A stretch of DNA of 63,090 nucleotides. Source: Planctomycetota bacterium (GTDB taxonomy: Bacteria; Planctomycetota; Planctomycetia; Planctomycetales; Planctomycetaceae). The stretch lies in contig JAURQH010000006.1 in assembly GCA_030836185.1 (NCBI GenBank), forward strand, positions 1 through 63,090, read 5' to 3'. A program made the position numbers and the translations under genes. Below are positions 1 through 63,090 of this stretch, piece by piece. The notes below the pieces were generated by a model. The model was not told where the DNA came from and did no database searches. It saw only the letters and a program-made list of their open reading frames with translations. Position 1 is the stretch's first letter. Every line of letters begins with the position of its first letter.

Positions 1-77
1 AACTCATCGGAGAAGACGCGTCTGGTGCGTTTTGGCTTCTCGGATGAGTGGGAATGGTTGGCAGAATTGTTTGACAT
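1..77 (-). CDS. IS3-family transposase OrfA, N-terminal fragment
   Basis: The minus strand from 77 starts ATG after GGAGGA with a 5-base spacer. It encodes about 25 residues including KPKRTRRVFSDEF, which matches the start of the helix-turn-helix OrfA proteins of IS3 elements (consensus like KR.R.F..EFK..AV). The product would bind the IS ends and supply the N-terminal part of the OrfAB transposase. It is cut by the window edge and is identical to the right-edge copy. The opposite-strand frame through the same bases is a shadow. Confidence 0.7.
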   Translation of the reverse strand, partial: MSNNSANHSHSSEKPKRTRRVFSDE

Positions 78-139
78 GGGCTTCCTCCAAATGGATGATA
101 AAGGTTCCATTTGTTCTCCGCCATTGTTGGTCTACCGCA
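1..139 (-). mobile_element. 5' end of an IS3-like insertion sequence (partial, left edge)
   Basis: These 139 bases are the exact reverse complement of 62951-63089. Read on the minus strand they begin with TGCGGTAGACC, the TG terminus usual for IS3-family elements, followed by an untranslated leader, a GGAGGA ribosome site and the first codons of orfA. Identity with the other copy stops abruptly at 139/140, which fixes the outer tip of the element. The rest lies outside the window. The family assignment rests on the start of orfA and the TG tip. Confidence 0.75.
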
Positions 140-205
140 TTCGATCAAATCGATCTTGAAGAATTTCGACAACGACGAGAGAAAATGTTGCAGAAGCAAA
201 AATGA
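140..205 (+). pseudogene. Possible 3' remnant of a gene cut by the IS
   Basis: Directly beyond the IS tip the plus strand carries an open stretch of 21 codons, FDQIDLEEFRQRREKMLQKQ plus a final Lys, ending in TGA at 203-205. Its charged, helix-like composition resembles a protein C-terminus, so it may be the tail of a gene interrupted by the IS. It is too short to identify and could be chance. Confidence 0.25.
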
Positions 206-532
206 TTAGTTTCTATTCTCATTTTCAATGCATGACTTTCTCAATCACCAGTGTTGTCATTCTTACAATCTTTGACCGCGTGCAATTCAATTATCGTCAT
301 TGCAAGTTGCTTCGATCTCCATCCAACCAGCCGATTGTGCCGGTTTCGAAAAGTGTGTTGCCCGCAAGGTTTACCCGGCTTCACTGACCGGCAGACGATT
401 TTGGGAAGGGGGCACAATTGGGTGCGCAAATCGTGCTTTCGGCATCATAAGTGGTAAGTTTAAAGGATTGTTGTTCGCAAGATGTCTCTGCAAACAGCTT
501 GAACTTCCCACCTTAAGATCCTCGATGGAATT
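206..532. other. Intergenic region, no gene recognised
   Basis: Short open frames exist on both strands but overlap each other, lack ribosome sites and have no recognisable composition. The region presumably holds the promoter of the following exported protein gene. No convincing -35/-10 pair, hairpin or repeat was seen. Confidence 0.4.
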
Positions 533-2482
533 GTGAATCCCATGATAATGTCCTATCTGCTCACCGGACGTGTCACACCCACGAAATTGTTTGCGTTGTT
601 GCTGATCCTCTCTGCGACTTTTGGGCCACGCATTCCTCTACTTTCGGCAGACGCCGAAACTGCGAAGGTTGTGGCTGAGAAGAAAGCGGCTGAAGAAAAA
701 GCTGCGCTTGAGAAAAAAGAAGAAGCGAAAAAGGCAGAAGAGGAACGTCTGAAGCGGGTGAAGTTGGCGGTCGCTCTCAATTACTGCCGCGCTTCGTTCC
801 ATCGGATCAATAAGTATCAGACGAAAGATGTTCTCTATCAGGAACAACAGCGGATTCTCAATAATCTCGATTTGAGTAGCATTGATGATGTCGAAGTCAT
901 CAAACTCTATACCGCTGTCGTGCAGGAGATCAATCAAATTCAGTTGGTCGATTCGGAAGAGAAAATTATAGAATCACGCTATCGACGTGATTTTGCCGAG
1001 CGGTTTTTCTTTAACACATTCGCGATCAGTGCGAATGTCGCCACGTTGAACTATTTGGGAGCGGTTCAGACAGGCGCGCGCAGCTTTTGGGATTATCAAG
1101 CGACCTCAGATAAAGCGGAGACTGATACCTGGAAGTTGGAGAAAAGCCATCTCACTTCACTGACCGCCAAAACAACCAATTTTATTGAGACTTCCTGGAA
1201 GCTGGCTCGTGAGCGAAAGATCCCCGACGAATGGTTGATTCGAGATCGTGATATCGAATTGATGTACGAAGCGCTCAAGGAACCTGATCTCGAAACTCGG
1301 TTGCGAATCCTTAAACGGAAGGAATCTTATCTGCAATGTTTCCCACCGTATTACTATTACATCGGTCGGCTGGAACAGTCGCTGGGAAAACTTCAGGACG
1401 CCGCTGAGACTTATCGGAAGCTCCGCGATCTCGAAAAGGGGCATATGCGGCGGGACGACATGTTGGCAGCCGGTTTAGCAAATCTGGCCGCTATCGAGCA
1501 TCACTTTGGTGACCCACGTGCCGTCGAGACGGCTCAATTGGCTTTACAGGAATCGAGTGAGGTTTGGGAAGCGAACCTAGTCTGTGCGGGCGTGCTGATT
1601 GACGCGGGAAAGTTCGCCGTGGCGGAAGATGCCGTCTTGAGAAATCTCGATGTCGCCTTGGAAACTCATTCCTCTCGCAACTCATTGGCTGTTGTGTATG
1701 CCGCCTCGGGCAACTCCGAGAAGTTGGCCAAACATTTGAATGATCGCGAGTTTGTAGCCTCGCTGCGTGCTCCCGTCTTGTTGAAATGTGCGTTGGCGAT
1801 GGGCTCGCAAGGGATGCCTGTGCCTGCCAGTCAGAAGCTTTTGGCCTCCTTGCAAGGGCATGTGAAGCTTTCGAATGGTCGTGATGATCTGGTGATCTCG
1901 GCCAGTGATGAGTGGATGCTTGGCGGTGCTCATTTGAAGATTTCTTACGATGGACGAATTCTGGGCCGTCCGCATGTTTCACATCGAAAAGGCCAGCTTC
2001 AGATGGTTTATCAAAATGTCTTTGAGGTGGGTTCGCCCTGGAAACAAACGCATCAGGTTCGACCGTTGGTGATGGAAGTCACGTTCCCCGATCAACCCAG
2101 CGTGGCCTTTGAGTTGACGCCCGGCAGCATGGCGTCGGCCAAAAAAGCGATCGAGTTGGCGGGGCAACCGAACTTGATCGGTGCTCAATCATACGGTTAT
2201 CTGCTGACTAATGTTCGCAGCGAAGAATACACCATTGCGTTTGATGGTTCACCGGTTCAGCTTCATCAGGGGCCGCAACTGGTCACGCCGGAAGAAACGA
2301 TCGAAGATGACACTTTGTTGACGGAGCAGTCTCCCAAAGCCGAAGACCCTGGTCTGAAAACTTACAAAGCCAGCAAACCAACAGTTCGCTTCAATGATGT
2401 TCAGGAAGCCAATCCCGGATACAAAACCGAGCAACCGGTTCAGATTGATGCCCCGGTGGAGCTGTTGTTTCCGACTGAATAA
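533..2482 (+). CDS. Exported TPR-like protein of unknown function
   Basis: A 649-residue protein with a hydrophobic signal segment (LFALLLILSATFG, about residues 19-31), then a Lys/Glu/Ala-rich coiled-coil-like stretch (about 45-80). A long helical body follows in which residues about 270-430 read like tetratricopeptide repeats (YYIGRLEQSLGKLQDAAETY, then GLANLAAIEHHFGDPRAVET). The last 150 residues are beta-rich without a recognised domain. Location is probably periplasmic. The frame opens with GTG at 533; ATG codons at 542 and 548 are equally plausible because no ribosome site is well placed. The next gene is convergent, only 14 bases away. No specific function can be assigned. Confidence 0.75.
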   Translation: MNPMIMSYLLTGRVTPTKLFALLLILSATFGPRIPLLSADAETAKVVAEKKAAEEKAALEKKEEAKKAEEERLKRVKLAVALNYCRASFHRINKYQTKDVLYQEQQRILNNLDLSSIDDVEVIKLYTAVVQEINQIQLVDSEEKIIESRYRRDFAERFFFNTFAISANVATLNYLGAVQTGARSFWDYQATSDKAETDTWKLEKSHLTSLTAKTTNFIETSWKLARERKIPDEWLIRDRDIELMYEALKEPDLETRLRILKRKESYLQCFPPYYYYIGRLEQSLGKLQDAAETYRKLRDLEKGHMRRDDMLAAGLANLAAIEHHFGDPRAVETAQLALQESSEVWEANLVCAGVLIDAGKFAVAEDAVLRNLDVALETHSSRNSLAVVYAASGNSEKLAKHLNDREFVASLRAPVLLKCALAMGSQGMPVPASQKLLASLQGHVKLSNGRDDLVISASDEWMLGGAHLKISYDGRILGRPHVSHRKGQLQMVYQNVFEVGSPWKQTHQVRPLVMEVTFPDQPSVAFELTPGSMASAKKAIELAGQPNLIGAQSYGYLLTNVRSEEYTIAFDGSPVQLHQGPQLVTPEETIEDDTLLTEQSPKAEDPGLKTYKASKPTVRFNDVQEANPGYKTEQPVQIDAPVELLFPTE

Positions 2483-2496
2483 GCAAGTCGGTCAGA

Positions 2497-4104
2497 TCAT
2501 TTCTTGCCGTAAATGGGAGCGTGGCGATACGGCGTCTCCAGGATCAGGACACACATGGCGGTGATATAAAGACGCCCGGCTTGTGCCGCGTATTCATGAT
2601 AAGCGCCGGCTGGAGAGATGGGATCCCAACTTCCTCGCACATCTTTTCCCGCTTTGGTCGAGCCACTTTTCGTTTGTGCGCGGACAATCTGACGAGCGAC
2701 GGTTTGATACCAGAGATACCAGTCATCGCCCCCCAGGTTATGCAGAGTTTGGGCGGTGTAATACCATTCGTAGACGTTACGCCGTCCTTCTTTCCACTGC
2801 GGTTCATTGACGGAACTCAATAGCCATCCCGACCCTGATTTCATCGAGAGACTGTCAGGACTCGCACCCAAATATTGCCGTGAGAGCAATCCTTCTGCCG
2901 TCATGGTCAATGTCACACTCTCAGGAGGATCGCTGGGCATATATTTAAATCGTGTTCCCTGTTTCTCAGAGACACTCTCCAAAAATACGCCCGCCCGGAG
3001 AAAATGCGATTCGGGGAATTCAAAGCCGGCCGCGCGGGCGGTGTGTAACGCCATTAACGCCCAGCCGGTTACGGAAAGGTCGCCCACCGTGAGTTCTGTG
3101 GCCGGTCGATATCGCCAACCTCCCTGTGTGGGGTTCTGTCCTGCAAGGAGATACTCAAGTCCTTTCGATGTGGGTTCTCGGAGTGATTCATCCCCCGTGA
3201 GAAGTATCGACTCGCATAATATGATCATCGCCTGAGCGTGGGCGTAATAAGTCGATTGGTGACCGAGATCGTACCGGTCGTGAAAGTTACCATCTTCGCG
3301 TTGATTGCGGACCAACCAATCGAGTCCTCGTTTGACGGTTTGGCGATGATCCCCGGCAACGTGCGTGTGCCCGGCTCCGAGAAATGCCAGCAGCGCAAGA
3401 GTGGTGGCACCGGTTTCGGTTTTCATCGTGGGTTCACCCGCGTCGGGATAGCCATCATGAAGAATCCAACTTCCTCCTTCACTTTGTTGTCGCTTCAACC
3501 ACAGCAACGCTTCTTCGATGGTTTTCTCTGTGGAGATCCCTCCGCCATGTTTTTTGACGATTTCTTTGCGTAGCTCCGGGTTTCGTAATGAGAGAAGCTG
3601 ATCGACGTTTACGGGTTTAATTCCTTCGGAAGCTGGTTTGTCGTCGGGAGTCTCTTCATCGCTACCACCAGTTTTGTCTTTTGTAAGCTGAAGTGGTTTG
3701 CGCTCTACGGGCGAATCGGGGTTGAGCTTCATGGCTCCCACATTGACGGGACCGCGTGCCTTTTGAGCCATTGCGGCCACGGGTTCGGGAGTCCAACCCA
3801 TTTCGAAGAGATAGTCGTTCCGGTCGGATTGGATTGTAATGACAATCAGAGCCAGGATCGTAAGCACGATGACATGAATGACGATACTTCCGATCATTCC
3901 CCGTAAGCCATGTTTGGCGTCGCGTTTCAGGTCGTTCCAAAAAGAGAGAGTGGGGAGAACCAGATCCTCGGGATGGACTTTAATTGTGGGTTTGCGAGTC
4001 CGTCGCATCCGTAATGGTTTTTTCTTCTGCTGAGCCGCAGTACTCCTGACTTTTGTTTTTTGCTTTTTGGCAAACCAGTCAGGTTTATTCGACGGAGATG
4101 ACAT
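2497..4104 (-). CDS. Membrane-anchored protein with squalene-cyclase/prenyltransferase-like repeats
   Basis: A 535-residue protein. Residues 1-65 are basic and cytoplasmic, 69-91 form one transmembrane helix, and about 190-520 hold alpha-alpha repeats of the prenyltransferase/squalene oxidase type: ALLWLKRQQSEGGSW, GLDWLVRNQREDGNF, GLEYLLAGQNPTQGGWRY. The QxxxGxW-like repeats are conserved, but no DXDD cyclase motif is visible, so an enzyme role in terpenoid synthesis is unlikely. Planctomycetes carry many such anchored repeat proteins of unknown role. It is divergent from the HExxH protein gene, with a shared 131-base promoter region. Confidence 0.8.
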   Translation of the reverse strand: MSSPSNKPDWFAKKQKTKVRSTAAQQKKKPLRMRRTRKPTIKVHPEDLVLPTLSFWNDLKRDAKHGLRGMIGSIVIHVIVLTILALIVITIQSDRNDYLFEMGWTPEPVAAMAQKARGPVNVGAMKLNPDSPVERKPLQLTKDKTGGSDEETPDDKPASEGIKPVNVDQLLSLRNPELRKEIVKKHGGGISTEKTIEEALLWLKRQQSEGGSWILHDGYPDAGEPTMKTETGATTLALLAFLGAGHTHVAGDHRQTVKRGLDWLVRNQREDGNFHDRYDLGHQSTYYAHAQAMIILCESILLTGDESLREPTSKGLEYLLAGQNPTQGGWRYRPATELTVGDLSVTGWALMALHTARAAGFEFPESHFLRAGVFLESVSEKQGTRFKYMPSDPPESVTLTMTAEGLLSRQYLGASPDSLSMKSGSGWLLSSVNEPQWKEGRRNVYEWYYTAQTLHNLGGDDWYLWYQTVARQIVRAQTKSGSTKAGKDVRGSWDPISPAGAYHEYAAQAGRLYITAMCVLILETPYRHAPIYGKK

Positions 4105-4235
4105 GGATAGGATCGTTGGAATCGAAGAAAGGTGAAGTCAAACATCATACCGAAAAAGTGTCCCGAAAACAGGTTCTCTTCACGAGCCTGCTGATTGATC
4201 TGGACCCCGTGGTAGAGGTGATCTAAACTCAAATT

Positions 4236-5804
4236 ATGAATTTTCTCGTGAAAAATACGTCCATACTTTCTGTAAAACGACTTGGGGCCTCGGTCTGCAT
4301 GGTGGTGCTTTGCCTGGTTCAATGCACGCAGATTGCAGAAGCACAGCGACTGGGAGAAGAGGAATACCGAAAAAAGTTCAACGAAAGCCAGGATCTGTTC
4401 TATCTGGAATCTGATCAACTGGCGACCAATTTGAGCGGGATTGGACAAACAGCACACGCCAAAGAGATCGTCGATAAGCTTGAGTCTCTTGCGGTTACCA
4501 GCCATCGTCACAGCAAACTTCCCAATCAGGTTCGGCCTCGCATCAGTCCCGAGGCAACGCCGGAAAATGCGTGGAAGCAACGCTGGCGACGAATGCAGAA
4601 TGATCACGCCGCAGAAATGTACTCGCTTGCGCATCAGGTTCTGAAACAACAGATGATCGGGCTCGGCTATCGAATCCTCCGTTATGTCTTGCTGGTGAAT
4701 CCCGATCATACAGAAGCCCGTAAGATGCTTGGCTACACTCGATTTGAAAATGAGTGGATGACGCCGTTTGAATTAGAGAAGCGAAAAGATGGTGAAGTTT
4801 GGGATGATCGCTTTGGTTGGATCAAGCAGAATGATCTGAGAAAATATGAACAGGGGCTGCGTCCGTTTCGCGGCCGGTGGATCCCTGAAGAGCAGGATCA
4901 GAATTTGCGATTGTCAGCCAATGACCTGTGGGAAATTCGCACAGAGCATTGGATTGTGCGTACGGATCATTCATTGGAAAAGGGGGTTGAAGTTGCTAAA
5001 AAACTGGAGGATTATTTCCAGTTCTTTATCCGCGAATTCCCGGATCTGTTTGCTTCACGCGGACAAATGAATCAATTGTTCAACATTGGACAGAACGGTC
5101 GAGCGCGTGTCAACAAAAACCCGATGCAGGTCAATTACTTTCGCTCGCGAGAAGGGTATCTCAAACGTCTGGAAAAAGTGGGGCCATTGATTGCCTCCAC
5201 GAACGGCATCTACCTCCATAAGCTGGGGACCTCGTTTTTCTATTCACGACCGGATAACCTCGAAGAAGAAGAGTCCACCATTTATCACGAGGCGACACAT
5301 CAGATATTATTTGAATCTCGTGGCAGCAAAAGAGACATTGCCCAAGAGATGCATTTTTGGGCCATCGAAGGCTTCGCCTGTTATATGGAGTCGTATCGTA
5401 ATCAGGAAGAGGGTATTTCTCTTGGTGACCCTCATTACATTCGTTTCAATAACGCAATGGTGCGACTGATTGTGGACGAATATTTTGTCCGATTTGAAGT
5501 CATCACTTCGCTCGGACAACGCAATTTTCAGGGCCAACAGGATCTCCCCAAACTTTACTCACAAGCTTCCGGCATGATCCATTTTCTGATGCATGCGAAT
5601 GAAGGTGCGTACCGGGATGATCTTGGTAAGTTTATAGCGGCGATTTATTCTCCGAACCTCCGCAGTGAGCGACATGTGCCGACTCTGGATGAATTGAGCG
5701 GCAAAAGCTATCTCGAACTCAACAAAGAATACATCGCCTACATTGCACGATTGGCGGAGGAAGTCTCCGTGACGGAATCGACTACGACAAACACGTCGGA
5801 ATAG
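4236..5804 (+). CDS. Exported DUF1570/peptidase-MA-like putative metalloprotease
   Basis: A 522-residue protein with an N-terminal hydrophobic export signal (about residues 16-34). After a helical middle with a TPR-like segment, residues 351-355 read HEATH (HExxH) followed by a downstream EGFACYME in which E378 fits the third zinc ligand of gluzincins. This matches the DUF1570/peptidase-MA-like group. HExxH plus the EG(F/A)A motif predicts a zinc peptidase, but no substrate is known. A second gene of the same general type lies at 52631. The stop is two bases from that of the convergent sulfatase gene. Confidence 0.75.
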   Translation: MNFLVKNTSILSVKRLGASVCMVVLCLVQCTQIAEAQRLGEEEYRKKFNESQDLFYLESDQLATNLSGIGQTAHAKEIVDKLESLAVTSHRHSKLPNQVRPRISPEATPENAWKQRWRRMQNDHAAEMYSLAHQVLKQQMIGLGYRILRYVLLVNPDHTEARKMLGYTRFENEWMTPFELEKRKDGEVWDDRFGWIKQNDLRKYEQGLRPFRGRWIPEEQDQNLRLSANDLWEIRTEHWIVRTDHSLEKGVEVAKKLEDYFQFFIREFPDLFASRGQMNQLFNIGQNGRARVNKNPMQVNYFRSREGYLKRLEKVGPLIASTNGIYLHKLGTSFFYSRPDNLEEEESTIYHEATHQILFESRGSKRDIAQEMHFWAIEGFACYMESYRNQEEGISLGDPHYIRFNNAMVRLIVDEYFVRFEVITSLGQRNFQGQQDLPKLYSQASGMIHFLMHANEGAYRDDLGKFIAAIYSPNLRSERHVPTLDELSGKSYLELNKEYIAYIARLAEEVSVTESTTTNTSE

Positions 5805-5806
5805 AA

Positions 5807-7390
5807 TCAGTCTCCTAACCATTCTTTCAGAGTCAGCACATTATCCTGATTCTTGTCGAGAGACCGAAACCGCTTTGTGAGTATCGGGACATTGCGAGTT
5901 TTCGGGTCGCCGATTAATTCTTCGAGCGTTAATTGTCCATCTTGGTTTCTATCTCGTTGCTGATAGATCTTCTGGGAGTCTCGCTTGCGGGTAACCGACG
6001 AAGACTGTTTGGCAGGACTGAATTTATCTTCTAAAGGTGGTGCCGGTTTCCCTTCGAGATAGAAATCGAAGTACTTGGACCAAGTTTCGGCAACAGGTCC
6101 AGTTGCCAATCCCGGCGGTTGTAATTCATTGGACCAGTGTTTTAATTTGACACGCAGACGTTTGGCGATCTCTGGATGCTCGGAAATCAGGTTCTGTTTT
6201 TCTTCTTTGTCTTTGGAGAGATTATACAAATACTCTCGTGGACCACCGATGAGCAATTTCCAATCTCCCTCTCGAACGGCTGATTGAGAGATCCATCGCC
6301 AGTAGAGTGTTTGATGGGGAGGCTCTGCATTTTGGCAAGTGAGATAAGGAATCAGATTCACGCCGTCCAGTTTGGGATCAGGGGGCAGTTCTGCCAGTGC
6401 AACGGCGGTCGCCGCAACATCAAGTGACCAGACGGGATGATCATAAGTCTTTCCTCCGTCAATTGTCCCCGGCCAACTGACGACGAAGGGCACACGAATT
6501 CCTCCTTCGGTCAGCATTCCTTTTTCACCATTCAGCGGTTCATTAAGAGATCCATCCCATCCCGGTCCTCCACCCGGTGCATCGAGTTTGTGAATTTTGA
6601 GTGGTGCTCCATTATCGCCGATAAAGAAAATCAATGTGTGTTCGAGTAAGCCTTCTGCTTTGAGTGTTTGGCGAATCAATCCCACTCCATCATCCATTGC
6701 CGAGATCATGGCGAGCGCCTGACGACGACGTTCCGGCATCTCTCCGGGAAATCGAGAGAGATATTTTGGTGGTGCATCGAGAGGGACATGAGGAGCTCGG
6801 TAAGCGCAGTAGAAAAAGAACGGTTTGTCTTTGTATGATTTGATGAACGCGGCTGCAGCGGCAGAGTTGGCATCCAAGTGGTAGAGTTTGGACGTTTCAG
6901 GTCCGGGTTTCACTCGGTTTCCGTTCAAGTCAAAATTCGCCCAGCCGGGGCGATTGGCGTTCTTGTAATAAACATCCTGAAATCCGTGATTGGGGATTTG
7001 AGGAGGCGGCCCGAGATGCCATTTCCCCGTCATGCCAGTGGCGTAGCCGGCTTCTTGCAGTCGCTCAGCAATTGTGGATTCGTTATTGAAACCTTCGAGT
7101 GATTGGCCGTTGCTCTCAACGCCAAATCGATTTTGTGACTTTCCCGTCAGTAAACCCGCACGTGATGGAACACATTGGGGGGCCGTGACATATCCATTGG
7201 TCATGCGTAACCCCTCCGCGGCCATTGCATCGATATGCGGAGTTTTCAGGTCGTCCCGAATGTCCTGAATCCCGAGATCTGTCCAACCATGATCGTCTGT
7301 GAAGATGACAATCACATTTGGGCGACGTGCCTCGGCGAAAGAAAATAGACTGAGTTGAACCACGCAGATGGCAAGAAAACGAGAGCGCAT
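5807..7390 (-). CDS. S1-family sulfatase with C-terminal EF-hands
   Basis: A 527-residue secreted sulfatase. A signal peptide covers residues 1-21. The metal-binding VIVIFTDDHGWTD follows at about 26-38, and the CVPSRAGLLTG signature begins at C73, the residue converted to formylglycine by a sulfatase-maturing enzyme. Further active-site segments include GKWHLG and FIGDNGAP. The C-terminus adds two EF-hand-like calcium loops (DRNQDGQLTLEE and DKNQDNVLTLKE), a fusion frequent in planctomycetes. It hydrolyses sulfate esters, probably on polysaccharide; the exact substrate cannot be read from the sequence. No maturase gene is in the window. Confidence 0.93.
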   Translation of the reverse strand: MRSRFLAICVVQLSLFSFAEARRPNVIVIFTDDHGWTDLGIQDIRDDLKTPHIDAMAAEGLRMTNGYVTAPQCVPSRAGLLTGKSQNRFGVESNGQSLEGFNNESTIAERLQEAGYATGMTGKWHLGPPPQIPNHGFQDVYYKNANRPGWANFDLNGNRVKPGPETSKLYHLDANSAAAAAFIKSYKDKPFFFYCAYRAPHVPLDAPPKYLSRFPGEMPERRRQALAMISAMDDGVGLIRQTLKAEGLLEHTLIFFIGDNGAPLKIHKLDAPGGGPGWDGSLNEPLNGEKGMLTEGGIRVPFVVSWPGTIDGGKTYDHPVWSLDVAATAVALAELPPDPKLDGVNLIPYLTCQNAEPPHQTLYWRWISQSAVREGDWKLLIGGPREYLYNLSKDKEEKQNLISEHPEIAKRLRVKLKHWSNELQPPGLATGPVAETWSKYFDFYLEGKPAPPLEDKFSPAKQSSSVTRKRDSQKIYQQRDRNQDGQLTLEELIGDPKTRNVPILTKRFRSLDKNQDNVLTLKEWLGD

Positions 7391-7780
7391 GAGAGGCCTT
7401 TCGAGAAAGTATTAGCTATACAGTACTTCACTGAATAGCCAGAATCCAACCTTTCATGTCAGTGTACTCGGGAGGATCCTGATACGAGAGCAAAGAAATT
7501 TTCTTGAGAACGGAAAAATTTATGTCAACTGGTTCTGCAAAAACACGAGACAAACATCACGCTGATTTCTCGTGAATATCATAGAGTGGGCGTCAAGTGA
7601 GACTCAGAAGAGGCCTCTGGGACAAAAAAATGTGATCTCAGTGAATGACAACAATCGAGCTGCGGTTATAGTTCCAAAGAAGAGACGAGCAAGGCACGGC
7701 TAGCCAATTGATGTACACCTTGCACATATCTGACAACTATTCATCCCAACTCAAAATACAAAACTCGAAGGATTCAAATT
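7391..7780. other. Intergenic region between divergent genes
   Basis: The 390 bases separate the divergent sulfatase and fasciclin genes and should contain both promoters. A short palindrome AGAGGCCTCT lies near 7610. No open frame, RNA motif or convincing promoter hexamers were recognised. Confidence 0.4.
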
Positions 7781-8314
7781 ATGCGAATTGTAATTGCACT
7801 GGCTCTCACACTGGCTGTCTCAATGACAGCCTACGCAGGAAAATGTAAGACCGAAGCACAGGCCTCAAAACAGTCTCACGCAACTCAGAACGTGGCTGCC
7901 AAGAAGCCAGCCGACATTGTTGATACCGCTGCCTCAGTCAAAGACTTCAGTACATTAGTTGCTGCTGTCAAAGCTGCTGGCTTGGTTAAGACCCTAAAAA
8001 GTGACGGCCCATTCACCGTGTTCGCTCCAACGAACGCAGCCTTTGCTAAGTTACCCGAAGGAACTGTCGAAAGCCTTTTGAAGCCTGAAAACAAAGATAA
8101 GTTAATTGCGATTCTCACGTATCATGTCGTGCCTGGCAAAGTGATGGCTGCCGATGTTGTCAAACTGAGTTCCGCAAAAACTGTCCAGGGAACAACGGTT
8201 GACATCAAAGTCACAGACGCAGGTGTGATGGTCGATAATGCAAAAGTTGTCAAAACCGACATCGAAACTTCAAACGGCGTCATTCACATCATCGATAGTG
8301 TGATTCTCCCATAA
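7781..8314 (+). CDS. Secreted fasciclin-domain protein
   Basis: A 177-residue protein. A signal peptide (residues 1-19, ending AYA) is followed by one fasciclin (FAS1) domain: [18 protein letters not shown], the H1 box [17 protein letters not shown], the [13 protein letters not shown] segment, and the H2-like [13 protein letters not shown] at the end. FAS1 domains mediate adhesion at the cell surface. Start choice is supported by GAAGGA eight bases upstream. A strong hairpin terminator follows the gene, so it is probably monocistronic and well expressed. Confidence 0.93.
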
Positions 8315-8343
8315 TTTCAGTTTGGGCGAAGTTTAGCTTCTCC

Positions 8344-8400
8344 AGACCAATCACCAGATTACGGACATAAATCCGTCTCTGGTGAATTGGTCTTTTTTTG
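8344..8400 (+). terminator. Strong rho-independent terminator
   Basis: The arms AGACCAATCACCAGA (8344-8358) and TCTGGTGAATTGGTCT (8378-8393) pair with a single bulged A. An inner ACGGA/TCCGT stem lies between them, and seven T follow directly. It lies 30 bases after the fasciclin stop codon. Confidence 0.88.
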
Positions 8401-8510
8401 TGCGCGGAGTCAAAAGAGTCGTCTCCGGGAAGACTGACTTTTCGAGATCATCACGGTATGCTGGAACCTATTGAAGCTGGCCGAATTCGCACTCACGTCA
8501 GGATGATTCC

Positions 8511-9557
8511 ATGAGCGGACTGAGTTACAAAGATTCGGGGGTTGACCTCGATAAATATGAGCAGGCAATGCAGAAGTTGCCGCCGCTGATGAAACGCACT
8601 CATTCATCTCGGGTCATGGAATTAACCGGAGGATTTGCGGGCCTGTTTCGCCTGAACGGAGAAACCGCCTACACTGACCCGGTTTTAGTCTCGGGGACTG
8701 ATGGTGTTGGCACGAAAATCAAAGTGGCCATGCTTTCTCAGACTTACAACACCATCGGTATCGACTTGGTGGCTATGTGTGTCAACGACTGCCTCTGCTT
8801 GGGAGCCGAGCCGCTATTCTTCCTCGATTATCTGGCGTTAGGCAAAGACAATCCACCATTGATTGCCGATTTGGTCGAAGGTGTCAGTGAAGGGTGCCTG
8901 CAAGCGGGAGCCTCGTTGATTGCCGGTGAAACGGCCATTATGCCCGATGTCTACGGCGAAGAGGATTTCGATCTTGCTGGCTTTTGCGTCGGTGTCGTGG
9001 AACGCGAGCGATTGATTGACGGCACTCAAATTGAAGCCGGAGATGTTCTCATTGGGTTGCCTTCCAATGGTTTTCATTCCAACGGCTACAGCCTCGTTCG
9101 GAAAGTGGTCTTCGACCATGCAGGGCTCATAATCGATTCTGCTGTTGACGAGTTGGGAAAAACTGTTGCCGAAGTGCTACTCACGCCCACAAAAATCTAT
9201 GCGGCCGAAACCTCGGCGGCAATGGCTCTGAATCAAGACTCAACCGCAGTGACCGGAATTGCCCACATTACGGGGGGAGGGCTCGCAGAGAATCTGGAGC
9301 GAATTCTTCCTGAAGGAGTGAAGGCTCACCTTGACCGAAACAGTTGGACGGCTCCTGCCTGTTTTGACTGGGTTCAGAAACTCGGCAATGTTGATCCTGC
9401 CGAGATGGATCGTGTGTTCAATATGGGAGTCGGTATGGTGTTTTGCGTGCGGGCGAATCAGGCTGAAAAACTGGAAGCCGCGTTTGCCAGTGCCGGTGCT
9501 GAATCATTCCGCCTGGGCGAGATTCAAAGCGGAGAACGCGGTGTGATTCTCAACTGA
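8511..9557 (+). CDS. purM: Phosphoribosylformylglycinamidine cyclo-ligase (AIR synthetase)
   Basis: A 348-residue cytoplasmic enzyme of purine synthesis that closes the imidazole ring of FGAM to AIR using ATP. The sequence opens MSGLSYKDSGVDLDKYEQAM, typical of PurM. It contains the DPVLVSGTDGVGTKIK loop, MCVNDCLCLGAEPLFFLDY, the GETAIMPDVY segment and GLPSNGFHSNGYSLVR, followed by the THITGGG-like AHITGGGLAENL. Length is that of the family. No other pur genes are in the window. A permease gene follows after 21 bases on the same strand. Confidence 0.97.
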   Translation: MSGLSYKDSGVDLDKYEQAMQKLPPLMKRTHSSRVMELTGGFAGLFRLNGETAYTDPVLVSGTDGVGTKIKVAMLSQTYNTIGIDLVAMCVNDCLCLGAEPLFFLDYLALGKDNPPLIADLVEGVSEGCLQAGASLIAGETAIMPDVYGEEDFDLAGFCVGVVERERLIDGTQIEAGDVLIGLPSNGFHSNGYSLVRKVVFDHAGLIIDSAVDELGKTVAEVLLTPTKIYAAETSAAMALNQDSTAVTGIAHITGGGLAENLERILPEGVKAHLDRNSWTAPACFDWVQKLGNVDPAEMDRVFNMGVGMVFCVRANQAEKLEAAFASAGAESFRLGEIQSGERGVILN

Positions 9558-9578
9558 ACTCCTTGAAGTAGTTACGGC

Positions 9579-10403
9579 ATGACCTTCTCCCCCGATTATC
9601 TCCGCGTCCTGATGACGTTTGTTCGCAATGCGCTGATTCGCGAGATGACATTTCGGGGTAATTTTCTCATCACGATGTTCACTCGGGCGTTTTGGTTTAC
9701 CGCTCAAATTGTCCTGTTCGAAATCATTTTTCGAGAAGTCTCTAATATTGCCGAGTGGAGTCGTGCCGAATACTTTGGATTCATGGCGACAGGGATGTTG
9801 ATCAATTCGATCGTCGAAACCTTCTTTATGCCGAACTGCGCTAACTTCAGTGAGCTGATCAGAACCGGAAATCTTGACTTTGTGTTGCTCAAGCCGATTG
9901 ATACACAGTTTCTTGTTTCGTGTGAGAAGCTGGAGATCGCCAATTTAAGCCAGACGGCACTTTCGTTGGCATTACTGGTTTACGCCGTCATTAACAGTGG
10001 CGGCGTGCCCGATGCGACGATGATACTTTCTTACAGTTTATTAGTGCTGGTTGGAGTCGCGTTTTTTTATAGCCTGATGATTTCGCTGGCGTCCACGAGT
10101 ATCTGGTTTGGTCGCAACCAGGGATTGTATGACTTCTGGTTCTATATCACCGTGTTTGCCCGCTATCCGCGTAGCATCTACACAGCCCAAGAGACTCTCA
10201 CCGGTAATCTTCTTTCGACTGCTTTTACCTATGTGATTCCGATCCTGCTCGTTGTCACAGTTCCCGCTCGCGTGTTGATGGACAAAGCACTCGACCCTGG
10301 TTGGCTGGTGTTCGTCGGCGGAGGGCTGACGCTTATCGGATTGGTGGTGTCTCGGCGGATATTTCAGTGGTCGCTGATGAGCTATCGAAGCGCGAGCAGT
10401 TAG
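9579..10403 (+). CDS. ABC-2 type transporter permease
   Basis: A 274-residue protein with about six predicted membrane helices. It resembles the ABC-2 permeases of the ABC2_membrane_6 (DUF990-like) group: an N-terminal [17 protein letters not shown] segment, then helices separated by a conserved [19 protein letters not shown]. Such permeases normally pair with a second permease and an ATPase to export a lipid, polymer or drug. Neither partner is adjacent, so the ATPase must be encoded elsewhere. The gene starts 21 bases after purM and is probably cotranscribed with it, without an obvious functional link. Confidence 0.8.
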
Positions 10404-10422
10404 TCGTTTTTTAACGAACTTA

Positions 10423-10881
10423 TTAAGCGTCTTTGAAATCGTCTTCGTCGAATTCCATGTCTTCGAATTCGCTGTCGTCCCATTCGTCATCAGATTCTGC
10501 GATCATGGTTTCTTCGGAGAAGTCATCTTCCCCGAACTCAGTCACGTCTTCATCGACTTCTTCGAATGCATCTGCATCGTCAATCATTTCTTCATCATCA
10601 AAATCTTCAATCTCATCGTCGTCAGATTTTTTCTTCTTGTCTTTCTTGGGAGCAGAAGGACTCTTTGGTCCCATGATGAATCCAAGGATCGGTAATGCAA
10701 CCACTCCCACACCGGCAAGAATCCCCACGCCGGTCATGATCATCAACATACCCGACAAGCCGCCCATCATGCCCATGATTAGGAGATAGAGCATGAATGC
10801 TGCCGGGATGACGGCAACTAACGATGATAATGCAAAACCGACTTTACTCACGGCAATGACTCCTGGGATTAAGAACCACAC
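10423..10881 (-). CDS. Small membrane protein with a highly acidic tail
   Basis: A 152-residue protein. Residues 1-72 form two or three hydrophobic helices with a Gly/Met-rich turn. A short basic linker KKDKKKK follows, then about 70 residues that are mostly Asp/Glu. The start used is GTG at 10881. The acidic tail would lie in the cytoplasm if the basic linker follows the positive-inside rule. No family was recognised. The opposite strand gives a Ser-rich shadow frame. It is convergent with the ABC-2 permease gene. Confidence 0.6.
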   Translation of the reverse strand: MWFLIPGVIAVSKVGFALSSLVAVIPAAFMLYLLIMGMMGGLSGMLMIMTGVGILAGVGVVALPILGFIMGPKSPSAPKKDKKKKSDDDEIEDFDDEEMIDDADAFEEVDEDVTEFGEDDFSEETMIAESDDEWDDSEFEDMEFDEDDFKDA

Positions 10882-11030
10882 AAAGGGCTTCGAAACTTCT
10901 TACTCTATGGTATGTCTTATGAGAATCAGTTCGCAAGCCGTCATTCTCTTGAAAGTTGTTGAGCGGCGTGCGAGAGTTCCAGTGAGGCCGGTTATAGCGG
11001 TCAGGAAATGTTGGAAGAGGAGACTCGTTT

Positions 11031-11744
11031 ATGGGAATCGGACGTAATCGGCAACTCCCCATTGTGACTTGGGATAGGTTGAATCAGCGGATTTCGAATT
11101 GCCGAGCCTGTCCACGATTGATCGAGCATTGTGAAACCGTGGCTCGCGAGAAGCGGCGTATGTTCATGGAGGACGATTATTGGGGGCGTCCGGTGCCCAA
11201 TTTTGGTGATCCGAAAGCACGATTCTTGATTGTCGGGTTAGCTCCTGCGGCACATGGGGCGAATCGGACCGGAAGAATGTTTACCGGAGACCGAAGTGGA
11301 GATTGGCTATTTCGAGCTCTCCACAAAGCGGGCTTTGCCTCTCAACCCGATGCGGTTTCTGCGGAGGATGGTTTGACACTCCACGATTGTGCAATCACTG
11401 CGACCTGCCATTGTGCTCCTCCTCAAAACAAACCGACCCGTGACGAAATCCAGAATTGTCGCCACTTCATGACCGAGACTGTCGAAATGTTACCGGTCAA
11501 GGTGTTCCTCGCATTGGGATCAATTGGGTGGCGGGCCGTGATTGATTATGCGAAGGCCGTTGGTTGGTGGGATCGCAAACTTCCCAAGTTTGGGCATGGA
11601 GCAACGGTGCAATTTGAAAACGGCTTATGGTTGGTGGGAAGTTTTCACCCCTCCCAGCAAAATACATTTACGGGAAAGCTGACTGAGCCGATGTTTGATG
11701 AAGTCTTTCAGCAATCCAGTCGATTGTTGGATTCTCCTGTTTGA
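11031..11744 (+). CDS. Family 5 uracil-DNA glycosylase (UdgB type)
   Basis: A 237-residue DNA repair enzyme that removes uracil and other deaminated bases. Four iron-sulfur cysteines are visible (C24, C27, C128, C143). The family 5 motif GLAPAAHGANRTGRMFTGD starts at about residue 69 and the second motif GSFHPSQQNTFTGKLT lies near residue 203. Motif 1 has Ala in place of the catalytic acid of other UDG families, as is normal in family 5. It acts in the cytoplasm on DNA. Flanking genes show no functional link. Confidence 0.93.
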   Translation: MGIGRNRQLPIVTWDRLNQRISNCRACPRLIEHCETVAREKRRMFMEDDYWGRPVPNFGDPKARFLIVGLAPAAHGANRTGRMFTGDRSGDWLFRALHKAGFASQPDAVSAEDGLTLHDCAITATCHCAPPQNKPTRDEIQNCRHFMTETVEMLPVKVFLALGSIGWRAVIDYAKAVGWWDRKLPKFGHGATVQFENGLWLVGSFHPSQQNTFTGKLTEPMFDEVFQQSSRLLDSPV

Positions 11745-11894
11745 ATCTGTCGATGGTCCCGTAGAGAGGAGCCGTGGAATCACTGAAATGACCAGAATTC
11801 TTCACGAATTCAGAGGAAATAACGACGTTGACCTCATTTGTGAACTAGGGTCGGAAAGAATTCAGTTTTAGTCATTTTGAAGGTGGAGTTGGTC

Positions 11895-12485
11895 ATGTTG
11901 GAAAAACTTTGGTTTTCAACGCTTCTCAGAGGCGTGATGGCGATTTGTTTTGGGCTGGCGGCGTTGTGTCTTCCCGGTCTCACTTTGAAAATCATCATTA
12001 TGATTTTTGGATTCTTTGCCATCGTTGAAGGCTTTGCCCTGATTGGTGGAGCGTTGGCCTTTCAAAAAGAGCATGTTGATTGGTGGCTTCCTTTAGTGAC
12101 CGGGTTTGCTGTAATGATCCTCGGTTTGCTGACTTTCTTTTGGCCCGGAATCACAGGAATGATTGTTCTGATTCTGATTGCCACACGATTTCTCGTGGTG
12201 GGTGTGACAGAGATTATGCTGGCTGTTCGCATTCGCAAACAAATTGAAGGTGAATGGTTTTTGCTGGCGCAAGGAGCACTTTCGCTTTGCCTCGGGATAC
12301 TTCTCATTGCATGGCCGGGGGCCGGAGCCTTGGCGCTCGCTTGGCTTATCGGAAGTATTGCCTTATTGAGCGGAGTGTTGACCGTGATCATCGCACTTCG
12401 ATTCCGCGGTGATCTGCAAAAAATTCACGAGCAGGTCGAAAATGAAGCGACTTCTGATGTCTCTTCATCATCCATAGTGGAGTAA
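11895..12485 (+). CDS. HdeD-family (DUF308) membrane protein
   Basis: A 196-residue protein with six hydrophobic helices arranged as DUF308 repeats (RGVMAICFGLAALCLPG, FAVMILGLLTFFWPGITG, GALSLCLGILLIAWPGAGAL). The repeated L.G...L..PG pattern is the signature of HdeD-like proteins, linked to acid resistance in enterobacteria; the role here is unknown. The ATG at 11895 is preferred over an upstream TTG at 11877 because GGTGGAG lies six bases before it. The stop codon abuts that of the convergent AroDE-like gene. Confidence 0.88.
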   Translation: MLEKLWFSTLLRGVMAICFGLAALCLPGLTLKIIIMIFGFFAIVEGFALIGGALAFQKEHVDWWLPLVTGFAVMILGLLTFFWPGITGMIVLILIATRFLVVGVTEIMLAVRIRKQIEGEWFLLAQGALSLCLGILLIAWPGAGALALAWLIGSIALLSGVLTVIIALRFRGDLQKIHEQVENEATSDVSSSSIVE

Positions 12486-13943
12486 TCAGACTGTGATCGT
12501 TTGGATCGTCTCGTCGAAGATTTCTCGGTCGAGTTCTTTACCGCTGACGGCCTTGAACATGGCAGCGAGATAATCATAGCCCAGTTCTTGCGGTGGGATT
12601 ACTCGACACCCTCGTTCCACGGCTTCCTGGGAAAACTCTGTCTCCAGTGGAAGTCGACTGAAGTCGGCAACGGTCATTTCTGGGCGGAAGAAGGCTGGAT
12701 TGATTTCGGTTTTTCCGATGCCGGGCTTTAGTGTGTCGTCGGCAATGACAGTGAGGTCAGTGTAAGTGTCGTACAGATTCATGAACGGAACTTGTCGAAC
12801 GCCCATCACTTGTGCGATTTTTTTGGCGGCGATGTCATCGGGAGAAGTGACACTCACAACGCATCCTTTTCGCGATAAACCATAAATCAAGCTGCGCGCT
12901 AATGGGTTCGTTCCGAAGACAAGCACATTCTGTTTCCCGAGTTCTTTATTTTCTTGGGCAAGAGTGCGTTCGACGGCTTTCAGCATGACTCGCCAAATCA
13001 GATTGAAGCCCTGCCATTGATTCTGCTTCTGGAAGAGTAAGTCGCAGGCTTTGGATTGCTGGACCGACTCTTCGTCTTTGTCGGAAAATTCGTGCAGATC
13101 GACATTCAAAGTGGGGTTCACAAAGATTCCAGGGATTTTGAGTGTCTCCAGGCGCTTGCGAATTTTTTCCAAACTGCCCACTTGAAAAGGTAAGCAGCGA
13201 TAGGACGAATCAATTTTATGGAAACCACGATTCAGGACTTTTGCAATTAAAGGTTGGGTCTCACCATAACCGGCCAACCCGAGAAAACGGGTCTTGGATG
13301 TGATATTATCGAGATCATAAATTTCATTCAGGTCGAATGCCGAAGTTTGACCGTCAAATGCTTCCATCCCTTTTTCGAGAGCCGCGTATAACCAGGGAGA
13401 ACCATACTTGCGACCCAATAACGAAAACGTGATGCCCGATTGCCCGACACCCATTCCCACGACGGGTAACTCCCGTTTTCCCACGACAGCTTTCAATAAT
13501 GGCCAAGCATCTTCAAAATAGCGGGTTGCCCAGGTGAACTTGACGACATCCGCTTTGGCCTTCCAAGCTTCTTCAAACATTTGGTTAACGTCGTCAATCG
13601 GCTGGTTGAGACTCGTCACGCTAATCACTCGTTTGGTTTCACCAAATCGCGGGACTTTTTTCGCAGTTTCTAGGTCCAGTTCGACGTAATCGGGACCATT
13701 GATAATCGCCTGCCGTAACATGGCAATACGTTCGTCTTCTGATCCCGAGAACTTCCCTCCATCGACTTCTCGTCGGCACGAGATAATCACAGGTTGTTCG
13801 ATCCCCTCCGTCAACTCACCCACATCGGGAGCTTTGATGAGTCGGTCCAGGCACAGTTCAATCATGTCGGCAAATTGCGCGGCGTTGAACATGTCAACTT
13901 TTGCCAGATTGCGAGACTCGGGAGTGACAGAAATACAAATCAT
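12486..13943 (-). CDS. AroDE-like fusion (dehydroquinase + shikimate dehydrogenase) lacking catalytic residues
   Basis: A 485-residue protein with the architecture of bifunctional AroDE. Residues 1-215 resemble type I 3-dehydroquinate dehydratase: SCRREVDGGKF, DYVELDLE, and VVKF with K135 at the Schiff-base position. Residues 220-480 resemble shikimate dehydrogenase. However, the dehydratase YH(N/D)F motif reads VTSL at 109-112, so the catalytic His is Thr110. In the dehydrogenase half VTIPHK is replaced by VNPTLN (Lys to Asn280), NTD by NLI (Asp to Ile316), and the NADP loop is VFGTNPLA. The frame is intact and full length. It is probably a non-catalytic or repurposed paralogue; a canonical AroDE would be expected elsewhere. 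The gene lies 36 bases after the CehA-type gene on the same strand. Confidence 0.8.
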   Translation of the reverse strand: MICISVTPESRNLAKVDMFNAAQFADMIELCLDRLIKAPDVGELTEGIEQPVIISCRREVDGGKFSGSEDERIAMLRQAIINGPDYVELDLETAKKVPRFGETKRVISVTSLNQPIDDVNQMFEEAWKAKADVVKFTWATRYFEDAWPLLKAVVGKRELPVVGMGVGQSGITFSLLGRKYGSPWLYAALEKGMEAFDGQTSAFDLNEIYDLDNITSKTRFLGLAGYGETQPLIAKVLNRGFHKIDSSYRCLPFQVGSLEKIRKRLETLKIPGIFVNPTLNVDLHEFSDKDEESVQQSKACDLLFQKQNQWQGFNLIWRVMLKAVERTLAQENKELGKQNVLVFGTNPLARSLIYGLSRKGCVVSVTSPDDIAAKKIAQVMGVRQVPFMNLYDTYTDLTVIADDTLKPGIGKTEINPAFFRPEMTVADFSRLPLETEFSQEAVERGCRVIPPQELGYDYLAAMFKAVSGKELDREIFDETIQTITV

Positions 13944-13979
13944 CGACTCAGCTTTCTCGAAACATGGAAGAGGGGGAGA

Positions 13980-16379
13980 TTATTCTGCCACACTTTCCGC
14001 AGCAATGGAACGATAGATCTCCTTCGCTTTTTCATAGGCAGGTTTTGCCTGTTTCTGATCGGCTTTCGAGATCAATCTTTGCTTGCTATTCCAGCAATTT
14101 TCGACTGCTTTGATGCACCATTCTGCCGAACGTCGGCTGGAACGAATTGGTTTGCCGCCCACTTCAACGAAGATTGGGTTGGTATGACACGATGGAAGAA
14201 TCCGCACCGCCACCCAACTGGAATGAGCGATGTCGATGTCAAACTCCATGGGAACCGTGGCCCCATCTGCAACCAATTCCTGTTTGGCGACGACTTCACC
14301 ATTCACGACAATTTCCACAGGAACCTTCCGAGACTCGCCAATTCGACAACGCTCGACGTTCCAGTAAGGTTTCTCATCAAGACGACGATTGCGAATCGAT
14401 TCTGTGAAAGGTGTCGGTTTCGGTTCCAGGAAAGCGGCGGCATCGAAAGAAACATTCACCTTGCCCGGTTTCTCCAAGTCGAGCTGACTGATTTTTCCGT
14501 CTGATCCCGGTTCTCCCAAGGCAACATCATTCACCTTGAAGTCCAGCAGATGGGTCAATCCGTCTCCGCAATAGCTGCGCCCATCTTTCAGGCCGGCAAC
14601 CCAGTTATCGAAAGAGAACTCTTCAGAATCATCCAGCTTCACGTAAATGCGACCGAGTCCGACTTTATCACCAAAGATGCAGGGAAAGTCGGTCTCTCCG
14701 CTGATGCGAGCTTTCATGCCACAATTAAGGGTGTGATACCAGATGTTGAGTTCCCAGATCGCAGGAGTATCAACGGCTGAGATAAAGTCACAGACACCAT
14801 GAGCCACGGTCACAATGTATTCATTCGCCCCGATGCCATCGAAGCGGGGGACTTCATAATCGGGTAACTTATAGGCTGCCTTGCCTCGAGGCCCTGGTTG
14901 ATGGCGAAAGATATCAATGCGTTGTCCGTTGTCTGCATAATCGGGCAGCGCAAGTCCCCAACCGCTGTGAGAATATCCGACCACTCCTCCTTGTTCCTGT
15001 CCCCATTTCAAAATGGGAAGTGTCCAAGTCGGCCATTCTTCGATGAGTGTCGTTCCTGGATAATCGTCTTCTTTCAATCGCAGCAGGCACAAATGCCCCG
15101 CATGGGACGAGGGGAAACCGCTGACTTCGACATCGTAACGCATCAGATAATCGGGCGTCGAAAGGTCAGAAACACCCCCTTCAAAATATTTCTTCTGGGA
15201 ATACCAGCACGGTCCCCAAGTCAGCACACAACCAACATTCAAATCTTCACCGAGAATATGTCGCATCATGTCGGCGGGCGTGACGCCTTCGGTCGGAGCA
15301 TCGTAATGTGCACATCCGGCCGCATGGACATGATGATCGCCCGAGAACCAATTTCGTTTCGCGGGATGAACCCAGCGTTCGAGTTGAAAATCGAGATTGA
15401 ACGTCTGTGTTCCATCGGGGATCGTTACCTTTGTTGTTTTTGTGAGATACTCGGGCCCTCGGGTCACCGTGATGTGGTAATTGCCGGGAGGTAAAACGAT
15501 CGATTCTCCATCCTCTCGATAAATCTGTTCGTGGAAGAAAAAGTCGGGCGCCAATCGGCGAGAAGGTGCCGGATAAACGCGGCCTCGATCATCTTTGATG
15601 ACGAGCGAAGCCATCGCGGGCTGGCCGTCGATGTCTTTGATGCCGAGCTTGATATCAACTGCGGGAGCACACTCAAACAGAATCGGCAACTCGTTGCGAA
15701 AACCGATATCCTGTGTTCCTTGTCCGACATTGAACGAAAGCTCGGCTTCTCGTTGCCCGCTATCGCGGCTATAAATTTGAATGATTCGATATTCCACAGG
15801 CAAGCCGGAGAGAGTTTGTTTGAGTGGCTGTTTGTCGAACATCGTCAATTCGAGAAAGCGATTTGTCGTTTGATTAGGACGCACCAATTCGGGATTGTCA
15901 GCAAGCGGTTTTTGTCGCGCGCCCCGTCCGCGTTGATACAAAGGAGCCGCGTTGGGGCTTTGTCCGACCAGCTTCGCCGTCACTCCGGCTTCGTTATGGA
16001 CTTTAATCAGAAACGTGCGCCAACCGTTCTTCATCAACTCTTTTTTAACCGGTCCTTCGGCAACCTTGACTCGACTTTCCGAGTTGATGTTGACCAAGGC
16101 GAGACATCTGCGATCAAGGATGCTCTGAATGTCGGCAATCGATTTTGGGATATCCTCGTTTTCCATCGCTGTTTTTAACGACTCGGATTCCGTATCACTC
16201 AACGGCGAACCCACATAACGGAGCGCTGCTTCCAATCGCTTGGTCGCCGCAACAAACGGTTGATGAGCCACATCGTCAATGATGGGTAACTCGGGACCAT
16301 TCGCGAAGAGCAGGGCAGAACGACAAAGTGTAAGACCGATTGTCAGCAGCAAACATCGAGCAGTGAGCGAGTTCCGCAT
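13980..16379 (-). CDS. CehA/McbA-type (PHP-like) exported metallohydrolase
   Basis: About 799 residues with a signal peptide at the N-terminus (LLLTIGLTLCRSALLFA). The N-terminal half is beta-rich with a carboxypeptidase-regulatory-like stretch (ASLVIKDDRGRVYPAPSRR). From about residue 345, FSGDHHVHAAGC provides the paired metal-binding histidines of the PHP fold, followed by GYSHSGWG, as in CehA/McbA-family hydrolases. Substrate is unknown. The ATG at 16379 is chosen because AGGAGA lies six bases upstream; the longer TTG frame would include that ribosome site. It is probably cotranscribed with the AroDE-like gene. Confidence 0.8.
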   Translation of the reverse strand: MRNSLTARCLLLTIGLTLCRSALLFANGPELPIIDDVAHQPFVAATKRLEAALRYVGSPLSDTESESLKTAMENEDIPKSIADIQSILDRRCLALVNINSESRVKVAEGPVKKELMKNGWRTFLIKVHNEAGVTAKLVGQSPNAAPLYQRGRGARQKPLADNPELVRPNQTTNRFLELTMFDKQPLKQTLSGLPVEYRIIQIYSRDSGQREAELSFNVGQGTQDIGFRNELPILFECAPAVDIKLGIKDIDGQPAMASLVIKDDRGRVYPAPSRRLAPDFFFHEQIYREDGESIVLPPGNYHITVTRGPEYLTKTTKVTIPDGTQTFNLDFQLERWVHPAKRNWFSGDHHVHAAGCAHYDAPTEGVTPADMMRHILGEDLNVGCVLTWGPCWYSQKKYFEGGVSDLSTPDYLMRYDVEVSGFPSSHAGHLCLLRLKEDDYPGTTLIEEWPTWTLPILKWGQEQGGVVGYSHSGWGLALPDYADNGQRIDIFRHQPGPRGKAAYKLPDYEVPRFDGIGANEYIVTVAHGVCDFISAVDTPAIWELNIWYHTLNCGMKARISGETDFPCIFGDKVGLGRIYVKLDDSEEFSFDNWVAGLKDGRSYCGDGLTHLLDFKVNDVALGEPGSDGKISQLDLEKPGKVNVSFDAAAFLEPKPTPFTESIRNRRLDEKPYWNVERCRIGESRKVPVEIVVNGEVVAKQELVADGATVPMEFDIDIAHSSWVAVRILPSCHTNPIFVEVGGKPIRSSRRSAEWCIKAVENCWNSKQRLISKADQKQAKPAYEKAKEIYRSIAAESVAE

Positions 16380-16500
16380 GTTTTCTCTCCTGGGTGTCAA
16401 GTGTTTGACTCATTCTGAACCGATGGGAAGGCGCATGCAATTCATTTCTGGCAAGCAGACCAGATGTCAGAATTACGAAGTCGTTCTAAGGCCAATCAGA

Positions 16501-17046
16501 TCAATGAAACGGGACAAACGCTGCTCCCTCATTTTGTTCGTTGATAACCACTGTAAGTGCTGAAACGGCAACGGTGATCTCGTCTGCAACTTGCGAGATT
16601 GGATACTCATTTCGAGCCAGAGATTGCCCGCAGACATAAAAACGAACACCATGATCTTTCAGTTCCTTCATCAGAGACAGGTTGGGATTGTTGCCGATCT
16701 TCGTCACTTTATGATACGCACTGTCATTCAATGCCGAGGCGGTTGCACTGCCATGAAACACAACTGCGATGTCAAACATTCCTTTTTTGACTGCTCCGTT
16801 TTCGGCAGCCAGATTCAGAAACATAGCGACCCGGTCGAGTCCTTTGAGTGCGTTGTTCTCATTGCCAATGTTTGTGATATCAAACACCATCTTCGTGCCG
16901 GGAACGGGTTGATGAGAAGCGTCTGGTAAAGCGACATACTTTCCCGCTTGCGAAATAAGAGAGGTTTTGAACGCGGGAGTGTTGGTGATGACAGCGGCAG
17001 AGGCCAAACCTGTAACACCGAGGACAAGAAGTGCTGTTTTCATCAT
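16501..17046 (-). CDS. DsrE/DsrF-like family protein, exported or anchored
   Basis: A 181-residue protein with an N-terminal hydrophobic segment (ALLVLGVTGLASAAVI) followed by a DsrE-like fold: MFLNLAAENGAVKKGMFDIAVVFHG, LMKELKDHGVRFYVCGQSL. The single Cys in VCGQSLA sits where DsrE-like sulfur-relay proteins have a reactive Cys. Secreted DsrE paralogues occur widely with unknown role. Its ATG overlaps the stop codon of the upstream membrane-protein gene (ATGA overlap), so the two are translationally coupled. Confidence 0.82.
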   Translation of the reverse strand: MMKTALLVLGVTGLASAAVITNTPAFKTSLISQAGKYVALPDASHQPVPGTKMVFDITNIGNENNALKGLDRVAMFLNLAAENGAVKKGMFDIAVVFHGSATASALNDSAYHKVTKIGNNPNLSLMKELKDHGVRFYVCGQSLARNEYPISQVADEITVAVSALTVVINEQNEGAAFVPFH

Positions 17047-17525
17047 GAGTCTGAATCCTGATACGAAGTTAATGTTGTTGGCTTTCGTACTAATCTAACA
17101 AGGATCACGCCGGCAATCATCATTACCGGGATCCACCAACTTGGCCCAAACACGACTGTCGCGTTCAATACGATGAAGGCGAGATAGCCGTGAATGGCGA
17201 TGAAGAATCTCATTAGCCATTTTGTTTTCCAAGTGACGACTACATCAATCCCCCACACGAGCAGAAACAGATAGTTGAACCAGATCCCGCCTCCCCAGTA
17301 CCAGCCCGTGAGATTCTCTGTATGTACGGCAGTATGTTGCCAGGCCGCGGTGTGACTCCATTGGTGGACATATTCAAAAGCCGCCCACACATGCACGAGA
17401 AAGACAAAAAATCCAACTGTCCAGACAACTTGAGGCAGTTTGGAATCATTCTTCCAGAAACGCAGGCCCAGACCAACCAGATAGAGCACTACGGCAAGTC
17501 TTGCGGTCCAAATCACATAAATCAT
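17043..17525 (-). CDS. Integral membrane protein of unknown family
   Basis: About 160 residues with four or five membrane helices. Many His and Trp lie in the second loop (HVWAAFEYVHQWSHTAAWQH), which could bind a metal or heme, but no family was recognised. The ATG at 17525 has GGTGA seven bases upstream; another ATG at 17555 or a still longer frame to 17645 is possible, though the latter would run into the divergent QueD-like gene. It is coupled to the DsrE-like gene, suggesting the two work together. Confidence 0.65.
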   Translation of the reverse strand: MIYVIWTARLAVVLYLVGLGLRFWKNDSKLPQVVWTVGFFVFLVHVWAAFEYVHQWSHTAAWQHTAVHTENLTGWYWGGGIWFNYLFLLVWGIDVVVTWKTKWLMRFFIAIHGYLAFIVLNATVVFGPSWWIPVMMIAGVILVRLVRKPTTLTSYQDSDS

Positions 17526-17637
17526 GCCGATTTCACCATAGAAAAATCCTGTCATCTGTCGAAATAAAGAGTAGGAATTGTGGGATCTCTTCCTATAAAG
17601 ACATCGTACATCATACCTTTTGCGAGGTCCGAACCCG

Positions 17638-18105
17638 ATGATCATTCAAAAAGAGTACAAATTTTACGCCGCGCACCGGAACGAAGAATTGCAGGACAAA
17701 TGCCGCAACCTTCACGGTCATCGGTACGGCATTACCTGTTTCTTCGAGGTCGAACGGACAGGCGCATTGACGACTCTGTTTGGTGATTTTGATGCCAAGA
17801 TCGAACCGTGGCTGAAAGCCGAATACGATCACGGTATGTTGATCCATAAAGGCGACACTCTTTACGAGACGCTTCAAGATCATATGGATCGTACTGGCGA
17901 AGAGTTGAAACTGAAACTCCTCGATGGTCCCACAACGGTGGAGAATCTGTCCCACAAACTGTTCACCGAGATCACCGAGATGGGCTTTACCTTGAATCGG
18001 TTGGAAGTTCGAGAAACTGATTCATCGGTGATCATCTACACGCGAGAAGATTGGGTTGCCGACAATCGACTGTTCGCTTCCAAGCCAACTCGTACGAAAA
18101 GATAG
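17638..18105 (+). CDS. 6-pyruvoyl-tetrahydropterin synthase / 6-carboxytetrahydropterin synthase family
   Basis: A 155-residue zinc enzyme of the QueD/PTPS family, which converts dihydroneopterin triphosphate to carboxy- or pyruvoyl-tetrahydropterin. Zinc ligands H13 (YAAHRN), H26 and H28 (NLHGHRY) are present, with catalytic C22 in DKCRNLHGH and a downstream YDHGML and VRETDSS. The ATG at 17638 starts directly before the conserved KEYKFYAAH; GAGG lies ten bases upstream. No queuosine or folate genes neighbour it, so the choice between QueD and PTPS roles is open. Confidence 0.9.
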   Translation: MIIQKEYKFYAAHRNEELQDKCRNLHGHRYGITCFFEVERTGALTTLFGDFDAKIEPWLKAEYDHGMLIHKGDTLYETLQDHMDRTGEELKLKLLDGPTTVENLSHKLFTEITEMGFTLNRLEVRETDSSVIIYTREDWVADNRLFASKPTRTKR

Positions 18106-18149
18106 CTCCGTCGTAATACCTGGATAACAGTATGAGCGGTCCAATAAAG

Positions 18150-18181
18150 AATCCGCAGGCAGTGAGAACCACCTGCGGATT
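18150..18181 (-). terminator. Hairpin terminator for the DUF1559 gene
   Basis: AATCCGCAGG (18150-18159) and CCTGCGGATT (18172-18181) form a perfect 10-bp stem with a 12-base loop. On the minus strand it is followed by CTTTATT. It lies between the convergent QueD-like and DUF1559 genes and may serve both. Confidence 0.7.
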
Positions 18182-18209
18182 GAGTCTTTAGACGTTATGC
18201 GAAGAGGCG

Positions 18210-19259
18210 TTAGAACTCTCCGATGACTTCGCCCCCGGACTTCGTTCCGAGAGCACCCCAAACTCCGTAAGGGCTCGCTCCTCCAGAACTTTGAGCCGGA
18301 GTTGGCAGAGCCAGATTTCCGGTGTCAATATTCTCGCTAACAAATCGAACGGCACCATCGGTCATGAGGCAGTGGACGCCTCCGGTGTGAGCACTCGAGG
18401 GTGCCAAGGCGATGTGGGCAGCATCGGCATTCGGATCCACACCTTCAGCACAGGAGGGGCCGTTGGGAGGAAGGATTGTTGTAAATCCCACACGCTCGAC
18501 TTGACCGTCCCATATCTGAGTTCCAAATCGGCCCTTAATTTGCGTGCCCATTCCAGTTTGCCAGTTCGCTCCATCAACAAGCGACAAGCACGCGATAGGA
18601 CTGGTACGAGGCGTTTGGTTCATCGCGACACTCTCAATAATGCGATAGTTTTGTGTATCCACGGCCACGAGAACGAAGTTCGCACGAACATGTTCACTCA
18701 TGGCAATCGTGTTGCTGGTACCATCGAGAATGTCACTGAAGCTGGTGCAGGCACGGTTGCCAAACATTCCGCGAACAGTGGTGCTGTCCCGAGGGTTTTC
18801 AGCAGAGTCACCGACGCAGAATGAATAGCTATTTTGGCGATCTCCTACGGGAGAAAGACCGTCCGAAGGACAAAGTAAACCGGGGATTCGAACATTCCAA
18901 GCTGCCCAAGCCGACCATGCCGAAGGGCCTCCGGGAGGAGTTCCACCTTGGACTTGGTTGAACAGAGGTGCTTGATCGAGGAACGGCATCAGTCCCATAT
19001 ATCCGCTCAAACGACCACGGTTGCTGGTGGCAGAGTTGGTTCCGTCCGTTCCACCTTTACGTGCTGGGAATTTATTGTAGACATCGTGGTAGTTATGAAG
19101 TGCCAACCCCAGTTGTTTCAAGTTGTTTTTGCAGCTTGATCGTCGAGCTGCCTCACGTGCTTGCTGAACGGCTGGTAACAGTAACGCAACCAAAACCGCA
19201 ATAATTGCAATGACAACCAGTAACTCAATCAAAGTGAACCCCCGATGGATTCGTTTCAT
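18210..19259 (-). CDS. DUF1559 pseudopilin-like protein
   Basis: About 349 residues. The N-terminus carries a type IV prepilin-like methylation signal, [20 protein letters not shown], cleaved after the Gly by a prepilin peptidase. The planctomycete-specific [20 protein letters not shown] follows. The DUF1559 body ends with the usual [20 protein letters not shown] signature (about 300-320). Such proteins are surface or pseudopilus components found in many copies per genome. The third of three ATGs (19259) is chosen because GGAG lies six bases before it. It is divergent from a lipoprotein gene of the type that usually accompanies DUF1559 genes. Confidence 0.93.
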
Positions 19260-19501
19260 GTGCATCTCCATTTCTGAGAAGATTTGTGTGTGTGGGCAGC
19301 CTGAATAATATGTGCCCGATCAGAATCAAACCCGGTATGTTTCGCCTCGGACCTAAAATTCCAAAATAATTGATGAAGATTATTTCGCTGCGGGCGGGTA
19401 TCTCAAAAACTTCAGATTTATCAGTCCGAGTGTCTCCGCCGGGGGTTAGAGATTGATCCCGACGACTTCTTTCTGTCGGCCACCCATACACATGCGAGGA
19501 A

Positions 19502-20020
19502 ATGATGAACGCGAACTCTATGACTTTTGGCCGTAAATTGACTTTTGAGACCTGGCCAATCCTGTGTGGAATCCTGTCGATCTGTGTGGCGGGTTGTTCC
19601 TCAAGTAAGGACAGCAGTGCTGATCGACCAGCACGAACAAACGTCTCTGGCCAAGTGGTGTTTCAGGGAAATCCTGTTGCGGGAGCAACCGTGATCCTGT
19701 CTCCGGTCGTTTCCCCGGGAAAAGCAGCATCGGGAGTAACCGACGAGAACGGAAAGTATATGTTGACAACATATGAAAAGGGAGATGGTGCTGTTCCTGG
19801 TGACTATCAGGTGATGGTGCTTAAAGTAAAACCGGAACTAAGCACGCTTCCCAGTGAAGAGAGTGCCGATTATCAAGGCCCGGCATTGGTGAACATGAAG
19901 AGTCCGGGCCCTGAACACCTCATCCCCAAGAAGTATAGCAACATTGCAACTTCGGGCCTAACGGCAACGATTCCGGCAGACGGAAAATTGACAGATCTTA
20001 ATTTCCAACTCTCACTCTAA
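19502..20020 (+). CDS. Lipoprotein with carboxypeptidase-regulatory-like domain
   Basis: A 172-residue protein. A hydrophobic leader ends in the lipobox CVAGC, predicting lipid attachment at the Cys. One transthyretin-like beta-sandwich follows: VSGQVVFQGNPVAGATVILS, TDENGKYMLTTY, GDYQVMVLKV, and IPKKYSNIATSGLTATI near the end. This type commonly partners DUF1559 genes in planctomycetes, and here it is divergent from one; a similar pair is at 61204-62764. The start is uncertain among ATGs at 19502, 19505 and 19520; GAGGA at 19496 favours the first two. Confidence 0.85.
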   Translation: MMNANSMTFGRKLTFETWPILCGILSICVAGCSSSKDSSADRPARTNVSGQVVFQGNPVAGATVILSPVVSPGKAASGVTDENGKYMLTTYEKGDGAVPGDYQVMVLKVKPELSTLPSEESADYQGPALVNMKSPGPEHLIPKKYSNIATSGLTATIPADGKLTDLNFQLSL

Positions 20021-20044
20021 AGCCCTCAGCATTTGGACTCCAGC

Positions 20045-20078
20045 CCCACGTTTCCGAAACTCTCCTTGGGAACGTGGG
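20045..20078. repeat. Hairpin between convergent genes
   Basis: CCCACGTT (20045-20052) and AACGTGGG (20071-20078) form an 8-bp stem. No T-run follows on either strand. It may terminate the lipoprotein or the leftward gltD transcript, or be a repeat-type element. Confidence 0.4.
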
Positions 20079-20156
20079 AAAGGGGAAGGATTTGCAGTAG
20101 TCTGGCTCGCGAAGTGGGTATGTGGAACTCGAACGAGTTGACAATGCTCTTGGAGA

Positions 20157-21650
20157 TTATCCCGGTAGCTGCGTCTTGCCCATTAGGAAGCGGTCGCATT
20201 CGCGAGCCACTTGCCGTCCTTCATTGATGGCCCAGACAATCAGACTTTGACCGCGACGACAGTCACCCGCGGCGAATACGCCGTCGATGTTGGTCGCGTA
20301 TTCTCCGTACTCGGCTTGGAAATTACTGCGAACATCGGTCTTGATGCCCAGTTCGGCAGCAATCGTTTGTTCCGGTCCTGAAAACCCAAGAGCCAGGAAG
20401 CAAAGGTCGGCAGGCCATACTTTTTCGGTACCCGGAATCGGCGTGAACGGAGGGCCTCCTTCGGTCACTTGTTCCCAATCGAGTTCCACAGTTTTCAGGG
20501 CAGTCAGATTGCCTGCGTCGTCTTTTTCGAATTCCAAAGTCTGTGTACTGAAGTGACGAGGATCGTTACCGAACTTAGCCGCCGCTTCTTCGTGACCATA
20601 ATCGACTCGCATGATGCGGGGCCATTGAGGCCAAGGGTTGTTGGGTGATCGCTCGTGAGGAGGTTGCTGGACGATCTCAAAATTGGTCAGGCTTTTACAG
20701 CCATGACGCATCGAAGTTCCCAGGCAATCATTCCCGGTATCTCCACCACCGATCACGATGACATCTTTGTCTTTGGCCGAGATGAAGTTGCCGTCGGTTA
20801 GTTCAGAGTCCATTAAGGACTTGGTGTTTTGATGCAGGAATTCCATTGCGAAGTGAATTCCGTTGGCATCGCGACCGGCAGATTTTGCGAAGAAGTCGTT
20901 CGGCTTGGTTGATCCCACCGCGAGGATGACGGCATCATTCTCTTCAGTCAGTTGCTTGGCGGAGATGTCTTTACCGATTTCGGTGTTCGTCACAAATTTG
21001 ACGCCTTCGTCTTCCATTTGTTTCACACGTCGTTCGACCACATGCTTTTCCAGCTTCATGTTGGGGATGCCGTACATGAGCAAGCCTCCAATACGGTCGG
21101 AACGCTCGTAGACGGTTACGGAATGTCCCACCCGACGAAGTTGTTGTGCAGCGGCGAGACCGGCAGGCCCGGAACCGACAATGGCGACCTTTTTGCCAGT
21201 TTCCTCTTTGGGGAGAACCGGAACGACCCAACCTTCTTCGTAACCACGATCAATGATTGAGACTTCAATGTTTTTGATGGTGACGGGCGGTTCATTGATC
21301 CCCAGCACGCACGAACCTTCGCACGGGGCCGGGCAAACTCGTCCCGTAAATTCGGGGAAGTTGTTGGTCTTATGAAGTCGATCCAGCGCTTCCTTCCACT
21401 GGTTACGATAGACCAGATCATTCCACTCGGGGATCAAATTATTGATCGGGCAGCCTGCCGCCATGTTGGCAATCATCCCGCCGGTGTGACAAAACGGAAC
21501 GCCACAATCCATACAGCGAGCGCCTTGCTCCTGAAGATCCTGCTCGGTGGAGTGATCGTGAAACTCCTTCCAGTCGAGAATCCGCAATAGTGGATCGCGA
21601 TCGGTGGGAAGTCGTCGTGTATATTCTTTAAAGCCGGTCGGTTTACCCAT
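20157..21650 (-). CDS. gltD: Glutamate synthase [NADPH] small subunit
   Basis: A 497-residue flavoprotein that passes electrons from NAD(P)H to the large subunit for glutamate synthesis. It starts [13 protein letters not shown] as in GltD, and has the N-terminal iron-sulfur cysteines ([25 protein letters not shown]). An FAD-binding [17 protein letters not shown] lies near residue 150 and an NAD(P)H-binding [13 protein letters not shown] near 280. The ATG at 21650 is chosen over an upstream TTG because it gives the family N-terminus. It lies 80 bases downstream of gltB on the same strand, forming a gltBD operon. Confidence 0.96.
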
Positions 21651-21730
21651 TGTCAGTGAATCCGTGATCAATATTTATCGTGGTGTGTGGTTTTAATGGA
21701 ATTCTGTTTCGATTCGCCAAGCGGCGTGCT

Positions 21731-24700
21731 TTATCCCGCTGCTGTTTCTGCGGCGAGTTCTTTCAGAGCCCGTTTGTAGTCAACCGGCATTACTTTTTTG
21801 AACTTTGGCAATTCGGTGTTCCAGTTGTCGAGAATGTTTTTCGCGACCGTTGAACCGGTGTAGCGGTAATGGTTTTCGAGCAACTCGCGAAGCTCGGCAA
21901 TACATTCTTCCTCGGCCATCGCTTCGAGTTCCACCATCTGCATATTACAGTTCTCAAGCAGTTTTTCGTCCGGGTCGTAAATGTAGGCGATACCGCCCGA
22001 CATTCCGGCTGCCAAATTACGTCCTGTCGGGCCGATGATGACGGCTCGTCCGCCGGTCATATATTCCAAAGCATGATCGCCGACACCTTCAACGACGGTT
22101 TTCGCTCCCGAGTTCCGCACACAAAAACGCTCTGCCGCGATCCCTCGGAAGTAAGCCTCACCTTCGGTGGCTCCGTACAAAGCGACGTTTCCAAGCAGAA
22201 TATTCTCTTCGGGAACGAAGGTGCAATTATCGTGAGGACGGATGATGATCTTCGCTCCACAGAGACCTTTACCAACGAAATCGTTCGCGTCTCCCTCCAG
22301 GTTGAAGGTGATTCCGCTCGCCCCCCAAGCACCCAGAGATTGACCGGCTGACCCTCGCAAGTTGATGCGGATGGTATCTTCCGGTAAGCCTTCGGCTCCC
22401 CATTTCTTCGAGATGTGGTGCGAGAGCATTGTCCCAAAGGCTCGGTCGAGGTTTTCGATTTCAATCGGGAACTCAACAGGAGTTCCTTCATTGATGGCCA
22501 CCCAGGATTTTTCAATCGCTCGATTGTCGAGGACTTCTTCCAAACCATGATCTTGCGACATCGTGCAATAAGTATCGACGTTGTCGTGTGGTGGTTGGGC
22601 GGGAGCCAACACCGCTGAAAAATCGAGGCCGCGTGCCTTCCAATGATCGATAGCCGTGTTCGTTTCGAGCATATCAACACGTCCCACCATCTCGTTGATG
22701 GTTCGGAAGCCGAGTTCGGCCATGATCTGACGGCACTCCTCTGCCACGAGGAACAGATAGTTAACAACGTGTTCCGGCTTACCCTCGAACTTCTTACGAA
22801 GTTCAGGGTCTTGCGTGGCAATACCGACAGGACAAGTGTTGAGATGGCATTTCCGCATCATGATGCACCCCATCGTGATCAGTGGTGCGGTTGCGAAGCC
22901 GTACTCTTCGGCGCCAAGCAACGTGGCCATTACCACATCACGACCAGTTTTCAGTTGTCCATCGGTCTGGATGCGAACGCGGCTGCGCAGGTCATTCATG
23001 ACGAGTGTCTGGTGGGTTTCGGAAAGTCCGAGTTCCCAAGGCAAGCCTGCATGTTTCACCGAGGTCAGCGGCGAAGCACCAGTCCCGCCGTCGTGTCCGG
23101 CGATCAGAATGTTATCCGCTTTGCCTTTCGCAACTCCCGCAGCAATCGTACCGACACCCACTTCAGAAACCAGTTTCACACTGACACGTGCAGTCGGGTT
23201 GGCGTTCTTCAAGTCGAAGATCAATTGCGAAAGGTCTTCAATCGAATAAATGTCGTGGTGCGGAGGAGGTGAAATCAATCCCACGCCAGGAGTCGAGTGA
23301 CGAGTGGCGGCGATAATTTTATTCACCTTGTGACCCGGAAGTTCTCCTCCTTCACCCGGCTTGGCTCCTTGAGCCATCTTGATCTGTAACTCATCTGCGT
23401 TGGTGAGATAGTAACTGGTCACACCAAAACGGCCTGAAGCAATTTGCTTGATTGCCGAACGCTTGGAGTCGCCGTTTTCCATCGGCTCAAAGCGAGAGTA
23501 ATCTTCGCCTCCTTCGCCCGTGTTACTCTTACCGCCGAGACGATTCATGGCAATCGCCAATGTCTCGTGAGCTTCTGCCGAAATTGAGCCATAACTCATG
23601 GCTCCGGTGCAAAATCGCTTGACGATTTCCGCAGCCGGTTCGACTTCTTCAATCGGAACAGGAGTGCCTGTTTTGAATTTCAGCAATCCACGCAATTGGC
23701 ATTGACGAGTCGATTCTTCATTGACCAGCTTCGAGAAACGGGCATAGGCATTTTTGTCGCCCGTTCGTGCCGCATTTTGAATCTCGGAGATTGTAAATGG
23801 ATTCCAGGAGTGATTTTCACCCTTTTTACGCCAGGCATACAATCCCGGATTTGGCAATATCGGCAACCGATTTTCAGCACGTTCGGGGAAACCGAGATTA
23901 TGCCGACGAATCGCTTCGTCTGCGAGGACATCGAATCCAATACCCTTGATTCGTGAGGCTGTCCCTCGGAAACATTTTTCGATGACTTCTTCATTGAGCC
24001 CAACCGCTTCGAAAATTTGGGCTCCTTTGTAACTTTGCAAAGTCGAGATACCCATCTTGGCCATCACCTTGAGAATGCCTTGCTTTGTCGCTTTGCGATA
24101 CCGCTCGACAATTCGTGCATCTGTGTATGATTCTTCCAGCAGGCCATCTTCGCGTGCCTGGATAAGTGCTTCAATCGCAAGATAAGGATTGATGGCATCG
24201 GCACCGAATCCGGTCAAGAGACAGAAGTGATGGACTTCTCTCGCTTCACCGGTTTCTACGACAATCCCAATGCGAGTTCGCAATTGATTGCGGACAAGGT
24301 AATGATGCAGAGCACCCGTTGCCAACAAGGCCGAGACTGCGACGCGATCTTGTCCCACATTTCGGTCGGATAACAAAACCAGATTGTATCCATCTGTGAT
24401 GGCCTGTTCGGCTTCCTGACAGATACGGTCAATCGTCGTTTTGATGCCATCCGGTCCTTCCGAACGGTCAAAGGTCATATCGATGGTCTTGGTTTTCCAA
24501 CCGCGATGATCGAGAGCTTTGAGTGATGCTAATTCCGGCTTCGAGAGAATCGGATGCGGGATCAACAGACGATGACATTGCTCTTCGGTCGTTTCCAGCA
24601 AGTTGCCTTCGGGACCGATGAAACATTCCAGCGACATGATGATCTCTTCCCGCGTCGAATCGATGGGCGGGTTGGTCACTTGAGCAAACAGTTGCTTAAA

Positions 24701-26329
24701 GTAATCGTAAGACATTCTCGGTTGATCACTGAGAATCGCGAGCGCGGCATCGTCTCCCATCGAGCCGAGGGGATCTTTCACAGTACGGATCATGGGCATC
24801 AGCATGAACTGTAATGTTTCAATTGAGTAACCAAACGACTGCATCCGATTCAGTAACTCGTTGGTGTCGTAATCGGGAGTCACTTCCTGTTGGGGAAGTT
24901 CGTTGAGTGTGATGCGTTGATTTTTGAGCCACTCGGTATAAGGACGACGTGTGGCGTAGTCATGCTTCAACTCGTCATCAGAGATGATTCGTTGGGCTTC
25001 AAAATCGACGAGGAACATTTTCCCGGGTTGCAAACGTCCTTTGATTTTGACGTTCTTGGGTTCTACATCCAGCACACCCACTTCGCTCGCCATGATGACT
25101 TTATCATCGTGCGTGACGTAAAAGCGGCTGGGGCGTAATCCGTTGCGGTCGAGTGTGGCACCGATGTATTTTCCATCAGTGAAGCAGATCGAAGCCGGGC
25201 CGTCCCACGGTTCCTGAATCGCAGAGTGGTATTCGTAGAAGGCACGTTTTTCTTCGGAGAAGTTATGATGATTCTGCCACGCTTCGGGAATCATCATCAT
25301 CATGGCTTCAGGGATTTCACGACCGGCATGCAAGAGCATTTCCAAGGCGTTGTCAAAGTTCCCGGAGTCCGAACAGGTCGGATCGCAAATCGGAAAGATC
25401 TTTTGTAATTCTTCGCCAAACAATTCACTTTTCATCACACCCTGGCGTGCAGTCAACCAGTTGACGTTGCCGCGAAGTGTATTGATCTCGCCGTTATGGC
25501 TCATAAATCGACAAGGTTGAGCACGGTCCCATGACGGGAAAGTGTTCGTCGAAAAACGTGAGTGGACCATCGCCAGATGACTCTCGAAATCCGGGTCGTG
25601 CAAGTCGATGTAGTATTTGAAGACCTGCTCTGAAGTCAGCATCCCTTTGTAGATGATCACTTTCGTTGAGAGCGAACACATATAGAATTTGGTTTCGTCG
25701 GCAATGCCTTCAAAATGAATCTTATTCGAAGAGCGTTTTGCGATCAGAAACAGTTGTCGTTCGAGAGCTTCTTGATCCAAACCCTCTGCCGCACCGATGA
25801 AGAGTTGTTCGATATGTGGTTCGGACAACATGGCTGTCTTGCCGACGTTGGCCCCCTTGGCATCAACGGGCATCTTCCGCCAACCCAGCAATGTTTGACC
25901 TTGTTCTTCAATAATATTTTCAACCGATTGTTTGCAAAGATACCGTTGAGTTTCATCGTGGGGGAGAAATATATTTCCGACGCCGTATTTGCCATCTTCG
26001 GGTAATTCGATCCCGAGATCTCGTTGGGCGACTTTACGCAAGAACGAGTAGGGTAATCCGGTCAGCATGCCGGCTCCGTCACCGGTATTCGCATCACAAC
26101 CACAACCACCACGATGGTCCATATGGCGCAACACGCGTTCCGCGTCCATGATGATTTGATGAGACGGTTCGCCTTTGATATTGGCGACAAAACCGATACC
26201 ACAGTTATCCTTCTCGTTGGCAGGGTCGTACAAACCGGTCTTTCCGGGGCGTCCCAATTGCTGACGAGACGTGGATTGTGGAGTTTCGGATTGTGGAGCG
26301 AGCTGATTTTCTGGGTTCGATAGCGTCAT
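21731..26329 (-). CDS. gltB: Glutamate synthase large subunit
   Basis: A 1532-residue enzyme that converts 2-oxoglutarate and glutamine to two glutamates. The order is: a 42-residue propeptide, then the class II glutamine amidotransferase with nucleophile C43 (DNCGIGF); a central domain; the FMN synthase domain with [14 protein letters not shown] and [17 protein letters not shown]; the 3Fe-4S cysteines in [15 protein letters not shown]; and the C-terminal GXGXG beta-helix ([11 protein letters not shown]). Length and order match bacterial GltB. It is followed by gltD and preceded on the same strand by a LysR regulator gene, the likely control. Confidence 0.98.
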
Positions 26330-26489
26330 GATCTGTCTCTGTGTATTTCGTTTCGCTGGTTGTTGTGTGTGTTATGTTTATCTTGTTGAGGTCTTGGTCA
26401 GTCGTCTGTTTTGAATGATTTCTCTCGTCGTTTGCGGGGAGAGGTTCCTCGCGGGGCAATTCCGTAATCCATCTCTGGAAGAAAGAAAC

Positions 26490-26510
26490 CGCGAAGTTAG
26501 CATCTTCGCG
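26490..26510 (-). terminator. Hairpin after the LysR gene
   Basis: CGCGAAG (26490-26496) and CTTCGCG (26504-26510) form a perfect 7-bp GC-rich stem with a 7-base loop. On the minus strand a T-rich tract (GTTTCTTTCTTCC) follows. It begins four bases after the LysR stop codon, so gltB probably has its own promoter in the remaining intergenic space. Confidence 0.65.
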
Positions 26511-26514
26511 AATC

Positions 26515-27456
26515 TCAGGTTTGCCGAGTCGCAACCCCCGGTTCGATGGTTGCCGCCTCGGAAATTTCTATCGGCTTCCCATCCGATTTCAACAACTCGA
26601 TAAACTTACGAGCTGCCGGTGAAAAACGCCGCCTGCGTTTGGAGACGATTCCCAAAGGTCTCGTCCAATCGACATCCGTGAGAGGGATGGCGTGAAGCAA
26701 TTCGAGCTCAACTTCTCGCTCGACTGTTTCTGACGGCAGAAAGGCAATCCCGCTGCCGATTTCCACATCCCTTTTGATGTTCTCAATATTATCGAATTCG
26801 TGCCGAATCTTCAGTCCTACGCCCGCCTTTTTCAGCCAGCGATCCAGTTTTTTCCGAATTGGCAACTCGCTCGTAAAGGCAATCCACGCTTCACCTTCCA
26901 ATTCGTGCAAGTCGACTTCCGATCGTTCGCAGAGTGGATGACCGGCGGGAAGAACTAATTGAATCGATTGTTCCTGCCACGGTTCCGATTGAAATTCGCC
27001 CGCATCCCTGGGAAACGAAACCAAACCGAGTTCCGCAATTTCCTCTTGGACGTGCTGGTAGACAACATCTGGGTGAGCGTACTCAACCTCAATCACAGCA
27101 TCGGGATAAAGTTCTTGGAATGCTTTGATGTAGCGATCCATGCGGAGCAGGCCGATGGAGTAAATCGCCGAAATTTGCAGTGTTCCTGTGACGCGATTCT
27201 CAATTTCCTGCACATTCTGTTCGAGCTTCTCCAAAGAAGCCAGAATCCCCCGCACTCCATCCAGATAATATTTCCCGGCTTCCGTCAGTCCCAAAGGACG
27301 TTGAGAGCGGTCAATCAACTGACAATTAAGCTTTTCTTCCAGCGCATGCACAGCCTGAGACGCAGCCGGTTGCGAGATCTGATGCTGTTCTGCCGCTTTG
27401 GAAAAAGAGCGGCAGGCAGCGACATCGCAGAAGATTTTGACGTTTCGCAGGTGCAT
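26515..27456 (-). CDS. LysR-family transcriptional regulator, probably of gltBD
   Basis: A 313-residue regulator. The N-terminal winged helix-turn-helix (FSKAAEQHQISQPAASQAVHAL, about residues 18-40 in two parts) is followed by a linker helix. The effector domain starts with GTLQISAIYSIGL, and a second lobe includes ESTSELPIRKK-like contacts (AFTSELPIRKKL). It lies directly upstream of gltB on the same strand, as does GltC-type control in other bacteria, though GltC is usually divergent. The effector is unknown; 2-oxoglutarate or glutamate would fit. A 17-bp palindrome just before its start codon suggests autoregulation. Confidence 0.9.
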   Translation of the reverse strand: MHLRNVKIFCDVAACRSFSKAAEQHQISQPAASQAVHALEEKLNCQLIDRSQRPLGLTEAGKYYLDGVRGILASLEKLEQNVQEIENRVTGTLQISAIYSIGLLRMDRYIKAFQELYPDAVIEVEYAHPDVVYQHVQEEIAELGLVSFPRDAGEFQSEPWQEQSIQLVLPAGHPLCERSEVDLHELEGEAWIAFTSELPIRKKLDRWLKKAGVGLKIRHEFDNIENIKRDVEIGSGIAFLPSETVEREVELELLHAIPLTDVDWTRPLGIVSKRRRRFSPAARKFIELLKSDGKPIEISEAATIEPGVATRQT

Positions 27457-27462
27457 GATTTG

Positions 27463-27479
27463 TATAAGCGATGCTTATA
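27463..27479. promoter_or_regulatory. LysR-type operator palindrome
   Basis: TATAAGC-GAT-GCTTATA is a perfect 7-3-7 inverted repeat that satisfies the T-N11-A rule of LysR boxes. It begins seven bases before the LysR start codon, so the bound regulator could block its own transcription or translation. No equally good copy was seen in the 185-base gap before gltB. Confidence 0.65.
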
Positions 27480-27657
27480 GTGTGTGTGGAGACGATAAGA
27501 AATCCTGATGAAAAATTATGGCGAGTGTCCATGCGGAGGTCAAGGGGGCGGGATTCCCTGCACTCACGCCGCGAAATTGATTGTCACCTGATCTCTGGCT
27601 GCGTTACGATCAAATCAGGGATTCGTGTATTGCCAAAAGATTGAGGGGTTCTTGCCC

Positions 27658-28185
27658 ATGAAGAAAATCCTGCAGAAAAAATATCTCGTCCCTGTTGGCA
27701 TTCTTGCAGCAATTTTTGGCTTCGCACGTTACTGGTATCACCAAAATTATCCCTATGGATGGAGCCATTGCTGCGAGACGCAGCTTTCATTTGCTCTTAG
27801 AGATTATGCAGATCGACATGGAGGAAAATTCCCTCATGGAGGTTCATCCCCCGAGGCTTCTCTGGGCTTACTCTATCCTCGCGACGCCAATGCTTATCTT
27901 CTCTCTGGTAAGATAGCGCCTCCTGAACAAACGGAAACGGTCTTGGTAAGTGGTGGAACACTCACTCCTGAAACTTGCGGCTGGAATTACGTCGAAGGCC
28001 TCACGAACAATGACAATCCCGAACTGGCTCTCTTTTGGTGCAAAGAGCCACTCGGTCATAATGGGGACATCCGTGATGGCTTTGTCGTTTGGAAAGTTTC
28101 TGGTTCCAAAGAGTATGTTTCCTTGACCGACTGGGAAGAATTTCTTAATCGACAGGAGGAACTTATGTCGCAAAGAGTCCCTTGA
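27658..28185 (+). CDS. Small membrane-anchored protein of unknown function
   Basis: About 175 residues. An N-terminal helix (YLVPVGILAAIFGFARYWY) anchors it, and the rest is predicted outside the cytoplasm. It contains HCCETQLSFALRDYADRHGG and a Pro/Gly-rich FPHGGSSPEASLGLLYP, reminiscent of planctomycete pseudopilin-type minor proteins but without the methylation motif. Cys residues (C-C, ETCGW, FWCKE) could form disulfides. The ATG at 27658 is chosen because GAGGGG lies nine bases upstream. It is convergent with the CE15-like gene. Confidence 0.6.
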   Translation: MKKILQKKYLVPVGILAAIFGFARYWYHQNYPYGWSHCCETQLSFALRDYADRHGGKFPHGGSSPEASLGLLYPRDANAYLLSGKIAPPEQTETVLVSGGTLTPETCGWNYVEGLTNNDNPELALFWCKEPLGHNGDIRDGFVVWKVSGSKEYVSLTDWEEFLNRQEELMSQRVP

Positions 28186-28206
28186 TCACTCTTGAAAGTT
28201 GAAGAG

Positions 28207-29469
28207 CTACTTTTTGAACTGACCATCCACGAAGTCGAGGAACCAGTCCCAGTCTTGTTGTTCCAGGCCGTGACCGCCGGTCCGCACGTGATACCCGGTT
28301 TGACCGACGTGACGGGGAGAATTGAGGGCCGGCATCGACGGATTCGTGATCGACTTTTTGCCCAGCAATTGGAACACCGACGCCGAATTGATGAGCGAGG
28401 TGTATTCGCCGTGAGGATCGGCCCACAAATCTTCATCGGCACTCGTCACATAAACTCCCCGCGGAGCAATCAACCCCATCAATTGATGTTGGTCGATGGG
28501 CAGTTCATTCTCGCGACCAGCATACTCGGCAAAAGGTGGGCAAAACCAATGTGGAAAACTACTTGTGATCCGAGCGACCGTTTCGCCATAAGACCGGCGC
28601 GTTAACGCCGCTCCTCCACAACCGGAGTTATTACTATAGGCGACTGCGAAGCGAGTATCTTCCGCGGCGGTCCAAAGTGACGACTTCCCGCCTCGCGAGT
28701 GACCGACGATGGCCACGTGCTTGGCGTTGATTGCATCGACTGTCTCCAGATGATCGAGAATTCGACTTGCTCCCCAACCCCACGCGGACAGAGACCGCCA
28801 GGCTTTGTCTTCGGGCGGCTTACCATTTGCGAAGAAACTCCGTACTCCCTGTGCGTATCCATCTTTCTTATCGGGACATACATCGGAGGTATGAAAGGAC
28901 GCCGTCGCGTAACCACGTGCGATCAAGGTCCTCACGGGCCAGAAGGGGTCGTGTTCTTCGATCACTTTGTCCAGCGAAAGAAAATAGCGATTGTTAATGT
29001 GGATGACCGCCGGGACAGGTTGTTGTTTGCCATTCGGAATGAACAACGTGAACGGGTACGAATAATTGCGTTCACCAATTGTGATGGTCACTTTCATACT
29101 GCGACCAGTCGCCGCACCATCGAACAGGTCTTTCTTTTCTTCGAGAAGTTCATACGTCACCACATACTCTGTCTCGGGACGATTGCCGTACATCGTGTCA
29201 CGGAAAAGTTGGAGTAATTCGGGACGACGCAAGTTCTTCCAACTGGTCGGATTGGTGATCTCTTGACCGTCCTGAGAAACCAATGCATCGGGAAGTTGAT
29301 AGTCGGGGACCTTCGACTCTTGATAATTGAATGCACCACTGCGAGCTTCAAACTTTTCGATGACATCGGGCCGAGCCGTCCAAGGTGTCTTCTTCTCTTC
29401 CGCTTGCGCACTTGAAATACCGCACAATAAAAGTAGAGCCAGCAAGACTTTTTGTGAGCGTTGCATCAT
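28207..29469 (-). CDS. CE15-like (glucuronoyl esterase-type) secreted esterase
   Basis: A 420-residue alpha/beta hydrolase. A signal peptide ends SSAQA at residue 23. The nucleophile elbow is GHSRGGKSSLW with Ser258, followed by the conserved NNSGCGGAALTRR and YGET typical of bacterial CE15 esterases. The catalytic His is H400 in RTGGHGLEQQDW. CE15 enzymes cut ester bonds between glucuronic acid on xylan and lignin alcohols; marine homologues may act on other uronic esters. It follows the DUF1501 gene by 47 bases in a leftward cluster. Confidence 0.85.
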   Translation of the reverse strand: MMQRSQKVLLALLLLCGISSAQAEEKKTPWTARPDVIEKFEARSGAFNYQESKVPDYQLPDALVSQDGQEITNPTSWKNLRRPELLQLFRDTMYGNRPETEYVVTYELLEEKKDLFDGAATGRSMKVTITIGERNYSYPFTLFIPNGKQQPVPAVIHINNRYFLSLDKVIEEHDPFWPVRTLIARGYATASFHTSDVCPDKKDGYAQGVRSFFANGKPPEDKAWRSLSAWGWGASRILDHLETVDAINAKHVAIVGHSRGGKSSLWTAAEDTRFAVAYSNNSGCGGAALTRRSYGETVARITSSFPHWFCPPFAEYAGRENELPIDQHQLMGLIAPRGVYVTSADEDLWADPHGEYTSLINSASVFQLLGKKSITNPSMPALNSPRHVGQTGYHVRTGGHGLEQQDWDWFLDFVDGQFKK

Positions 29470-29516
29470 GTGAGTCGTATTCCTGATCTGTTTTTTTGAG
29501 TGTTATGAGTTCTTCG

Positions 29517-30917
29517 TTATGCCAAGATGTCTTTCACGACGTGACCATGCACATCGGTCAGTCGAAAATCTCGGCCCGCGTAGCGATATGTCAATTGCTC
29601 GTGATCGTAACCTAACAGATGCAGCATCGTCGCGTGCAGGTCATGGATCGACGTCGGGTTTTCAACCGCTTTGAAACCAAATTCATCGGTCGCGCCGTAA
29701 ACGGTCCCACCTTTGATTCCACCACCGGCCAACCACAGCGAAAATCCCCAGTGATTATGATCGCGGCCTTGTGACGCGCCGCCACCATTTTGTCCCAACT
29801 CGACACTCGGCGTCCGTCCGAATTCCCCCGTACACAGAATCAGCGTTTCGTCAAACAAACCTCGCTCTTTGAGGTCGGTGATTAACGCGGCCAGACCTTG
29901 ATCGCATTGATTGGCGACGGTTCGATGAGCGCCGGCGATATTGCCATGACTGTCCCATGGTTGCCCTCCCCCATGCCAGGTCTGTACAAAGCGGACTCCT
30001 CGTTCGACGAGACGGCGGGCGAGCAGAAGTTGACGGTTCTGAGGACCTTCGCCGTACATTTTGATAATGTGTTCCGGTTCCTGTTCGATGTTGAAAGCGT
30101 CGGTCGCTTCCATTTGCATGTTGTATGCCAGTTCAAAGGAACGAATTCTCGCGTCGAGTTCGGCTTCTCCCGGTCGTTGTTCGAGATGCCGGCGGTTGAG
30201 TGACTGCAACAAATCGAATTGCGACTTCTGTTCCTGTTGGTTGAGACGTTCGTTGTGAACATAGGCGATGAGTTTTTTCGGGTCGGTCTGATTGGTGTCA
30301 ATGTGGGTTCCTTGATAGACGCCTGGCAAAAAAGCCGACCGCCAATTTCCTGCACCGCCGACAGGAAGTCCTCCCGGACAAAGTGCGATGAAGCCGGGAA
30401 GATTTTTGTTCTCACTCCCCATGCCCCACGTGAGCCAAGAGCCGAAACTCGGCCGCACCAATCGCTGATCGCCGGTGTTCATCAGCATTAGCGACATTTC
30501 ATGATTGGGAAGTTCAGCGTACATCGAACGAATGACGGCCATGTTATCGACATGCTGCGATAAGTGCGGAAACAAATCACTGACCGGCGTGCCGCTTTCG
30601 CCATGTTTCTCGAACTTGAAGGGCGAGGGGAGAGCGACACCCGTCTTCCGTTCGGTCTGCAAGTTATCGAACGGCAACATCTGACCGCCCCGTTTTGTCA
30701 ATTCGGGTTTAGGATCAAACGTATCAACCTGAGACATTCCTCCATTCAGGAAGACATTAATCACATGTTTGGCTTTGCCGGGGAAATGCGTTTTCTCTTC
30801 ACCCGCAAAACTGCTGTCGCCCATCACTCCGGCCAGCGCGAGGGAGCCGAACCCCATTCCGCTGCGTTGCAGGAATAAGCGTCGATCAAACGATTGAGGT
30901 TGTTCGAAAAATGTCAT
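29517..30917 (-). CDS. DUF1501 domain protein with twin-arginine-like leader
   Basis: A 466-residue protein of the DUF1501 family (alkaline phosphatase/sulfatase-like fold). The leader contains DRRLFLQRSGMGFGSLALAG, resembling a Tat signal. Typical segments follow: VINVFLNGGMSQVDTFDPKP, HGGGQPWDSHGNIAGAHR, ILCTGEFGRTPS, and HWGFSLWLAGGGIKGG. Its function is unknown, but it is almost always paired with a DUF1549/DUF1553 cytochrome protein, here ending two bases before its start codon, so the two are translationally coupled. Confidence 0.95.
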   Translation of the reverse strand: MTFFEQPQSFDRRLFLQRSGMGFGSLALAGVMGDSSFAGEEKTHFPGKAKHVINVFLNGGMSQVDTFDPKPELTKRGGQMLPFDNLQTERKTGVALPSPFKFEKHGESGTPVSDLFPHLSQHVDNMAVIRSMYAELPNHEMSLMLMNTGDQRLVRPSFGSWLTWGMGSENKNLPGFIALCPGGLPVGGAGNWRSAFLPGVYQGTHIDTNQTDPKKLIAYVHNERLNQQEQKSQFDLLQSLNRRHLEQRPGEAELDARIRSFELAYNMQMEATDAFNIEQEPEHIIKMYGEGPQNRQLLLARRLVERGVRFVQTWHGGGQPWDSHGNIAGAHRTVANQCDQGLAALITDLKERGLFDETLILCTGEFGRTPSVELGQNGGGASQGRDHNHWGFSLWLAGGGIKGGTVYGATDEFGFKAVENPTSIHDLHATMLHLLGYDHEQLTYRYAGRDFRLTDVHGHVVKDILA

Positions 30918-30919
30918 AA

Positions 30920-33691
30920 TCAGTCCACAAAGACGAATTCATTGGAGGCCAACAACACGTGAGCCAGTCGCTGCCACGGGTTAGTTTTGGTTGTTTCGTT
31001 AGTATTACGCACATAATTCAAGGCGATTTCTAACTCGCGATCATCGGGCTGTCTTGCCAATGCTCGTTGGTACAATCGTTTCACCCGTTCTTCATCAGAC
31101 TCCGCCGAACTGACTTCGGGGTGAGCGGCCAATTTGACCGCACGGTCCTGAATGAAATCGGAGTTGAGCGCGAACAGAGTCTGTTGCGGAACATTGGTGT
31201 CGGGACGTTTCGCCGTGCAGGCATTGGGATTCGCACTGTCAAAAGTGCTAGCCAGATTGTGGACGATGTCTCGGTTCACAAAAGCGTACACGCTGCGTCG
31301 AGGTACGACCGGATTCGAGAGATAATCGAACGGTCGACCGCCTTGGGCAGAATTCAATTCGCCCGACACCGCTAACATCGAATCACGCATCGCTTCCAGT
31401 TTCAGCCGTCGTCTTGGCATTCGCCACAATAACTTGTTATCGGGATCGGTCATGCGTGCTGTCTTGTTCTCAACGGCTCCTTGCTGATAGGCGGCTGATA
31501 ACATGATTCGCCGGTGCAATTTTTTCAGCGACCAGCCATCTTCAGCAAATGTGGTGGCGAGGTAATCGAGTAATTCAGGATGAGTGGGAGGTTGTCCTCG
31601 TGTCCCAAAGTTATCCGGCGTGCGCACTAATCCTTTGCCGATATGATTTCGCCAGACCCAGTTCACGAACACACGTCGTGTCAGTGGATTGTCAGGATCG
31701 ACAATCGACCGAGCCAAACCAAGTCGTCGCTTGCCATCCGAGAACGCTTTTGGTTCTGCCGGCGTTAACGCGGTGAGAAAGTGGGCTTCGACGGTCTCTC
31801 CACGATTGACGGGGCTACCCCGTTTGAAAACATAAAAGTCGTCTGTCTGTTGATATTCTTGCAAAGACATCGCTCGGGGTGGTGAACCTGGCGAAGACAG
31901 ATGCAGGTTATGTATTTGATTCTTGCGACCATTCAAACTGTCGCGGATTGAACGATTCAATTCTCGCGCCGCCGCTTTTTCATCCATCGAGGTTGGCGTC
32001 CCCGGTTTATAGAGATGTGTGCGAAGTTGACGATTGACGGGGCTATTCACGTCGGCGTGTCGAGCATCTTCATCGGGGATCACTTCCGCCCCCGGTACTG
32101 CTTCTTTCGCCGTCTCTTGCAACAACAGTAACCATTTCTGATGAACGTCGGCGAACAGGGTTCCATATGCTTCGGCGACATCGAGCAGCGACTTCGGTTG
32201 TTTCTCTTTGATGACTTCAATCACACGCGGATTCCATCGTGGAGCCGCCCATTTGGTGGGATCGCCATTTTCGTCCGTCATCTTCTGAAGTATTTCCAAA
32301 CTCTGTTTTTCGAATTCGTCTGGTTTGAGTGCCGATAATTGATGCCAGGCTCCGAAAACGGGATCGGTCGCATCGAATTGTTTCAGATACTTTCGCCAAG
32401 CTTCTAAGACACGAGGACGCAAATCGTCTGTCCGGTAAGACAGAAAGACAGACGCCAAATCTTGCTCGGGAACCCCTTTCGCCAGTTCTTTGAGATACAG
32501 CCCCACCTGCATTCGCAAACGTCCGCGCATGACGGCATTCTGCTCGCGAGCCATGTCATCATACGCGGCCTGCCGAGCCTCAAGATCGGCTTGATACTTT
32601 TCATACGCGGGTGTTGATTCGGGTGTACCCACGACCGGTAACAATTGAGGCGATTCGCTACTAGCGAGAGTTGCATAAAGTGAATAGTAATCGCTGGTCG
32701 GAATGGGATCGTATTTGTGATCGTGACAGCGGGCACAAGAAACTGTGAGCCCCAACATACCGCGCGAGACGACATCGATCTGATCATCAATCGTGTCGTG
32801 AGGGTTTCGGAACTGCATGCCGACGGTCAGAAATCCGAGTCCCGCGAGAGCCGGATCATTGGCCGGTAAGCCAAGTTGGTCGGCGGCCAATTGTTCCAGC
32901 ACGAACTGGTTGTAAGGAGTATCGGCATTCAACGCACGAATCACGTAATCGCGGTACGTGTAGGAGAAAGGGAACTTCGTGAATCCAATGGCCGCTCCTC
33001 CATGCGTGTCGGCATAACGGGCGATGTCGAGCCAGTGTCGTCCCCAGCGTTCGCCGTAATGAGGCGACGCCAATAAGCGGTCGATCACTTTTTCAAAGGC
33101 GTTCGGCGATTCATCGTTGACAAAGTTTTGGACCTCTTTCCAAGTGGGGGGCAAACCGAGCAGATCGAATGTCGCCCGGCGAATGAGTTGTTGTTTGGTG
33201 ATTTTCGGTGAAAGCGAAAGTCCTTGCGCATCAAGTTTCGCAATCACGAAGCGATCAATATTGGACTTCGCAGCAGGATGATCGGGCGGTAACTCCGGTT
33301 TTTGAATCGGTTCAAACGCCCAGTGACCTTCGTAATTCGCACCTTCACTGACCCATTGTTCGAGCAACTGAATCTGTGCGGGTGTCAGCGTCTTTCCCGA
33401 CTCGGGGGGCGGCATCTTGGTGAATTCGTCCGATGACAGAATCCGTTTGATCAATTCACTTTCGGTCGGCTTGCCCGCGACAATGGCTTTGGCTTTCGCG
33501 GCGTCTTCCAGATCGAGACGCAATTCCCCTTCGCGTTTGTTGGGATCGGGGCCATGACAATGCAGGCAATTTTCGGCCAGAATCGGTCGAATCTGTTCAT
33601 TGAAATCGATGTCGTCAGCGCATAACCCCCCACCTGTGAAGAGGATGCTCGCAACGACAAGACTGGGAATTACGCAACAAAGTTTTTTCAT
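30920..33691 (-). CDS. DUF1549/DUF1553 protein with N-terminal c-type cytochrome (PSCyt1-PSD1)
   Basis: About 923 residues. A signal peptide (LVVASILFTGGGLCA) is followed by a planctomycete cytochrome C domain with the heme motif CLHCHG and the distal Met region KMPPPESGKTL. Next come DUF1549 (about 150-360, with HYGERWGRHWLDIARYADTHG) and DUF1553 (about 620-880, with NRVFVNWVWRNHIGKGLVRTPDNFG-type sequence). A role in periplasmic redox chemistry on carbohydrates is suggested by context in the phylum but unproven. The ATG at 33691 (MKKLCC) is chosen because it begins the signal peptide. Confidence 0.95.
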   Translation of the reverse strand: MKKLCCVIPSLVVASILFTGGGLCADDIDFNEQIRPILAENCLHCHGPDPNKREGELRLDLEDAAKAKAIVAGKPTESELIKRILSSDEFTKMPPPESGKTLTPAQIQLLEQWVSEGANYEGHWAFEPIQKPELPPDHPAAKSNIDRFVIAKLDAQGLSLSPKITKQQLIRRATFDLLGLPPTWKEVQNFVNDESPNAFEKVIDRLLASPHYGERWGRHWLDIARYADTHGGAAIGFTKFPFSYTYRDYVIRALNADTPYNQFVLEQLAADQLGLPANDPALAGLGFLTVGMQFRNPHDTIDDQIDVVSRGMLGLTVSCARCHDHKYDPIPTSDYYSLYATLASSESPQLLPVVGTPESTPAYEKYQADLEARQAAYDDMAREQNAVMRGRLRMQVGLYLKELAKGVPEQDLASVFLSYRTDDLRPRVLEAWRKYLKQFDATDPVFGAWHQLSALKPDEFEKQSLEILQKMTDENGDPTKWAAPRWNPRVIEVIKEKQPKSLLDVAEAYGTLFADVHQKWLLLLQETAKEAVPGAEVIPDEDARHADVNSPVNRQLRTHLYKPGTPTSMDEKAAARELNRSIRDSLNGRKNQIHNLHLSSPGSPPRAMSLQEYQQTDDFYVFKRGSPVNRGETVEAHFLTALTPAEPKAFSDGKRRLGLARSIVDPDNPLTRRVFVNWVWRNHIGKGLVRTPDNFGTRGQPPTHPELLDYLATTFAEDGWSLKKLHRRIMLSAAYQQGAVENKTARMTDPDNKLLWRMPRRRLKLEAMRDSMLAVSGELNSAQGGRPFDYLSNPVVPRRSVYAFVNRDIVHNLASTFDSANPNACTAKRPDTNVPQQTLFALNSDFIQDRAVKLAAHPEVSSAESDEERVKRLYQRALARQPDDRELEIALNYVRNTNETTKTNPWQRLAHVLLASNEFVFVD

Positions 33692-33737
33692 GCGTCCATC
33701 GTAACGGCAATGCACTGCGAAACTCAATAACGTATTG

Positions 33738-34982
33738 CTAGATGTTTTCTTCGGGGCCGACATCGTTCTTGGAAAGATGAGCGACTGATTCTTCCGAACA
33801 GATCACTTTGATTGCATAGCCAATAAAAAATAGGATGACTAAAACGATTCCTAAAATAGTAAAACCAGCCATCCAAAGCATTAGAGTAGGACCTGAAACC
33901 AATTTGGCAAACTCCGCTTCTTCATCGGCAACCGGTTCGGGGTCGTCGTAATAAACTTCCGCATATTTGCGTTCAACATTGATCCCCTCGGCAATCCACT
34001 TTAGTTCATTCTCAAAAACCTCGGTGACCCATTTATCTGCCGATTTCAACTCTTCCTCAAAGCGTTCTTCCACTTCATTGAATTCCAATGGGGACTGATC
34101 TCTTGGAGAATAAATAGCACTACCTGCATACATGGCCATATTGCGATACTTTTCTTTCACCTCCTCGTCCTCGTCTCCATAACTGGCTTTGAGGAAAGCG
34201 CGACTCGCCAAGTGGCGATTGGAATCACTTTTTTCTCCATGAAAGAACAGGTCTCCCAAGCATTCCAACAAAATTGGCGAGTCGTGATTCCCGAATCGCA
34301 TCATTCCGAGCACACCCTTGATCGCTTTTTTGACTTCCGCGTCCTGCTTGTTCTTGAGTTCAGAATCTTCGGAATCAGATTTCTCAGGAGTCTCTATAGA
34401 GAGTTGAGAAAATAGAAATTGAGTGAAGCCGACGGCATCCCCATAACCCTCTCGTCGGCTCTCTCCATCCAACGGTAATGTCAATTCACCCTCAACCTGT
34501 TTCGACAACACATATTCGACCACATATTTTTGATACCGCTCTCTGCCAAAGTGGGCATCGGGGTTAATGGCGATGGCTTTGTCGATGTACTCGAGGCCCC
34601 GTTCCAACTCACCATTGTGAATGTAAAACGTGCCGAGATTGGCCAGAGTTTCGTATCGATCAGGATCACGACTTTCCATCCCTTCCATCACTTCGATGGC
34701 TTTCGCGGTCTGTCCGGTTTTCTCATACGCCACCGCCAAATCGTCGTAGAGTTCCATCTTGTCAGGAGACTTTTCAATCTCGGCGAGTCGTTGTTCGATA
34801 CGCCACTCATAAAATTCGGGCGAATGTCGGAGGAATCCTCCCGTGATTAAAGCCAGCGCATCGGGGAACGCTTTCTCTTCCATGCTGCGCGTGTCACTGT
34901 CCCAGATACAGGCGGTCAGTAAAGACGCATTGAAAATCAGAACAAAAACAAGCAACCATCGTGACAAGAATTTGGCGAGCAT
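33738..34982 (-). CDS. TPR lipoprotein with a C-terminal membrane helix
   Basis: About 414 residues. The leader ends in a lipobox LLTAC, predicting a lipid anchor. Two to three TPR units occupy about residues 60-140 (YDDLAVAYEKTGQTAKAIEV, ANLGTFYIHNGELERGLEYI). A second helical region follows, and a strong transmembrane helix (WMAGFTILGIVLVILFFIGY) lies near the end. The ATG at 34982 has GGGAGA eight bases upstream; the open frame continues upstream only through repeat-rich sequence. It precedes the DUF1549/DUF1501 pair by 46 bases and is probably in the same operon. Confidence 0.75.
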   Translation of the reverse strand: MLAKFLSRWLLVFVLIFNASLLTACIWDSDTRSMEEKAFPDALALITGGFLRHSPEFYEWRIEQRLAEIEKSPDKMELYDDLAVAYEKTGQTAKAIEVMEGMESRDPDRYETLANLGTFYIHNGELERGLEYIDKAIAINPDAHFGRERYQKYVVEYVLSKQVEGELTLPLDGESRREGYGDAVGFTQFLFSQLSIETPEKSDSEDSELKNKQDAEVKKAIKGVLGMMRFGNHDSPILLECLGDLFFHGEKSDSNRHLASRAFLKASYGDEDEEVKEKYRNMAMYAGSAIYSPRDQSPLEFNEVEERFEEELKSADKWVTEVFENELKWIAEGINVERKYAEVYYDDPEPVADEEAEFAKLVSGPTLMLWMAGFTILGIVLVILFFIGYAIKVICSEESVAHLSKNDVGPEENI

Positions 34983-35092
34983 GGTCGAAGTCTCCCGAGA
35001 CAGGAATGACAGAGACCCTATTGTCACGGTCATGATTGGCTTTGTCAAATTTTCTTCTCGGCATTCTCTTAGTTCCAGTTCCCGATTGAGTC

Positions 35093-35128
35093 GTCGGGTT
35101 ACGACTCGCTTTACTCGACTAACCCGAC
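35093..35128. repeat. REP-like palindrome (GTCGGGTTA type)
   Basis: GTCGGGTTA (35093-35101) and TAACCCGAC (35120-35128) form a perfect 9-bp stem around an 18-base loop, followed by CTACGGC. This form, a GTCGGGTTA/TAACCCGAC hairpin with CTACG beside it, resembles repetitive extragenic palindromes dispersed in many bacterial genomes. No second copy was found in this window. Confidence 0.65.
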
Positions 35129-35250
35129 CTACGGCTTTGCCTTTCATGGCGACTCGGCGGCTTTGCGTCAAAAACTGATCTCTCAAATTCATCTTGCCAA
35201 AAGCAAGCTACCAGAGTTAGCGTTCGTGGTTCGTTGGTGAACTTCATAAA

Positions 35251-35271
35251 CCGTGGGCTAGCGCCCAGCGG
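35251..35271. repeat. Palindrome with GCTAGCG core, copy 1
   Basis: CCG-TGGGC-TAGC-GCCCA-g-CGG folds into a hairpin with one bulged base. Its core GCTAGCG is shared with the palindrome 60 bases downstream. Confidence 0.6.
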
Positions 35272-35322
35272 CTGATTGGGTGGAATCACTATTCGGGTTA
35301 GATGCTAGTTCGATGAAATCAG

Positions 35323-35343
35323 CCGGAACGCGCTAGCGTCCGG
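35323..35343. repeat. Palindrome with GCTAGCG core, copy 2
   Basis: CCGG-a-ACGC-GCTA-GCGT-CCGG folds into a hairpin with one bulged A and the same GCTA loop as copy 1. The outer arms differ from copy 1, as expected for related repeat families in which arms co-vary. Confidence 0.6.
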
Positions 35344-35689
35344 TTCTAAATCAGAATAAGGTCTCGATCTTTGGCAATTTGAACGTCATACAACTCGATA
35401 GTGTGTTGATGAATGACGACCGCTGCAACGTGAGAAAGAGAGCGATTTCGCGTGAGGTAGAAAATGCGTATCGTCAATATGCGTGACTCCCTCATACAAT
35501 GAAGATCGACGTAAGGTGATGAGCATCAATAATTTGCTCAAGGGTACAGAAGATTTGGAATCAAGATTCGGGAAGATTTGATTCAACATTTGGTCAAGAT
35601 TCGGTCCAGGTGTGTCCCCGAATCTCCAAATCTTCAAATCTTGAAAACGGCGTTGAGTGTTCGGGAAGATGGCTACCAATGTATCTTGT

Positions 35690-37120
35690 TTATTCTTTCA
35701 ACTCCTGCATCAGTTCCAGAATTGTTTCGGTGATTTTCACCGAGGCGTTGAACTCAACCTTGTTCGTTCCCATCCAGGTTTCGTAGCCGCCGAGTTTGTG
35801 TTGTTCGGGAGTTGGCAGGTAGCCGTTGTAGTCGTTGGCGAGTTCGATGGTGAAGGCATCGCCGAAGGGTGACTTTTCTTTGATCTCCAAGCCAATTTCT
35901 ACAAACGTCTCAAACGGAATCGCGGCAATCCCCAAATCACCAATCCGAACCGCTTGCAGCGGGATTGTGATTTCATCGGGACCATCGAGAAGATTTTGCA
36001 CTCGTCCGGCGTAGTTCGTTTCGTAGCGATGAAACTTTTCTGCATCATCCGATTTGGAGAGCACTTCTTTGAAGTAGGCCTGCATCGTCGTATCGGGCTT
36101 ACGAACTTTGAGAGTCAAATCGCGATTGGCCAATCCTAACGGAACCCAATCGTGATATTCGACTTTTTCATAGGCTGACTTCACTTTCTGTGCGACTTTC
36201 TCAGCCACCTCGGTCATCTTCTCGTAGCGTTCGTAACGCTTCTTCCCAGGATTGGGAAAGTTGATGTTATTAATGTCGCCGCTGGTGCCGTTCGACATCA
36301 TGCCGACAAACGGAGGGTGGGAGTAATGCTCCTTGGCACCAATCAATTCGCCAATCCGGTTTGAGAAGATACCGAAGTAATCCGAGGAAACTTCGCCTCG
36401 GTTGACACCACCCACATAGTGTAATGAATAATTTCCCAGCAAGGCGAGAGGACGCCCCTCGGTTGTTTGCACACTGATGAATGAGACTTCGGGATCGATG
36501 GGGCCTGCCGGCTTGATCAGCACTTTGCTGCCACGCGGAGGGTTCATGCGAACTTTATCGACACCACCAAACGGATTTCGAGTCAATTCGGGATCGGTCA
36601 CATACCAGCGACGATTGAAGACTTCCGAAGGTTCATCGACACTCGACCAGCCGATTTTGGCCGGCTCCAAATTCTGGTTCGCCCGGCGGATGCAATCGGC
36701 AATGCGTCTTACGAGCAGCGGTCGGTAAGTCTCGCTGCTACTGGGTGTCGCGGAATGGGTGTGCGTGGCCGCCAGCAAGATATTTTCAGGAGACAGGTCC
36801 GTCTCCTGACCGACGAGCTCACGAACTTCTGTATAAACGTCTTTGCGAATGCCGAGATTATCGCAGATCACGATGGCGAGCTTCGTTTCTCCATTGTCGA
36901 GTACCAGACAGCGGGCGTGCAGTTCGTCATGAATGTTTGTAGACGGAAAGGGAGCGAACCCCCCGATCACCCGCTCTCCCAATGGGGGCGTGATATTACT
37001 GGTCGCGGCTCCGGCTCTCAGAACTTTTGCAGAAGGAGCTTGAGCAAATCCTGAATTTGGGAGAAGCACTGGTAAACTAAGAACCAGCGATAGTAATAAC
37101 AGGCGACGTAAGAAGATCAT
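35690..37120 (-). CDS. Neutral/alkaline ceramidase-like N-terminal domain protein
   Basis: A 476-residue exported protein (signal peptide ending GFAQA). It follows the neutral/alkaline non-lysosomal ceramidase N-terminal domain: AGAATSNITPPLG near the start, HARCLVLDNG, LLAATHTHSATPSS (metal-binding histidines, about 116-122), and GNYSLHYVGG with the downstream SSDYFG (about 225-245). Planctomycete members lack the C-terminal ceramidase domain, and their substrate is unknown; many sit near polysaccharide genes. It is divergent from the heme/cyclase-repeat gene. Confidence 0.88.
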   Translation of the reverse strand: MIFLRRLLLLSLVLSLPVLLPNSGFAQAPSAKVLRAGAATSNITPPLGERVIGGFAPFPSTNIHDELHARCLVLDNGETKLAIVICDNLGIRKDVYTEVRELVGQETDLSPENILLAATHTHSATPSSSETYRPLLVRRIADCIRRANQNLEPAKIGWSSVDEPSEVFNRRWYVTDPELTRNPFGGVDKVRMNPPRGSKVLIKPAGPIDPEVSFISVQTTEGRPLALLGNYSLHYVGGVNRGEVSSDYFGIFSNRIGELIGAKEHYSHPPFVGMMSNGTSGDINNINFPNPGKKRYERYEKMTEVAEKVAQKVKSAYEKVEYHDWVPLGLANRDLTLKVRKPDTTMQAYFKEVLSKSDDAEKFHRYETNYAGRVQNLLDGPDEITIPLQAVRIGDLGIAAIPFETFVEIGLEIKEKSPFGDAFTIELANDYNGYLPTPEQHKLGGYETWMGTNKVEFNASVKITETILELMQELKE

Positions 37121-37272
37121 GATTCTCTCACTTTTCCGAGGTAGGACAACGGGGTGGGGTGCTTTGATCCTAGTCGAGGAAATCGGTCGAAGGCAAACAT
37201 CGTTTTTTAGGTTCCTTTCTTTTTTGATTTGTTACAATAGAAGTCATCGACTTCACTCTTAATGGAAGCATC

Positions 37273-38256
37273 ATGCCTCGTTGCCTACAATTTGCCATCA
37301 TTTGCTGTTTCAGCCTCTTCATCCAAGTCGGTGCAACAAGAGCGGCTGAAAAACAGTTGATTCGCCAATCCATCGAGAAGGCTGTTCCCTATATTATCAA
37401 AGAAGGGAACTCGTGGATCGAATCAAAAGACTGCACCAGTTGTCACCGAACATCGTTCATGACTTGGTCACTCGCAGCGGCTGCTGATGTTGGTGTCGAA
37501 GTTGATGGGGCAGAACTCGAAGAACTTCGTGTCTGGTCGCGTGCTGATCTTAACAAGCTCAACGAAGAGGATCAGAAGCCCGCCGCAACACGAAATCTGG
37601 AATGTGTCAGTCATATCCTTTGGGCCGAACGGCAGTTGTTTACACCTCGTAAAGATCATTCGACGCGGGCGACTTTCCTCAAATATGTGATCGAAGGGCA
37701 GCAGGAGGGTGGTCTTTGGAAAGCCAACGGACAATTGCCTCTCCAGAGAAGAGACAAAAACGAAACGGCGCTGGTCTCGTCGATGTGGCATGCGCTGGCA
37801 TTGGGAACGTCTCCCGATACGGCTGCTCAAGATGCTCGTAAGAAAGCGATGGTTCCCATTACCAAGGCGGCACCGGGTACAAGTACGGAAGCACTCATGC
37901 TGCGTATTTTGCTGGCAGATCAGTCACAAGACAAAAAGCAAACCGCTCATTGGGTGAGTGAGCTGAAGTCTCGACAACGAGACGACGGTAGTTGGGATTG
38001 GGTCGGTGAAACAGGCAGTGACCCGATGGCGACTGGCATGGCAGTCTATGCGTTTAGTTCAGTCGGTCTTCCTGACAATGATTCTGCGATTTTGAAAGCA
38101 GTCGATTTTCTGTTGGTTCATCAAGCCGACAATGGAAGTTGGGAGACCACTACCGGCACGAAGAAGAAAGCTCAGGGGAAACCGGTTGAAACTTCCATTT
38201 ATTGGGGGACTTGTTGGTCTGTCATCGGCCTGACTGCTGTTCTCGAAGAGAAATAA
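37273..38256 (+). CDS. Exported c-type heme protein with squalene-cyclase-like repeats
   Basis: A 327-residue protein. A signal peptide ends ATRAA near residue 25. C54-x-x-C-H (CTSCHRTSF) is a covalent heme c attachment motif. The remaining sequence contains alpha-alpha barrel repeats of the squalene cyclase type: YVIEGQQEGGLW, ELKSRQRDDGSWDW, FLLVHQADNGSWE. The combination of a single heme site and cyclase-like repeats without an acid catalytic motif argues for a periplasmic redox or binding role, not terpene synthesis. The next gene starts 23 bases downstream. Confidence 0.78.
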   Translation: MPRCLQFAIICCFSLFIQVGATRAAEKQLIRQSIEKAVPYIIKEGNSWIESKDCTSCHRTSFMTWSLAAAADVGVEVDGAELEELRVWSRADLNKLNEEDQKPAATRNLECVSHILWAERQLFTPRKDHSTRATFLKYVIEGQQEGGLWKANGQLPLQRRDKNETALVSSMWHALALGTSPDTAAQDARKKAMVPITKAAPGTSTEALMLRILLADQSQDKKQTAHWVSELKSRQRDDGSWDWVGETGSDPMATGMAVYAFSSVGLPDNDSAILKAVDFLLVHQADNGSWETTTGTKKKAQGKPVETSIYWGTCWSVIGLTAVLEEK

Positions 38257-38279
38257 CTTTGCTCAATATTAAGGGGGAT

Positions 38280-38768
38280 ATGATGAGGCATAAGTTGGCA
38301 AGAATGATTTTGGCGTGTTGTTTGTTGACGAGCAATCTGGCTGTGGGAGACGATCTCTCCCCCGAACAGAAAATCCTCGGTCGTTTTGTCGGGGAATGGG
38401 ATGGAGTGGATCAGGATCAAAAGTTTGCCTTCGATGTGTCGTCTTCGTGGAAACTGAATGGGCAAATCATCGAGCAGAAACAAGTATTTCGAGACGGCGC
38501 GGAAAGCTTGATCTTGCGAGGATACGACAAGCAGTCCAAGAAATATTTCCTGTCATTGCACGACTCGCGCGGCATTCATTTGATGCTGACCGGTGATTGG
38601 AATGAAGAGACAAAGACCTTCACCTTTACCGGACATTCCGGCGAAATGGCTGTGACTGTGAAGTCGACCTTCCGCAATGATGCCACGGAAGACTGGACGA
38701 TTACATTGGTTTTGGTCGGTGGAGATGTGACCGAACTTCGTGGAACGAATACGCGAGTGACCAAGTGA
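38280..38768 (+). CDS. DUF1579 family exported protein
   Basis: About 162 residues with a signal peptide (ARMILACCLLTSNLAVG). The body matches DUF1579: LGRFVGEWDGVDQDQKF, GQIIEQKQVF, LSLHDSRGIHLMLTGDWNEETKTFTF. This lipocalin-like beta-barrel family has no defined function. ATGs at 38280 and 38283 are both close to AGGGGGA; the first is listed. It probably shares an operon with the preceding heme protein gene and the following DUF3465 gene. Confidence 0.85.
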   Translation: MMRHKLARMILACCLLTSNLAVGDDLSPEQKILGRFVGEWDGVDQDQKFAFDVSSSWKLNGQIIEQKQVFRDGAESLILRGYDKQSKKYFLSLHDSRGIHLMLTGDWNEETKTFTFTGHSGEMAVTVKSTFRNDATEDWTITLVLVGGDVTELRGTNTRVTK

Positions 38769-38816
38769 AAGACGGGGTGGATCCGTCTCAATAATGATAT
38801 TTCTTGAAGGTTCGAC

Positions 38817-39296
38817 ATGAAGCAGAAACGATTGATTGTACGATTTGTCGTCATGGGAATTGGTTGGCTGATCGCTTATCTCTATGTCAACATGAGCGAT
38901 CAGGCACAGGTTGTTCCTCCAACTTCTGAAGCACCGCCGAAAAACGTCGTCTCTCTGCGTGACGCTGATCTTGTTCTAGCCGAAGCGTTCGAGAATCGGC
39001 AAAGTGATGTTCAGGTGATGGGGCACGGCACTGTTGATCGAGTCTTGCCGGACGACAACAAAGGGAGTCGTCATCAACGCTTCATTCTCAAGCTCGACTC
39101 GGGGCAGACAGTTATGGTGGCTCATAATATCGACGTGGCAGTGAAGATCGACACTTTGGGAGTGGGTGATCGTATCGAGTTTTACGGCGAATACGAATGG
39201 AATCAACAGGGCGGAGTTTTGCATTGGACTCACCGAGCCTCGCACGGCAATCATCCCGGTGGCTGGCTCAAACACGACGGACGGCGATACGAATGA
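38817..39296 (+). CDS. DUF3465 family membrane-anchored protein
   Basis: A 159-residue protein with an N-terminal anchor (FVVMGIGWLIAYLYVNM) and a DUF3465 domain: GHGTVDRVLPDDNKGSRHQR, GQTVMVAHNIDVAVKIDTL, GDRIEFYGEYEWN, VLHWTHRASHG. This is an OB-fold-like domain of unknown function found in many proteobacteria and planctomycetes. It starts 48 bases after the DUF1579 gene, in line with co-expression. Confidence 0.9.
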   Translation: MKQKRLIVRFVVMGIGWLIAYLYVNMSDQAQVVPPTSEAPPKNVVSLRDADLVLAEAFENRQSDVQVMGHGTVDRVLPDDNKGSRHQRFILKLDSGQTVMVAHNIDVAVKIDTLGVGDRIEFYGEYEWNQQGGVLHWTHRASHGNHPGGWLKHDGRRYE

Positions 39297-39469
39297 TGAA
39301 CTGACTCTGATCTCTTAAACGGGAAGTGATTCCTCGAAACATTGCATCGAGATCAGAGAAAGATAATTACCAATCGACGATAAGCTGCTACAAGTCGTCA
39401 ACCGCGCGTTTGACTTTTTTGGCTGCGTAGCCCACTCAGTGTTCGTGTTTTCAAGAGGGTTCTTTCCCA

Positions 39470-40270
39470 ATGCCTCTTCCAGTTTCAATACGACGAGTTT
39501 CCGAGCATCCACAGAAGACGCCGCGTTCCTTACGAGGAACATTTGCGGGGTATGTGTCGCCGGGTGAACTTCCCGTCAGTGCCATTGAGCAGATGATACC
39601 GCGCGGGAGTGGGATTACTCCGCTTGACTCTCGGGGGAAGGAGACTGTTCCCGTTATTTTTTTGTTTGGAAAACAACGCTGGGTCAGAAATGTTTGGGGC
39701 TCATGGGAGTTTCAATATGGCTTCGGTCTCGAATACGAAGAAGTGTTATTGATCATTCCCGACCTACAACTTCCAGAATCGGCAGACTTGCCTGCGATCC
39801 CTCGCGTGACGCTTTATGCAAGAATATTTTTGAACAGCATATGCTCTTCGGTTCTTGGTCGCTTCATGTACGGTTTTTCGAAACATCACGGTCGTTTTGA
39901 GTCTGGGTCAGATACGTTCCAGGCATATAATCGTCATGGTCATCCCATTTTTGAGGCTGGCATTGAATCTGGAACAGGTTCAATTTCAGAGGACTCAGTG
40001 AATGCGATTCGTGAGTTGTTGGCGTCTCCCGTGGTGTTTGCCGGTCGGCCCAACAAGTCATCGGGGTGCGCCATTTCGATTCGACAATTTGACTATGAAG
40101 TTTCATCAGAAGCGATTCAGCCAATCGCGACCACCATTACAGTCGATGAGAAATTCACCAAGAAATTTCCGACCCAAACTTTTCAGACGGTGGGTCTTGA
40201 TCGTGATCCCAATGGGTCATTTCAATGTGAGTTCCCGTGGGTGATGACAGAATATCGACCCGCCACATGA
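39470..40270 (+). CDS. Hypothetical protein, possibly acetoacetate-decarboxylase-like fold
   Basis: A 266-residue soluble protein. No family could be named with confidence. The segment PRVTLYARIFLN followed by VLGRFMYGFSKHHGRF resembles the arrangement in acetoacetate decarboxylase-like proteins (PRLYLD..., then an LYGF.K segment), but the catalytic Lys was not located. It stands alone between a 173-base and a 221-base gap. GAGGG lies eleven bases before the ATG. Confidence 0.6.
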   Translation: MPLPVSIRRVSEHPQKTPRSLRGTFAGYVSPGELPVSAIEQMIPRGSGITPLDSRGKETVPVIFLFGKQRWVRNVWGSWEFQYGFGLEYEEVLLIIPDLQLPESADLPAIPRVTLYARIFLNSICSSVLGRFMYGFSKHHGRFESGSDTFQAYNRHGHPIFEAGIESGTGSISEDSVNAIRELLASPVVFAGRPNKSSGCAISIRQFDYEVSSEAIQPIATTITVDEKFTKKFPTQTFQTVGLDRDPNGSFQCEFPWVMTEYRPAT

Positions 40271-40491
40271 TCTGTTCAGGTCATGAATATGGGGACAATA
40301 GGGGCTCGATAGAATCTGTATAACCGGTTTCTCATGCGGGTGGTCTTGGGCTCTCGATGAATTGACAGAACTTCTCAAATCGGGGGTTGACACTCCTTCG
40401 AATGGACGCCCAGAATGCTTTTAACAGTTAGGGATCGACAGTGTTCGATCTTTGATTGCCTAGTTTTCCCCCTCGACTAAGGCTTGTTGTT

Positions 40492-41109
40492 ATGCCAGAT
40501 ATGCCCCCCTCTGAAGATCAAGCTCCTGAAAACGCTGCGACTCCCGAAAATTCGGTTGAAGCAGTTGACGCCACAAGTTCAGAACACCCTGAAGGTGTTG
40601 AGGCTGGACAAGCTCAACTTGCTCAACAAGGACGCAAACTCGAAGTGATCGGCTATGTGGCCGTGATCATCATTTCGCTGGCGACATTGGGCGTGAAATG
40701 GTCAATGCGTCCGCCCGAGCCAATCGCAAAGGGCGACAACTTACCTGTTCTGCAAGAGTATTTAGCAACGGATAAGGATCAAACAATTGTCTTGGCGATT
40801 TCACCGAATTGTCCCCATTGCACGAAGAGTATGCCGTTCTTTCGTCAAATCGTGGAAAAACGAAATGCGGAAGGAATCAGCAAGTCTGTGATTGTGGCTC
40901 TCCACGAACAGACGCCCGTTGAGGAAGAGCAAAAAATTCTCGACAAGAATAACGTCAAAGTGGACAAAATTGTTCAGCTCGATATGGACAAAATGAATGT
41001 TCAAGGCGTCCCTACGATGTTGCTCGTTGATAAACAGGGCAAGGTTCTCGAAGTCTGGAATGGTCGATTACCAGAGGACGAACAGAAAAAAGTGCTCGCT
41101 GCACTTTAA
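40492..41109 (+). CDS. Membrane-anchored thioredoxin-like protein (CPHC)
   Basis: A 205-residue protein. Residues 1-50 are acidic and cytoplasmic, about 52-70 form one transmembrane helix (IGYVAVIIISLATLGV), and a thioredoxin fold follows outside the cytoplasm. The active site is SPNCPHCTKSMPFF, a CPHC motif as in DsbA/DsbC, and the cis-Pro loop is VQGVPTMLLVD. It is probably a periplasmic disulfide oxidase or isomerase. The ATG at 40492 is used. It is the first of four closely spaced genes running to 43040, the last being a polytopic membrane protein. Confidence 0.82.
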   Translation: MPDMPPSEDQAPENAATPENSVEAVDATSSEHPEGVEAGQAQLAQQGRKLEVIGYVAVIIISLATLGVKWSMRPPEPIAKGDNLPVLQEYLATDKDQTIVLAISPNCPHCTKSMPFFRQIVEKRNAEGISKSVIVALHEQTPVEEEQKILDKNNVKVDKIVQLDMDKMNVQGVPTMLLVDKQGKVLEVWNGRLPEDEQKKVLAAL

Positions 41110-41175
41110 TTCCACGTCTCAAAGTGACTGACATCAACCATCGCTTTATCGTCTTTTTTGCGAGAGTATCCCCTC

Positions 41176-41619
41176 ATGAATCAATCACCAAATCGTCAAC
41201 AACCGAACCCTGGTCAGGATTTTCGCTTGGGATGGATGAAAGAGTTTAGTCCGGGTCGAAAGCTATTAGTGCTATTCGCGCCGCTACTATTGGTGGTTGT
41301 GGCTTTGACGCAAATCGTCCGGGCCTACACCATTGATCAATCTCCTTGGAAGGGGGGCGGTTTTGGAATGTTCGCCTCGGTCGATTCTCTGGGAAACCGT
41401 GAACTGCGTGCCTATCTCGTCACGGGTGATTATGAAATCGAAATCCCCTTGCATTACAACTTCATTTTCGATGAAGGTGGCGTGCTGGACGATGTGAGTT
41501 TGGCTCGAACTGTGCCGACCGAATCCAACCTCAAGCATATTGCTCAAGAATTAGCGAAGTTTTCGTGGTATCTGAACGATGCGGAGACGTTGTTACCCCA
41601 AGTGATTGATGCAGCATGA
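41176..41619 (+). CDS. Single-pass membrane protein, thioredoxin operon
   Basis: About 147 residues. A transmembrane helix (LLVLFAPLLLVVVALTQIV, about 35-53) is followed by SPWKGGGFGMFASVDSLGNREL and a beta-rich periplasmic domain. No named family was recognised. The gene begins 66 bases after the thioredoxin-like gene and ends three bases before the next. Its Trp/Gly/Phe-rich GGGFGMFASVD motif looks conserved and would be a useful marker for finding homologous operons. Confidence 0.7.
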   Translation: MNQSPNRQQPNPGQDFRLGWMKEFSPGRKLLVLFAPLLLVVVALTQIVRAYTIDQSPWKGGGFGMFASVDSLGNRELRAYLVTGDYEIEIPLHYNFIFDEGGVLDDVSLARTVPTESNLKHIAQELAKFSWYLNDAETLLPQVIDAA

Positions 41620-41622
41620 GAA

Positions 41623-42093
41623 TTGAACAAACTTAAAGCGGGTGAACGCGTTGTTTTATCAATGTCGCAACTGCGAGAGATCGAAGATCTTCTCAACGGT
41701 GTCGAAGAAGAATCGGAAGATGTGACAGCGGAAGAAACGGTAGAAGCTGACGCGCCTTTGGTCGCCGAAAAGCCAGCTGAGGCCGTTGATGAGGAAGAGG
41801 AAGAAGAAATTCGTGTCGAGCCTCCACGAGGATTTGGTCCAGGGATGTATCAAAAGATTGTGGCCGATATTCAGAAAGCCATTGATGAGGGAAAAGCGGA
41901 GGCAGAAAATCTGACCGAGTTTCAGGGACAGCATGACGAAAAAAATCGCCTGAGTTTTACAGAGATTCGGGTGGAACTGTGGAAAGGTGATTTCTCAGGA
42001 AAAACTGCGAAATACACATTCCGACTTAATAAAACCGCATTGGCATCAGCCGCCGGTGAGAACTTGGACATTTGCGTGGATTGCCAACCATGA
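41623..42093 (+). CDS. Acidic soluble protein with C-terminal CVDC motif
   Basis: A 156-residue protein without signal or membrane helix. Residues about 27-65 are very acidic (a run of six Glu near residue 58). A helical middle (MYQKIVADIQKAIDEGKAEA) and a beta-rich end follow. The last residues are LDICVDCQP, a CxxC at the extreme C-terminus. The likely start is TTG at 41623, since the ATG at 41662 would remove a conserved-looking AGERVVLSMSQLREIE. Its stop overlaps the ATG of the membrane-protein gene (ATGA), showing coupling. Confidence 0.65.
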   Translation: MNKLKAGERVVLSMSQLREIEDLLNGVEEESEDVTAEETVEADAPLVAEKPAEAVDEEEEEEIRVEPPRGFGPGMYQKIVADIQKAIDEGKAEAENLTEFQGQHDEKNRLSFTEIRVELWKGDFSGKTAKYTFRLNKTALASAAGENLDICVDCQP

Positions 42094-43040
42094 GTAGTAC
42101 CGAAACGATGACTCCACCGACTCAACAAACGGTCCAGAAATCGGGCATGCTGAGTCGTGTCAAACGGATATTTGCCGATCTGCAAAAGTAGGAGGCCTTC
42201 GAAATTGATGGTCTCGGAGCCGTCAGTCGTCTGACGTTTCTGATGCTCATCGCGAGTTCCGGTCTCGACGATATGGTCGAGTACGTGATGATCGGCCTCT
42301 GTGTGGTCGGTTTCGTGATGCCAGCCGTCTATCGTCAACCTTGGCTCTGGTTCGGGATCAGCGGGACCATGCTTTATGGGCATGTTCCACATTGGTACGA
42401 AATCGATAATCACAAGTATCTGATGATTTATTGGTGTCTGGCGATGTTCTGCAGTACGTTGCTGCCAGAAAAGCTGAAGGCCAAGTCAATTTCTTTTAAC
42501 GCACGTTGGCTGATTGGGTTGTGTTTTCTGTTTGCCACCTTGTGGAAATTAACGGTCCCCAATTACGTCGATAATTCGTTCTTCACTTTAACGCTTCTTG
42601 AAGACCCACGTTTTTATCCTGCTACGATGTATGTCGGTGGGTTGACGGAAGATGACATACAAGGCATTCATGAGAAGCTTGGCGACCTGGAGGATCTGAG
42701 TGGGACTGAAAAGTCTGTTGTTTTGATGGAAAGCATTCCTCCGAGAGTTCGCAACTTTGCTCTGTTTTTGACCTGGTTTACGATTGCTTTTGAAGGTTTG
42801 ATTGCGGCCTGCTTTTTACCACTCGGTATTAAATCATTAGACAAAATACGGCATTTTGCTCTGATCATGTTTGGGGTGGGGGTTTACGCCCTCGCGACGG
42901 TTCAGGGATTTGGTTTATTGCTAATGACCATGGGAACCGCACAATGCCCGATGGAGAAGCAGAAAACGCGAGTAGGATTTATTGTTGTTTTCTCAATCAT
43001 CTATCTTTATGGCCTCGGAAAAATGTTGTTCCAGATTTGA
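42090..43040 (+). pseudogene. Polytopic membrane protein gene interrupted by an in-frame TAG
   Basis: The reading frame starts with ATG at 42090, overlapping the previous stop. It reads 33 codons, hits TAG at 42189-42191, and stays open in the same frame to 43040. The joined product would be about 315 residues with seven or more helices. The segment GLCFLFATLWKLTVPNYVDNSF recalls HTTM/DoxX-type membrane proteins. The stop lies between ADLQK and EAFEIDGLGAVS, which read as continuous protein. It may be a nonsense mutation or base-call error. Alternatively, the downstream part could be translated by reinitiation: TAGGAGG is a strong Shine-Dalgarno and an in-frame ATT lies eight bases after it at 42204. 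Confidence 0.7.
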
Positions 43041-43070
43041 TTTTTGCACCTGCTATCTTTGACTAAATTC

Positions 43071-43103
43071 ACCCGGTTGAGCCTTTCTTGACCGGGTTTT
43101 TTT
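43071..43103 (+). terminator. Rho-independent terminator of the thioredoxin operon
   Basis: ACCCGGT (43071-43077) and ACCGGGT (43091-43097) pair perfectly around a 13-base loop and are followed by six more T. It lies 30 bases after the membrane-protein stop codon, marking the operon end. Confidence 0.85.
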
Positions 43104-43214
43104 GTTGGAAGAGTTGAGTTAGAAACAGATGGCCAGATTTTCATGATTCGACGCTGAATCGGGGAGCGAAGAGTGTTAGAATAGAAGCCTACAATCTTAT
43201 TTGAGGGGCTATCT

Positions 43215-44690
43215 ATGCAAATTCGTTTGGTTTTTGTTCCAGTATTGTCTGTTTTGGTGTCCGGCTTTCTCGTTGGTTGTGGAGGAGATCAGCCTGCTCC
43301 AGTCTCTTCAACGGGTACGGGAACCACCCCATCGGCTCCGACAGCACCAACTGCTCCTGATGGATCACCGGCTGCTGCCCCAACATTTTCGGGAGCTCCT
43401 TCATTTTCTGCACCGACGGTCGGCTCCTCATCGGGGACCCCTGTCTCGAGTGCGGAGACTCCCGATGCAGTCGTTAAGCAATTTCTCGCGGCTATTGAGA
43501 AGAACGAATACGAACGGATCTGGGATCTCTTACCCAAGTCTTATCAAACTCAAATCAACGAACTGTTTCAAGAATTCGGCGAAGAGGTGGATGCAGAACT
43601 TTGGGACAAGTCATTCAATATGATGAATCGGTATGTCAGCACGATGCTCGCCAAAGAGGAAATGGTTTACCAAACTCCCGAAATGCAGGAACAGTTAAAT
43701 ACTCTCAAATCCTCTGCCGCGATGATGGGAGCTGGAACGGTTGACTGGCTAACAGTTGAAAAACTGCGGAGGTTGTCTGATCCCGCTAATAAAATTTCGA
43801 TTCTCTTCATCAATTCAGAATTCAGTAGTACGCAAAAACTGAAATCATTTGATGGCCGTGTATTCTTTGCAAAGACCATCAGCCCTGTCGCCGAAAACTT
43901 GCACAAGCTTGTGGAGTTGATTGTTGAAGAGGCATCGCAGGTGGAAGAACTGAAATCGAATGTTCAAGTTCAAATGTTTCTGCAACAGGCGGATATCGGC
44001 AAGTTTTTTGATGGAATTAATGTCTCTGTCAAAACTCAGCAGGAAGAGTCTGCTGTGGTGGTTATCAAGGCGATGGGGACTCCCACTGAATTCAGTATGG
44101 TCAAAGTGGAAGGGAAGTGGATTCCCCAGAGTCTGGCGGGGATGTTCTCATTGTCGATGGGAATGGCAAAAGCCCAGATCCCCATGATGGCCCAACAGGT
44201 CAACATGATGAAAGACCGAATCCTACCCGCTTTGGATGAAGTTGAACCATTGATTGCAGCCGTACAAAAAGCCAAAACGCAAGAGGAATTCAATGTTGCC
44301 TATACTGAGATGAATTCTCAAGCACCCCAAATTGTTGCGAATTCTTTGGGGATGCCGGGACTCAGTGCGATGCTCGGTGCCGGAGCGGTGAAAGTCAGTC
44401 CGGTAACGATTGAGGTCAATTCAGATATTTCCGATGCACAGCTTGGGGAACTGATCAAGCAGTTGGAAGGACTCACCGATGTTCCTGATAAAGCCATCTC
44501 ATTACCCAGACGTTCAGGGACAAATCTCACCATTGAGATGACTCCCGTGATCAACGCACAGAAGTTTGCAGATTCAATCACCTTCACCAAATCGGTGGAG
44601 TACGATGCGACTCGCAGAACAATCGTCTTGGAACTGGAACCTCCAACCGAACCTGAAACCACCGAATCTGCCGAGCCGGAAAAACCATGA
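43215..44690 (+). CDS. Large lipoprotein of unknown function
   Basis: A 491-residue protein. The leader ends in the lipobox FLVGC, then about 55 residues of Pro/Ser/Thr/Ala-rich linker follow. After that comes a helical domain beginning DAVVKQFLAAIEKNEYERIWDLLP, resembling a DUF4878/NTF2-like start. The middle has FFDGINVSVKTQQEESAVVVIKAM in two parts, and a separate beta-alpha C-terminal domain covers about 390-480. No specific family was recognised. It lies after its own 110-base gap behind a terminator, so it is probably monocistronic. Confidence 0.72.
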   Translation: MQIRLVFVPVLSVLVSGFLVGCGGDQPAPVSSTGTGTTPSAPTAPTAPDGSPAAAPTFSGAPSFSAPTVGSSSGTPVSSAETPDAVVKQFLAAIEKNEYERIWDLLPKSYQTQINELFQEFGEEVDAELWDKSFNMMNRYVSTMLAKEEMVYQTPEMQEQLNTLKSSAAMMGAGTVDWLTVEKLRRLSDPANKISILFINSEFSSTQKLKSFDGRVFFAKTISPVAENLHKLVELIVEEASQVEELKSNVQVQMFLQQADIGKFFDGINVSVKTQQEESAVVVIKAMGTPTEFSMVKVEGKWIPQSLAGMFSLSMGMAKAQIPMMAQQVNMMKDRILPALDEVEPLIAAVQKAKTQEEFNVAYTEMNSQAPQIVANSLGMPGLSAMLGAGAVKVSPVTIEVNSDISDAQLGELIKQLEGLTDVPDKAISLPRRSGTNLTIEMTPVINAQKFADSITFTKSVEYDATRRTIVLELEPPTEPETTESAEPEKP

Positions 44691-44726
44691 TACCGGATCT
44701 CCGTTAGGTCTCTGGCAATTTGTCTT

Positions 44727-45734
44727 TTAATCGATGAATGCAGTCTCCAATGCTTTGCGACGGAATCCCCGAATCGCGTCGATTAATTCTAACATCGATT
44801 GATAGCGTTCTTCTTTGTCTTTCTGTAATGCCTTCATACAAATTTTTGAAAGCAGTATTGGCACTTCCCGGTCTGGGGCTGCTTCGTGCAAGTTGGTGGG
44901 AACCACATTGACAATATTGTGGAATGTGTCTTTGACGGTCTTCCCGCGAGAAGCATCTTGCAATGACAGCAATTCGTAGAGCACGACTCCCATACTATAA
45001 ATATCAGTGCGTTCGTCGATCTCGGCTCCTTCCACCTGTTCAGGCGACATATACAAAGGAGTCCCCGGGCGTTTCCCGGTTCCCGTCAAGCGATCAAGTT
45101 CTTCTTCAGAATTGCTGCTGGGGATATGTTGTTCTTGCGTGATTCGTTCGTCTTCTGCTTGAGGAATGTCCCAAACTTTGGCGACTCCCCAATCGAGCAA
45201 CACCACTTCGCCGAAAAAACCGACCAAAATATTAGCGGGTTTGATGTCGCGGTGGACCACGCCATGGGCGTGGGCATAAGCCAGTGCATTGCAGACCTGA
45301 ATCAGCACACCCAGAATGCGTTCAAGTGTGTATGTCGCTTCGGCGTCCACGTCTTTCTTTTGTAGCAGGTTGATGACTTCGCGAAGCGTTTCGCCTTCCA
45401 CCTTCTTCATGGTGAAGTAAAGTTTGCCTTCAACATCGACGCCGATATCATAGACCGGCACCGTATTAGGGTGTTGAAGCTGAGCCGTCACTCTTGCTTC
45501 GCGGACGAATCGGCGACGCTCATAGTCATCCTCGGCGATCGAGCGATGTAATGTTTTGAATGCGACATAACGCCCCAGATTTTTATCCAGACAACTATAG
45601 AGTTCCGCTTTACCCCCTTTGGCCATCGGCTTGAAATTGGCGTACCGGGTGAATCCGTTCGAAAAATATTTGGGGAGTTGTTTGTCGGTTTCCGAAAGCG
45701 ATATTTTGGGATAGTTATCCTGCTTTTGCAGCAT
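44727..45734 (-). CDS. Soluble Hanks-type Ser/Thr protein kinase
   Basis: A 335-residue kinase covering only a catalytic domain. Glycine loop AKGGKAELYS, ATP-binding K60 (VAFK), E79, HRDIKPANIL (161-170), DWG (181-183) in place of DFG, and GTPLYMSPEQ in the activation segment are all present, so it should be active. It has no transmembrane helix or sensor domain, unlike most bacterial Hanks kinases; an insertion rich in Glu and Ser (about 192-215) precedes the activation segment. It is divergent from the beta-helix gene across a 214-base gap. Confidence 0.93.
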   Translation of the reverse strand: MLQKQDNYPKISLSETDKQLPKYFSNGFTRYANFKPMAKGGKAELYSCLDKNLGRYVAFKTLHRSIAEDDYERRRFVREARVTAQLQHPNTVPVYDIGVDVEGKLYFTMKKVEGETLREVINLLQKKDVDAEATYTLERILGVLIQVCNALAYAHAHGVVHRDIKPANILVGFFGEVVLLDWGVAKVWDIPQAEDERITQEQHIPSSNSEEELDRLTGTGKRPGTPLYMSPEQVEGAEIDERTDIYSMGVVLYELLSLQDASRGKTVKDTFHNIVNVVPTNLHEAAPDREVPILLSKICMKALQKDKEERYQSMLELIDAIRGFRRKALETAFID

Positions 45735-45948
45735 GGTTATGTCGTCCGTTGACGGGTGTGTGTGGGAGACAGTGTGTGTGGACTGCCTCCCACCAGTGTA
45801 AATTAACTCTGACTTTTCGACGAGGTGTATTTACCGAAATTATGGATTCGGGGCGAATTGGGAAAGTCCAGAATTCGCTTTTGATTCCTCTTCGGCGCTG
45901 CTTCACAATACATCAACAAACTAAATTCGTTCAAACGAGGATGGCAAG

Positions 45949-47349
45949 ATGGCCTATGTGAAGGATTTTGGAGCCGTGGGTGATGGAGTGGCCGATGATA
46001 CCGTTGCTATTCAACATGCCGTTGATATGGGGGAAGGGATTGTCGAATTCGGACGTGGAAATTATCGAATTACGCGGACGATTCAGGTCGATTTGGCACA
46101 ACACAGTCGCACTTCGATTCACGGATCTAATGGGGTTGCGAAAGTCATCATGGCTGGTTCCGGTCCTGCTTTTTTCTTTCAGGGGACGCATGCCAAGACT
46201 GCCGATCCTGGTGGGTTTCGTCCTGAGGAATGGGAACATGAACGGATGCCGATGGTGAGCGGCATCGAAATTACCGGCGATCATCCTGAAGCAGACGGGA
46301 TTCGGATTGAAGGGGTGATGCAACCGACCTTGCGCGGTGTCTTGATTCATCAGGTCCAGACAGCCGTCCATCTCACCAGCCGCAATCGAAATGTGATCAT
46401 CGACCATTGTCACTTCTATAATAACACAGGTGTTGGCATTCACTTTGATGGTGTGAATCTGCATCAAACGAATATCACAGGAAACCACATCAGCTATAAC
46501 CGATTGGGCGGGATCAGGATCGAGAATAGCGAGATCCGAAATTTACAAATCACCGGCAACGACATCGAATACAACAATAATCGTGCGCATCAAGTTCCCG
46601 ATGCGGACAGCATTCCGACGGCTGAAATCTACATTCATGTCGGGGAAGAGAGTGTTCGTGAGGTGACAATCGCCAGTAACACAATTCAGGCGACCTATTC
46701 TCCCAATGGAGCCAATATTCATCTCATCGGAACCGGAGGGGGCATCGATCACAAAGTTGGCATGATGGCCATCACCGGTAACTTGATTGGCAGCCAAGAG
46801 ACCAATGTGCATTTGGAATCAGTCCGCGGCGTGACGTTGACTGGCAATTACATTTACTCGGGCCATCATCGAAATTTGTGGGTGCAGGATTCTCGCAACA
46901 TTGTTGTCGGTAGTAATGTTATCGGCCACAATCCCGACTATCGAAAAAATGAACTGGCGACAGGAGTCCGATTCGAGAATTCCAAAAACTGCATCCTTCA
47001 GGGGACATTGATTCAAGACTCTCAAGCAGGAATGCACACGGTGCCCGAAGCCGTCCCCATTCAACGCGAAGGATTAGTCGAAATTATCGGCTGTCAGGGA
47101 ATGACGTTCAGCGGAGTTCAGATACTCGAGGGGGAGCCGTACTGTTTGTATGTGGAGAACTGTGATGATACGATTTTGAATGGCTGCACGATTCTCGATC
47201 AGCGATCACCGAAACAGTCACTTGCTTCAATTCGCTGGAAAGGGACGGGTGCCGGGAACTTGATTAACGGTTGTCGTATCGGTAAAGGGACGCAAACTGA
47301 TATCGAATCTGATGTCGAGTTGTTGCACCCTCATCTGATTGGCGATTGA
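45949..47349 (+). CDS. Pectate-lyase-3-type right-handed beta-helix protein
   Basis: A 466-residue protein without an obvious signal peptide. It opens with YVKDFGAVGDGVADDTVAIQ, the Pectate_lyase_3 signature. About ten helical turns follow, with repeats such as NVIIDHCHFYNNTGVGIHFD, QTNITGNHISYNRLGGIRIE and NLQITGNDIEYN. Such folds bind or cut polysaccharides or form phage-like spikes. No catalytic residues could be confirmed. GAGG lies eight bases before the ATG. Lack of a leader is odd for a polysaccharide enzyme; it may use another export route or work inside the cell. Confidence 0.85.
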   Translation: MAYVKDFGAVGDGVADDTVAIQHAVDMGEGIVEFGRGNYRITRTIQVDLAQHSRTSIHGSNGVAKVIMAGSGPAFFFQGTHAKTADPGGFRPEEWEHERMPMVSGIEITGDHPEADGIRIEGVMQPTLRGVLIHQVQTAVHLTSRNRNVIIDHCHFYNNTGVGIHFDGVNLHQTNITGNHISYNRLGGIRIENSEIRNLQITGNDIEYNNNRAHQVPDADSIPTAEIYIHVGEESVREVTIASNTIQATYSPNGANIHLIGTGGGIDHKVGMMAITGNLIGSQETNVHLESVRGVTLTGNYIYSGHHRNLWVQDSRNIVVGSNVIGHNPDYRKNELATGVRFENSKNCILQGTLIQDSQAGMHTVPEAVPIQREGLVEIIGCQGMTFSGVQILEGEPYCLYVENCDDTILNGCTILDQRSPKQSLASIRWKGTGAGNLINGCRIGKGTQTDIESDVELLHPHLIGD

Positions 47350-47394
47350 ATCAAAGAGAGTGACTCATTCATTATTTGAGGGGAAGTGAATTTT

Positions 47395-47642
47395 ATGGGA
47401 AGCTTGATCTGGGTAATTCTGCTGGGAATATTAGCCGGTTGGATCGCGGGACAAATCTGGAAGGGTGGCACTTCGGATTGGTCGGTAACCTGATTGTGGG
47501 CGTTGTCGGGAGTGTCTTAGGAAGCTTCTCTGCATCCATGATCGGATTGGCAGCCACTGGGCTATTAGGAGAATTGATAGTTGCTGTGGCGGGCGCGATT
47601 CTGTTTCTTTGGCTGGTCAACTACTTCGGAAAGAAGAAATAG
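47395..47642 (+). pseudogene. GlsB/YeaQ/YmgE-type small membrane protein gene with a -1 frameshift
   Basis: The frame from ATG 47395 (GAGGGGAAG upstream) reads MGSLIWVILLGILAGWIAGQ then IWKGG before meeting TGA at 47491. One frame back, the sequence continues HFGLVGNLIVGVVGSVLGSF and ends FGKKK at 47642. Joined, they give 82 residues with three helices, the length and pattern of transglycosylase-associated/GlsB stress proteins. One base appears to be missing near 47465-47472 (AAGGGTGGCACT). No classic slippery heptamer is present. It is either a recent disruption or a sequencing error. Confidence 0.75.
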
Positions 47643-47682
47643 AACATCGCAATCAGCGTGGTTCTCTAGTGGTGTGTCATGT

Positions 47683-48888
47683 TCAGAAAACCGTTTTGCC
47701 TGGTTCTTCGGCGAGTTGCTGTGGAGTTTCTTTGGCCTCATACTTCCAGAAATGATGAAACAGAAATTGCTGCAAAGATTTAGCTGCTTCCTGATGTCCA
47801 TATTTGCTCAGGTGTCCAGAGCGACCTGGAAACAAGTCTTCAGTCTGGGAAATTTGTCCCGATTCCAATCCAGATCGAAATGTTCGCTCCAATGAGAGGA
47901 ATGGAATTTGTGTCGATGTCGTGATCTCTTCCAGGTGTTCGAGTGGCAAATCTCGTGAGATTTTTTGAGCAGCATTTTCACGATGAACTTTTGCCACGAA
48001 TTCATTGAAGATATCAGGGTAGATGGTGTTCGCATTCGGCATGGTCATCACAAGGAACTTTGCTCCGTCCGCTTCGACATCGTCCCGAAACATGGGCAAA
48101 ATTGCATTTAACAATTTCCACGAGTGCTCGAATTTAGCAAGTGGCGGGTCGAAGTAAATTTTGTGCCGCACATCAATTTGGTCGGTATTTGATTTCCACG
48201 TTTTTCGCAAGCGATTGAGACGCTGTTTTTGCCAAATATAGAGCTTCGAGTACTCATTGAGCAGATTATTGGCTTTTTGAGTCGAAGCACTTTGTTGGAC
48301 GAGTTCGAGTTGGCCTTGTTCATTAAAGTCATAATTTGCCAGTGGGTTTGTCGATAATCGTGGGTTCAAGTCCACCAAATCGGTCGACATGCCGAAGCAT
48401 AGAATCACGATGTCTGGATCGCACTGGTGTACATGGTGCAGATAGCGAACATGTTGATCGGCGGTCCCCGTTCCAGGGACTCCGAAGTTCAAGACTTCCC
48501 AACGAGTTTCCTCACTGTTTTGATTCAGAAGGGTTTCCAATTGTTCCGTGAAAACTTGATTCTGCGGAACTTGTTCTGCGGCAACAAATGAATCTCCCAG
48601 AACAGCAATGCGTTTGATGCCGAGCAGTTTGGGGATAACCGGTTCATGATCTCGGAAGCCGAGAGAGTTTGTTTGTAGTTGGATAAACTTTTGTGTTTCT
48701 TTATTCCAGACTTTACGATCAACATTCGGTGTCAGGTGACGACAATATTCGCCCCGAACGATCAGTTCGAAGGGTGTTTCGATGAGATTCCGACAACACA
48801 ATTCCAAAGTGACGAGGACTGCGACGATATTCAGGCATACCATACCGAGACGTCGAAGCCGAGTTGTTTTGAAGTTGCCATTCATCAT
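47683..48888 (-). CDS. SGNH/GDSL-type hydrolase, partner of the MBOAT protein
   Basis: A 401-residue protein with an N-terminal membrane anchor (GMVCLNIVAVLVTLELCC). The SGNH block I is IAVLGDSFVAAEQVP (Ser about residue 100), block II/III is FGVPGTGTADQHVRY, and the catalytic dyad end is GHLSKYGHQEAA. It starts 39 bases after the MBOAT gene stop on the same strand. MBOAT plus SGNH partners (as in AlgI with AlgJ/AlgX) add acyl groups to extracytoplasmic polysaccharides, so this protein probably transfers or removes acetyl groups outside the membrane. Confidence 0.8.
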   Translation of the reverse strand: MMNGNFKTTRLRRLGMVCLNIVAVLVTLELCCRNLIETPFELIVRGEYCRHLTPNVDRKVWNKETQKFIQLQTNSLGFRDHEPVIPKLLGIKRIAVLGDSFVAAEQVPQNQVFTEQLETLLNQNSEETRWEVLNFGVPGTGTADQHVRYLHHVHQCDPDIVILCFGMSTDLVDLNPRLSTNPLANYDFNEQGQLELVQQSASTQKANNLLNEYSKLYIWQKQRLNRLRKTWKSNTDQIDVRHKIYFDPPLAKFEHSWKLLNAILPMFRDDVEADGAKFLVMTMPNANTIYPDIFNEFVAKVHRENAAQKISRDLPLEHLEEITTSTQIPFLSLERTFRSGLESGQISQTEDLFPGRSGHLSKYGHQEAAKSLQQFLFHHFWKYEAKETPQQLAEEPGKTVF

Positions 48889-48927
48889 GGTTGAGAGAGA
48901 CGCCTGAGTTCCGAATTGTTTTGTTGT

Positions 48928-50391
48928 TTAGAACTGAAAGTAGATAAAGGGGTTGTCGGTGACCCGAGATGCGTATTCCATGACAAACCAAGCGACGAGA
49001 GTAACAGCCGACCATTGCAGAGGTTGCGGCAAGGTTGAATATTCCAGCGGATAGTCGCGATCTCTTTGAATCCACTCAATCCCGACGAGTAAGCCGATAA
49101 GAGCCATTGATTGACGTAGTTCGGAGAGACTCAAGAGTTCTTTCATTTGAAGGTAGAACTCGGCTGTTAGTAGCGAACTGCTGATTTTTTCGATGATGGT
49201 GACGCAATCGGCCATCGAATTGCCACGAAAGAAAATCCAGCAAAAACAGACAAAAAGAAACGTCGCACTCATTCGCATGAGGGTGGCCAGCGAAGGAATC
49301 AAATGGTCTCCCCCGACATGTTTCCAGCCTCGCTTTTTTTGTGTTCGACTCCGATTGTTGCTGAATGCAACGACTGTTCCGTGAAGCCCCCCCCAGACAA
49401 TGAACGGCCAAGCGGCCCCATGCCAGAACCCACTGATCAGAAAAGTGATTAGCAGGTTTAGTTTTTGCCTCCCGGCGGAAACACGATTGCCCCCCAATGG
49501 AATGTAGACGTAATCACGAAACCAGGTGGAGAGTGAAATATGCCAACGCGACCAGAACTCTCGCAAGTTTTGTGAGAAATAGGGATAGGCAAAGTTTCGC
49601 ATCAATTTGATACCGAACATCTGGGCGGTGCCGATGGCGATGTCGGAGTACCCGGAAAAGTCACAGTAGATCTGGAAGGCAAACAGAAAGGTGGCGACTG
49701 TCAGTTCTGCACCCGAAGCCGCCGCAACATCGTTGTAAGACGAGTTCACAAAACCAGCGACGGTGTCCGCGATGACGACTTTTTTGAACAATCCCCACAG
49801 GATGCGAAGAACTCCCAACTGCATCTGTTTCAGGTGAAAGAATCGTCGTTGTTCGAATTGGGGGAGAAGATTTTTTGCTCGTTCAATCGGACCGGCAACA
49901 AGCTGTGGAAAGAATGACACGAAGGTCATGTAATCGACGAGGTTGCGAGTAGGTTCCATGCGTCGATAGTAAACATCGATTGTGTAACTGAGGGTTTGGA
50001 AAGTGTAGAAGCTGATGCCGACAGGCAGGATCAGATTCAAAGTGCCCGTGTCGAGATTCCATCCTAACGAGTCTCCCAAAGCGATCAGGTTATCGAGGAA
50101 GAAGTTGAAATACTTGAAGACTCCCAGCAGTCCCAGATTGCATGCGAGGCTTGCGATGAGTAGCCGTTTGCGATGAACGGGGTTTTCAGCCCGATGAATC
50201 CCATTGGCGAGGAAATAATCAACAAGTGTAGAGGCCAGCATCAGGACGCAGAAGCGGTAGTCCCACCAGCCATAGAAAAAGTAACTCGCGCAGAGTAGTA
50301 GCAAGTTCTGCCACGACCGCTTGACCAAGAGCCAATAAGTCAGCCAGACCAGGGGAAGAAAAATAAAGAATGCCAAGGAGGAAAAGTTCAC
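48928..50391 (-). CDS. MBOAT-family O-acyltransferase (AlgI type)
   Basis: A 487-residue membrane protein with about ten helices. It contains the AlgI landmarks: FYGWWDYRF, LPVGISFYTFQTLSYTIDVY, FPQLVAGPI, YCDFSGYSDIAIG, FWSRWHISLSTWFRDYVYIP (H284) and the catalytic His in SGFWHGAAWPF (H324). It moves acyl groups across the membrane for polysaccharide acylation. The GTG at 50391 gives the family start NFSSLAFFIFLPLVW and has AAGGA eight bases upstream. It is followed by the SGNH partner and preceded by the PEP-CTERM gene on the same strand. Confidence 0.93.
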   Translation of the reverse strand: MNFSSLAFFIFLPLVWLTYWLLVKRSWQNLLLLCASYFFYGWWDYRFCVLMLASTLVDYFLANGIHRAENPVHRKRLLIASLACNLGLLGVFKYFNFFLDNLIALGDSLGWNLDTGTLNLILPVGISFYTFQTLSYTIDVYYRRMEPTRNLVDYMTFVSFFPQLVAGPIERAKNLLPQFEQRRFFHLKQMQLGVLRILWGLFKKVVIADTVAGFVNSSYNDVAAASGAELTVATFLFAFQIYCDFSGYSDIAIGTAQMFGIKLMRNFAYPYFSQNLREFWSRWHISLSTWFRDYVYIPLGGNRVSAGRQKLNLLITFLISGFWHGAAWPFIVWGGLHGTVVAFSNNRSRTQKKRGWKHVGGDHLIPSLATLMRMSATFLFVCFCWIFFRGNSMADCVTIIEKISSSLLTAEFYLQMKELLSLSELRQSMALIGLLVGIEWIQRDRDYPLEYSTLPQPLQWSAVTLVAWFVMEYASRVTDNPFIYFQF

Positions 50392-50490
50392 GTCGGCAAT
50401 CCTTTGCCTGTGTCGGGGGACCACTATTAAGACAGCGGAAACCTATTATATACAGGGGATTACGTCAATACGGCATTGCCGTTCTGAGTT

Positions 50491-51354
50491 TTAGCAAGCC
50501 ACGTGGGAATTGCGCTTCGAGAGACGACGTTTTCTTACAAAACCAGCCAGACCGGTGATTGTCAGAAATGCCCACGTGGAAGGTTCGGGAACTTCGCTCA
50601 TGTCCAAAACGCTGATTCCCGCAAGGTGAATCAATTGGTTGTTAGATTCGGAGGCATCTGCGTCGCGATCCCAATAATAAAAGCTGAAATACTGAACCTC
50701 ATCAGCAAAATTGATGCGGGCCGAGTTTGTTGTCAGCTCGTCCGCATCATCAATAATACTGGAGGGAGGGTTGCCTATTTCATCTGGGCGTATGCTGAGA
50801 AGATTTTGAGTATGAATAGTTAAAGTTGTTAAATTGGAGCCTAAGGCGGCGTAGTTGGCCACAGTCCCTTCACCTAAGATACCAAAACCTCCCACAAAAC
50901 TTTCCACATAGACTGCATCGTCCCAAACATCGTTCATTCGATCGATATCATGAACGAAAAACTCGACGGCTGAAGCTGAAGAGAGTGCGACATCGATTCT
51001 CAGATAATTCGTGAGCGGGTCAGCTTCAGCATCGAAGGCAGACCCCGAACTTTGGGTCAGGTACAATCCTGTGCCTGTGTCGTAAGCACGGCTAGTCATG
51101 TGTTCTGAGGTGTTTGGATTGGTATGAATAACGGTACCAAAGTCTGTGATCGTAAATGTGGCTTGAACACCGTTCGAGAGAGTCGTGGTTCCCGTGTAAG
51201 GAGAAGTATCCAAGATTGGCTGTTGCCAGCCTGTGACCGCACCACTGCCGAAATTCCAGGTTCCATTGACAAAATCGACCAGCGCTGCAGACACTTCTGT
51301 CGTGAACGAGAGGAGGATTATCGAAGGAACAACGTGTAGAAAGAGTGTTTTCAT
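50491..51354 (-). CDS. PEP-CTERM sorted secreted protein
   Basis: About 287 residues. A signal peptide (MKTLFLHVVPSIILLSF) is followed by a beta-rich domain of about 230 residues. It ends with the PEP-CTERM signal: VPEPSTWAFLTITGLAGF, then a basic RKRR cluster. Exosortase would cleave near PEP and release or anchor the protein at the surface. The exosortase gene is not here. It lies 100 bases upstream of the MBOAT gene on the same strand; co-location with an acylation pair hints at an exopolysaccharide link. Several alternative ATGs exist up to 51387. Confidence 0.85.
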   Translation of the reverse strand: MKTLFLHVVPSIILLSFTTEVSAALVDFVNGTWNFGSGAVTGWQQPILDTSPYTGTTTLSNGVQATFTITDFGTVIHTNPNTSEHMTSRAYDTGTGLYLTQSSGSAFDAEADPLTNYLRIDVALSSASAVEFFVHDIDRMNDVWDDAVYVESFVGGFGILGEGTVANYAALGSNLTTLTIHTQNLLSIRPDEIGNPPSSIIDDADELTTNSARINFADEVQYFSFYYWDRDADASESNNQLIHLAGISVLDMSEVPEPSTWAFLTITGLAGFVRKRRLSKRNSHVAC

Positions 51355-51602
51355 CTTGCTCAGCATTCTTGAATAGAGAATGTTCACCCACGGAAGAGTG
51401 TGTCGTCAACCTCAAGCGGGAGGGGAGACCGTAAGCGATGACATTGGGAATGTATGGGGGAAAATCCGATGTGGCAACTTGGGAATTCGACAAATAGCAA
51501 AACTTTACAAGAATTAGACTTAGGTGTAGGTGAAGAGTCTTTCTACGCGGGCATTGAATGGGGGGTAAACACTTCAGTTAGGGATATCTGGATAGGGATA
51601 TC

Positions 51603-52130
51603 CTAGAAGAATTCCCCATCTCCGTCCAAATCGCCTTCCGTCAACAGCGTGATATCCCGGTCTTGAAGAATCTGGATGCCCGCATCAATGTCATCGACAT
51701 AAACGGCAATCGCCTTGCGGCCACCTTTATGGTAGAGCAGCGGATAAGCATACTGCAGGTTGACTTCTCCACGCAGCAGCGCTGTGCAGATCTCCAAAAA
51801 CGGTTGATCACTGTCAGGGAGTTCGACTCCGATAATGTCGGTTTCAAATGTTTTGAACGGGGATTGTTCCATGATCTCAACGGCTCGCTCGTAATCATCC
51901 ATGATCAAACGGGTGACCGCGTAGTCGATGGAATCAGCTACGCTCATCCCGACGATCCTGAGATCGTCTTTCTCCAGTGATCGCAATAATTCGTGCAATT
52001 GGCCAACACGATTCTCAAAAAAGACTCCGAACTGACGCAGGCAGGGCCAATCTCTGCCTCGCATGGTCGAGGGAATGATCTGATCTCCATCCTGGAAATC
52101 GTCGGCATCTTTATCAAAATTATCGGGCAT
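51603..52130 (-). CDS. ACT-domain protein
   Basis: A 175-residue soluble protein. An acidic N-terminus is followed by an ACT-like domain (FGVFFENRVGQLHELLRSLEKD, then IVGMSVADSIDYAVTRLIMDD). A second, weaker half (AYPLLYHKGGRKAIAVYVDDIDAGIQIL) looks like another ACT repeat. ACT domains bind amino acids to regulate enzymes; here no enzyme domain is attached, so it may be a free regulatory sensor. Flanking genes give no clue to the ligand. Confidence 0.8.
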   Translation of the reverse strand: MPDNFDKDADDFQDGDQIIPSTMRGRDWPCLRQFGVFFENRVGQLHELLRSLEKDDLRIVGMSVADSIDYAVTRLIMDDYERAVEIMEQSPFKTFETDIIGVELPDSDQPFLEICTALLRGEVNLQYAYPLLYHKGGRKAIAVYVDDIDAGIQILQDRDITLLTEGDLDGDGEFF

Positions 52131-52167
52131 CTCTGCGCTTTCCAGATGTAGTCGGAGTCATCTCTAC

Positions 52168-52191
52168 ACTCTCACTCTGAGAAGTGAGAGT
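52168..52191. repeat. Perfect hairpin upstream of the ACT gene
   Basis: ACTCTCACT (52168-52176) and AGTGAGAGT (52183-52191) form a 9-bp stem with a 6-base loop. It lies 38 bases upstream of the ACT-gene start codon, within its likely leader. It may be an operator or leader hairpin. Confidence 0.55.
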
Positions 52192-52527
52192 AGTTGCATT
52201 ATCGTGAGAGAGTGGCAGTTTGGTCAATGTGAGATTATCGCCCGTTGAAAAACACAGTTTTGCCAGGCACGGCTCTTTGATTCGGGAACAGATTTCGTCT
52301 AAAAATTTCCTTCTTGCCCAATCCTCAAATTTCTCGTTCTTGCTGACAAGCCCGCTTCTCAACAGTCTATTATCTGAGTTTCAAATTCTGGAGAATCAAT
52401 AAGGGCGGACATGTTAAGCAGTTCATCTCGAGTGATTGATCTTGCAAAATTTACACACCAGATCTAAATTTTGTAAATGTTACGAACAGCAGCGTGGGGC
52501 ATAGATAGCCGCAAGCCGCTGTTTTGG

Positions 52528-52588
52528 AACAGGTTAGAACGATTATGTGTTGAACGCCTCGTTTGGCACACCAACTGCCTAACCTGTT
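52528..52588 (+). promoter_or_regulatory. Structured leader of the HExxH-protein gene
   Basis: AACAGGTTAG (52528-52537) and CTAACCTGTT (52579-52588) form a perfect 10-bp stem. The 41-base loop contains a smaller TTGG-CACA-CCAA hairpin. The structure ends about 42 bases before the start codon. No known riboswitch consensus was recognised. Confidence 0.5.
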
Positions 52589-52630
52589 AAGAACTCGGAG
52601 ACTCTCCCGCAACTCGAGGAAAGATAGAGC

Positions 52631-53830
52631 ATGGATGCTCGTAAGACTCGATTCGCCGCTTGGGTAGCGGTGATGACACTTGGCACTCTCGGCACAACCG
52701 AGGCTGCTACATACCGAACACCAAATTTTGTGGTGAACGCGCCGACGAAGGATTTCGCAGAAGAGGTAGGAAAGGCAGCCGAGTTCTATCGAGAAGAACT
52801 GGCTGTCGCGTGGTTAGGAAAGAAACTGCCAAAATGGTATCGCCCCTGTCCAATTTCTGTTCGGGTGGGACAGATTGGAGCAGGAGGGGCCACATCATTT
52901 CAGTTTGACCGCGGAGAAGTGTTTGGATGGAAGATGAATGTGCAGGGGACCGAGCAACGGATTCTCGACTCGGTCATCCCGCACGAAGTGAGTCATACAA
53001 TTTTTGCCAGCTATTTTCGGCGGCCTCTGCCGCGTTGGGCTGATGAAGGTGCCGCGACCATCATCGAACATGAGTCCGAACGCATGCGTCAAATGCAGAC
53101 GCTCAAACAGGTGACGAATAACGGAACACGTTTCTCACTCCGCCAGCTACTGGCGATCAAAGAGTATCCACAAGACATGCAACGAGTTTTGACCTTGTAC
53201 GCTCAAGGCTACTCTCTCTCTGATTATCTGATTCAGAAAAAGGGTCGGAAAAGTTTTCTGGAATTCCTCGAAGCCGCCCATCATCACGGTTGGGATAACG
53301 CGATTCGCACTCATTACAAACTGAAAAACATCGAGCAGCTTGAAGGCAAATGGAACAATTGGGTGATGGCCGGTTCGCCACGGTTGAAATTGCCGAAAGG
53401 GGTTATGCTGGCCTCGAATGATTCCAAAGTCCGTCAACCGGAAGTGGTTCGTGGACAAACACCCGAAGCGGATCAAGGAGAGGTGGCGTTGGCAACTGCG
53501 GAGGACATCACATCTGGTGAACGGGTAGAATCGAACAACAGTAATCAGGACAAGATTGCTGCAACAAACGAAAATGCTGCTCGCTTAGAGTCAGAAGAGA
53601 CAACCGTCGCCACTGCTGAGGAAATTCGCTTGCAAGGGCGTCAAGATGTTCTCGAAAATGGTTGGGAACCGCTGAGTTCACAAGAGGTGATGAGGTCTCG
53701 TATTCAGAATGTCTCCAGTGCTATTGAGCGTCCGCCGTTCGCAGAGAACTCGGCGTCAGCAAAGCGAGAGCGTCCACCCTTTACGGAAGAAGTTGCACTC
53801 AAACGCGACCGTCCTCCTTTTGCAGACTAA
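52631..53830 (+). CDS. Peptidase-MA-like exported protein with RPPF tail
   Basis: A 399-residue protein. A signal peptide (residues 1-26, ending TEAA) is followed by a gluzincin-type domain with HEVSH (118-122) and the third ligand E139 in WADEGAA. The Asn/Gln-rich stretch after residue 270 is probably disordered. The C-terminus carries three copies of (E/D)RPPF(A/T)(E/D), the last ending the protein. It should be a zinc protease, substrate unknown, possibly retained at the surface by the tail. It shares the HExxH type with the protein at 4236 but has a different architecture. Confidence 0.78.
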   Translation: MDARKTRFAAWVAVMTLGTLGTTEAATYRTPNFVVNAPTKDFAEEVGKAAEFYREELAVAWLGKKLPKWYRPCPISVRVGQIGAGGATSFQFDRGEVFGWKMNVQGTEQRILDSVIPHEVSHTIFASYFRRPLPRWADEGAATIIEHESERMRQMQTLKQVTNNGTRFSLRQLLAIKEYPQDMQRVLTLYAQGYSLSDYLIQKKGRKSFLEFLEAAHHHGWDNAIRTHYKLKNIEQLEGKWNNWVMAGSPRLKLPKGVMLASNDSKVRQPEVVRGQTPEADQGEVALATAEDITSGERVESNNSNQDKIAATNENAARLESEETTVATAEEIRLQGRQDVLENGWEPLSSQEVMRSRIQNVSSAIERPPFAENSASAKRERPPFTEEVALKRDRPPFAD

Positions 53831-53835
53831 CACTC

Positions 53836-55320
53836 TTAATTGGCAATTGCCTGTTTTAGCAGATTTTCGGTGATCTTTTGCACGCGTTCATCGGGGCCGT
53901 GGGGACGGCTCCAGTGAGACCATGGAAGGACATGCCCGGGGGGTGAACTGAGTCCCTGAGCCCAGAAAATCGTGGCCGCGTTGAAGACGAAGTTGCCTTT
54001 CGGGCCGGGATAGATGGTGGCCGTCCATTGCTGAGGATTCACACCCCCTTGCCAGGCAGTTCCACCGGCGACCACTTCGAGCCCTTCGATGTCAGCGGGT
54101 TGCCCGTGATACTCCCAGCCAATCAGGCCGGGAATCTTGTCCCCTTGATTGGCGCCGGTTCCGGCAAACATCCAGTGATCGGGTTTGGTGATGATCCAGT
54201 CTCCTCCACCGTTGACGGGTTCAACATTGCGAGCACCCATCAGTAAGCCTTCATCGGGTCCGTGATGTGGAAACGGGCCATGATTTTTCTGGCGATTGAC
54301 GGCGTATTCATTCTCTCCGCCGTAGGGTCCACCACGGAAGATAATTCGATTGGGAACATCGGTCGAACTTTTTCGAAACGGCGTGACCCAGCAGACGCTG
54401 TTTCCCGAAAGAAACATGAGATCGACACCCGCGTCACGCATTTTCGTCACGCTGTTAAATTGCCGGATGTCCCAGTATTCGTCATGACCGATGCTGACAA
54501 AAACTTTGCATTTGAGTCCTCGTTCGGGAGTAAGCATGTCGCTGTTGGAGCAATAGGTGACATCGTAGCCGTGTTTTTCTAACCAATACGCCATCGGGAA
54601 TTCAAAAGGCAGAAACTCACCAGAACCGACCGTAAGTGGATCGTTCACAACACCCGTGTGCTGTGCTTCTCGTCCATACGGACGATCAAACGAGACATCG
54701 GCCCACGGGCCTTGATTCCCTTTGGGGTGAGTGTAGATCGAGTAATTGTTGGGCCAACGGTTGTAAGCTTGCCAAGTGTTGTCCGAACATTGAAAGAGAA
54801 TGTCGGCGGGCCGGTCATCGGTCACAATGAACACGATATAACTTTGCCAGTACGCTTCGGTTTCTGTCGGGATCGTCGTTAATCGTCCGAGATAAACACC
54901 GCTGATCCAGTCTTCAGGAATCGTCAAAGAAACACTCGACTCCCACTGGCATTCGTGAAGATTCTTTTCTCCCGGTTCGGGAGACGGTTGGGTGATCCCT
55001 TTCAGTCGTTCGTAGGTTTTCATCAATCGCGCGCCGCGACCGCCGTAATATCCCATACGAAAGATTTCCAACTGGAAATCACGTTGCGGAGCTGTCGAAA
55101 CCATAATGTCCAATGTCTCGCCTGCTGAGAGGCTTTGTTGGGAACAGTAACCTTCAATCCAGGGCGAACGAAAGCCATCATTGTCGACTCGAACGCGAGT
55201 CAGTTGCCAATCGTTCGAGCCGGGGAGTTTATTCTCGCGGATGACGGGAGAGTCGTCCGTGGTTTGTGCGTTGGCAAGCGTGGGGAAGAAGATCAGCAAA
55301 GCGATGAGAATTTTCAGCAT
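53836..55320 (-). CDS. Exported DMFase-large-subunit-like protein
   Basis: A 494-residue protein with a signal peptide (LIALLIFFPTLANA). The body resembles the C-terminal domain of the N,N-dimethylformamidase beta subunit family: LEIFRMGYYGGRGAR, FQCSDNTWQAYNRWP, SFDRPYGREAQHTG, VSIGHDEYWDIRQFN, LMFLSGNSVCW. In this family the domain is widespread in planctomycetes outside true DMFases, with unknown substrate. It is convergent with the HExxH gene (five bases between stops) and lies just downstream of the EboE gene on the same strand. Confidence 0.85.
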   Translation of the reverse strand: MLKILIALLIFFPTLANAQTTDDSPVIRENKLPGSNDWQLTRVRVDNDGFRSPWIEGYCSQQSLSAGETLDIMVSTAPQRDFQLEIFRMGYYGGRGARLMKTYERLKGITQPSPEPGEKNLHECQWESSVSLTIPEDWISGVYLGRLTTIPTETEAYWQSYIVFIVTDDRPADILFQCSDNTWQAYNRWPNNYSIYTHPKGNQGPWADVSFDRPYGREAQHTGVVNDPLTVGSGEFLPFEFPMAYWLEKHGYDVTYCSNSDMLTPERGLKCKVFVSIGHDEYWDIRQFNSVTKMRDAGVDLMFLSGNSVCWVTPFRKSSTDVPNRIIFRGGPYGGENEYAVNRQKNHGPFPHHGPDEGLLMGARNVEPVNGGGDWIITKPDHWMFAGTGANQGDKIPGLIGWEYHGQPADIEGLEVVAGGTAWQGGVNPQQWTATIYPGPKGNFVFNAATIFWAQGLSSPPGHVLPWSHWSRPHGPDERVQKITENLLKQAIAN

Positions 55321-55345
55321 AGTGACTCTCCAGATTACGGTCGAT

Positions 55346-56509
55346 TTATTGAGCTAACAGTTCCAGTGTTGCCTGCAATTCTTGAGTGAATCCATCGACG
55401 AGTGATGGTTGTTCTTCACCCGGCATCACGCTCCAAGTGTAGGTTTCGACTTCCAGATGGGGTGTTTGGTCGAGCTCCGCAACGGTCTTGACCGCAATTT
55501 TCAATTCCTCGCGAGTCGTTCCCAAGGGGCCAAGATCATCGGCATTCACCGGGACATGAAAATGGATTCGCCATTTGATGGCGTCAGCCATGTGCGGAGG
55601 AGGATTGAGGCAAAGGTCTTCTGTGAGATCGGTAATCGTTCGAATGTTACCGTCTGCAAAGAGTGCGAAGGTTTGATGCAAGTATCGTTGTTCCACAAAA
55701 CCTGCCAGCATTTTGCGTCCCGCTTCGTTCTCTGCAGGCTGATCAAGATCGATGGCACAAGTGATATGAACTTTGTTGATCCTTATTCCGGCAGCGTCGA
55801 GTGATTTTAGAGAGTCGGCGACATCCTCAAATTCGACCGCTTGATGACAGACGTCATAACAGACCCCGAGATATTCGCGGGCAAGTTTTGCCAGATCACG
55901 CTCGATGGCGACCGATTTGAGTTCCTGAAAGAATTCAATGGTTTCAGGTGTTGTTTCCAGAACGCATAACGGTTCGGGTTCAATGGCAAGACGGATCCGT
56001 TTCCCGGTGTCTTGATAAAGCTGTTCTAGATGTGTGGCGAGTTGCAGAAGTTGATCAATGCACTTGGCGCGGAAGTCGGCACCGCTGGCAAGTTGTTTGA
56101 AACCCAGGGGGACGGTCGAAATACTTCCCTCGTCGATCTCGTCCATCAGGTCGGCAAGAATCTTGGCACATTCGTGAGTGTAGGTCAGTCGATCTTCCTG
56201 ACTCCAGTCGGGTACATACACCTGTTCTTTCACGCGATCCGAATGAAAGTTGCCGTAGGGAAAGGCATTGAGCGTATAGCAGATTAAATTTTGATCTTTG
56301 AGAGTCTGTTTCAGTTTTCCGATTTTCGTGGTATCTGCGCGTAATTCTTCGATCACGGGTTGTGCCAACCAGAGACCGGCTGCCAATGGAGATGTTAGTT
56401 TTTTCTGGATAGGACCGGCGTAATCGACCAATCCTTGGCAGACTTCTTCCACGGTCAGGCCCGGATGGACGTTCGTGCAATAGCTGAGTGGGAGAGTGCT
56501 GAGAGACAT
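55346..56509 (-). CDS. eboE: EboE-like TIM-barrel protein
   Basis: A 387-residue cytoplasmic protein. LSYCTNVHPGLTVEEVCQGL at the N-terminus and ICYTLNAFPYGNFHSDRVKE, LAIEPEPLCVLET and GVCYDVCHQAVEFED match the EboE (metabolite traffic) family, a sugar-isomerase-like TIM barrel. In eustigmatophyte/cyanobacterial ebo clusters it works with EboA-D in export of prenylated metabolites, but none of those genes is near here. The ATG at 56509 has GGAG six bases upstream. It probably shares a transcript with the DMFase-like gene, 25 bases downstream. Confidence 0.85.
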   Translation of the reverse strand: MSLSTLPLSYCTNVHPGLTVEEVCQGLVDYAGPIQKKLTSPLAAGLWLAQPVIEELRADTTKIGKLKQTLKDQNLICYTLNAFPYGNFHSDRVKEQVYVPDWSQEDRLTYTHECAKILADLMDEIDEGSISTVPLGFKQLASGADFRAKCIDQLLQLATHLEQLYQDTGKRIRLAIEPEPLCVLETTPETIEFFQELKSVAIERDLAKLAREYLGVCYDVCHQAVEFEDVADSLKSLDAAGIRINKVHITCAIDLDQPAENEAGRKMLAGFVEQRYLHQTFALFADGNIRTITDLTEDLCLNPPPHMADAIKWRIHFHVPVNADDLGPLGTTREELKIAVKTVAELDQTPHLEVETYTWSVMPGEEQPSLVDGFTQELQATLELLAQ

Positions 56510-56728
56510 GAAAGCTCCGTATAAGACGCCAGGCGTCAATCAATCATTGTGTTCAGGAAGGTGGGGATATATTCTGAGATCTCAGAAAACGGTGTATGCA
56601 CTCAGTTTAAGGCGTCTGCGGAAGCGGTTCCAGCAGTCAACCTAAGACGAGACGAATTCCCCGAAACTTTTTTCGAGGTGCGGGGTTTGAATCCTTCAAT
56701 CAGACAAACTTCAGAGAGTTAGTCACCT

Positions 56729-57349
56729 GTGGTAACCAGCGAAATTAAGGCCAAGCAGCCAGCCTTCCTCCGTGACCCGGACGTTGCGCTGATGCTGCGC
56801 GTGAAAGCTGGGGACGACGAGGCCTTTGGTAAATTGGTGGCCGGATATCAGGATCGACTGATTGGACTCTTCTACCACTTGGTGCGAGATCGGTCGGCTG
56901 CAGAAGATTTAGCGCAGGAAACTTTTTTGCGAATCTACCGTGCCAGAAATGGTTACGAACCTCGCGCGAAATTTTCCACGTGGTTGTTTCACATTGCCAA
57001 TAATCTTGCCAGTAATAAGAGACGCGATAAGGGACGGCGTAAAGAAGTCAAGTTGAACCCTTCGGACTCCGGCCCACTTGGGGCACGACCCGAAGAACAG
57101 ATACTCAAAGATAAATCGGCGTTGATGCCGACGCGTCAAGTGGATAAGTCGGAACTGCAATCCATCGTGCAGGACGCACTTTCGGAACTCAATGAACGCC
57201 AACAAATGGCGGTTCTCTTGAATAAGTTTGAAGGGATGAGTTATGCCGACATTGCCGACACGATGGAAATGACGCCGGCAGCGGTGAAATCGTTATTGTC
57301 TCGTGCACGCGAAACCTTGCGTGAGAAATTGGAATCGTACGTGAAATAG
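56729..57349 (+). CDS. ECF-type RNA polymerase sigma factor
   Basis: A 206-residue sigma factor. Region 2 covers about residues 40-105 (YQDRLIGLFYHLVRDRSAAEDLAQETFLRIYRA in two parts, then KFSTWLFHIANNLASNKRR). A charged linker follows, and region 4 lies at about 150-200 (LSELNERQQMAVLLNKFEGMSYADIA, AAVKSLLSRARETLREKL). It begins with GTG at 56729. The next gene, 29 bases away, has the layout of its anti-sigma factor, and the one after that a periplasmic partner. Confidence 0.94.
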   Translation: MVTSEIKAKQPAFLRDPDVALMLRVKAGDDEAFGKLVAGYQDRLIGLFYHLVRDRSAAEDLAQETFLRIYRARNGYEPRAKFSTWLFHIANNLASNKRRDKGRRKEVKLNPSDSGPLGARPEEQILKDKSALMPTRQVDKSELQSIVQDALSELNERQQMAVLLNKFEGMSYADIADTMEMTPAAVKSLLSRARETLREKLESYVK

Positions 57350-57378
57350 GTGACTCCCAATCAAGGTTGGGGAAGATT

Positions 57379-57882
57379 ATGGACAAAATCAGTCGACTCA
57401 AATCTGAACAGCGAGAAGATCTCGTCGCCTATCTCGATGGCGAGTTGGATGGCGAGCAATCGCGCGCCATCGATCAGGCGCTGGTGGGTAGCCCAGTGGC
57501 TCGTCACGAAGTCGAAATGTTGACCCGCACTTGGGAAATGCTCGACCTGCTGCCTGCAGAAAAAGCACCAGAGACGTTTACTCACACGACGATGCAAACG
57601 GTTCTACTCGAAGAAAAAACAGAACCCAGCGTCAGTTTGGATCAATATTATCCGCAAGTGAGGCTGGTTGGCATGGCCTTTATCTGGTTGGCGGGAGTCT
57701 CAGTTGCTTCGTGGCTGGGCTTTACGATCTCCAATCGCTGGGTTCAAAATCCGACCGATCAACTCGTCGAAGACCTTCCCGTCATTCAGAATCTGGAGTT
57801 GTACGAGTCGCTCGATATTGAAGTTGGCACGGGAGTCGAACTTCTCAAAGAGCTCGAACGAACCGGAGCGATCAATGAATAA
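57379..57882 (+). CDS. Single-pass anti-sigma-like protein without zinc-finger motif
   Basis: A 167-residue protein. The N-terminal about 50 residues (SEQREDLVAYLDGELDGEQS) resemble the fold of anti-sigma domains but lack the HxxxCxxC zinc ligands of ZAS proteins. One transmembrane helix (LVGMAFIWLAGVSVASWLGF, about 95-115) separates it from a short periplasmic tail. It follows the ECF gene and overlaps the next gene by eight bases, so the three form an operon. The role as anti-sigma is inferred from order and topology. GGGGAAGA precedes the ATG at 57379. Confidence 0.8.
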   Translation: MDKISRLKSEQREDLVAYLDGELDGEQSRAIDQALVGSPVARHEVEMLTRTWEMLDLLPAEKAPETFTHTTMQTVLLEEKTEPSVSLDQYYPQVRLVGMAFIWLAGVSVASWLGFTISNRWVQNPTDQLVEDLPVIQNLELYESLDIEVGTGVELLKELERTGAINE

Positions 57883-59101
57883 TGCCACTCGCAAGAAGTC
57901 ACGATTTCTCACTCCCGCATGGATGATGTTCGGATCGGCTTTGTTGTGTGTTGTATTGGTTCCCGTATTGCATGCAGCCATGAACCAATCCGGGCTGCGG
58001 GCCGAGCGTTTGCAAGAGCTGCGGTTGATGACTGCTAGTGAACGGCTACGAATCGAGCATCAATTTGAACGGTTCCAAAAAATGTCCCCCGCCGATCAGC
58101 AACGGTATCGGGATTTGCACAATCAATTAAATGGTGAGCAGGTCGCGCTGAAAACGACTTTGGCGGATTACAAAGATTTTCTGGTTTCGTTAAATCCTGT
58201 TGAGCGTGGAGAAATCGAACAAAAGTCAGATTTGAATCAACGTGTTTTAACGATCAAGCGAATTCAGGAAGAACGTGAATATCGACAACAACAACTCGAT
58301 CTCGGTCTCGCCGAAGCTGATCAACGTCGATCCTCATTTTTGCAGGAAATGAATCGGCACGGAGGCGGTCAGAAACTCAGCGATGATGACATGCAAGCAA
58401 TTGGGGCTGTGATTCAAGCGAATCTCCCGACGAATCCCAGTCAAAAAGCCAGCTTTGAAAAGTCGGAAGCAGCAACACGGTATGCTTTGGTTCTCACGGC
58501 AGCCTTGAAAACTTGGGAGCCAAAGCCAACCGGCGTGAACCGACAACCGTTTCCTGAAGAAATAGTCGAGGAAATGGTGGGGGCCATCGAGAATGAAATA
58601 CTGCGATCAAAGCTACAAAAATTTCCGAAGAAAGAGTTTCAGATTTTCGCACTCGTCATGATGTCCGAGCGCGCGTTACTTTCAGAATATATGGAAGACG
58701 TACCGACAACTTCTAAGCTTCAGGAATTCCTGGAGACCCGCGATCCGGAAGAGAAAAAGAAGTTGATGCAAAAAGAGCCAGGGCAGATGTATTTTGACCT
58801 GGTGGAAGCATATCGAGATTTGAATCCCACTCCACTTTCCCAGTCAATCTCAGAATTAAGACAACAGATCCAAACCTATCGGGATGCCATGCGACCACCG
58901 CGTGGACCGGGTCGGGATGATGAACGTGGACCGGGGGGACGGCGAGGCCCCGGAGGATTTGGTGGGCGCGATTCAGAACCTGATCGGCCGGGAGGAAGAG
59001 AGAGGCCAAAACCGCCGGAAGGTCGCCAGCCCGAGCGTTCTCGGGACGGAGGGCCGCCGTTATTGGACCGATTAAAATCTCTTAAAGAGAATCGTGAGTG
59101 A
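57875..59101 (+). CDS. Exported helical protein of the sigma operon with Arg/Gly/Pro-rich tail
   Basis: A 408-residue protein. A membrane anchor or signal (about 12-33, MMFGSALLCVVLVPVLHAA) is followed by a long, charged helical domain with LMTASERLRIEHQFERFQ and MSPADQQRYRDLHNQL, similar in spirit to DUF3106/CpxP-like repeats. The last 60 residues are rich in Arg, Gly and Pro (GRDDERGPGGRRGPGGFGG) and probably disordered. It starts within the anti-sigma gene (eight-base overlap). A periplasmic stress-sensing role toward the sigma/anti-sigma pair is inferred from position only. Confidence 0.72.
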   Translation: MNNATRKKSRFLTPAWMMFGSALLCVVLVPVLHAAMNQSGLRAERLQELRLMTASERLRIEHQFERFQKMSPADQQRYRDLHNQLNGEQVALKTTLADYKDFLVSLNPVERGEIEQKSDLNQRVLTIKRIQEEREYRQQQLDLGLAEADQRRSSFLQEMNRHGGGQKLSDDDMQAIGAVIQANLPTNPSQKASFEKSEAATRYALVLTAALKTWEPKPTGVNRQPFPEEIVEEMVGAIENEILRSKLQKFPKKEFQIFALVMMSERALLSEYMEDVPTTSKLQEFLETRDPEEKKKLMQKEPGQMYFDLVEAYRDLNPTPLSQSISELRQQIQTYRDAMRPPRGPGRDDERGPGGRRGPGGFGGRDSEPDRPGGRERPKPPEGRQPERSRDGGPPLLDRLKSLKENRE

Positions 59102-59133
59102 AAAAGCCCTCTTGGCTTAGCGCAAACTTTTAC

Positions 59134-59162
59134 TTGACATGCATATATGTACCCCTTAGGGT
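59134..59162 (+). promoter_or_regulatory. Candidate promoter with consensus -35
   Basis: TTGACA at 59134-59139 is a perfect sigma70 -35 hexamer. Seventeen bases later TAGGGT (59157-59162) is a weak -10. If used, transcription begins after 59165 and excludes the ATG at 59147 as the next gene's start. Confidence 0.3.
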
Positions 59163-59203
59163 ATGGACTCTTCATTGTTCACCTCTTCAAGATGGGCCAC
59201 AGC

Positions 59204-60415
59204 ATGTCTTCTAATTCATCAAATCGCCCCTCTCGTTCGTTTAAGGATTTCCAGGCACTTGCTCTCGGTTTGTTTTTGGGCATGTTGACTGTCGGTCTCG
59301 GTTATTTGGTCGTTGTTAAGTTTGCCACACCAGAAGAATTACCCGATGAACGACCACAGTTCGCTGAGAAAACGGATGTTGCCACGAATCAATTGCTTGC
59401 TGATTCCAAATCGCCCACAGAAAAGCCAGGTGATTCAACTCAGACAGATACGACCAGCACACTTCCTGAGATGGCCACTGATGAGAAGCAAGAGGTAGAA
59501 GTTGCCAGTGAGGAAAAAGCTCTCGTCGTGGAGTCCTCGTCTTCGGGAGAACCGACAGTCGATCCAGAGGAGACAGTCGACTCTCCCAGCGATGTGAAAG
59601 AAGTCATCGTCTCAGAATCCAAAACGCAGGCTTCGGAAAAATTTCCTGTTGATTCCAACACGCCAGTTGAGAAGGGTTCTGAAGAAACGACGCCGGATTC
59701 CAATCAGAGTTCAGCGACTCAGGAGGCTCCTTCGACGAATGAGGACAAGAAAGACTCCGAAGCAGAAAAGAAACCTCGCGAAGATGTTAAACTCTCCAAA
59801 AAGAAATGGACGACACTGGTACTCTTACCTGCAAATCAGCCTGGGGAGTCTCCAATCCCAGAAGACTTTCCAGTCTGGAATTTCCCCAAAAATTACTCTT
59901 TTTCTGGTGATAAGTTCGATCAGCATCGATTGGGCAGTTTTAGTGTTGACGGGGAGTTCATTATTCGGAATGGCTATATCGTGCGAGAATTTGGAAAAGA
60001 CGCGCTGCTCCGTCTGCCGATAGCCAAAGACTTTGATCTGGAAGGAATTATCGCCATTCAGGACAAAGGAGGTTGGATGATTCTGGTAGGTTGGGACATC
60101 GAAGCCAAGTCTGGTTACGCGATTTATAACACTCAACTTGTCCAAGGCGGACATTGGTTTTTGGTCGAAATTAAAGATGGAAAAGCTGTTGAATTTTCCG
60201 TCAAAAAACTGGTGGCACACGAAACCAAGGGGCTAGGACCGTTGCGTTTGCGTGTTGATAACAAAAAAGTCTCGATGCAAGCTGCGGGGGCGTATCTGTT
60301 CCGCGATGTTCCGCTCCCCAATTATCAGGAAGGGCATGTCGCCATTGGCACGTTTAATCCCAACTATGGCCCGCGCCAAATCGGGATCAAATCATTGCGG
60401 ATGATGTTACGTTGA
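59204..60415 (+). CDS. Membrane-anchored protein with acidic linker and jelly-roll-like domain
   Basis: About 403 residues. The N-terminal helix (ALALGLFLGMLTVGLGYLVV) anchors it. Residues about 50-200 are Glu/Ser/Thr/Pro-rich and disordered. From about 210 a beta-sandwich of the laminin-G/DUF1080 type appears: WNFPKNYSF, FIIRNGYIVREFG, GGWMILVGWDIEAKSGYAIY and VAIGTFNPNYGPRQIGIKSL. The start could also be 59192; neither has a clear ribosome site. The adjacent gene encodes a related sandwich protein, suggesting duplication or a two-component surface unit. Confidence 0.72.
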   Translation: MSSNSSNRPSRSFKDFQALALGLFLGMLTVGLGYLVVVKFATPEELPDERPQFAEKTDVATNQLLADSKSPTEKPGDSTQTDTTSTLPEMATDEKQEVEVASEEKALVVESSSSGEPTVDPEETVDSPSDVKEVIVSESKTQASEKFPVDSNTPVEKGSEETTPDSNQSSATQEAPSTNEDKKDSEAEKKPREDVKLSKKKWTTLVLLPANQPGESPIPEDFPVWNFPKNYSFSGDKFDQHRLGSFSVDGEFIIRNGYIVREFGKDALLRLPIAKDFDLEGIIAIQDKGGWMILVGWDIEAKSGYAIYNTQLVQGGHWFLVEIKDGKAVEFSVKKLVAHETKGLGPLRLRVDNKKVSMQAAGAYLFRDVPLPNYQEGHVAIGTFNPNYGPRQIGIKSLRMMLR

Positions 60416-60504
60416 TTGAAGAGTATCTGAAGCAATTTGCAATACAGTGAGTGGTGTTGCATGATAATTCGATCAACACCTTTCTATTTTGTGAGGATCA
60501 ATCC

Positions 60505-61194
60505 ATGTCCCGACTTTTGATGATGAGTATTCTGCTTTGGTTCGTTCATTGTTCTATTGAAGTCTTCGCGGAAGATGCAAGTTGTGGCAACAACAAATCA
60601 GCTCTGCTTATCAGCGAAGATTTCTCTGCCGGTTCGCAGCAGTGGACACCGACCGACAAAACCGCTTGGAAACTCAAAGCAGAAGACGATCATCAAGTCT
60701 ACGCGTTGATCAAAAAGAAAAGCAATTACGAACCACCCGTTCGGTCACCTTACAATCGTGCGATTCTCAAGGATGTGGTCGTTTCGGACTTTGTGATGGA
60801 GGTGAAATTTCGTTCCACGATTCCCGATTATAATCACCGTTCACTCTGTCTGTTCTTTGGTTATCAGGACGAATCTCATTTCTATTACGTTCACTTTGGC
60901 AAGAAAACCGACGATCATGCCAATCAGATCTTCATTGTCAACGAAAAACCACGTACGAAGATTTCGACAAAAACGACGCCGGGAACTCCGTGGGACGACG
61001 AATGGCATCACGCCCGCATCGAGCGTTCGGTCAAGACCGGTGAGATCAAGGTTTACTTCGACGACATGAAAACACCCGTGATGACGGCGACCGACAAGAC
61101 ATTTGCCTGGGGGCAAATCGGCATCGGATCGTTCGACGACACGGGTGATTTCGCGACGGTGAAATTATGGGGTGAGCAGGTCGAAAAGGAATAG
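60505..61194 (+). CDS. Secreted DUF1080-like (laminin-G-like) protein
   Basis: About 229 residues with a signal peptide (LLMMSILLWFVHCSIEVFA). The rest is one beta-sandwich: ISEDFSAGSQQWTPTDKTAWKL, VMEVKFRSTIPDYNHRSLCLFF, WHHARIERSVKTGEIKVYFDD, FAWGQIGIGSFDDTGDFATV. This pattern is that of DUF1080/3-keto-disaccharide hydrolase-like domains common in planctomycetes. GAGGA lies seven bases before the ATG at 60505. It is convergent with the next lipoprotein gene, and 89 bases separate it from the related gene before it. Confidence 0.83.
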   Translation: MSRLLMMSILLWFVHCSIEVFAEDASCGNNKSALLISEDFSAGSQQWTPTDKTAWKLKAEDDHQVYALIKKKSNYEPPVRSPYNRAILKDVVVSDFVMEVKFRSTIPDYNHRSLCLFFGYQDESHFYYVHFGKKTDDHANQIFIVNEKPRTKISTKTTPGTPWDDEWHHARIERSVKTGEIKVYFDDMKTPVMTATDKTFAWGQIGIGSFDDTGDFATVKLWGEQVEKE

Positions 61195-61203
61195 ATTCCT
61201 CAG

Positions 61204-61644
61204 TTACTTTTCCAAGTCAAAAGTAAACTTGTTTTCTCCATCCGCAGTGACGTCAGCGGTGAGGCCACTCGTGTTTTGATTGACATATTTTCCCGGGACG
61301 GCCGATTCAGAGTTTGGGTCCGGCACGCTGTAGGCGTCTTCGGAATTGATCTCACCTGACATTGTGTTATCAGCCATGACTGTCACTTTATGTGAGCCAA
61401 TCTTGGCTCCGTCCCCAGGCTCTTTTGTCATTAAGGTGAAATGGCCAGAGTCATCGGTTCGCCCCGTTGCCGGTCGTCCCGATTCGGGATGAAAAGTTAC
61501 AACGGCGTTGGGAAGCGGGGAGCCATCGAGATTCACTGTCCCCTCAGCAGGAGCCAAGTCGAGGGCGGGGCCATCTGCCCCACCACAGCCAATCGCAATT
61601 AGCGAGAATAAACAAAGCGAGAAAGCGAGTCGCAAGCGCAGCAT
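61204..61644 (-). CDS. Lipoprotein with transthyretin-like domain, DUF1559 partner
   Basis: A 146-residue protein. The leader LAFSLCLFSLIAIGC ends in a lipobox. The domain AEGTVNLDGSPLPNAVVTFHPESG, TGRTDDSGHFTLMTKEPGDG, IGSHKVTVMA is the same small carboxypeptidase-regulatory/transthyretin type as at 19502. The ATG at 61644 has AAAGGTGA before it, better than an upstream GTG at 61653. It follows the DUF1559 gene on the same strand after 112 bases that include a hairpin. Confidence 0.88.
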   Translation of the reverse strand: MLRLRLAFSLCLFSLIAIGCGGADGPALDLAPAEGTVNLDGSPLPNAVVTFHPESGRPATGRTDDSGHFTLMTKEPGDGAKIGSHKVTVMADNTMSGEINSEDAYSVPDPNSESAVPGKYVNQNTSGLTADVTADGENKFTFDLEK

Positions 61645-61696
61645 GATCGTCACCTTTGATGTCTATTTTAGAATGAAGAACTGAAAGAAAAGCAAG

Positions 61697-61740
61697 GAAC
61701 TTCGAAAGTCGATCAGAGACCCACTTCCGAAGTTCGTTTT
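61697..61740 (-). terminator. Hairpin between DUF1559 and lipoprotein genes
   Basis: GAACTTCG (61697-61704) and CGAAGTTC (61728-61735) form an 8-bp stem. On the minus strand it is followed by CTTGCTTTTCTTTC. It may partly terminate after the DUF1559 gene and set the ratio to the downstream lipoprotein gene. Confidence 0.5.
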
Positions 61741-61756
61741 ATCAAGTGTTAAGCGA

Positions 61757-62764
61757 TTAAAAAGCACCGATGGTTTCACCACCATCAATGGTTCCCAACC
61801 CGCGGTAAGTATCCAAGTCAATATTCTCACTGACGAAGCGGACGGCACCGTCGGCCATCAAAAATTGGCCACCACCAACATGTTCACTCATAAATGAATA
61901 ATTGTTGGGCCAGTCCGTATAACAGGCTGTTAGAGCTTGAGCTTTTCCGAGACCAGCCCCACCCGGACACAATGCAGGTTGATTAAGTGGAACAGCCGTG
62001 GTAGCGGTAACGCCGTTGAAATGCCACCACCAAGTGTGATTACTCCAACGAGGGACCGCTTCGCCCACGGCAAAGCTGTTGCTCGTTCCATCTTTCACCT
62101 GTGCCATTGAAGTCGAATACCCAAACCCAGAGCCTCGCATGATCATGCCATTGCCTCGATCAAGGCCATGGTTAGAGACACCCCAACGAGTGCTATTCCA
62201 ACCCGAGGCGTTGCTAGTGGCAAAAGGACCCCAGCCCCAGTTTGCCCCGGCACAGGCCTTGTAGTTATTAACGGCCAAGAAAATTCCACCATTAATGTTA
62301 GCTCGGTTTTGTTGCTTAGCATCGCCACCGCTTGACGGACAACGAAAGGTTGTGAGCACAGTCTGCGCGATTGCCAAGTTACTTGGGGAGGCAGGAGTAT
62401 TAGTGTAGGGGAGTGGTGCTCGGGGGTCGTCACCTAACCCCGCATCCATATCGATTTGATTGTAAAGTGGGGCTTGATCGATATACGGCAAGATGAAGGT
62501 AATCCAACTGCGACTGAAACGATGAGGTTCTCCGTAAGGTGAACTCGGGGAATTAAATCCAAAGTTTGTGGGAAACACCGTGAAGGTGTCATGGTAATTG
62601 TGAATTGCCAGTCCAATCTGTTTGAGATTGTTTTTGCAACTACTGCGGCGAGCCGCTTCGCGGGCCTGTTGGACTGCAGGAAGGAGTAAAGCTACCAGAA
62701 CGGCGATGATGGCGATGACCACCAGCAGTTCAATTAGCGTGAAACCTTTTTTGTGGGTGTGCAT
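61757..62764 (-). CDS. DUF1559 pseudopilin-like protein
   Basis: A 335-residue protein. It begins [20 protein letters not shown], with the prepilin-type Gly-Phe cleavage site, and shares the [20 protein letters not shown] block with the protein at 18210. The body is more divergent, and the C-terminus has [20 protein letters not shown]. It is the second DUF1559 in the window and is followed by a matching lipoprotein, unlike the first copy where the lipoprotein is divergent. Upstream 186 bases reach the IS edge at 62951, so its promoter lies next to the insertion. Confidence 0.94.
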   Translation of the reverse strand: MHTHKKGFTLIELLVVIAIIAVLVALLLPAVQQAREAARRSSCKNNLKQIGLAIHNYHDTFTVFPTNFGFNSPSSPYGEPHRFSRSWITFILPYIDQAPLYNQIDMDAGLGDDPRAPLPYTNTPASPSNLAIAQTVLTTFRCPSSGGDAKQQNRANINGGIFLAVNNYKACAGANWGWGPFATSNASGWNSTRWGVSNHGLDRGNGMIMRGSGFGYSTSMAQVKDGTSNSFAVGEAVPRWSNHTWWWHFNGVTATTAVPLNQPALCPGGAGLGKAQALTACYTDWPNNYSFMSEHVGGGQFLMADGAVRFVSENIDLDTYRGLGTIDGGETIGAF

Positions 62765-62950
62765 GGAGAGAAACCTTTCATGAAGAACGAAATGAGTTTA
62801 AGAAATCTATAAACATCAGATGCGGTATATTGACCGTCAAGAATTGAAGGTCATGAAAACTTAACACATCTTAGAGAATACACCGCTATCAATCCAAGGT
62901 TTCTTTCGGAAAACAGTGGCTGAAAGTGGCCTGGATTGGTAAGGATCTGC

Positions 62951-63090
62951 TGCGGTAGACCAACAATGGCGGAGAACAAATGGAACCTTTATCATCCATT
63001 TGGAGGAAGCCCATGTCAAACAATTCTGCCAACCATTCCCACTCATCCGAGAAGCCAAAACGCACCAGACGCGTCTTCTCCGATGAGTTC
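62951..63090 (+). mobile_element. 5' end of an IS3-like insertion sequence (partial, right edge)
   Basis: This is the inverted twin of 1-139. Its tip TGCGGTAGACC starts at 62951, 186 bases upstream of the DUF1559 start codon. The element runs out of the window toward the right. No target duplication can be tested because the other end is missing. Confidence 0.75.
63013..63090 (+). CDS. IS3-family transposase OrfA, N-terminal fragment
   Basis: ATG at 63013 follows GGAGGA by five bases. The 26 codons to the window edge include EKPKRTRRVFSDEF, as in the N-terminus of IS3 OrfA proteins. The fragment is identical to the left-edge copy and cut by the window end. Confidence 0.72.
   Translation, partial: MSNNSANHSHSSEKPKRTRRVFSDEF

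Follow-up and report, generated by a model that had tools for sequence, protein, structure and literature searches.

The minus strand of the window (the whole 63,090-nucleotide stretch of Planctomycetaceae DNA analyzed here) encodes a 485-aa protein, P, that is, judged by homology and tree, an ancient Planctomycetia paralog of AroDE, the fusion of 3-dehydroquinate dehydratase (AroD; DHQ) with shikimate dehydrogenase (AroE; SDH). P has lost key residues of both enzymes, retains the Schiff-base lysine of AroD and is under strong purifying selection, as is canonical AroDE. As an ancient copy that lost key residues, kept a reactive lysine and is strongly selected, P probably has a new job, e.g., sensing or processing another small molecule. 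By analogy with the fungal repressors QutR and GaaX, we favor, with a probability of about 0.42, the reading that P is a metabolite-binding pseudoenzyme with a pocket centered on this lysine.

Domains and active-site residues of P

The P open reading frame (ORF), which has an ATG start and 485 codons with zero internal stops in the window ORF list, is intact and full length, as the initial annotation had stated. Residues 3-209 match Pfam DHquinase_I (PF01487) at 7.9e-36, with 124.7 bits against a cut-off of 22.2, and Foldseek matches the DHQ-like half to AroD structures; P thus belongs to this family both by sequence and by fold. With regard to the SDH-like half, no Pfam SDH family matched P at E values up to 1, NCBIfam aroE models matched weakly (the best over residues 220-476, 1.4e-10), and Foldseek returned SDH structures. 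The bifunctional AroDE model NF006802 matched residues 1-453 (1.5e-19), its 70.2 bits not reaching the cut-off of 598, and P scores far under the cut-offs of every AroD, AroE and AroDE equivalog model matched. The top full-length solved relative is Arabidopsis DHQ-SDH (2gpt, residues 2-476), and the best Foldseek match of the predicted model is DHQ-SDH 2o7q (TM 0.75; each of the two structure models of P used 10-11 sequences and is weak in the region of residues 159-202). Because homology runs over the full length and the model best matches DHQ-SDH, P is, on sequence and predicted fold, an AroDE fusion by descent; the DHquinase_I match, the weak aroE matches and the end-to-end AroDE alignment agree with the earlier claim that signatures of both folds are present. 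Pfam recognized no output domain in P itself.

To anchor residues, E. coli AroD and AroE were aligned together with 112 planctomycete proteins (Table 1). Arg48 and Arg213 are the substrate-binding residues of AroD, Lys65 and Asp102 are the catalytic residues of AroE, and the AroE NADP site comprises a GxGGx[AS] loop and an N-R-T motif. None of these sites is intact in P: both AroD arginines and both AroE catalytic residues are replaced, the loop glycines Gly126, Gly128 and Gly129 correspond to Gly344, Asn346 and Pro347 (G-T-N-P-L-A), the N-R-T motif reads S-P-D, with Pro368 at Arg150, and AroE Ser14 and Ser16 are Pro231 and Ile233. Type I dehydroquinases act through a lysine that attacks the carbonyl of the substrate to give a Schiff base, and His143 is considered to play a dual part in catalysis (PMC4114755); of the dyad formed by His143 and Lys170, P keeps the lysine and has threonine for histidine. 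AroD Glu46, Arg82 and Gln236 are retained as Glu29, Arg57 and Gln199, and Glu86, Glu116 and Phe225 as the similar residues Asp61, Asp90 and Tyr186; aspartate at the Glu86 position is also found in 32 of 33 canonical AroDE rows.

The losses at His143, Lys65 and Asp102, the retention of Lys170 and the altered NADP loop had all been called correctly in the initial annotation, and the E. coli-anchored alignment shows that the histidine, lysine and aspartate are truly absent rather than shifted. Its list of losses was right as far as it went and overlooked Arg48 and Arg213; its statement that only Lys135 remains was correct for the lysine and too narrow otherwise, as P also keeps the positions of Glu46, Arg82 and Gln236 and has Asp for Glu86 and Glu116. 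Judged by these residues, P lacks catalytic features that define AroD and AroE, and neither name should be given to it; in planctomycetes, automatic naming based on DHquinase_I may include a protein that lacks this activity.

Table 1. Positions in the window (unless another locus is given) of P, its domains, key codons and related genes
Feature	Coordinates	Strand	Basis
AroDE-like paralog P, 485 aa, intact	12486..13943	-	ORF, homology, tree
DHQ-dehydratase-like domain, residues 1-212, strongly conserved	13308..13943	-	PF01487 match, pairwise identity
Shikimate-dehydrogenase-like domain, residues 213-485, drifted	12489..13307	-	Weak NCBIfam aroE matches, pairwise identity, Foldseek
Arg11 codon, P-specific (76/79), possible substitute anion binder	13911..13913	-	Alignment conservation
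Cys31 codon, AroD Arg48 position	13851..13853	-	Alignment
Thr110 codon, AroD catalytic His143 position	13614..13616	-	Alignment
Lys135 codon, AroD Schiff-base Lys170, kept	13539..13541	-	Alignment
Ser174 codon, AroD Arg213 position	13422..13424	-	Alignment
Glu190 codon, P-specific acid (78/79), near strand 8 by alignment, role putative	13374..13376	-	
Asn280 codon, SDH Lys65 position	13104..13106	-	Alignment
Ile316 codon, SDH Asp102 position	12996..12998	-	Alignment
Remnant nucleotide loop, residues 344-349, G-T-N-P-L-A	12897..12914	-	ORF, alignment
Upstream 806-aa gene, 36 bases before P, presumably co-transcribed	13980..16400	-	ORF; no Pfam match
Kinase-P fusion in another genome	L147:7042-9852 (G039:C1 about 6471041-6473851)	-	Pkinase + DHquinase_I

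The same pattern was found in an alignment of 79 P rows from 76 genomes with 33 canonical AroDE rows, which comprises only fetched sequences and leaves out the broken P copy of genome G252. At the His143 position, P proteins carry Thr (65), Ala (8), Asn (2), His (2), Arg (1) or Ser (1), as compared to His in 33/33 canonical rows; the Lys170 position is Lys in 77 and Arg in 2 P rows and Lys in all 33 canonical rows. The Arg48 position holds Cys in 53, Arg in 23, Ala in 2 and Gly in 1 of the P rows, and the Arg213 position is Ser in 63/79 and Arg in none. The SDH lysine and aspartate are found in 1/79 and 0/79 P rows, respectively, versus 33/33 canonical rows for each, and the NADP-loop glycines are kept in part of the P rows other than that of the window. 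As the pattern recurs over 79 rows, residue loss is a trait of the P family and not the fault of one assembly. A histidine within three columns of the catalytic position occurs in 6/79 P rows, two of them in the column itself; no conserved histidine column was found anywhere in the 79 rows (the best, in the SDH half, reaching 29/79), and the His position underwent at least 7 changes on the tree of P. P-specific near-invariant residues include Ser10, Arg11, Asp17, Asn20, Ala21, Trp147, Leu189 and Glu190; conservation of Ser10, Arg11, Asp17, Asn20 and Glu190 suggests a re-specified rather than a decaying protein.

Two pairs of P proteins depart from the common pattern. L051 (genome G008) and L146 (G137), from one genus, have a histidine at the catalytic position and are otherwise P-like, with Cys at position 31; a reversion is possible. 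L143 (G146) and L145 (G362) carry arginine in place of the Schiff-base lysine, so a Schiff base is not universal in P.

Distribution, ancestry and selection

Besides P, the window genome encodes a canonical AroDE on contig C59, found by the search that the initial annotation had proposed, and a separate AroE on C93. Together these give one further type I dehydroquinase and two further SDHs; the window genome had no match to a type II dehydroquinase. Among 37 genomes of the window's family, sorted by E-value and identity, canonical-type AroDE is found in 37/37 (some matches being partial, with catalytic residues confirmed in the 24 aligned) and P-type proteins in 35/37 (absent from G017 and G022). 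Because canonical-type AroDE is found in all 37, P is hardly needed for the shikimate pathway. In a search of 397 Planctomycetia genomes, P-type matches, defined by an E-value proxy (below 1e-80 within the family and below 1e-70 outside it) and counted by eye from the table, were found in 120/124 genomes of the window's family, one copy (G252) being broken, and in 28/273 genomes outside it (23 in family f3, 4 in f8 and 1 in f4); most of these other class genomes match AroDE but not P. The four family genomes with no match at E below 1e-80 are G174, G186, G022 and G342; in G342, a DHQ-type fragment of 65 residues located where a contig ends may be a cut P. In a phylum sample of 294 genomes, 17 matched P at 1e-60, all of them in the window's family.

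On a direct check, G258 and G399 have P but match neither canonical AroDE nor a type II dehydroquinase; G326 likewise matches no type II enzyme, and beside P it has only a fragment of a canonical AroDE. These three genomes, in which gaps may explain the missing AroDE since they are drafts of 80 to 1340 contigs, leave room for P activity. We also observed a second, more divergent P-type copy beside P and canonical AroDE in both G026 (L045, C41:95136-96638) and G015 (contig C177). In G252, a one-contig genome, P is split by two frame changes (L144, G252:C1:3294500-3300500), reflecting either true decay or an assembly error.

In a tree of 38 P and 33 canonical rows, P and canonical AroDE are split by one fully supported long branch, and the same split is found in a 112-row quick tree (79 P and 33 canonical rows) with six key columns removed. 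Within P, rows of the window's family fall on one side (58 rows, support 99) and those of other families on another (21 rows, support 90), these 21 aligned rows from f3, f8 and f4 grouping with P. One old duplication with later losses, or transfer between families, could account for this distribution; the tree topology fits duplication.

With regard to selection, which the initial annotation had suggested assessing by dN/dS across close relatives, the values given here rest on one unsaturated pair per gene (three pairs were computed for each, the closest being the reliable one). For the window and L006 (95% protein identity), dN/dS of P is 0.045 (NG86) and 0.060 (YN00), and canonical AroDE of the same species pair has 0.043 and 0.056, respectively; P is thus under strong purifying selection, like canonical AroDE. 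A further P pair has a dN/dS of 0.053 at a dS of 2.8, and the remaining whole-gene values are saturated. By domain, NG86 values are 0.026 (DHQ) and 0.056 (SDH) for P versus 0.041 and 0.044 for canonical AroDE. Among 22 genomes with both proteins, the DHQ halves average a pairwise identity of 0.628 in P versus 0.630 in canonical AroDE, as compared to 0.381 versus 0.551 for the SDH halves (residues 213-475). Columns conserved to at least 90% number 49 in P and 63 in canonical AroDE for the DHQ half, and 14 and 64, respectively, for the SDH half. Taken together, dN/dS, identity and conserved columns indicate altered constraint on the DHQ half of P and mostly lost constraint on its SDH half. Enrichment of invariant P positions at the barrel rim, defined by strand C-ends from model strands plus two ends (165 and 189) placed by alignment, was not significant (14/56 versus 22/156, p = 0.095). 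The proposal that P is a full-length pseudoenzyme kept by selection for a new role is borne out insofar as P is a paralog without the residues for either reaction that is constrained beside a canonical AroDE.

Genomic context and possible functions of P

In the metabolite-binding reading, which we prefer, P would no longer catalyze either shikimate reaction. Its DHQ-like half would be kept as a pocket around Lys135, remodeled for a carbonyl metabolite other than 3-dehydroquinate, and its SDH-like half, with substrate and NADP sites lost, would serve as a scaffold or contact surface. The metabolite may be bound as a Schiff base, which, because the histidine is gone, we propose to be slow to turn over, and ligand-bound P may hand a signal to a partner, as proposed for QutR and GaaX. 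The family-wide loss of catalytic residues, together with the near-constant Schiff-base lysine (77/79 rows), argues for this reading; with lysine and acids and without histidine and substrate arginines, P could capture a different carbonyl compound.

The only direct hint at an output of P comes from G039, a genome of another family, and points in the direction of signaling. This genome has three P copies, one of which makes up the C-terminal half of a single 936-aa open frame whose N-terminal half is a Ser/Thr kinase (Pkinase, 1.9e-43, on an 819-aa part; DHquinase_I, 1.1e-25). This is the only P-type frame over 700 aa among the matches listed in the 397-genome search, and no further kinase fusion was found in the three f4 genomes reached, one of which has the fusion. 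The fungal analogy and the kinase fusion place a sensor slightly ahead of an enzyme; against a sensor, the fusion is found in one genome, in a divergent copy on a long branch in both trees, P has no recognized output domain of its own, and no single neighbor recurs in most P genomes.

The gene upstream of P in the window encodes an 806-aa protein, which we take to be PHP/CehA-McbA-like; the other adjoining gene encodes a DUF308 protein, and there were no aro genes among the five window neighbors of P given to Pfam. The 806-aa family is the commonest neighbor of P, found in 7 of the first 29 neighborhoods (P itself being found in 28/29) and in 9/48 of a larger set, which excludes three of 51 neighborhoods where the gene caller had retained an overlapping ORF in place of that of P. 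Eight of these nine neighborhoods are in the window's family (three in the window's genus) and one is in G039, where the gene lies four ORFs from P on the same strand; by coordinates, G021 provides another adjacent case. In most genomes the 806-aa family is located apart from P or missing; it is also present in genomes without P, and long relatives of the 806-aa protein occur in many of 59 Planctomycetia genomes searched. Across the 48 neighborhoods, no neighbor is common to most P genomes, and the other neighbors vary; the link with the 806-aa gene hints at an old gene pair rather than providing a functional assignment. A promoter and terminator scan of positions 12300-16800 yielded fewer sites than shuffled sequences.

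Nearly as likely as a sensor is a new Schiff-base enzyme, in which Lys135 would form an imine with another carbonyl substrate, Glu29, Asp61, Glu88 and Glu190 would do the acid-base work of an aldol, retro-aldol or elimination reaction, and the SDH-like half would be a dead passenger. The constraint on the DHQ half of P equals that on the active enzyme and fits an enzyme equally well, Glu29 and Asp33 are found in 79/79 P rows, Glu190 in 78, Lys135 in 77 and Arg57 in 76, and PMC6528562 places the DHQ-like domain of GaaX in the class I aldolase superfamily. By contrast, the His position is mostly Thr and also Ala, Asn, Arg or Ser, with no replacement catalytic residue fixed at that site, the lysine is absent in 2/79 rows, and P has no conserved metabolic neighbor. 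A covalent sensor, which we consider rather unlikely, would trap a keto or aldehyde metabolite on Lys135 as a Schiff base that stays unprocessed because the histidine and substrate arginines are gone, with its state being read by the SDH-like half or by a kinase, either fused or a partner.

It is improbable that P, itself non-catalytic, pairs with canonical AroDE in mixed dimers and in this way tunes flux into the shikimate pathway. The two proteins have a common fold and mostly co-occur (P in 35/37 and canonical-type AroDE in 37/37 family genomes), and the Candida Aro1 homodimer is mediated by its DHQase domain, according to PMC9074039; however, in the 37-genome list P lies within a few kb of canonical AroDE only in G027 (convergent, about 2.6 kb apart), most class genomes from other families match AroDE but lack P, the drafts G258 and G399 show the reverse, and such a role leaves the conservation of the lysine unexplained. 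No tie between P and regulation of the shikimate pathway itself was found among the window neighbors or in AroDE proximity across the 37-genome list. Still less probable is a specialized dehydroquinase that weakly dehydrates 3-dehydroquinate. Such an enzyme would be consistent with the kept Lys170, Glu46, Arg82, Glu86 and Gln236 positions, the catalytic-position histidine in two P rows of one genus (G008 and G137) and P being the only dehydroquinase found in the drafts G258 and G399, but the three lost AroD residues are found in only 2/79 (His143), 0/79 (Arg213) and 23/79 (Arg48) P rows, and the DHQase domain of C. albicans Aro1, in which the catalytic dyad is missing, is described as inactive in vitro (PMC9074039). 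A decaying relic without function, as might be read from the site-less SDH half, the split G252 copy and the 4/124 family genomes with no P-type match at E below 1e-80, is very unlikely given a dN/dS of about 0.045, which largely refutes it, and full-length open frames in nearly all P-type matches listed.

Comparison with known systems

Canonical AroDE, represented by plant DHQ-SDH (2gpt and 2o7q) and by the C59 copy of the window genome, shares with P the two-domain order, full-length homology and fold (TM 0.75); in contrast to canonical AroDE, P lacks AroD His143 and Arg213, usually Arg48, and AroE Lys65, Asp102, the serine pair and the NADP site. C. albicans Aro1 (PMC9074039) resembles P, which is presumably inactive, in having a naturally inactive type I DHQase domain within a multidomain protein. 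However, the other domains of Aro1 are active and, according to the same paper, its DHQase domain can be deleted without detectable growth defect, whereas P is a separate whole paralog under strong selection.

The closest functional analogy is with fungal AROM-derived repressors, which PMC10512348, PMC6528562 and PMC5488244 describe as thought to be catalytically inactive and inducer-binding; the likely inducer is 2-keto-3-deoxy-L-galactonate for GaaX and dehydroquinate or a relative for the quinate repressors, the inducer has been proposed to bind in the DHQ-like domain, and inducer-insensitive Qa-1S mutations point to the SDH-like domain. Like P, QutR/QA-1S, GaaX and TanX are shikimate-enzyme paralogs with DHQ- and SDH-like domains, and in GaaX paralogs, according to PMC10512348 and PMC6528562, Pfam misses the shikimate kinase and SDH domains and recognizes DHQ in most, just as it recognizes only DHQ in P. 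By contrast, QutR and GaaX carry a shikimate-kinase-like domain and sit beside an activator gene; since the AroDE model match of P starts at residue 1, there is no room for a shikimate-kinase-like N-terminus, and neither gene adjoining P (one encoding the 806-aa protein without a Pfam match, the other the DUF308 protein) is an activator gene. Moreover, according to PMC6528562, loss-of-function missense mutations of GaaX are densest in the SDH domain, where inducer-insensitive Qa-1S mutations are also found, while P conserves the DHQ domain instead. By this analogy P perhaps works like QutR or GaaX, yet it is not a member of that group.

Among the titles and abstract openings listed from the open-licence literature, none describes an AroDE paralog of planctomycetes or a shikimate pseudoenzyme in bacteria, and the main text of a Planctopirus limnophila essential-gene paper (PMC10632474) does not mention dehydroquinate, shikimate, chorismate, aroD or amino-acid biosynthesis. 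Regulators recast from shikimate-enzyme paralogs are known in fungi; P looks like a separate bacterial case in which half of the catalytic dyad is kept, and it offers a clean system for asking whether a retained Schiff-base lysine in a pseudoenzyme catches a ligand. If P were a covalent sensor, bacteria would have an independent equivalent of the AROM-derived repressors of fungi, kept family-wide in Planctomycetia.
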